25,496 nt of DNA, from the IMG/VR virus record IMGVR_UViG_3300017917_001241, positions 1-25,496 of that record. The stretch is one strand, 5' to 3'. Every line of letters starts with the position of its first letter. Position 1 is the stretch's first letter. The notes below the pieces were generated by a model, which was not told where the DNA came from, did no database searches, and saw only the letters and a program-made list of their open reading frames with translations. Positions 1 to 25,496 of the stretch are shown one piece after another. A program made the translations under genes and the position numbers. Source of the stretch: a virus.

Positions 1-1
1 A

Positions 2-205
2 AACGCAACAACTGGTAATATTACTACACTAGGTGCTGGTACTACTACCACTGCAACACTAAACGCAACAACTGGTAATGTCACTACATTGGGTGCAGGT
101 ACAACTACCACTGCAACATTGAATAGTACCAATGGCAACATAACCACATTGGGTGCAGGTACGACTACCACTGCAACACTAAACGCAACAACTGGTAATA
201 TTACT
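2..205 (+). repeat. 60-bp tandem repeat, block 1
   Basis: About 3.3 direct copies of a 60-bp unit start at bases 1, 61, 121 and 181. The first two copies differ at only a few positions. Each copy encodes a 20-residue fibre repeat in the frame of the surrounding gene. The array probably continues to the left of the window. Confidence 0.9.
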
Positions 206-2920
206 TCGGCTCGAGCAACAACTCTTGTGGCAGATAATTTTAGTTCGGGTAATGTAGTATTAACTGGGGGCAGTGTTAACAATACTCCAATTGGCAATAC
301 TACACCTTCTACCGGTGCATTTACTACATTAACCACAAACGGAGCAACAACGTTTACTAATGCAGCTCAAAGTGATAACGCATCAACGGGTGCGCTGGTA
401 GTAACAGGTGGTGTTGGCGTTGGGGCAAATTTAAATGTTGCTGGTAATGTTACTATCACCGGTAATCTTACAGTATTAGGAAACACAACTACCCTTAACA
501 CCGAATCACTAGATGTTGAAGATCTAAACATTACTATAGCTGCAAATGCATCCAGCGGCGCAGCAGCAAACGGCGCCGGCTTAACTGTAGCTGGAGCCAA
601 TGCCACTTTAACATACCTGAATGCCGACGATAGTTGGAATTTTAATAAGAAATTAAACTCAACTACAGTTAATGCGGCAGCGGTAAACGTTACTAATGCA
701 AACGTTACCACTTTAGGTGCTGGTACTACCACTAGTGCAACATTAAATGCCACAACTGGTAACATTACCACATTGACTGCAACTACAGTTAATGCAGGCA
801 CAACTACAAGTGCAACATTAAATGCCACAACTGGTAATGTTACAACATTGGGGGTAGGCACAACTACAAGCGCAACACTAAATGCCACTACTGGTAACAT
901 TACCAACGGTGCAATAACAACTTTAGTTGCAACTAATTTTAGTACTGCTAATGCTGTTGTCACTGGTGGATCACTAAACAATGCCACAATTGGTCTAACT
1001 ACGCCGGCAGCGGCTACAGTTACGTTATTAAAAACAACGGGAAATATTGTTGCAGGATCAGGCACCAACGCAACCAACTTTACTACTGGAGCATTGGTTG
1101 TGCCTAACGGCGGCGGTGTTGGTATTACTGGCGACTTGTACGTACAAGGGCCAAGCACGTTCCAGGGAAATATTTCTGCTGGAAATATTATATTAAGTGG
1201 CAACATTAACGTACCAGTTGGTGGAACATTCTCTAACACCGGTGTATTTTTTGGTAATACTGGTGGCATTGGTGCGCTATATGCAGGTACCAGTACGTAC
1301 ACTGCGTTACCAACGACTGTCCTGCAAATGACAGGTAATGTTAATACATATGCGCAGACAAATTTCCAAAATATTAATTCGGGCGCCTCGGCCACTACAG
1401 ACTTTGTTCTAACTGCCGACAACGGAACAGATAGCACATACTTTGGCGATTTTGGAGTATTAGGGTCAACATACAACGGCACTTTGCCTAACAGCTTCGT
1501 TAACGGCCTCGGAACTGCTGGTTATGCAAACGATACCTATCTTTATGCACACGGTAATCATGACGCTCCAGGAATTGGCGGTAACTTATTAATTGGAACC
1601 TCAGTTCCGGGAACAGTTATTCGTGCTTTTGCCGGCGGCATGAACATCGCGGACGTTATCACAACTACAACTAGTTCGGGGTTCCATGTTAATGCATCTA
1701 CGGTATCTACTAGTATCACCAGTGGTGCATTAAGAGTTTTGGGCGGCGCAGGGATTGCAGGCAATATTAATGTTGGAAATGCTGCTGCATTTAACCTAGG
1801 CAAAACTGCTAATTTTGATTTTGTGGTTAAAGGTAAAACTGATGATACATTAGTTTGGGCTAGACCATCAAACACTTATGATCAATTGGTAATTGGAAAT
1901 AGTGCAACTACTAGCACACTAGTAACCGGCGCTAAGTTAATTATTAACACAACAGATTCAATTTTAATTCCAGTTGGCACAACTGCACAACGACCAGGGT
2001 CTGCTGGCGGCACAGATACAGCTGGTATGATTCGTTTCAATACTAGTAATGCACAGTTAGAGTTTTATAACGGATCAAGCTGGACTAATACTGGTACAAG
2101 CTTTACTGTAGTAGCATCAGACACATTCGATGGCGATGACATAACCACAGTCTTTACACTAGGTGCATCAGCAACAACTCAAAGTGTGATTGTTAGCTTA
2201 AACGGCGTTTTACAGATCCCAACAATAGCTTATAGTGTTAGTGGATCAACTTTAACATTTACAAGTCCGCCAGCAACTGGTGACAAAATTGAAGTTCGTC
2301 GATTAACAACAACGGCTACTGTTTCTACTTTTGAATCTGGTAACGGCTACGTATCCTTTACAGCAACTAATACCTTCGCAAACATCAATGCAGGAACCGG
2401 CGCGGCAACCAACAGGATGAGCTTCAATACAACAGGCAATGTTAGTGTTACAGCCAACATTGCCCCAAGCGCAAACGTTTCTTACGATTTAGGTAATGTT
2501 AATAGCTGGTGGAAGAATACATTTACTAATAAAGTTATCACCGGCGGCGCTGACTTAGCAGAAAATTATGTAGCTGACGCAGTATATACACCAGGAACGG
2601 TTGTTGAGTTTGGTGGCGAAGCCGAAGTTACAGTTTCAATGACTGAAGGTAGTGTTCGTGTTGCTGGCGTAATTACATCAGATCCTGGACATGTTATGAA
2701 TGGTGGATTAAAAGGCAGTACTGTGGCATCGGTTGCGTTGGTTGGGCGAGTGCCAGTTAATGTAATTGGTCCAGTATATAAGGGAGATATGCTAATCAGT
2801 GCAGGGTACGGCTATGCACGAGCATGCGCGTCGCCGGTAATTGGATCAGTGATTGGTAAAGCTGTAGCTAATTTTGAAGGTGAAAAAGGTACCGTTGAAG
2901 TTGTGGTTGGTAGATTATAA
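2..2920 (+). CDS. Partial repeat-rich tail fibre/decoration protein
   Basis: The reading frame is open to the left edge, so the true start lies outside; 972 residues are visible. The left part is Thr/Asn/Gly-rich with a 20-residue tandem repeat (NATTGNITTLGAGTTTTATL and variants), typical of trimeric beta-structured phage fibres. Numbering from base 2, residues about 165-218 hold a module (LNTESLDVEDLNIT ... DDSWNFNK) that recurs in the next gene. Residues about 686-696 carry LEFYNGSSWTN, and 705-772 a beta module (FTLGASATTQSVIVSLNGVL) common in phage fibres. From about 850 the C-terminus begins ADLAENY and continues with the VALVGRVPVNVIGPVYKGD pattern, homologous to the end of the gene at 4403. 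That C-terminal domain loosely recalls the Peptidase_G2 family of phage fibre chaperone domains, which is inference. It is probably a virion surface protein; the exact fibre type is not determined. Confidence 0.75.
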   Translation, partial: NATTGNITTLGAGTTTTATLNATTGNVTTLGAGTTTTATLNSTNGNITTLGAGTTTTATLNATTGNITSARATTLVADNFSSGNVVLTGGSVNNTPIGNTTPSTGAFTTLTTNGATTFTNAAQSDNASTGALVVTGGVGVGANLNVAGNVTITGNLTVLGNTTTLNTESLDVEDLNITIAANASSGAAANGAGLTVAGANATLTYLNADDSWNFNKKLNSTTVNAAAVNVTNANVTTLGAGTTTSATLNATTGNITTLTATTVNAGTTTSATLNATTGNVTTLGVGTTTSATLNATTGNITNGAITTLVATNFSTANAVVTGGSLNNATIGLTTPAAATVTLLKTTGNIVAGSGTNATNFTTGALVVPNGGGVGITGDLYVQGPSTFQGNISAGNIILSGNINVPVGGTFSNTGVFFGNTGGIGALYAGTSTYTALPTTVLQMTGNVNTYAQTNFQNINSGASATTDFVLTADNGTDSTYFGDFGVLGSTYNGTLPNSFVNGLGTAGYANDTYLYAHGNHDAPGIGGNLLIGTSVPGTVIRAFAGGMNIADVITTTTSSGFHVNASTVSTSITSGALRVLGGAGIAGNINVGNAAAFNLGKTANFDFVVKGKTDDTLVWARPSNTYDQLVIGNSATTSTLVTGAKLIINTTDSILIPVGTTAQRPGSAGGTDTAGMIRFNTSNAQLEFYNGSSWTNTGTSFTVVASDTFDGDDITTVFTLGASATTQSVIVSLNGVLQIPTIAYSVSGSTLTFTSPPATGDKIEVRRLTTTATVSTFESGNGYVSFTATNTFANINAGTGAATNRMSFNTTGNVSVTANIAPSANVSYDLGNVNSWWKNTFTNKVITGGADLAENYVADAVYTPGTVVEFGGEAEVTVSMTEGSVRVAGVITSDPGHVMNGGLKGSTVASVALVGRVPVNVIGPVYKGDMLISAGYGYARACASPVIGSVIGKAVANFEGEKGTVEVVVGRL
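686..915 (+). repeat. 60-bp tandem repeat, block 2
   Basis: A second run of the same coding repeat (TTLGAGTTTSATL-NATTGNIT and variants), with one 15-bp-longer unit. It is followed by a segment (TTLVATNFSTANAVVTGGSL) that parallels the one after block 1 (TTLVADNFSSGNVVLTGGSV). A longer region of repeats plus flank has therefore been duplicated inside the gene. Confidence 0.85.
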
Positions 2921-2933
2921 TAGGCGGTATTAA

Positions 2934-4382
2934 ATGGCATTAACAAAACCTAAACTAAGTCAAAATATTGACACCGACAGTGCGGTATTTAATGACCCAG
3001 TTCTAGTACTACACCAAGGTGCTACCTTAGCAAACGCTGACGTTGGATTCTTGTTCAATCGTGCCAATGGCCTAGTCAGTAATGCTGCGGTTATTTGGCA
3101 AGAATCAACTCGAAGTTTTGTACATATCCTAACACCATCAAGCGGAGCCCCAAATGCTAATCTTGCAGTCTCGACCTATGCTAATGTAGCGGTAGGAAAT
3201 GTTTTATTAATTAACAATGCCGGCATTTATGTTAACGGGACATTGGGTTCTTCAGGGCAGGTTCTTGCATCTGATGGCACAAAAACTTTCTGGGCAGCTC
3301 CAGGTGGATTCACTGGTGGTACAGTTCCTAATCCTTCGGTGTTCCAAAGTAATTTAGTTGCTTCTAGCGGGACCGACAGTGTCAGCGCCACAACAGGTGC
3401 ATTAGTAGTTGTTGGTGGTATTGGAGCCTCGGCTAATGTATACGCTAATAGGTTATATACTACCCAAGGATTATATTGGGCCGGAAATGGCCAAACATTT
3501 ACTTCGACTACACTAGCAAATACATCAGAAATTACCGCCAATTTGACCAGCGGACAGAATGTTGGTTTAAGCCTAACTGCAACCGGAGTAGTTGCAGGTA
3601 ATTATGGCAGCGCAACCAGCATACCTACAATTGTAGTTGATAGTAAAGGTAGAATTACCAGCGTAACATCTAACGCAGTAAGCACAACAATTACATTAGC
3701 GGGCGGGTCAGGATCAGGCAGTGTCGCCGGCGGCGGAACGCTCACTGTTAACGGCACATCTAATCAAATAACAACATCTGTTAGTTCAAGTACTATCACT
3801 GTAGCGTTAGCACAAGATGTTACTACGCCGGGTAATTTAACTGTTACCGGAAACTTAGTTGTACAAGGTAACACTGTCACACTTAACACAGAAACATTAA
3901 CAGTTGAAGATCTTAATATTACTGTAGCTAATGGTGCAGTATCTTCAGCAGCCACCGACGGCGCCGGTTTAACCGTTGCAGTTTCAAACGCAAGACTAGT
4001 ATATAAAGATTCAACAGATTCTTGGGTGTTTAACAAGGGAGTGTTCTCTTCTGGCAACCTAGTAGCCAACTCCGGAACTATTAGTACCTCAACAACCACA
4101 GGAGCATTAGTTGTTGTTGGGGGCGCAGCCATTAGTGGTAACATTGTTACAGGGGCAAATGTTTTAGTAACGGACGGGGTCAGATGGCTCTCTAATAGTT
4201 ACTATTATCATAGCGGATATGTTAATTCAACTCTAGCTCCTTTTGCATTAGCTAACATAGATCTTGGATCCGGAGATACTCCGTTTACTGTAAGTGTTGA
4301 TGCATTTGGATCTCCGCTAATTCCTGTAGTTGATTTTCACGAACCTTACGGGCGAGTAATGATACACGATTTAAATGCATAA
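2934..4382 (+). CDS. Fibre-like structural protein with shared modules
   Basis: 482 residues, ATG start preceded by a purine-rich site (AGGCGGT). It is rich in Thr, Ser, Gly, Asn and Val with no predicted signal peptide or membrane segment. Residues about 316-370 (LNTETLTVEDLNITV ... STDSWVFNKG) are homologous to residues 165-218 of the upstream fibre gene, and two TTTGALVVVGG-type segments match the upstream TGALVVTGGVGV. The C-terminus is unlike its neighbours, ending in a short domain (DFHEPYGRVMIHDLNA). The gene lies 13 bp after the first fibre gene, so they are probably co-transcribed. It is likely a fibre or fibre-attached virion protein; no receptor-binding or enzymatic motif is recognised. 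Confidence 0.7.
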   Translation: MALTKPKLSQNIDTDSAVFNDPVLVLHQGATLANADVGFLFNRANGLVSNAAVIWQESTRSFVHILTPSSGAPNANLAVSTYANVAVGNVLLINNAGIYVNGTLGSSGQVLASDGTKTFWAAPGGFTGGTVPNPSVFQSNLVASSGTDSVSATTGALVVVGGIGASANVYANRLYTTQGLYWAGNGQTFTSTTLANTSEITANLTSGQNVGLSLTATGVVAGNYGSATSIPTIVVDSKGRITSVTSNAVSTTITLAGGSGSGSVAGGGTLTVNGTSNQITTSVSSSTITVALAQDVTTPGNLTVTGNLVVQGNTVTLNTETLTVEDLNITVANGAVSSAATDGAGLTVAVSNARLVYKDSTDSWVFNKGVFSSGNLVANSGTISTSTTTGALVVVGGAAISGNIVTGANVLVTDGVRWLSNSYYYHSGYVNSTLAPFALANIDLGSGDTPFTVSVDAFGSPLIPVVDFHEPYGRVMIHDLNA

Positions 4383-4402
4383 GTAAAGTATAAGGAATTA
4401 AA

Positions 4403-5092
4403 ATGCCAACACAAGTACAATTTAGACGAGGAACCACAGTACAAAATAATGCGTTTACTGGAGCTGTGGGTGAACTGTCTGTAGATACAGATCTAGATGT
4501 AATCAGAGTTCATGACGGGGTTACACCTGGTGGATTCGCACTAGTTGGTGCAAATGCCGCACAAACTCTAACAAATAAAACTCTAACATCGCCGTCAATT
4601 ACTGGAAATATTACAGTAACCGGCAATATTATGCCGTCAGCAAATGCAATTTACAATATAGGATCTACAATATCTTGGTGGAACATTTTTTATGGTAGAT
4701 CCGTGCAAGCACAATACGCTGACTTGGCAGAAAATTATGAAGCTGATCTTGAATATGTGTATGGTACAGTAGTTGTTTTTGGCGGCGATAGAGAAATAAC
4801 ATTAACATCAATATCGCACGATACAAGAGTAGCCGGGATAGTATCTCAAAATCCAGCGTATTTAATGAATGCAGAAAAAGGAAATACTCCGGTTGCACTT
4901 ACTGGTCGAGTCCCTTGCCAAGTTCAAGGCCCAGTTGATAAAGGCACCCTGTTGGTTTCGAGTAGTATTCCTGGAGTCGCAACAGCATTAAATCCAAAAT
5001 TATACAGTCCTGGTTGTGTGTTAGGAAAAAGTTTAGAAGTTATTGACAACAATGAAATAAAAGTAATTGAAGTTGCTGTTGGTAGGTTCTAA
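4403..5092 (+). CDS. Fibre tip-like protein: Mtd_N-like head, ADLAENY C-terminal domain
   Basis: 229 residues; ATG preceded by AAGGAA at 4392-4397. Residues 1-50 (QFRRGTT..NNAFTGAVGELSVDTD..VIRVHDG) match the pattern of the major tropism determinant N-terminal domain (Mtd_N) found at the start of many phage fibre proteins. Residues 70-100 contain the common IMPSANAIYNIGS..SWW fibre motif. From residue 106 (ADLAENY) to the end the protein is homologous to the C-terminus of the 5'-truncated fibre gene at 2-2920, with the V.LTGRVPCQVQGPVDKGTL pattern and a terminal EVAVGRF (VEVVVGRL in the other copy). The two genes have thus exchanged or duplicated this domain. Its last base overlaps the next ATG (TAATG), suggesting translational coupling. 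Confidence 0.7.
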   Translation: MPTQVQFRRGTTVQNNAFTGAVGELSVDTDLDVIRVHDGVTPGGFALVGANAAQTLTNKTLTSPSITGNITVTGNIMPSANAIYNIGSTISWWNIFYGRSVQAQYADLAENYEADLEYVYGTVVVFGGDREITLTSISHDTRVAGIVSQNPAYLMNAEKGNTPVALTGRVPCQVQGPVDKGTLLVSSSIPGVATALNPKLYSPGCVLGKSLEVIDNNEIKVIEVAVGRF

Positions 5093-5802
5093 TGCAAACT
5101 ATTAAAAGACTGTTTAGAAATAATTATCAAGGCGAGGATATTTACTCATTGGCTTCCTACGGTGATGGAGCCTGGTCATATGAAACAGAATATGTCCCAA
5201 AGATAGTAAATAATCAGCGATTTGGTCAAAAAGCAGTTATAGTAGGTAACGGTAAAAGTCGTGAAAATTTTGAGCTAACTCTTTTTAAAAAGAAAAAAAT
5301 TCAAACTTACGGATGTAATGCTCTTTATAGGGATTTTACTCCTGATTTTTTAGTTGCAGTTGGTAATGAAATTGCCAAAGAAATTCGTATAGCCGGATAT
5401 GCATATAATCATGTGGTCTACAGTACACCAGACAATATTTTAAAATATCCCGGAACATTTCATGTTATACCACAAAACCCAAGTTGGAACGCCGGAGCAC
5501 TAGCTGCATACCTTGCTTGTTTTGACGGGCATGCCACAATTTATCTACTAGGACACGACGGTCTAGACACCCCAAGAAATTTTAATAACATCTATATTGA
5601 TACAAATGCCTACAGGGATTATGCAGCAACTAGTGATAAATTTTGGGCATTATCAATGGGGCATGTTTTTAAAACTTATAACCTTGTAGATTTTGTTTTA
5701 GTTAATAGCACAGGTCGAGGCTACATGCCCGAGGAATGGTACGGTTACACAAATTTAAGACGAATAAGTTTTAGAGAAATGGTACTAGAATGCGATCTCT
5801 AA
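5092..5802 (+). CDS. Rossmann-fold, DUF115/MptE-like putative glycosyltransferase
   Basis: 236 residues, start codon overlapping the upstream stop (TAATG). Residues 48-58 (AVIVGNGKSRE) form a glycine-rich nucleotide-binding strand-loop. They are followed by YGCNALYRDFTPDFLVAV (73-90) and a second conserved block NAGALAAYLACFDG..TIYLLGHDG (133-157). This arrangement is typical of the DUF115 (MptE-like) proteins and related sugar-transferase-like families that often accompany phage or surface-glycan genes. The gene sits directly behind the fibre genes, so a role in modifying the fibre or a host surface glycan is plausible but unproven. Its 3' end overlaps the convergent Nudix gene by 18 bp. Confidence is fair for the fold and low for the substrate. 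Confidence 0.5.
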   Translation: MQTIKRLFRNNYQGEDIYSLASYGDGAWSYETEYVPKIVNNQRFGQKAVIVGNGKSRENFELTLFKKKKIQTYGCNALYRDFTPDFLVAVGNEIAKEIRIAGYAYNHVVYSTPDNILKYPGTFHVIPQNPSWNAGALAAYLACFDGHATIYLLGHDGLDTPRNFNNIYIDTNAYRDYAATSDKFWALSMGHVFKTYNLVDFVLVNSTGRGYMPEEWYGYTNLRRISFREMVLECDL

Positions 5803-6219
5803 CACAGCTTCAAACGTTTTAATTTTATCTAAAATCACTTTAAAATTAAATGTTCGCCATACTCCTGGGTGCAAAGGGTTTGGATGATCTTCAATACTGG
5901 TCCATGCATAGCCTCTGTGTTCGTCGTTTAGTTTGGGAACAAATTCGTTTTCTACTGTGATCAGGTAAGTGTGATATTCAAAATTTCCAGCATCGCTAGT
6001 AAACTTCTCAAGTGGAATCAATTGAATAAACTCTTTTAGATTTATTTCTTCGTATATTTCTCTGTGTAACGCTATCACAGGGGTTTCTCCTGGCTCTACT
6101 CCGCCGCCAACTAAACCCCAAGATCCTGCGTGTCTTTTTTGGTTGCGCAATAAAAAAAGATATCTTTTAGTTTGAATGCTGTAAATTAAGGCACCGCAAC
6201 CTATATGATTAGACTCCAC
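5785..6219 (-). CDS. Nudix hydrolase
   Basis: 144 residues. The Nudix box is complete apart from one position: G39-x5-E45-x7-R53-E-I-Y-E-E58-x-N60-L, where the penultimate glycine is Asn. The catalytic metal ligands (the REIYEE glutamates) are all present. Family members cleave nucleoside diphosphates linked to another moiety (NDP-X), and T4-like phages often carry one (T4 NudE), but the substrate cannot be read here. The start is a GTG (6219-6217) behind GAGGTG, and it overlaps the end of the gp15-like gene by 19 bp, so it is the last gene of the minus-strand neck operon. A metabolic enzyme in a late structural operon is unusual. The 3' end runs 18 bp into the convergent gene. Confidence 0.88.
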   Translation of the reverse strand: MESNHIGCGALIYSIQTKRYLFLLRNQKRHAGSWGLVGGGVEPGETPVIALHREIYEEINLKEFIQLIPLEKFTSDAGNFEYHTYLITVENEFVPKLNDEHRGYAWTSIEDHPNPLHPGVWRTFNFKVILDKIKTFEAVLEIAF

Positions 6220-7559
6220 TCGCCACCTCGATAAACACCTTCAACACTTTTAACCCATTCGTTACCAGTCCACCGGTATTGAACTCCGGTTAAGGTATTT
6301 GTTATATACTCTGTTGAATTTTGATTTTGACTGTCAAACACTACTTGCCAATTGGATCCGTTGTATTGAATAATATCGTTTGCGTTAGCTACCAAGTTGT
6401 TCCAAACGACACTGCCTTGTATATTAGTGGAATCACCAACAGGCGCAGTTAACAAGTATCTAGCTCCAATTGATGGAGACAGCAAGGCACTGTCTACTTT
6501 GACATTTTGCGGATTAATTACAGCATCAACTGGATTTAATGTGTTAGATGGAAACGTATCTTCGATTGGTTCAAACAATAATATATAAGGATCAGTTGGG
6601 TGATATGCGATAGTCCCAATCAGCTCTGTTCCAGTTGGCAGTGCCAGTCTGATTTCTGTGGTTCCGGTAACTAGAGTTCCGTAAATTTCAATCACCGATT
6701 GCCAGGTTGCTGTTGGCGTCACTGTGATGATATTATTGTTAGAATCCACAATCTCCTCAGGTTTTAGCAGTTGCAACTGATTCCCAGAATAAAACACGCC
6801 ATAATCTAGCGGAGTAACATATCTTCTAGTAGATAAGTTAGCAAGAATTGTTTCCTGACTAAAAGCTCCGGTTTCGTCATAGACACTGCCGATAAATTTT
6901 TGTATAACGCCCAACCTTTTTACTTTAGCTGGTGCGCTAATCCAAATTGGCATACTAAAAGTCAGAGTAGCAACATCAATTGGTTCTTCAGTGGATGTTG
7001 GTATAACTCTTGAACTCCAATTCACACTGGTTAGTTGAACATAACTCAAGCTGGTCCAATCTATATAATTGTCTGTGCTCTGTACTTCAAATGCAGGATT
7101 AAACAAAACAGCCAATTGTTCGATTAGTTGCATCTTTTGTTCAGTATTACTGGTCCATATGTCCAGTTTTACCTCAAGGTTGTACGGAACCGGCATCAAA
7201 CGTTCAATAGTATAAGTGTCACCCTGTTGACTATTATACAATCCTGTTTCTGGGTCGTATTGACGTTCGCGCAGATTCATTTTACTTACAAAGTAAGGCT
7301 CCTGCATCCTATCTTGTTGATAAGTGAATGCACTGATATACGCACTCATTGCCGGAACGGCATTCATTATGTTTTCGCTGTTTTGTCGTAAAATAGCAGC
7401 AGCTTGCCTACTAGGGTCTCCGTAATACACAGGTACTCGTTGTAAAGTTCTAGTACCATTGCTATCTTTGCCAAATTCGACTTCAAAATTGCTAACGATT
7501 CTCATAAACTGAATTAGGAACCGTCGAATCTGTGCATCGTAAAAAAATTGTTGAGCCAT
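6201..7559 (-). CDS. gp15: gp15-like tail terminator / proximal sheath stabiliser, extended
   Basis: 452 residues. Residues 1-228 follow T4 gp15: an N-terminal FFYDAQIRRFLIQFMRIVSNF, then RVPVYYGDPSRQAAAILRQN, YNLEVKLDIWTSNTEQKMQL, and IDVATLTFSMPIWISAPAKV. In T4 this protein caps the tail and joins it to the neck. T4 gp15 is about 270 residues, so residues 229-452 are an added C-terminal region. It contains three aromatic motifs (IIQYNGSNWQVVF, QYRWTGNEWV, YRGGEWSLII) resembling DUF2793-type phage surface modules. The ATG overlaps the gp14 stop by one base (TAATG), keeping the T4 order 14-15, but on the minus strand. Confidence 0.82.
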   Translation of the reverse strand: MAQQFFYDAQIRRFLIQFMRIVSNFEVEFGKDSNGTRTLQRVPVYYGDPSRQAAAILRQNSENIMNAVPAMSAYISAFTYQQDRMQEPYFVSKMNLRERQYDPETGLYNSQQGDTYTIERLMPVPYNLEVKLDIWTSNTEQKMQLIEQLAVLFNPAFEVQSTDNYIDWTSLSYVQLTSVNWSSRVIPTSTEEPIDVATLTFSMPIWISAPAKVKRLGVIQKFIGSVYDETGAFSQETILANLSTRRYVTPLDYGVFYSGNQLQLLKPEEIVDSNNNIITVTPTATWQSVIEIYGTLVTGTTEIRLALPTGTELIGTIAYHPTDPYILLFEPIEDTFPSNTLNPVDAVINPQNVKVDSALLSPSIGARYLLTAPVGDSTNIQGSVVWNNLVANANDIIQYNGSNWQVVFDSQNQNSTEYITNTLTGVQYRWTGNEWVKSVEGVYRGGEWSLII

Positions 7560-8944
7560 TAATTATCTGCCTTTGGTCTAAGAGCCTGGCTTAGGCTTTG
7601 ACGTTCTGTAACTTCGCCAGTATTATTTGTGTATGTATTTGTGTTATTAATAAAGCCACTACGTAAAGTTTGATTCCCGGCTCCCGGAGTTAATGTAGTT
7701 CTTACATTATCTTCAATTTTAACCCAACGTCGTCCGTCCCATCTAAACAAACGATTAGGTAAGTAATCTGTTCGCAATGCGTAATCGCCTACTAGCGGAT
7801 TGCTTGGGAAAGCTATACCAGAATATACAGGCAATCCGTTTGGTGTTTTCCCATCGCCAGTTAAATAACCTTGAACAGTTGCAGTAGGACTTTGTACACC
7901 GGAATCCGAATCAATTGTTATATTGTCGGCGGTAACTGAACCGTTGTCGGCGGTTATACCAGATGGATCCCCGAGACCGTGTAACGGGTCAGCTGGTTTA
8001 ATATAAATGTGATCAACATCGTAACCCGAATATGGCACATTGGTTTCGGCCTCACGAATGATAGCATCGTTGATTTCAAGATATTTGCCAATGATACTAG
8101 ACACAGATCCCAGACTTACATTGCCAGTATTTCCTGTAAAAGGATCAGTATCTACTTTAATTTGATTTAATATATCTTTGTATTCTTGACTGTCAGTTAG
8201 TGGGTTGATTTTTACACGCCACAAATGAGGCCACCAAGTTGCACTATATCCTTCGGCTGCATTATTACAATCGCTGATTACATAAAATCTTTTTAAGGCA
8301 ACCGGTAAACTGTCATCTAACGGATAATAATCTTTGAGATGCATTAACTCGATAACGTCACCGGGCATGAGTTTTCGTCCCAAGGTAGCCACCATGTCAT
8401 TGATATGGAACACCATGAACAAAGTGCCAGTTTGTAAAAACATACCAAATTGACTGAGATCAAACGTTATGTCTTGTGTTTGATATATTCCGCGCATGGA
8501 ATATACATCAGGATCGTATTTTCTATCTCTATTTTCTAAAAATAGCAAGTCTTGGATATTTGCAGCCGATTGATTTATATAACTGGGTTTAGCGGCGTCA
8601 GAGTAAAATTTTACAGTGCTACCGGTGCTTAATGCAATAGCAGTGTTAGCACTAAGCGTTACTGTGGTAGCTGTTTTTGCAATCACCTTTGTGCCAGTGG
8701 CAATACCCGATGCAGTAACAAACATACCTGGATCTATGTCAGCAGTTGACGAAAACGTCAAAGTAGGACCTGCAGATGATTGGTTTGAGTTAGTTGTTTT
8801 AACTAAATTTTGTTCATTTGGTCCCAAATACTTGTGTACTAAAATACCAGTACCGCCAACAGTAAACATTTCTGAAATACGTCGGTCTAAGTATTTGTAG
8901 TCGTTAGTATGGACTCCGTCCTTCCAAAGCGATAATCTTGGCAC
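7559..8944 (-). CDS. gp14: gp14-like neck protein with inserted modules
   Basis: 461 residues; GTG start (8944-8942) with AGGA seven bases upstream; no suitable ATG is closer. Residues about 119-260 (LENRDRKYDPDVYSMRGIYQ, FDLSQFGMFL, GRKLMPGDVIELMHL, VALKRFYVISDC, WWPHLWRVK) follow the plan of T4-like neck protein gp14, which with gp13 forms the collar joining head and tail. Residues about 49-118 interrupt the N-terminal part with a beta module (DPGMFVTASGIATGTKV ... TTVTLSANT). Residues 385-412 carry a second module (VGDYALRTD..RLFRWDGRRWVKIED). T4 gp14 is only 256 residues, so about 200 residues are accessory. The assignment rests on the core pattern and on being immediately upstream of gp15. 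Confidence 0.7.
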   Translation of the reverse strand: MPRLSLWKDGVHTNDYKYLDRRISEMFTVGGTGILVHKYLGPNEQNLVKTTNSNQSSAGPTLTFSSTADIDPGMFVTASGIATGTKVIAKTATTVTLSANTAIALSTGSTVKFYSDAAKPSYINQSAANIQDLLFLENRDRKYDPDVYSMRGIYQTQDITFDLSQFGMFLQTGTLFMVFHINDMVATLGRKLMPGDVIELMHLKDYYPLDDSLPVALKRFYVISDCNNAAEGYSATWWPHLWRVKINPLTDSQEYKDILNQIKVDTDPFTGNTGNVSLGSVSSIIGKYLEINDAIIREAETNVPYSGYDVDHIYIKPADPLHGLGDPSGITADNGSVTADNITIDSDSGVQSPTATVQGYLTGDGKTPNGLPVYSGIAFPSNPLVGDYALRTDYLPNRLFRWDGRRWVKIEDNVRTTLTPGAGNQTLRSGFINNTNTYTNNTGEVTERQSLSQALRPKADN

Positions 8945-8964
8945 AATGATATCCTGTTATTTTA

Positions 8965-8972
8965 TATTTAGC
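8965..8972 (-). promoter_or_regulatory. Late-type promoter element for gp14-gp15-Nudix
   Basis: Read on the minus strand the octamer is GCTAAATA, close to the T4 late element TATAAATA. If it occupies -13 to -6, +1 is at 8959, leaving a 15-nt leader that contains AGGA before the GTG start at 8944. Confidence 0.55.
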
Positions 8973-8983
8973 GATGGGCCAAA

Positions 8984-9012
8984 TTGACATAAATTAGGTT
9001 ATACTGTATATT
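8984..9012 (+). promoter_or_regulatory. Sigma-70-type promoter (TTGACA-17-TATATT)
   Basis: A perfect -35 (TTGACA, 8984-8989) is separated by 17 bp from TATATT (9007-9012). The predicted +1 is 9019, which is the A of an in-frame ATG. It lies back-to-back with the minus-strand late element at 8965-8972. Confidence 0.7.
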
Positions 9013-9300
9013 ATGGATATGAGCGAATTTCAGTCCTTACATGATTGGCAAGCTATTGACAAGCGAATCAGCAGCTCAATATGGGCATTGTATAATTTGC
9101 AACATAAACGGCAACTGGAGCTGATGTACAAAAATCTAACAAAAAGTGTTACGGGATTGAGTAAAGCAGATGTGGATAGGCGAAGATACGGGCACTCGCC
9201 CAAGTACGACGAACAGTTAGTAAAAGTGCAACAAGAGTTGCAAGAATTGCAATCATGGCTCATGTTTGCAACACTACTTGACGAAAAACCCAAAGAGTAG
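9013..9300 (+). CDS. Small protein of unknown function, probably early
   Basis: 95 residues from the first ATG at 9013; a second in-frame ATG lies at 9019. The sigma-70 promoter at 8984-9012 would start transcription at about 9019, so translation probably begins there as a leaderless message (MSEFQSLHDW, 93 residues). There is no Shine-Dalgarno site before either ATG. The protein is charged and mostly helical. Residues 68-92 (EQLVKVQQELQELQSWLMF) look like a short amphipathic or coiled-coil helix. I do not recognise a family. The gene is followed after 34 bp by another gene with its own promoter, whose -35 lies inside this coding sequence. Confidence 0.7.
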   Translation: MDMSEFQSLHDWQAIDKRISSSIWALYNLQHKRQLELMYKNLTKSVTGLSKADVDRRRYGHSPKYDEQLVKVQQELQELQSWLMFATLLDEKPKE

Positions 9301-9306
9301 TATAAT
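9278..9306 (+). promoter_or_regulatory. Near-perfect sigma-70 promoter (TTGACG-17-TATAAT)
   Basis: TTGACG at 9278-9283 lies inside the end of the 95-aa gene, followed by exactly 17 bp and a consensus TATAAT (9301-9306) directly after its TAG stop. The predicted +1 is about 9313, giving a 22-nt leader with AAGGAG (9324-9329) before the ATG at 9335. It is the strongest host-type promoter seen in the window. Confidence 0.85.
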
Positions 9307-9334
9307 TAAAGATAATGTAAATTAAGGAGCCCGC

Positions 9335-10507
9335 ATGGCACTCGCACAGTCTGTTAAAGCACCCAAAAAAGCACCCAAAAAAACTCGTGACCCGTTGTTC
9401 ACTGACGAAAAGTACACCGGTGGTGAACCGGTTTGGGATACTGAACGTGCGTTAAAAATGACGCAGGAAGAATTTGATCACTTCCTACGTAAAGCATTCT
9501 TTTACTACAATTACTTCTATACTCAAAAAGATCTAAAGAAGTATGTAGTAAACTGGATGAAAGACAAATATACCAAAGCTGAAGTCAGCAAGTTTATTCG
9601 CAGCGGCGACCGTTCGGTACCGATGACAGTATGCAGTTTAATTAAAGCACACACACAAGGTATGCCTTTGCGCGAAAAAGAGTTACAGTTTGTTAAGGAT
9701 CGCATTTACGAAGTGCTTAACTCGGACGATGTTCCAGATGAGTCAATTGCTGAAGAAAAAACTGTTGCTCCTGCAGCGGTCAAAACTATTCAAGATCGAC
9801 TCAACGAAAAAACCAGCGAACATCTAGCACACTTTGATGGATTGTATGATGAAGTGGTTGCTGGAGCAACTGTAGATCCCAAAGCTTACGATTATTTTGT
9901 TACCAACAATGTACCACAAGGACAACTCAACAAGTTCGAGGACTACGTAGATACGCAAAAGATGTATCTAAACGCAGCCATTGACAAATTAGATGAGCAA
10001 TTTGTTGAAGCATATCGACACTATCGTGCAGCAGACTTCAAACGTCATCTGGCATTTTTTGATGCTATTCAGACAGCCATAGATCAATACAGGCAAGTTA
10101 AAAAAGCTACAAAAAAAGCTCGAGTAAAACGTGCGCCCAACAAAGAAAAAGTTGTCAGCAAGCTCAAGTACATGAAAGAAGAAAAGACACTTAAACTGGT
10201 GTCTATCAACCCTGTGGATATTATTGGAGCCCAAGAATTGTGGGCGTACAATACCAAAACTCGTAAACTTTACAAATACGTTGCTGATAGCCTTACTGGT
10301 CCTCTTGGAGTTAAAGGTACCAGTATCATCAACTTTGATACAGCAAAAAGCGTAGGCAAAACTCTACGCAAACCCGAAGAAAAACTCAAAGAATTTTCCC
10401 GAGCAAGCAAAGTACAACTTCGCAAGTTCCTTGACGAAATTAAAGCAACAGAAACTACGGGTAACGGACGCATGAATTCGGACATAGTTCTTCTAAAAGT
10501 TCAATAA
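9335..10507 (+). CDS. 390-aa basic protein of unknown function, probably early
   Basis: 390 residues; ATG with a strong AAGGAG five bases upstream and a near-consensus sigma-70 promoter before it, so it is expected to be highly expressed early by host polymerase. The N-terminus is Lys/Pro-rich (KAPKKAPKKTRD). Residues 25-130 are helical and aromatic (FDHFLRKAFFYYNYFY). Residues about 255-285 form a very basic segment (KKATKKARVKRAPNKEK). Residues 290-380 form a compact C-terminal region (NPVDIIGAQELWAYNTKTRK, VKGTSIINFD, KTLRKPEEKL). I recall similar proteins as conserved hypotheticals in T4-like marine phages, but no function. Basic segments hint at nucleic acid or ribosome contact, which is inference only. 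Its stop codon lies inside the late element for gp13. Confidence 0.8.
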   Translation: MALAQSVKAPKKAPKKTRDPLFTDEKYTGGEPVWDTERALKMTQEEFDHFLRKAFFYYNYFYTQKDLKKYVVNWMKDKYTKAEVSKFIRSGDRSVPMTVCSLIKAHTQGMPLREKELQFVKDRIYEVLNSDDVPDESIAEEKTVAPAAVKTIQDRLNEKTSEHLAHFDGLYDEVVAGATVDPKAYDYFVTNNVPQGQLNKFEDYVDTQKMYLNAAIDKLDEQFVEAYRHYRAADFKRHLAFFDAIQTAIDQYRQVKKATKKARVKRAPNKEKVVSKLKYMKEEKTLKLVSINPVDIIGAQELWAYNTKTRKLYKYVADSLTGPLGVKGTSIINFDTAKSVGKTLRKPEEKLKEFSRASKVQLRKFLDEIKATETTGNGRMNSDIVLLKVQ

Positions 10508-10510
10508 ATA
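10503..10510 (+). promoter_or_regulatory. Late-type promoter element for gp13
   Basis: AATAAATA, a close match to T4 TATAAATA, followed by C. The TAA within it (10505-10507) is the stop codon of the 390-aa gene. Predicted +1 is about 10516, leaving a 17-nt leader with AGGAAC before ATG 10533. Confidence 0.6.
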
Positions 10511-10532
10511 CTAGGAACAACAGGAACTATGA

Positions 10533-11453
10533 ATGTCCAATCCTTTTACTGGTAATGTTGTAGCAGATACAACTTATTTCTATGCTAACGGTAACTTAAT
10601 TACTGATAGTCTTTATAATGCCAACACTGGGTCAGGCACGGGTCATATTCAATACGACCCTGATGCAGAATGGTTAGATTCTTTAAATAAACGCAGGGCA
10701 TTAATTACTGACTATATCAGGATGCGGTTGGGCGACGGAATCGTTGATGTTGAGCTTGATAAAGAGCACTATGAAATGGCTATTAATCAAGCATTAATAA
10801 AATATCGTCAGCGAGCATCAAACAGCCAAGAAGAAAGTTATGCATTTCTAAAATTATACCCTGAAACGCAAGAAATTATATTGCCCGACATTGTAATGGA
10901 TGTTAGGGCTGCATATCGTAGAGGTATTGGATCAGTATCGGGTACAACTGCTAGCCAATTTGAACCGTTTGCATCAGGGTATCTAAACACATACATGCTA
11001 GTAGCTGGTCGAGTTGGCGGCTTGTTAAATTACGAATTGTTTGTTGACTATCAAAAACTAGCCATGCGTATGTTTGGTGGTTATTTGAATTTTACATTTA
11101 ATAAAACTACTAAAAAACTAACTCTTATTCGTAAAATTCCTTATGTAGGAGCAAATGCTGATCCCAACGGGTTTGAAGATGTGCTATTGCATTTGTACAA
11201 TTACAAACCCGATAGTATGTTATTAAACGACTATCAAGCATTTCCGTGGATACAAGAATATGCGTATAGCTTTGCTAAACGTATTATTGGCGAAGCTAGA
11301 GAAAAGTTTGCTTCAATTGCTGGTCCACAAGGTGGCACTCAGCTGAATGGCGCAAGCTTGAAAGCAGAAGCAGCAACAGAAATGGCTCAACTTGAACAAG
11401 AATTAAAAGATTATGTTGATGGATCACATCCGTTGACTTGGGTAATTGGATAA
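10533..11453 (+). CDS. gp13: gp13-like neck protein
   Basis: 306 residues, close to T4 gp13 (309). After about 50 variable residues the conserved plan appears: RALITDYIRMRLGDGIVDVELDK, a helix with INQALIKYRQRAS, then LYPETQEIILPDIVMDVRAAYR. It continues with QKLAMRMFGGYLNFTF and the C-terminal YAYSFAKRIIGEAREKF ... GTQLNGASLKAEAATEM, ending HPLTWVIG. The T4 counterpart ends similarly, with a GEAR-like helix, a glycine-rich loop and a PFGILVG end. In T4 it is a neck protein needed for head-tail joining. Here it is on the + strand, separated from gp14-gp15, which are inverted. The stop overlaps the next ATG (TAATG). Confidence 0.85.
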   Translation: MSNPFTGNVVADTTYFYANGNLITDSLYNANTGSGTGHIQYDPDAEWLDSLNKRRALITDYIRMRLGDGIVDVELDKEHYEMAINQALIKYRQRASNSQEESYAFLKLYPETQEIILPDIVMDVRAAYRRGIGSVSGTTASQFEPFASGYLNTYMLVAGRVGGLLNYELFVDYQKLAMRMFGGYLNFTFNKTTKKLTLIRKIPYVGANADPNGFEDVLLHLYNYKPDSMLLNDYQAFPWIQEYAYSFAKRIIGEAREKFASIAGPQGGTQLNGASLKAEAATEMAQLEQELKDYVDGSHPLTWVIG

Positions 11454-11827
11454 TGAAAATACGAGATATTATTACAGAAGAAGCCGGAGTATTACAAGAT
11501 CGCCAACGCAGAGCCACTCGCGGTTTGAACAAGTTTACTGATGGTAAAAAATGGAATAGCGATTATACTTTGTATAGGCTAGGATTAGCATTAGCAGCAA
11601 CTGATGGTAAAACCATGCCCGAAGTAGATCAAGAATCTTGGATTGGCAAATGGAAACTTACTGCTCCATACAGTCAAGAAGAACAAGATATGCTTAAACT
11701 GGCCTATAAAGCAGTGCATGCCGAACACGAGGATATGAATCACGGGGATTTAAGAAGCCAAGAAGGATTAACGGTGAATAAAACCAGTCCGGTTGCAAAA
11801 CCAAAAAAGAATAAGTATGGTATTTGA
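11453..11827 (+). CDS. Small protein with MKIRDIITE N-terminus, unknown function
   Basis: 124 residues from the ATG at 11453, which shares a base with the gp13 stop codon. A longer reading from a TTG at 11438 is possible but unlikely, because TAATG coupling is used throughout this phage. The N-terminus (MKIRDIITEEAG) is followed by a compact region with aromatic and acidic residues (SDYTLYRLGLALAATDG, WIGKWKLTAPYSQEEQDMLK). The C-terminal tail is basic (KPKKNKYG). I do not recognise the family; position after gp13 suggests a virion- or assembly-related role. Its TGA stop (11825-11827) lies within the -35 of the kinase promoter. Confidence 0.75.
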   Translation: MKIRDIITEEAGVLQDRQRRATRGLNKFTDGKKWNSDYTLYRLGLALAATDGKTMPEVDQESWIGKWKLTAPYSQEEQDMLKLAYKAVHAEHEDMNHGDLRSQEGLTVNKTSPVAKPKKNKYGI

Positions 11828-11852
11828 CATTCATTATTTTTTATTTTAAAAT
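11824..11852 (+). promoter_or_regulatory. Sigma-70-type promoter (TTGACA-17-TAAAAT) for the kinase gene
   Basis: A perfect -35 TTGACA (11824-11829), 17-bp spacer and TAAAAT (11847-11852). The predicted +1 (about 11859) falls in the loop of the terminator hairpin at 11848-11874. Transcripts from this promoter would therefore lack the hairpin's 5' arm and expose the AGGGG ribosome-binding site at 11862-11866. Confidence 0.75.
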
Positions 11853-11874
11853 GCTCCGTATAGGGGCATTTTTT
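11848..11874 (+). terminator. Intrinsic terminator after gp13 operon, overlapping kinase RBS
   Basis: Stem of ten pairs: AAAATGCTCC (11848-11857) with GGGGCATTTT (11863-11872), one G-U pair, loop GTATA, and a run of six T (11869-11874). It ends the gp13 unit, and its 3' arm contains the AGGGG site eight bases before the kinase ATG at 11875. Confidence 0.75.
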
Positions 11875-12534
11875 ATGATCATTGGTATTTGTGGATTCAT
11901 TGGGTCAGGCAAAGATACAGCAGCTAACTATCTTGTAGCACAACATGGATTTAAACGCGACAGTTTTGCTGGAGCACTGAAAGATGCAGTGGCTACAGTT
12001 TTTGGGTGGGATAGAGAACTACTTGAGGGACTAACACCAGAGGCAAGAGCATGGCGCGAACAAGTAGATCCTTGGTGGTCTAAAAGACTTAAAATGCCAG
12101 AGTTGACTCCGCGGTGGGTTTTACAATACTGGGGCACAGAAGTTTGCCGACAAGGGTTCCATGATGATATTTGGATTGCTGCTTTAGAGAATAGATTACG
12201 TCAACGTACCGGGCATACAGTTATCAGTGATGTTAGATTCCCTAACGAAATTAAGGCAATCAGGAACACAGGAGGAGTAATTGCTTGGGTGCAACGTGGC
12301 CCACTTCCTGAGTGGTATGAATGTGCTCTAAGGGAAAACACCACGCACGAAGACGAACAGTGGTTACTTGAAGATGCACATCAATTAATGCCCCAAAGGT
12401 ATCCTAAAGTTCATCGTAGCGAATGGGCTTGGGTAGGAACCACGTTTAATTATCAAATTGATAATAACGGCACAGTCGAATGGCTGTATCAACAACTCAA
12501 TAATCTGCTACCAGCGGACTTTCTCGCCAAGTAG
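11875..12534 (+). CDS. gp1: Deoxynucleoside monophosphate kinase (T4 gp1-like)
   Basis: 219 residues from ATG 11875. An upstream in-frame extension to 11824 would cross the terminator and lacks a good start. The P-loop is G7-F-I-G-S-G-K13-D-T. Conserved blocks follow: LQYWGTEVCRQGFHDDIWI (LID/substrate region), TVISDVRFPNEIKAIR, GGVIAWVQRG, and HRSEWAWVGTTFNYQIDN near the end. T4 gp1 (241 residues) phosphorylates dGMP, dTMP and hydroxymethyl-dCMP to feed phage DNA synthesis; which bases this one prefers cannot be read. The ribosome site AGGGG sits in the 3' arm of the preceding terminator. A sigma-70 promoter precedes it, consistent with an early nucleotide-metabolism gene placed inside the late cluster. 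The 3' end overlaps the convergent zinc-finger gene by 38 bp. Confidence 0.9.
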   Translation: MIIGICGFIGSGKDTAANYLVAQHGFKRDSFAGALKDAVATVFGWDRELLEGLTPEARAWREQVDPWWSKRLKMPELTPRWVLQYWGTEVCRQGFHDDIWIAALENRLRQRTGHTVISDVRFPNEIKAIRNTGGVIAWVQRGPLPEWYECALRENTTHEDEQWLLEDAHQLMPQRYPKVHRSEWAWVGTTFNYQIDNNGTVEWLYQQLNNLLPADFLAK

Positions 12535-12841
12535 TTTTAGATTGATTTAACTCAATTCTACAATTGGCGCAAACACTACGCAAATTAGACCACGTATTAT
12601 TTTTTAAATTGCCGTCGATATAAAATACAAAAATTTGATGCGGTACTCTAGCTGTAAAGTTGCATCGTTCACAGATTAATTTTTTCTTATAGCCAGTTTT
12701 GGTCCAACTTGGCATTTCCTTAATACGTTTTCCTTTTCTAGCACAACTAGCGCAGATACGTCTATAATAGACTTTTTCTCCTTTGCGATAATTTACCGCA
12801 GCCCAATTGCCATTACACATAGTACATAAAGGTCGTTTCAT
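12497..12841 (-). CDS. Four-CxxC zinc protein with degenerate HNH core
   Basis: 114 residues. Four CxxC pairs (C6/C9, C30/C33, C57/C60, C91/C94) suggest two zinc sites. Residues 57-94 have the HNH/McrA layout: CERC, then VFYIDGNLKNNTWSNLRSVC, then ANC. However, the general-base histidine of the usual HH(I/V)DG motif is Tyr74, and the terminal NCH histidine is Arg95, so a normal HNH nuclease active site is absent. I recall similar short proteins in T4-like marine phages annotated as hypothetical or HNH-like. A DNA- or protein-binding role is more likely than homing. No Shine-Dalgarno site precedes the ATG; a perfect late octamer ends five bases before it. It converges on and overlaps the kinase gene. 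Confidence 0.75.
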   Translation of the reverse strand: MKRPLCTMCNGNWAAVNYRKGEKVYYRRICASCARKGKRIKEMPSWTKTGYKKKLICERCNFTARVPHQIFVFYIDGNLKNNTWSNLRSVCANCRIELNQSKTTWRESPLVADY

Positions 12842-12846
12842 AACGA

Positions 12847-12854
12847 TATTTATA
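12847..12854 (-). promoter_or_regulatory. Perfect late promoter octamer TATAAATA
   Basis: Read on the minus strand this is exactly the T4 late element. With the octamer at -13 to -6, +1 is 12841, the A of the zinc-protein ATG, so the message would be leaderless. Confidence 0.6.
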
Positions 12855-12904
12855 AGTAAAACCTTTTAAAGGCACCTCATATCCGCCCAAAATAATACCC
12901 TTTT

Positions 12905-12912
12905 AATAAATA
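12905..12912 (+). promoter_or_regulatory. Late-type promoter element for the sheath gene
   Basis: AATAAATA followed by C, the same sequence as before gp13. Predicted +1 is about 12918, giving a 25-nt leader with AAGGA (12931-12935) seven bases before ATG 12943. Confidence 0.6.
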
Positions 12913-12942
12913 CTTTAAAATGTTTTGTTAAAGGATAAAAAC

Positions 12943-15900
12943 ATGGCACTAGTATCTCCAGGTATTGAAATTACCGTAACAGATGAAAGTCAATATGTCC
13001 CCGGCGCAGTAGGTACTGTTCCGTTAATCATAATGGCAACTGCACAGGACAAGTCAAATCCGTCCGGCGGATCAGCAACAGACACCACTGCTGCCCGTGC
13101 TGGAAAATTACTAACTTATAGCAGTCAGCGTGAACTTATTGCTGCAATGGGATATCCCACTTTCCAGCAAAGTGCAGCTGGCACTCCATTAAACGGCGAC
13201 GAAAGAAACGAATACGGCTTAATGACCGCATACAGTATCTTAGGTAACGTAAACAGAATTTACGCTATTCGCGCAGACGTAGATTTAAATGAATTAGAAG
13301 GAACCAGTGTTCGCCCAACCGGCGCAGTAGCCAACGGTACTCACTGGTTAGACTTAACTGAAAGTGTTTGGGGAATTAACGAATGGGACGCTATCAATGG
13401 TGAATTCAATTTAAAGACCCCACTTTTAGTTACCAACACAGCCGATCAAACTTTAAGCGGCGGAATTTATGTACCAAACGGTGATATTGGACAAATTGGT
13501 AGCTACGCTGTAAGTTTTGGTACTGGAAGCAACGCAATCTTATTTTATAAAAACAGAAACAACACTTGGGTAAGAATTGGTACAGACGCCTGGGCACAAA
13601 GCTGGGCCACTATCAGAGGAACAGTAACTTTTGCAACCAGCTCAACAACAGCTATTCCCGCAAGCTCGCCGGCAGCATCGTTAACTATTAACGGAACTTC
13701 GGTTACTGTTGGTAATACTGGCTCGTCTAGAACAATTGCTCAAGTTGTTAGTGCTATCAATAGTGCAGCAATTACTGGTGTTAGCGCAGCATATATTGAT
13801 AATAGATTAGAGATCTATGCAACAGATGCAGCCGCAAGCAATGGAGTAACTGCTGACGGTAAAATTACTATTTCAAATGCATCTGGAACACCAATGGCCA
13901 GCTTAGGTCTTGGCACATCCGGTAGCACATACGCTAAACCAACATTGACCTTTGGTACCTTTGCTGAAATTCCAAGCTGGCGTAATACCGACACTGTTCC
14001 GCGTCCAAGCGGAAGTGTGTTTATGAAAGTGGGAGCAACTGGTAACGGTTCGGATGTAGTTATCAAACGCTACAGCAGCACCACAGAAACTTTTGCTACC
14101 TTGGCTACGGAATTTTTTAACAGAGCAGAAGATGCACTATACGGATTAGATCCAGCCGGTGGCGGTAACGGAATCGTTGCTGGTACAGTATGGCTAGCAT
14201 GGGATCCGTTGCGAGATGACACAGATGGATTTAAACCATTCCGTCGTAGAGTAACTGGCCAAACTGTAGTAAGTGGATCAGTGTTGGCATCTTCGCCGTT
14301 TACTGCTAGTGACGAATTAACAATTGGTGTAACATCAATTGGTTCGCCAAATATCACTGAATATACAGTTACCTTGTCGGGAACAACGCCCGCAAGCTTT
14401 GTAGCTGACGTATTGGCATTGGATATTCCTGAATTAAACATTAGTGTGTCAAATGGTATCATTACTTTCACACACATTTATGGCGGTGACATTTATCTAA
14501 CTGATATAACTGGTACTCCTACCGCAGATGCAGGTTTTACTAGCAACACCAACGGAACAATTGCATACGGAAGTACACTAGCCTTAACTAACTGGGAATC
14601 GTTAACTTATACTTACAGTACCACAGAGCCATATCAAGCTCCGGCCGATGGCACATTATGGTATTACAGCGATCCTGCTAGCGTTGATATTATGATCAAT
14701 GATATTGGCGGTTGGAAAGGTTATAGAAGTTCGTACTGGACAGGTAAAACAGATGCAAGAGGTTATGCACTAGCTGATACTGATCCAAATGGAGTTATTG
14801 TAAGTGCCAGTAAGCCACAGTTCCAGAGCGACGGAGTAACTGCGCTAGTAGCAGGCGATCTATGGCTAGATAGCGGTGATTTAGAGAACTATCCATCATT
14901 ATATCGTTACGATGGAATGGACTGGATCTTGATCGATAACACAGATCAAGTTGGACAAAATGGTATTGTATTTGCCGATGCACGTTGGGATACCGACGGA
15001 ACTACCGATGTTATTACCGGAAGCTTGCCATCAATTACCGATCTACTAGCTAGCAACTACATCGATCAGGATGCACCTGATTACAGATTATATCCGCGCG
15101 GTATGTTGTTGTTTAATACTCGTAGAAGCGGATACAATGTTAAGCAATTTGTAAGTAACAAGTTTAATTCGCAGGCGTACCCAGATTTGCCAGCAGTCCC
15201 GGGCGCAGGCAGCAACTTGCCTACTGTTAAGGATACATGGCAAACAGCAAGCGGTCTAAAAGCAAATGGCAGTCCATACATGGGTCGCCAAGCACAAAGA
15301 CAAATGGTAGTTGCAGCAATGCAGGCAGCGTTAATTGCTAATACTGAAGTGCGCGAAGATCAATATCAGTTTAACTTGATAGCTTGCCCTGGTTATCCTG
15401 AACTAATTGACGAAATGGTAGCACTAAACAACGATCGTTCGCAGACTGCGTTTGTTGTTGGTGATACACCAATGCGTCTTGCACCTAATGCAATTGATAT
15501 TGCTAATTGGAGCAATAACACCAATGGTGATGGATTAGCAACAGCAAGTCCGTATCTAGGAGTTTACTATCCATGCGGACAAACTAGCGATCTACAAGGA
15601 AACACCATTGTAGTACCTGCTAGCCATATGGCCTTGCGTACTATTATCTTCAACGATAATGTAAGCTATCAATGGTTTGCACCAGCTGGTACACGCCGCG
15701 GTTTAGTTGACAATGCAAGTAACATTGGTTACATTGATGCAATGACTGGGGAATTTACATTTGACGGTATTCGCCAAGGTCTAAGAGATACGTTATACGA
15801 AAATCGTATCAATCCTATCACCAATTTACCTGGCATTGGATTAGTGGTGTGGGGTCAGAAGACCAGAAACCCAGGTTCGAGCAGTTTAGATCGTATCAAT

Positions 15901-16209
15901 GTAGCAAGATTAGTGAATTATTTACGCACTATTTTAGCTACTGCTGGAAATGCATTCTTGTTTGAACCAAACGACAAGATTACAAGAGATCAGATCTCTA
16001 ACATTATCAGCGGCGCTATTAACGACTTGGTTGCTAAACGTGGAGTATACGATTATCTTGTTGTGTGTGACGATACAAACAACACACCAACACGTATAGC
16101 ACGTAACGAGCTTTATGTTGATATTGCAATTGAACCAATGAAAGATGTTGAATTTATTTACATCCCAATTCGTTTAAAGAACCCAGGTGATATTGCAGCA
16201 GGAGTATAA
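12943..16209 (+). CDS. gp18: Enlarged tail sheath protein gp18
   Basis: 1088 residues from ATG 12943 (AAGGA upstream); T4 gp18 has 659. Residues 1-170 (MALVSPGIEITVTDES, VPLIIMATAQDKSNP, NEYGLMTAYSILGNVNRIYAIRAD) and residues about 800-1088 (FNLIACPGYPELIDEMVALN, RRGLVDNASNIGYID, NVARLVNYLRTILATAGNAF, VEFIYIPIRLKNPGDIAAGV) are the conserved sheath core that polymerises and contracts around the tube. The extra material lies between. Residues 247-326 and 457-538 look like two copies of a flagellin hook-IN-like module (LTINGTSVTV ... AINSAAITGVSAAYIDNRLE, and a more divergent second copy). Residues 630-670 hold GDLWLD..SLYRYDGMDWILIDN. These insertions probably project from the contracted and extended sheath surface. 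Confidence 0.93.
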   Translation: MALVSPGIEITVTDESQYVPGAVGTVPLIIMATAQDKSNPSGGSATDTTAARAGKLLTYSSQRELIAAMGYPTFQQSAAGTPLNGDERNEYGLMTAYSILGNVNRIYAIRADVDLNELEGTSVRPTGAVANGTHWLDLTESVWGINEWDAINGEFNLKTPLLVTNTADQTLSGGIYVPNGDIGQIGSYAVSFGTGSNAILFYKNRNNTWVRIGTDAWAQSWATIRGTVTFATSSTTAIPASSPAASLTINGTSVTVGNTGSSRTIAQVVSAINSAAITGVSAAYIDNRLEIYATDAAASNGVTADGKITISNASGTPMASLGLGTSGSTYAKPTLTFGTFAEIPSWRNTDTVPRPSGSVFMKVGATGNGSDVVIKRYSSTTETFATLATEFFNRAEDALYGLDPAGGGNGIVAGTVWLAWDPLRDDTDGFKPFRRRVTGQTVVSGSVLASSPFTASDELTIGVTSIGSPNITEYTVTLSGTTPASFVADVLALDIPELNISVSNGIITFTHIYGGDIYLTDITGTPTADAGFTSNTNGTIAYGSTLALTNWESLTYTYSTTEPYQAPADGTLWYYSDPASVDIMINDIGGWKGYRSSYWTGKTDARGYALADTDPNGVIVSASKPQFQSDGVTALVAGDLWLDSGDLENYPSLYRYDGMDWILIDNTDQVGQNGIVFADARWDTDGTTDVITGSLPSITDLLASNYIDQDAPDYRLYPRGMLLFNTRRSGYNVKQFVSNKFNSQAYPDLPAVPGAGSNLPTVKDTWQTASGLKANGSPYMGRQAQRQMVVAAMQAALIANTEVREDQYQFNLIACPGYPELIDEMVALNNDRSQTAFVVGDTPMRLAPNAIDIANWSNNTNGDGLATASPYLGVYYPCGQTSDLQGNTIVVPASHMALRTIIFNDNVSYQWFAPAGTRRGLVDNASNIGYIDAMTGEFTFDGIRQGLRDTLYENRINPITNLPGIGLVVWGQKTRNPGSSSLDRINVARLVNYLRTILATAGNAFLFEPNDKITRDQISNIISGAINDLVAKRGVYDYLVVCDDTNNTPTRIARNELYVDIAIEPMKDVEFIYIPIRLKNPGDIAAGV

Positions 16210-16210
16210 T

Positions 16211-16276
16211 ATGGGTATATATTGGAGCCCGGTGGGCTCCAATAGAATCCAAGAAAATTTTGGTAAATACCTATAA
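16211..16276 (+). CDS. Possible 21-codon small ORF between sheath and tube genes
   Basis: ATG 16211 opens two bases after the sheath stop codon, with AGGAG (16200-16204) six bases upstream. It runs 21 codons (MGIYWSPVGSNRIQENFGKY, then Leu) to TAA 16274-16276. An 11-bp perfect inverted repeat lies inside it and the gp19 late element overlaps its end. The AGGAG also encodes the end of gp18, so it could be accidental. The ORF is too short to judge by composition. Confidence 0.25.
   Translation: MGIYWSPVGSNRIQENFGKYL
16220..16244 (+). other. Perfect 11-bp hairpin between gp18 and gp19
   Basis: TATTGGAGCCC (16220-16230), loop GGT, and GGGCTCCAATA (16234-16244) form a perfect inverted repeat. 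No T-run follows, so it is not a standard intrinsic terminator. It may be an RNA-processing or stabilising structure, or a partial attenuator between two highly expressed genes. Confidence 0.7.
16262..16269 (+). promoter_or_regulatory. Late-type promoter element for the tube gene
   Basis: GGTAAATA followed by C. Predicted +1 is about 16275, with a 14-nt leader containing AGGAG (16278-16282) before ATG 16289. This gives the tube its own transcript in addition to read-through from the sheath gene. Confidence 0.55.
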
Positions 16277-16288
16277 CAGGAGATAAAA

Positions 16289-16912
16289 ATGGCAATTGCC
16301 TCACTAAACAAATTTACAGTTCCTTTAGCAACAAACCAGAGTGCCAGCACACAAGGTTTGTTAATGCCAAAGTTAAAATATCGCTTCCGTGCTGTATTTG
16401 AAAATTTTGGTGTTAGTACCGATCGTGTTGAGCTAACAAAACAAGTCGAAAGCATCAGTCGTCCTAATTTGAACATGAACCCCTTTACTATTGATGTGTA
16501 CAACTCAAAGGTAAATTTGGTTGGTAAGCCAAGTTGGGAAGCAGTTACCGTTACACTACGCGATGATGCAGGCGGCAATGTAAGTAAACTAGTTGGTGAA
16601 CAGATTCAGAAACAATTTGATTTTGCAGAACAAAGTTCAGCAGCATCTGGCATCGATTATAAATTTGTTCTTAAGTTCGAAATGCTAGACGGCGGCAATG
16701 GTGTAAATCAGCCAAACGTATTAGAAACTTGGGAACTATATGGTGCATTACTAAGTACTGTTAATTATGGCGACATGAGTTACGGTGAAAGCGCACCAGC
16801 AACAATTCAATTGTCGGTTATGTACGACAATGCAATCCAGAGCCCAACTGGTACCGGAATTGGTACTTTGGTTGGACGAACACTTGGTACAACTATTACT
16901 GGTGTAGTTTAA
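16289..16912 (+). CDS. gp19: Tail tube protein gp19
   Basis: 207 residues; AGGAG six bases before the ATG. After a short leader come the tube-fold strands KYRFRAVFENFG, ELTKQVESISRPNLNMNPFTI, VNLVGKPSWEAVTVTLRDD and FVLKFEMLDG. The region ending WELYGALLSTVNYGDMSYGE..ATIQLSVMYDNA is the typical final beta-sheet of T4-like tube proteins. T4 gp19 is 163 residues and stacks as hexamers to form the inner tube; the sheath gene immediately upstream gives the conserved 18-19 order. A strong terminator follows the stop codon by 26 bp. Beyond YDNA the protein has a short Gly/Thr-rich tail (SPTGTGIGTLVGRTLGTTI) not needed for the tube fold. Confidence 0.92.
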   Translation: MAIASLNKFTVPLATNQSASTQGLLMPKLKYRFRAVFENFGVSTDRVELTKQVESISRPNLNMNPFTIDVYNSKVNLVGKPSWEAVTVTLRDDAGGNVSKLVGEQIQKQFDFAEQSSAASGIDYKFVLKFEMLDGGNGVNQPNVLETWELYGALLSTVNYGDMSYGESAPATIQLSVMYDNAIQSPTGTGIGTLVGRTLGTTITGVV

Positions 16913-16938
16913 TACTAACTTTTAGCAATAAAAGATTA

Positions 16939-16966
16939 AAGCCTGGTTTACCCCAGGCTTTTTTTT
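16939..16966 (+). terminator. Strong intrinsic terminator after gp19
   Basis: An 8-bp perfect stem, AAGCCTGG (16939-16946) with CCAGGCTT (16953-16960), loop TTTACC, followed by a run of eight T (16959-16966). It isolates the tube transcript from the following genes, which have their own late element three bases later. Confidence 0.92.
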
Positions 16967-16968
16967 GA

Positions 16969-16976
16969 CATAAATA
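16969..16976 (+). promoter_or_regulatory. Late-type promoter element for the tube-fold paralogue
   Basis: CATAAATA directly after the gp19 terminator. Predicted +1 is about 16982, leaving an 11-nt leader with a weak GGA site before ATG 16993. A TTGACA (16965-16970) overlaps it, but no good -10 stands 16-18 bp downstream. Confidence 0.55.
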
Positions 16977-16992
16977 ATTAAAATGGATTTAT

Positions 16993-18633
16993 ATGCCTAA
17001 TATTTTTGATGGATTTTTAAAACAAGTAGCCCAAGGCGACAGCATAAAAGACTACAGACATGCGTCGAGGCTGTTTGTTGACAATAATTACGAGCGGTCG
17101 CCTAAGTATACATGGCTATTTCATGTGTACTTTGATCTAAACCCAGAATTTACCACTATGGCCAGAGATCAGCAAATTGCCGCCGGCATGCTAGTTAAAT
17201 CGGCTGACTTACCACGTTTTCGAATTGATGCTAAAACGTATAACAATTATAACAGACCGTCTATAGTTCAAAGTAAAGTACGTTACGAAGATATTAATAT
17301 AACATTCCACGACGATTCTGCCAATATTATACGAAAGTTATGGTTTGATTACTATAACTTTTACTATAGGGACATGGACAACAACTACGGCGATGCCACT
17401 GGGAGTTTGAATGATATATATTTGGCTCCTAACAAACAGGTATTAGGGCGTAGAGCATTGTTCAATAGATTTGGATACAGCCCACGTACCAACGGATTCA
17501 AAAATCAGTTTATTCAAGCTATTAGAATCTATAGCTTGCATCAAAAAAGGTTCAGTGAATACACATTATTAAATCCAATAATTACATCGTATAGACACGG
17601 ATCACACGTTAACGGTCAAGACAGTACTATGGAAAACACAATGACCATTTCGTACGAAACAGTTCTTTATGCAGGTGGTTCAACTAAAGTGGCCAGAGGA
17701 TTTGCAGATTTGTATTATGACAAATCACCTAGTCCACTTACACCAGCTGGCGGCGGCACCAATAGCATATTAGGACCTGGTGGTATTGTTAATGTATTAG
17801 ATGAAGTTATTACCGATGGTGCCGGCGGCAACTGGGGAAGCTCTGCGTTTAAGTTAGTTCGCGGATATCAAAAAAATAAAAATGTTGACTTGGCAAATCT
17901 TGCACAAGGAGAATTGGTACAAGCATTTACTAACATTTTACGCAACGGGGGGAATACCGGGCAACTAAGTCTTGGTACAGCGTTAAATGCTACATACATT
18001 CCCTATAGAGGAGTGCAGGCAGGTATTGGAACAGGATTTCAATCACCGTTAGCCACACAAACTATAGCAGCACCGGGTAGTGTTAACAGCAACGGGCTTA
18101 ATATTACTGCGGCTGCATCGGCTATAACAGGAGGAATAACTGGCGCATTGTCTAGTAATCCATTGGCTAGTTCTGGTTCAAATATTTCAGGTGTAGTAAC
18201 CAACCCACAAGGATTACTACAAGGAGCCAACTTGAACAAAGTGGTTGATATTGCTAAAGGTGCAGGAAATCAGTTGATTGCAACAGCAAGTCGATTAATA
18301 CCCACAGATAGTTTTACTGCAGGAATACAAGCTGCTAATCAAAGAAAGAAAGATTTAGCTGACACCGATTCGTCTAAAACCTTACAAGAAGGACTAGGTA
18401 AAACACAAGCATTCTTTACTAGCACCGGGTCGCAGGGCGCTGTGACAACTTTTCAGACTGGCACAAATAATCTTGTACAATCAGTTAATGCATTGGCTAC
18501 GACCCCGTTTAAAAATTTACAGTTTGGCGCTAGCCCACAGGTGGCAGATAATTTAACTTCTGGATATTTTTCAGCTCCATCGGCTGCTAACTATACCGGC
18601 AATACTTCCACTAATCCCGCACAGTCAGCATGA
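16993..18633 (+). CDS. Tail-tube-fold structural protein (tube paralogue or tube initiator-like) with long C-terminus
   Basis: 546 residues. Residues 35-250 follow the tube-protein pattern: KYTWLFHVYFDLNP, LVKSADLPRFRIDAKTYNNY, VQSKVRYEDINITFHDDSAN, LWFDYYNFYYRDMD, and later IRIYSLHQKRFSEYTLLNPI then MENTMTISYETVLYAGG. The same order of strands is seen in gp19 just upstream and in T4 gp54/gp48-type tube-initiator proteins. Residues 260-546 are Gly/Ala/Asn/Ser-rich and low in complexity (AAASAITGGITGALSS), unlike any baseplate domain I recognise. It probably forms a ring at the end of the tube or in the baseplate. The last bases overlap the next gene (ATGA). Confidence 0.65.
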   Translation: MPNIFDGFLKQVAQGDSIKDYRHASRLFVDNNYERSPKYTWLFHVYFDLNPEFTTMARDQQIAAGMLVKSADLPRFRIDAKTYNNYNRPSIVQSKVRYEDINITFHDDSANIIRKLWFDYYNFYYRDMDNNYGDATGSLNDIYLAPNKQVLGRRALFNRFGYSPRTNGFKNQFIQAIRIYSLHQKRFSEYTLLNPIITSYRHGSHVNGQDSTMENTMTISYETVLYAGGSTKVARGFADLYYDKSPSPLTPAGGGTNSILGPGGIVNVLDEVITDGAGGNWGSSAFKLVRGYQKNKNVDLANLAQGELVQAFTNILRNGGNTGQLSLGTALNATYIPYRGVQAGIGTGFQSPLATQTIAAPGSVNSNGLNITAAASAITGGITGALSSNPLASSGSNISGVVTNPQGLLQGANLNKVVDIAKGAGNQLIATASRLIPTDSFTAGIQAANQRKKDLADTDSSKTLQEGLGKTQAFFTSTGSQGAVTTFQTGTNNLVQSVNALATTPFKNLQFGASPQVADNLTSGYFSAPSAANYTGNTSTNPAQSA

Positions 18634-18818
18634 TACAATCTAACAGTAAAATTTTTACTACGACGCTATTTGGTGTAGGAACCAACGACACCGGTGGTAA
18701 CTTAGCAAGTAAAAATCTAACAACACAACAAGAATATCTAGGATCTAGTGGAATTTCAAATTTAGGGACACAATTACCGCGTGTCCCGAGTAATCAACGC
18801 ATAGCCAAGGACAAATAA
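18630..18818 (+). CDS. 62-aa protein, unknown function
   Basis: The ATG overlaps the stop of the tube-fold gene (ATGA), and the next gene begins one base after its stop codon, so it is translationally linked to both. The sequence is Gly/Ser/Thr/Asn-rich (TTLFGVGTNDTGGNL, YLGSSGISNLGTQLPRV) with no membrane segment or cysteine. Such small genes next to tail genes are often minor virion components, but I recognise no family. Confidence 0.65.
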   Translation: MIQSNSKIFTTTLFGVGTNDTGGNLASKNLTTQQEYLGSSGISNLGTQLPRVPSNQRIAKDK

Positions 18819-18819
18819 A

Positions 18820-19221
18820 ATGGTACAAACAACATACCCACAAGCTCCATATCCTACTAATTTAACTGGTGTAAACACCAATGCAATAACTCCTCCTAAT
18901 CCTGATAAATTTTTTAATAATTTTTTTAATTTTCCAGTAGAGGTCAGTACCAATGTAGATGCAGCAGTAGTGGCATATTTTGAGCAGATTGCAGAGAATA
19001 AAGACTCAGCTAAAGCATTGGCTAGTGCAGTAATTTATACAGCAGTGAAACAAGGTATCAATCCGATGAGCGCATTAGATGAATTTAAAAAAATACCAAT
19101 CGGAGAATTAAGTGCATATACTGCATTATTCTTAAACTTTGAAAGAGTTGGTACAAGTTTTCTAGGACTAACAAACCAACCAACTCAGAACAAATACATC
19201 ACAAGGGCTATACTTCCATAA
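18820..19221 (+). CDS. 133-aa conserved phage protein, probably structural
   Basis: 133 residues; AAGGA lies about ten bases before the ATG. A Pro/Asn-rich N-terminus is followed by a helical core: STNVDAAVVAYFEQIAENKD, SAKALASAVIYTAVKQGINP and FLNFERVGTSFLGL, ending KYITRAILP. I recall this layout from T4-like marine phages, where it is a hypothetical protein near head-completion genes; no activity is known to me. Its stop overlaps the gp4 start (TAATG), so it is likely made together with gp4. A small virion or assembly protein is the best guess. Confidence 0.65.
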   Translation: MVQTTYPQAPYPTNLTGVNTNAITPPNPDKFFNNFFNFPVEVSTNVDAAVVAYFEQIAENKDSAKALASAVIYTAVKQGINPMSALDEFKKIPIGELSAYTALFLNFERVGTSFLGLTNQPTQNKYITRAILP

Positions 19222-19664
19222 TGGCAAAGTATGCTAATGGTTTTTATCAAGTATTAAATCCAGACAAATATGTAGGCAAAAAAGTTCCGCACTACAGAAG
19301 CAGCTGGGAGCATAGCTTTATGAGATTTTGCGACAACAACCCATCAATATTACAATGGGCCAGTGAAGCAATACATATTCCTTATCGAAATCCTTTTACT
19401 AACAAAAACACAATATACGTTCCTGATTTTTTAATCATATATCAAAACAAATCTGGCGAAAAAATTGGGGAACTAATCGAAATTAAACCTGGAAAACAAA
19501 CTACCCTAGAGGCCGCCGGGCGAAGCACTAAAGATCAAGCAGCAGCAGTGTTAAACATGTATAAATGGCAAGCAGCCAATGCATGGGCAAATCAAAATGG
19601 ATTAAGGTTCAGAGTGGTTACTGAAACAGATATGTTTACAAATAGTGGTAAACGAGCTCGGTAA
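19221..19664 (+). CDS. gp4: Head completion protein gp4
   Basis: 147 residues, close to T4 gp4 (about 150). The conserved opening is NPDKYVGKK..YRSSWEHSFMRFCDNNPSI, then LQWASEAIHIPYRNPFTNK, YVPDFLIIY, LIEIKPGKQ and YKWQAANAWANQNGLRFRVVTE. P68-D69 and E87-I-K89, with E30, form a PD-(D/E)XK nuclease-like core. In T4, gp4 acts with gp2 to finish DNA-filled heads before tail joining, and the nuclease fold is presumed to trim or protect the DNA end. The gene lies between a small structural gene and gp16, unlike its location in T4. Confidence 0.85.
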   Translation: MAKYANGFYQVLNPDKYVGKKVPHYRSSWEHSFMRFCDNNPSILQWASEAIHIPYRNPFTNKNTIYVPDFLIIYQNKSGEKIGELIEIKPGKQTTLEAAGRSTKDQAAAVLNMYKWQAANAWANQNGLRFRVVTETDMFTNSGKRAR

Positions 19665-19667
19665 ATA
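19660..19667 (+). promoter_or_regulatory. Late-type octamer at the gp4 stop, leaderless geometry for gp16
   Basis: GGTAAATA, the same as before gp19; its TAA (19662-19664) is the gp4 stop. At -13 to -6 it puts +1 on base 19673, the A of the gp16 ATG. No Shine-Dalgarno site lies between. Confidence 0.4.
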
Positions 19668-19672
19668 CGAGC

Positions 19673-20167
19673 ATGACTAAAAAATTATCAGAACTCTTTG
19701 ATCTTCCTGAGATTCCTTCAACGGACTCGGCCGAATCATCGGAAGCATTAAAAACTATCATCGAAAATAAAGATATTATTGCTAGAGTCGACGATGCTAT
19801 TGACAAGATTGATATAGCATTACCTACAGTTCGCGATCTTGAAGCTAGTGATCAGGAAATGGACGAGCTAGCAGATCTAGCTAAATCACGTTTTGAGGAT
19901 CTGATGGATCTTGGCATGAATATGGATCCAAGATTTGGCGGAGTGGTGTTCCAAACAGCAGGCACACTATTAGGACATGCCATTGCTGCTAAAACTGCTA
20001 AAATGGACAAGAAGCTGCGTATGGTACAACTACAGTTGCAAAAAGCCAGATTGGATCACCAGATGAGTAAAGATGACCCCGACAGTAAGCCACTTGATGG
20101 CCAAGGCGTGGTATTGGATCGCAATGAACTGTTAAATCAGATTCTCCAAAAGAACAAAAACACATAA
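19673..20167 (+). CDS. gp16: Terminase small subunit gp16-like
   Basis: 164 residues, equal to T4 gp16 (164). The N-terminal LSELFDLPEIP parallels T4 LLDISDLPGI. The central helical region (FQTAGTLLGHAIAAKTAKMD, KKLRMVQLQLQKARLDHQM) matches the T4 helix pair that builds the gp16 ring. The C-terminal GVVLDRNELLNQIL parallels T4 ATVFMGSPTELMDEIG. T4 gp16 regulates the packaging motor gp17 and recognises replicating DNA; no gp17 lies in the window, so 16 and 17 are separated here. Translation has no clear ribosome site; read-through from gp4 or a leaderless message is possible. Confidence 0.75.
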   Translation: MTKKLSELFDLPEIPSTDSAESSEALKTIIENKDIIARVDDAIDKIDIALPTVRDLEASDQEMDELADLAKSRFEDLMDLGMNMDPRFGGVVFQTAGTLLGHAIAAKTAKMDKKLRMVQLQLQKARLDHQMSKDDPDSKPLDGQGVVLDRNELLNQILQKNKNT

Positions 20168-20170
20168 ATA
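20163..20170 (+). promoter_or_regulatory. Late-type promoter element
   Basis: CATAAATA followed by C; the TAA (20165-20167) is the gp16 stop codon. Predicted +1 is about 20176, leaving an 18-nt leader with AGGA (20182-20185) before ATG 20194. Confidence 0.6.
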
Positions 20171-20193
20171 CTCTATAAAACAGGATAAAACCT

Positions 20194-20820
20194 ATGAAAA
20201 GTCTTCACGATTATATAGCTGAACGAAACTCAAATTATGCTTTTAGGATTAAAGTTGCTAAACAAGATCCCAAGGATATCATGGAACAAATCAAGCATGC
20301 ACTTGATGCATACGAATTAGTAGATATTACCGCTCCCAAAAGTATGCCAGTACAAGAGCATAGAGAATTTCCAAAATGGGGTCCATGCGAATGCTGGCAA
20401 TTTGAAGCTACTGTAGCGTATCCAACTACTAGCGTACAAATTGCACAATTATTAAAAGAGCGCACAGGTATGCAGGCTGATTGGGTGTGCGTCTACAACA
20501 AACAACAAGCCGACGACAATGATGCGTTTGAAGCATACGGCAAGGATCACACTGGCTCGTTATTATTAGATAACGAATTAAAAGATGTCCCGGGCGCACA
20601 AGATCTAGTTGCTGATAAGCGTAAAGATAGTTTATTAAAAGAATTAGAAAAACAAAGCCCAAAAATGGTCGCACTTGAATCGGATGCAGAGCTAGTTAGT
20701 ACTAGATCCGCAGAAAGAACAAAACCAGCACAAACTACTAACCAATTATCACAAGGCGAAAAAAGTCCAGTAGGAAGTCAGCAAAACAAATTACCATCAG
20801 TTAAAGGAAAAAACAAATGA
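20194..20820 (+). CDS. 208-aa conserved protein, candidate prohead/core-associated
   Basis: 208 residues with AGGA eight bases before the ATG. The N-terminus MKSLHDYIAERN resembles T4 capsid-targeting peptides of the MKTYQEFIAEA type. Residues 16-95 form an alpha/beta domain (AFRIKVAKQDPKDIMEQIKH, QEHREFPKWGPCECWQFEAT, VAYPTTSVQIAQLLKERTG). From about 110 the chain is acidic and then low-complexity (KDHTGSLLLDNELKDVPGAQ, LLKELEKQ, Ser/Lys-rich end). I recall homologues in T4-like marine phages beside head genes, possibly gp68-like prohead core proteins, but cannot confirm that. Its stop overlaps the next ATG (ATGA). Confidence 0.6.
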   Translation: MKSLHDYIAERNSNYAFRIKVAKQDPKDIMEQIKHALDAYELVDITAPKSMPVQEHREFPKWGPCECWQFEATVAYPTTSVQIAQLLKERTGMQADWVCVYNKQQADDNDAFEAYGKDHTGSLLLDNELKDVPGAQDLVADKRKDSLLKELEKQSPKMVALESDAELVSTRSAERTKPAQTTNQLSQGEKSPVGSQQNKLPSVKGKNK

Positions 20821-22742
20821 GCAACAATATCTACGACATCTTAAAGAAGATGGCCGGACTTGAGGCACCTAAACAATCTCTTACTGAAAGTAAGAATATG
20901 GATACAGTCAAGGAATTGCACAAAGAAAGCAAAAAAGAACCAATAGCCAGTAAAGGTTCAATTGCTGAGGCAGTTAAGACTGTTGAAAGTCAACTAAACG
21001 AAAAGTACATGGGCTTTAAAAAGACTGTGGCTGCAATTAAAAAAGGTGGATCAGCAGAGAATCCCGAAGCAGTTGCAGCGGCAATTGGTCGTAAAAAATA
21101 CGGTAAGGAAAAATTTCAGAAAGCAGCCGCAGCAGGCAAAAAGCTAGGCGAAGGAATCGCCGATCTTTTTGTTGATACTGAAAAAATGGCTCAGCAGAAA
21201 GCCAAAGCCAATCAGAACTTTGCTGATCGATCAGCAAAACATTTTGCCTCACAAGTGGGTGATCAATACCACGATCAACTAATGAAAACCAATCCTTCCT
21301 ATAGAGATGAGTATATGTCTCGGGTAAGAGATGCTCGCTCACCTGAAGTAATGAGAAAGATTGAGAAAGAGTTACAAGCCAAGCATGACCCAATGGGTGG
21401 CCCGACAAATATTGATTATGAAAAAATCAAAAAAAATCCAATGGCAACACGAGCAGGTGAGCAGGGTGTAGACTGGCGTCCATGGGGTCCAGGACCAAAA
21501 GATTATTTTGACACTGATCAATTTGGTCGCCCTGTGAAAGAAGACGAGTTGGACGAAAGTGGCTTGCAAGCTTATTTAGGTAAAAAGAAATACGGCGAAG
21601 AGGGCATGAAGGCTCTACAAAAAGCCGGCCGCGAAGGTGCTAGCAAAGAAAAGATGGCTAAGATTCGTGCTCGCCATGACAAGATGGATGAAGGCAGTTA
21701 CAATGAGGACATGCTGTCAGCTAAACAAAAAGAGTTTGCGGCACTAGCAGAACCTAAAGACAAGATCACTTACGCTGATAAAATTGCTGGCGCTAAGAAA
21801 AAAAGCATGAAGGAAGATTCTCACAGTTTTAGTTTAAATACGCCTTTAAAGCATGCGATCAATCAAATGGCGGAACAAGGAATTGAACCACATATTAGAC
21901 GATTCTTTGAACATGCAAGAGATAACGGCGCTGTTACAATAAGAGATGCGTTAAGATTAGCCAACGGCAAGCAACACATCATTGACGCAGTACAACAGTT
22001 ACTTGGTGGTGATCAAGACTCTGTTGACAATGTGAAAGAAGGCAACAAGTTTACAGGAAATCTCGCAAAAGCCAGAGCACAAGGTCTTAAGCAAGCTGAT
22101 CTAGACGGCGACGGAGATATGGAACCAGTACATGAAGGTTGGGTTGACGATGCTGCTGATCGTGCAATAGCAAGAGTAAATGCAGGAACGGCAAGAGATG
22201 TAGCAGATGAATTTAGAAGATCAAATTTAAATCCGTCAATGAAAAGTCCTGCGTCGGACAAATTTAAAGCAGACCTAGAAAAAGCTAGAGCCGGCGGAAA
22301 CAAATTTTACGATACTCCCGAAAAAGAAGGACCTTTTAAAGGCAAAACTCCAGCAATGATATTAAGTAAAGATGCTGAAGAAACAGATATAGCAGGGCAA
22401 AATAAGTACAGAGACCGTACTACACCTGGTATTATTAACAAAGCCAAAGACTTTATTGGATATGACAAACCAGATCCTGCATACGGCCCTAAAGTAACAA
22501 AAGAAGGCCGCACAAGTATGCGTGAAGGTTGGGAAGAGATGCAAAAGTATCTTGAGAAAAAGCGCGGCCCAGAATCCAAAGGCGGCGCCGGCAAAAAAGC
22601 TGGTAGTCGTTATGGCGGATCGGCACAGAAAGATGACGATGAAGATCTAGATGGTGAAGGAAAGCCAGTAGAAAAGAAAAAAGGTCGTCCTAAGGGCACC
22701 GGCGGTGGAGCAAAACACAGTTTTAAAAAGCCTAAAGACTAA
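20817..22742 (+). CDS. 641-aa modular, highly charged late protein
   Basis: 641 residues; AAAGGAA precedes the ATG. It is a string of short modules joined by Lys/Glu/Asp-rich linkers: IYDILKKMAGLEAP at the N-terminus; about 63-110 FKKTVAAIKKGGSAENPEAV..AIGRKKYGKEKF; about 250-293 LQAYLGKKKYGEEGMKALQK; about 335-398 HSFSLNTPLKHAINQMAEQG..RRFFEHARDNGAV; about 427-440 ADLDGDGDMEPVHE, a DxDxDG-like possible Ca2+ loop; and KKKGRPKGTGGG near the end, an AT-hook-like GRP core. Several modules recur in hypothetical proteins of T4-like marine phages. It may be a scaffold or internal head protein or a DNA-associated virion protein. TAATG couples it to the next gene. Confidence 0.65.
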   Translation: MSNNIYDILKKMAGLEAPKQSLTESKNMDTVKELHKESKKEPIASKGSIAEAVKTVESQLNEKYMGFKKTVAAIKKGGSAENPEAVAAAIGRKKYGKEKFQKAAAAGKKLGEGIADLFVDTEKMAQQKAKANQNFADRSAKHFASQVGDQYHDQLMKTNPSYRDEYMSRVRDARSPEVMRKIEKELQAKHDPMGGPTNIDYEKIKKNPMATRAGEQGVDWRPWGPGPKDYFDTDQFGRPVKEDELDESGLQAYLGKKKYGEEGMKALQKAGREGASKEKMAKIRARHDKMDEGSYNEDMLSAKQKEFAALAEPKDKITYADKIAGAKKKSMKEDSHSFSLNTPLKHAINQMAEQGIEPHIRRFFEHARDNGAVTIRDALRLANGKQHIIDAVQQLLGGDQDSVDNVKEGNKFTGNLAKARAQGLKQADLDGDGDMEPVHEGWVDDAADRAIARVNAGTARDVADEFRRSNLNPSMKSPASDKFKADLEKARAGGNKFYDTPEKEGPFKGKTPAMILSKDAEETDIAGQNKYRDRTTPGIINKAKDFIGYDKPDPAYGPKVTKEGRTSMREGWEEMQKYLEKKRGPESKGGAGKKAGSRYGGSAQKDDDEDLDGEGKPVEKKKGRPKGTGGGAKHSFKKPKD

Positions 22743-24937
22743 TGACCAAGCGTAGTTTAAAACAAATAGAAGAAAGTCTCCGTAGTAAATTTGCGGAGAA
22801 TTCTGATGACGATCTGATAAACTCGATCAAATCCATGGATGATCCTTATCATCTTGGCGGACGCGGCCAGCCACAGCAGATTGATATTGGATTAGGTGGC
22901 GCTGCTCGCACTGGTACTAGTAAACCTCGTGTGAGTTTACAAAAGGCAAAAGAACTAGGAATAATCAAACCTGATCCTAAAGTTTGGCGCAAGGCATCGG
23001 ACATTCCAACACTAACAGATGTAATTCCCCCGCGACAGCCAAAAGTATGGCGTCGCGGTGAGCCAGAATCAATCGCACCTCCTCCGCAGACTGCGCAAGA
23101 AAAATTAGTTGCGCAAGCACAACAGAGAGCCAAAGAAACCGGAGAGCCTACTCTAGCAGTGACCAGTCCTTGGGCGTCTAAAATTTTAGATCGCTTGTTT
23201 CCCGAAAAACTATCAGACTTGGCCAAGCAACGAATTGAACCCAAATTAGACGAAGATAACAAACAAGAATACAGTAAAGACGATTATATTAATTGGGCAA
23301 AAAAATATGCAGAGCAATACAAAGTTCCTGTACCAATGGTTCTGCATGCAATGTTTAAGGAAACTGGCTGGTTAAAAGATCCAGAAAAAATGCGAACTGC
23401 TACTAGCCCCACTGGTGCTAAAGGCATCATGCAAATTCAACCTGAATATGCAGAAAAAGGCGCTTACAAAATAAAAGTTAAAGATTTAACAGACCCAGAA
23501 AAAAATATCGAAGCCGGTGTTCGCGGTTTGGCTTATTATCTAAACAAACATAAAACTCCTGAAAAAGCTCTAGCTGCATACAATGCAGGTGAAGGCGGCG
23601 CAGCTAATTTTTTAAAAACTGGTGACATTAAATTTTTACCAAAAGAAACAAAAAAATACATTCAGGGTTACAAGGACGATATAGTTCATCAACTAGAAAA
23701 ATTTTATCCTAAAAACAAAGAAAAAGTGGCGCAAGTGGCTAATAATATTTTAGCTACTGCTGTTGGTGCCAAAGATGTTCAAGCGGCCGACGAAATACCA
23801 AAGCCCTCCAAACAAAAAAGTAAACCCGTTGGATCTACATATACCACTACAGATACTCAAGGAAAAACCACAACCTATACCAAGGATAGTACTGGTCAGT
23901 GGGTATCCGCAACTGGAGAAATAATGCCTATGCCGACTAAACCGTCGGTATCTTCTGCAAACGCTGCTGCACCTTCTACAGACAGCTTTGTAAATAAATT
24001 AAAACGAGCGGCTAGTGGAGAACTGGTGAGCCAGGCATTTGGGGACAAAAAGAAACCAGACTCTGTACCTGTGAAATCCGTAGCTACTAATACTACGCAG
24101 AAATCCCCCAACAAGCCTGACTCATACTTTTCTCGTAAATTTGCTTCCGACCCAAAAAATATAAGTGTTGCTGCCGCAGTACCTTTACTAGCACCAGCAA
24201 TGGCACTAAGTGATGTGTTTGATTACGATATCAAAACACTTTGGCCACAAAAAGACGAGCCTGCGAAACCTAAAACAACACAATCCGTGTCCGGAAAAAT
24301 AGAATATCCTAAAAAAGCAAATGCAGTGGCTAAACCTGAAAAACCTTCTGCCGCAGTGGCAGCACCCAAGATCGAATTACAAAAAGATCAAACTGGATTG
24401 GTTAAAGCTAAAAAAGAACTAAGTGATTTTGAAAAAGCCTTTGCTGCTGCTAGAGCAGAACAGGGAGCCGGCGGAACATTTTCGTATACTAATCCTAAAA
24501 CTGGTAAAACAGGAATGTACACAACTTCTTACAAAGGCGAAAAATCTCAATCAAAGCCCGAAGTTGCAGCGATGCCCGACACTGAGCCAACAGATAGATT
24601 TAAATCAGCCACATCAGAACCGCCTGCACCAGAATCAGGGGAACTCAATAAAGCGGTACAATCGTTTGTCCCGGCGCAAGATTCTAACAAGACAGTTCCA
24701 CAATCAGATGAGCCCGACGAAATAGAAAAAATTATTAAAGCTAAACAAACCGACGTTACCCCAGATGCTCCGATGCCTACTGATGCAGAAATTGAAGCAG
24801 CAAAAGTCAGATCTCGGAAACATTTAGCCGACATTGAGAGAGAGTTGGCAGACAAAGCATTAGTTAAAGAATCTATAAATACTGAATCAAATGCAGATTT
24901 GCATGATATATTAAAATTAGCCGGAAGACTAAAATGA
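22742..24937 (+). CDS. 731-aa virion protein with lytic transglycosylase (SLT) domain
   Basis: 731 residues. Residues 180-323 form a soluble-lytic-transglycosylase (GH23) domain: catalytic Glu207 in AMFKETGW, then SPTGAKGIMQIQPEYAEKG, NIEAGVRGLAYYLNKH, ALAAYNAGEGGA and LPKETKKYIQGY. Such domains cleave the MurNAc-GlcNAc bond with anhydro-MurNAc formation. The rest is Pro/Lys/Ala-rich, disordered-looking sequence with repeats (PKVWR twice) and a short hydrophobic stretch (AAAVPLLAPAMALSD, about 478-492). It has no signal peptide, so it is more likely a virion-borne peptidoglycan-opening enzyme delivered at infection than an endolysin. The C-terminus ADLHDILKLAGRLK resembles the N-terminus of the 641-aa protein. 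A TATAAATA lies inside its 3' end. Confidence 0.8.
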   Translation: MTKRSLKQIEESLRSKFAENSDDDLINSIKSMDDPYHLGGRGQPQQIDIGLGGAARTGTSKPRVSLQKAKELGIIKPDPKVWRKASDIPTLTDVIPPRQPKVWRRGEPESIAPPPQTAQEKLVAQAQQRAKETGEPTLAVTSPWASKILDRLFPEKLSDLAKQRIEPKLDEDNKQEYSKDDYINWAKKYAEQYKVPVPMVLHAMFKETGWLKDPEKMRTATSPTGAKGIMQIQPEYAEKGAYKIKVKDLTDPEKNIEAGVRGLAYYLNKHKTPEKALAAYNAGEGGAANFLKTGDIKFLPKETKKYIQGYKDDIVHQLEKFYPKNKEKVAQVANNILATAVGAKDVQAADEIPKPSKQKSKPVGSTYTTTDTQGKTTTYTKDSTGQWVSATGEIMPMPTKPSVSSANAAAPSTDSFVNKLKRAASGELVSQAFGDKKKPDSVPVKSVATNTTQKSPNKPDSYFSRKFASDPKNISVAAAVPLLAPAMALSDVFDYDIKTLWPQKDEPAKPKTTQSVSGKIEYPKKANAVAKPEKPSAAVAAPKIELQKDQTGLVKAKKELSDFEKAFAAARAEQGAGGTFSYTNPKTGKTGMYTTSYKGEKSQSKPEVAAMPDTEPTDRFKSATSEPPAPESGELNKAVQSFVPAQDSNKTVPQSDEPDEIEKIIKAKQTDVTPDAPMPTDAEIEAAKVRSRKHLADIERELADKALVKESINTESNADLHDILKLAGRLK
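24874..24881 (+). promoter_or_regulatory. Perfect late octamer inside the transglycosylase gene
   Basis: TATAAATA followed by C, encoding part of I-N-T near the 3' end of the 731-aa gene. Predicted +1 is about 24887, 47 bases upstream of the next ATG (24934). It could give the DUF3008-like gene its own late transcript. Confidence 0.5.
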
Positions 24938-25496
24938 CAATGAAAAAATTATTAGAACTTTTTGAATCTGAGCAGGTTGCAGAAAAAGCAGTCAGCCAGC
25001 AACAACAAAAATTCATGGGCATGGTACATGCCATGCAAAAAGGCGAGAAAATTAAAGGCGCCAGTGCCGAGCTTAAAAAAGCGGCTAAAGAAATGCCTAA
25101 AAAAGCTGCGAAAGATTACGCTAGCACCAAGCATGCAGGTCTTCCTAAAAAGGTAACTGAAGATGTTATGCTCGACGAAGGCGGTAATGCATTAAAACAT
25201 ATCACCAATAGATTCAAGCATGAAGTTAAAAACTTTATGAATTCTGGTCATATGGCAGATGCATTATACGATGCTCTTTTTGACTATTACTTAGATACAG
25301 GCGAAATGCCATATGTGGTTGCAAAAGGCCGTGAAGGCAGCGACCCGTATCAGTGGGTGGAAGAGCGTTTTTACGCAGACATGGGCAGCGGTATGAGCGA
25401 AGCAGCACCGCAACAAGATACACTAAGTGAACTAGCTCGTCTTGCTGGCTTGCACGAAAGCAAACTTGACGAATGCGGTGACATGGAAATGGATCA
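24934..25496 (+). CDS. DUF3008-like protein, 3' end beyond window
   Basis: The frame is open to the right edge, with 187 codons visible. ATG 24934 overlaps the upstream stop (ATGA); a second ATG at 24940 would give MKKLLELFESEQ. Residues 24-70 (QQQQKFMGMVHAMQKGEKIK, ELKKAAKEMPKKAAKDYAST, KHAGLPKKV) match the DUF3008 pattern of small basic proteins. The next region (LKHITNRFKHEVKNFMNSGH, MADALYDALFDYYLDTGEMP, YVVAKGREGSDPYQWVEERF) is a separate helical unit. The visible C-terminus has DTLSELARLAGLHESKLDE followed by an acidic CGDMEMD. It is probably virion- or assembly-related; the full length is unknown. Confidence 0.7.
   Translation, partial: MTMKKLLELFESEQVAEKAVSQQQQKFMGMVHAMQKGEKIKGASAELKKAAKEMPKKAAKDYASTKHAGLPKKVTEDVMLDEGGNALKHITNRFKHEVKNFMNSGHMADALYDALFDYYLDTGEMPYVVAKGREGSDPYQWVEERFYADMGSGMSEAAPQQDTLSELARLAGLHESKLDECGDMEMD

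Follow-up and report, generated by a model that had tools for sequence, protein, structure and literature searches.

A host-type promoter nested in a ribosome-site hairpin: a probable promoter-tied switch for translation of the deoxynucleotide kinase gene in giant T4-like phages

Translation that depends on the promoter from which an RNA was made is known for the transposase genes of IS10 and IS50, in which the read-through RNA hides the ribosome-binding site while the RNA from the transposase promoter itself lacks the 5' arm of the hairpin. The arms of these hairpins come from the end of the element, and the aim is protection upon insertion downstream of promoters. The hairpin described below follows the same logic of hiding, but is unrelated in sequence. 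Among phages, translation hairpins are described for genes e, soc, and 49, for I-TevI, I-TevII, and I-TevIII, and for segB of T4, and for mobE of Aeh1 (PMC3014915, PMC2988022); for gene e, a reduction of 100-fold in the long RNA is given in a review (PMC3014915), and the genes with such hairpins are all late genes carried on early or middle transcripts (PMC2988022). As to jumbo phages, RpoD-like promoters in the presumed early region, late-type ATAAATA motifs with the TAAATA core before structural genes, a gp55-like sigma factor, and 74 predicted terminators are reported for CBB (PMC5259590). The passages of that paper covered by keyword describe no ribosome-site hairpin around promoters, and the word "hairpin" is absent from it; such hairpins were found in CBB in the present analysis (see below).

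The stretch of DNA analyzed here, referred to as the window, is the whole of 25,496 nucleotides from IMG/VR virus record IMGVR_UViG_3300017917_001241, and represents a fragment of a giant T4-like phage, for which searching phage records at the nucleotide level yielded one weak match. The features of the locus are listed in Table 1. The order of neck gene, small ORF, kinase gene, and tail sheath gene is common to several cultured jumbo phages, and the nearest cultured relatives of the window kinase are those of the jumbo phages Phosso, Kaldavass, XbC2, BF, PA5oct, CBB, GAP32, 121Q, and RaK2. The gene directly upstream of the kinase had been taken as gp13 in the original prediction; this was incorrect, a short ORF intervening after the neck gene. 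As the kinase start, ATG at 11851, which lies within the 5' arm and in frame with 11875, was considered and rejected; the start was set at 11875 because the upstream ATG lacks a ribosome-binding site and its frame is not conserved, being out of frame in the relative L002. On the reverse strand, an ORF of 114 amino acids (12497-12841), with TAAATA just before its start, extends into the 3' end of the kinase.

Table 1. Positions of the genes and of the observed and predicted control elements around the kinase gene in the window.
Feature	Position	Strand	Remarks
T4-type late promoter motif TAAATA before neck gene, context AATAAATAC	10505..10510	+	
Neck protein gene, T4 neck type	10533..11453	+	PHROG 211 "head-tail adaptor Ad2", E 3e-31
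124-aa ORF, no assigned function	11453..11827	+	ATG overlaps neck stop (TAATG); own stop TGA in -35 box
-35 box TTGACA	11824..11829	+	Conserved in relatives
-10 box TAAAAT	11847..11852	+	17 nt after -35; last five bases form outer 5' arm of hairpin
5' arm AAAATGCTCC	11848..11857	+	Predicted to be absent from nested-promoter RNA
Predicted transcription start, in loop	11859..11860	+	7th-8th base after -10 box; A at 11860 likeliest
Shine-Dalgarno AGGGG	11862..11866	+	8 nt before ATG 11875-11877
3' arm GGGGCATTTT, holds ribosome-binding site	11863..11872	+	10 pairs with 5' arm, one G-U
T-run; with hairpin, intrinsic terminator form ending at start codon	11869..11874	+	U-run in 20/108 relatives
Deoxynucleoside monophosphate kinase gene, T4 gp1 type	11875..12534	+	PHROG 139, E 1e-48; Pfam DNMK, E 2e-10
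T4-type late promoter motif of downstream tail sheath gene	12907..12912	+	Conserved in relatives

Upon recheck, the elements of the original prediction were found exactly in place: the promoter TTGACA-17-TAAAAT (11824-11852), the hairpin (11848-11872), AGGGG (11862-11866), the ATG at 11875, and the stop codon TGA (11825-11827) within TTGACA. The loop of the hairpin is GTATA (11858-11862). Judging from the spacing, transcription of the kinase gene would start at 11859-11860; A is present at position 7 after the -10 box in 76 of 108 relatives and at position 8 in 67. The region of 101 nt folded with z = -2.3 against shuffles, giving the hairpin as originally drawn, and no Rfam family matched above the gathering score in the window. 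Promoter matches of 11/12 were three in the window against 1.1 expected from shuffled windows, and sigma-70-like sites overall were no more frequent than in shuffles, so that the promoter cannot be judged from the window alone; the case against chance is its conservation and covariation in relatives.

For this comparison, eighty viral contigs with close kinases and two further searches yielded 118 distinct upstream regions, and a promoter was called at a score of at least 9/12 after a spacing penalty. A near-consensus sigma-70 promoter was identified at the same place in 114 of the 118, with a spacer of 17 in 96. The end of the -10 box is located 18-27 nt before the kinase ATG in nearly all of the 118, and 6 nt before it in six others. 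In 108 relatives the -10 box stands at the hairpin distance, the promoter overlapping the hairpin and the 3' arm reaching the ribosome site, and in 56 of these the TGA stop lies inside TTGA of the -35 box. The relatives were collected via close kinase homology, and the spread outside that group is represented by fewer sequences.

The pairing was examined in 82 distinct regions that remained after reduction. The mean pairing score was 15.4 when the two halves of the hairpin were cognate and 11.0 when they were not (z = 14), and the observed mean was not attained in any of 20,000 permutations. A total of 71 distinct helices were found among the relatives, for example, AATGTCC/GGACATT, AATATCC/GGATATT, and AATTGTTCT/GGGACAATT, with AAAATGCTCC/GGGGCATTTT in the clade of the window. 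To lessen the effect of relatedness, 34 phylogenetically independent tip pairs were taken from the kinase tree; compensatory changes on both sides of the stem were counted 30 times, changes on one side that left the pair intact 35 times, and breaks 31 times, and after sliding the register by 2 or 3 positions, the counts were 3-5 double changes and 65-102 breaks. The register was fitted to each sequence, somewhat favoring the true one; in the swap tests each combination found its own best helix or fold. In a MAFFT alignment of 27 sequences, 92.6% of cells were paired and 34 double-change cells were found against 9.2 in shuffles (0/500). The consensus by RNAalifold was poor on the terminator-class alignment because two registers are mixed there. 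The compensatory changes anticipated in related phages are thus present and, at the level of sequence, this covariation shows that the pairing has been under long-term selection in about a hundred uncultured phages. No such hairpin is carried by the ORF 9335 homologues of these phages, although their promoter is of the same type (difference of -0.2 to 2.1 kcal/mol), indicating that the kinase hairpin is not a by-product of promoter placement.

If transcription starts as predicted, the promoter-derived RNA lacks the 5' arm, and selection on the pairing must then act via the read-through RNA or via DNA. The dyad could instead be a DNA operator, with a repressor or activator binding to an inverted repeat that spans the -10 box and the predicted start site, which is a usual position for operators. 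The sequence of the dyad is, however, not conserved, for the two sides change together through the 71 helices and G-U pairs occur, as predicted for RNA pairing and not for a protein site; an operator is therefore very improbable. Equally little weight can be given to a conditional sensor, with the hairpin opening in the long RNA by temperature, by a ligand, or by cleavage at GGAG as by T4 RegB, since loop and stem vary freely and little is conserved beyond the pairing and the ribosome site, even though GGAG, the RegB target in T4 (PMC3014915), is located in or beside the 3' arm in many relatives. In seven relatives (L090, L095, L105, L111, L149, L150, and L156), a longer alternative hairpin ATTCTCC...GGAGAAT was observed upstream of the kinase gene; its 5' arm occupies part of the promoter spacer, and an inner stem includes the -10 box TATACT.

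The consequence of the pairing for ribosome access was estimated as the predicted energy of opening bases -14 to +3 around the ATG, the long RNA including 40 nt upstream of the start site; the values are from thermodynamic folding, which ignores co-transcriptional kinetics and host factors. For the 108 loci, the mean opening energy was predicted to be 10.6 kcal/mol for RNA that reads through, 1.9 for RNA begun at the nested promoter, and 6.5 when the upstream half was taken from another relative; at 103 loci, the long and short RNAs were 4 kcal/mol or more apart. For the window kinase, the predicted values were 12.5 (long) and 1.6 (short) kcal/mol. When the assumed start was moved by -3 to +2 nt, the mean of the short RNA changed only from 2.7 to 1.7. 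The hairpin was weak or absent in a few relatives (L122, L080, and L121). The kinases of Atu_ph07 and Phosso stand behind strong hairpins (z = -3.1 and -2.8, respectively) with less distinct promoters; in the enterobacterial jumbo phages CBB, BF, and GAP32, a terminator is located upstream of the kinase gene with the ribosome site not within it, and no such element was seen at the kinase of PA5oct. The predicted energies agree with the proposal that the ribosome site is hidden in read-through RNA and free in RNA from the nested promoter.

In the window, the hairpin also has the form of an intrinsic terminator, with a GC-rich stem proper of six pairs (TGCTCC/GGGGCA), a 5-nt loop, and U6, the remaining four pairs being an A-tract with the U-tract. 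A terminator scan of the window did not list this hairpin, probably due to the counting of A-U pairs as stem. It could be argued that the hairpin serves only as an intrinsic terminator for the neck operon, on which promoter and ribosome site of the kinase overlap through compactness of the genome, in line with the good form in the window and with the annotated or evident terminators before the kinase genes of Munch, CBB, BF, GAP32, and XaC1. This is, nevertheless, unlikely: the U-run right before the kinase ATG was found in 20 of 108 relatives, all in or near the clade of the window, whereas in most of the remaining 88 the stem that covers the ribosome site is retained through compensatory changes. 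The low number of U-runs indicates that hiding of the ribosome site is the conserved core and termination an added layer. The terminator with a nested promoter, as originally claimed, is thus present in the window, but does not hold for the relatives in general. Since 20 nt separate the stop codon of the small ORF from the 5' arm, a ribosome terminating at this stop should not melt the hairpin.

TAAATA is the core of the T4 late promoter. Besides the neck and sheath genes, this motif is present before the tail tube gene (16264), ORF 16993, and ORF 20194 in the window, in which it was found 12-40 nt before plus-strand starts five times against 0.26 expected (p = 5e-5); exact TATAAATA was not enriched in the window. 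It is located upstream of 90 of 96 relatives of the neck gene, and the upstream neck operon is, from these sequences, probably late, the motif at 10505 being the likely source of late read-through RNA. The window kinase carries the sigma-70-type promoter and no TAAATA. These late motifs at the neck and sheath genes lend support to the reversed timing that had been proposed, with late read-through silent and the sigma-70 message active, the timing itself being presumed. The upstream genes 9019 and 9335 carry sigma-70-like promoters, so that early read-through is also possible. At 16938-16976 of the window, a strong terminator AAAGCCTGG/CCAGGCTTT is followed at once by TTTTTTTTGACATAAATAA, a late motif, before ORF 16993.

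These observations, from covariation and predicted energies, altogether support the original interpretation, and make it highly probable that the element is a switch through which translation of the kinase depends on the promoter where the RNA was started. As envisaged, with start site, read-through, termination, effect on translation, and timing all presumed, RNA reading through from the neck operon would contain both arms and fold into the hairpin; in the clade of the window, it would probably mostly terminate at the U-run before the ATG, and such RNA as continues would have its Shine-Dalgarno sequence paired and be poorly translated. RNA made by host-type (sigma-70) polymerase from the nested promoter would start in the loop without the 5' arm, could neither terminate there nor hide the ribosome site, and would be translated. 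The kinase would then be made from an early or middle promoter of the sigma-70 type and not from late read-through, because the upstream operon with its TAAATA promoter is probably late.

The arrangement resembles the T4 e and soc kind in two respects. Long transcripts are predicted to hide the ribosome site in a helix, pairing of the Shine-Dalgarno sequence being indicated by predicted folding and covariation, and the promoter lies in the region of the 5' arm, with the -10 box overlapping the arm and the predicted start in the loop, so placed that its RNA omits the arm and is predicted to be translated. It differs in that genes of the T4 kind are freed by a T4 late promoter (the intron genes by a middle or late one), and the window kinase by one of the sigma-70 type; a late freeing promoter was found at the neck and sheath genes and not at the kinase. 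It also differs in that the kinase is a gene of nucleotide metabolism and the incoming RNA is probably late, the reverse of gene e, and in that the kinase hairpin can also be an intrinsic terminator.

A similar arrangement was found at other genes. At the neck gene, a late promoter is inside a predicted ribosome-site hairpin in many relatives, including CBB, GAP32, BF, XaC1, Kaldavass, XbC2, Munch, and 121Q; for 44 loci, the predicted opening energies averaged 12.1 (long), 2.6 (short), and 6.0 (swapped) kcal/mol, with a difference of at least 5 kcal/mol in 32. For the neck gene of 121Q, the start used in the 44-locus set is inside the stem, and a downstream start gives 14.8 against 3.1; the effect at the neck gene of the window is small (8.2 against 4.4). 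At the sheath gene of CBB, BF, Kaldavass, Munch, XaC1, 121Q, and RaK2, the order is ATCCTCC (or a close variant), late motif, GGAGGAT, and ATG; in the full set of sheath loci the effect is less marked (23 of 93). In a wider scan of eight related genomes or large contigs and the window, a difference of at least 5 kcal/mol was found at 21 of the 127 genes that have a sigma-70-like promoter and at 43 of the 273 that have TAAATA, against 18 of the 315 that have neither (p = 5e-4 and 5e-5, respectively, by Fisher test), values that stand for enrichments and not for a gene list since starts and promoters were called by simple rules and the 127 include the window kinase and those of four contigs. A sigma-70-like promoter in a ribosome-site hairpin was observed at CBB 14239, 252796, and 272816, at 121Q 178045, and at Atu_ph07 240018 (minus strand), some of these genes with a U-run before the ATG. 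A late motif inside a AACTCCAA...TTGGAGTT hairpin, with a U-run before the ATG, is common to CBB 231665 and 121Q 35077, which seem to be related genes (MQKKELLNAILE / MSYEELYKAIME).

In the six kinase relatives with the -10 box 6 nt before the ATG (L049, L050, L071, L072, L020, and L065), neither a ribosome site nor a hairpin was found. With this spacing the RNA would begin at the ATG, and these genes are probably a leaderless version of the same gene. Likewise, TAAATA is located exactly 5 nt before an in-frame ATG in 62 of 104 relatives of the neck gene, so that the expected late start falls on the ATG; in examples of such neck starts (L051, L110, L119, and L043), no Shine-Dalgarno sequence was seen, and these genes probably give leaderless late mRNAs. 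In the region 8984-9021 of the window, TTGACA-17-TATATT ends 6 nt before the ATG of ORF 9019-9300, and a gap of 6-7 nt is kept in L002, L007, L008, and L009; the mRNA of this ORF is probably leaderless and made from a host-type promoter. Translation of a leaderless gene without a Shine-Dalgarno sequence would likewise depend chiefly on RNA from the gene's own promoter, suggesting that hairpin and leaderless start are two solutions to one problem.

The mechanism is of the T4 gene e/soc/I-TevI kind; what is new is that the promoter is of the sigma-70 type and the gene not late, that a terminator coincides with the hairpin, and that the spread is broad. In the literature covered in part by the search, no jumbo-phage precedent was found for the sigma-70 version, the terminator overlap, or the breadth. 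More tentatively, and with somewhat less than even confidence, translation tied to a gene's own promoter may be widespread in T4-like jumbo phages and not confined to a few late genes, with host-type and late promoters in ribosome-site hairpins at many genes and leaderless starts serving the same end at genes that lack the hairpin. If it is so widespread, genes of different timing could share one strand without translation from each other's transcripts. As to the kinase itself, a mechanism known from a few late genes of T4 would now include a gene that is not late and has a sigma-70 promoter, which suggests how a gene between late structural genes can keep its own timing. It also follows that the abundance of operon-level RNA in these phages need not mirror the protein made, and that predicted terminators directly before start codons may be gates of translation. 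Cultured phages 121Q (on E. coli), CBB, and Atu_ph07 allow direct testing.
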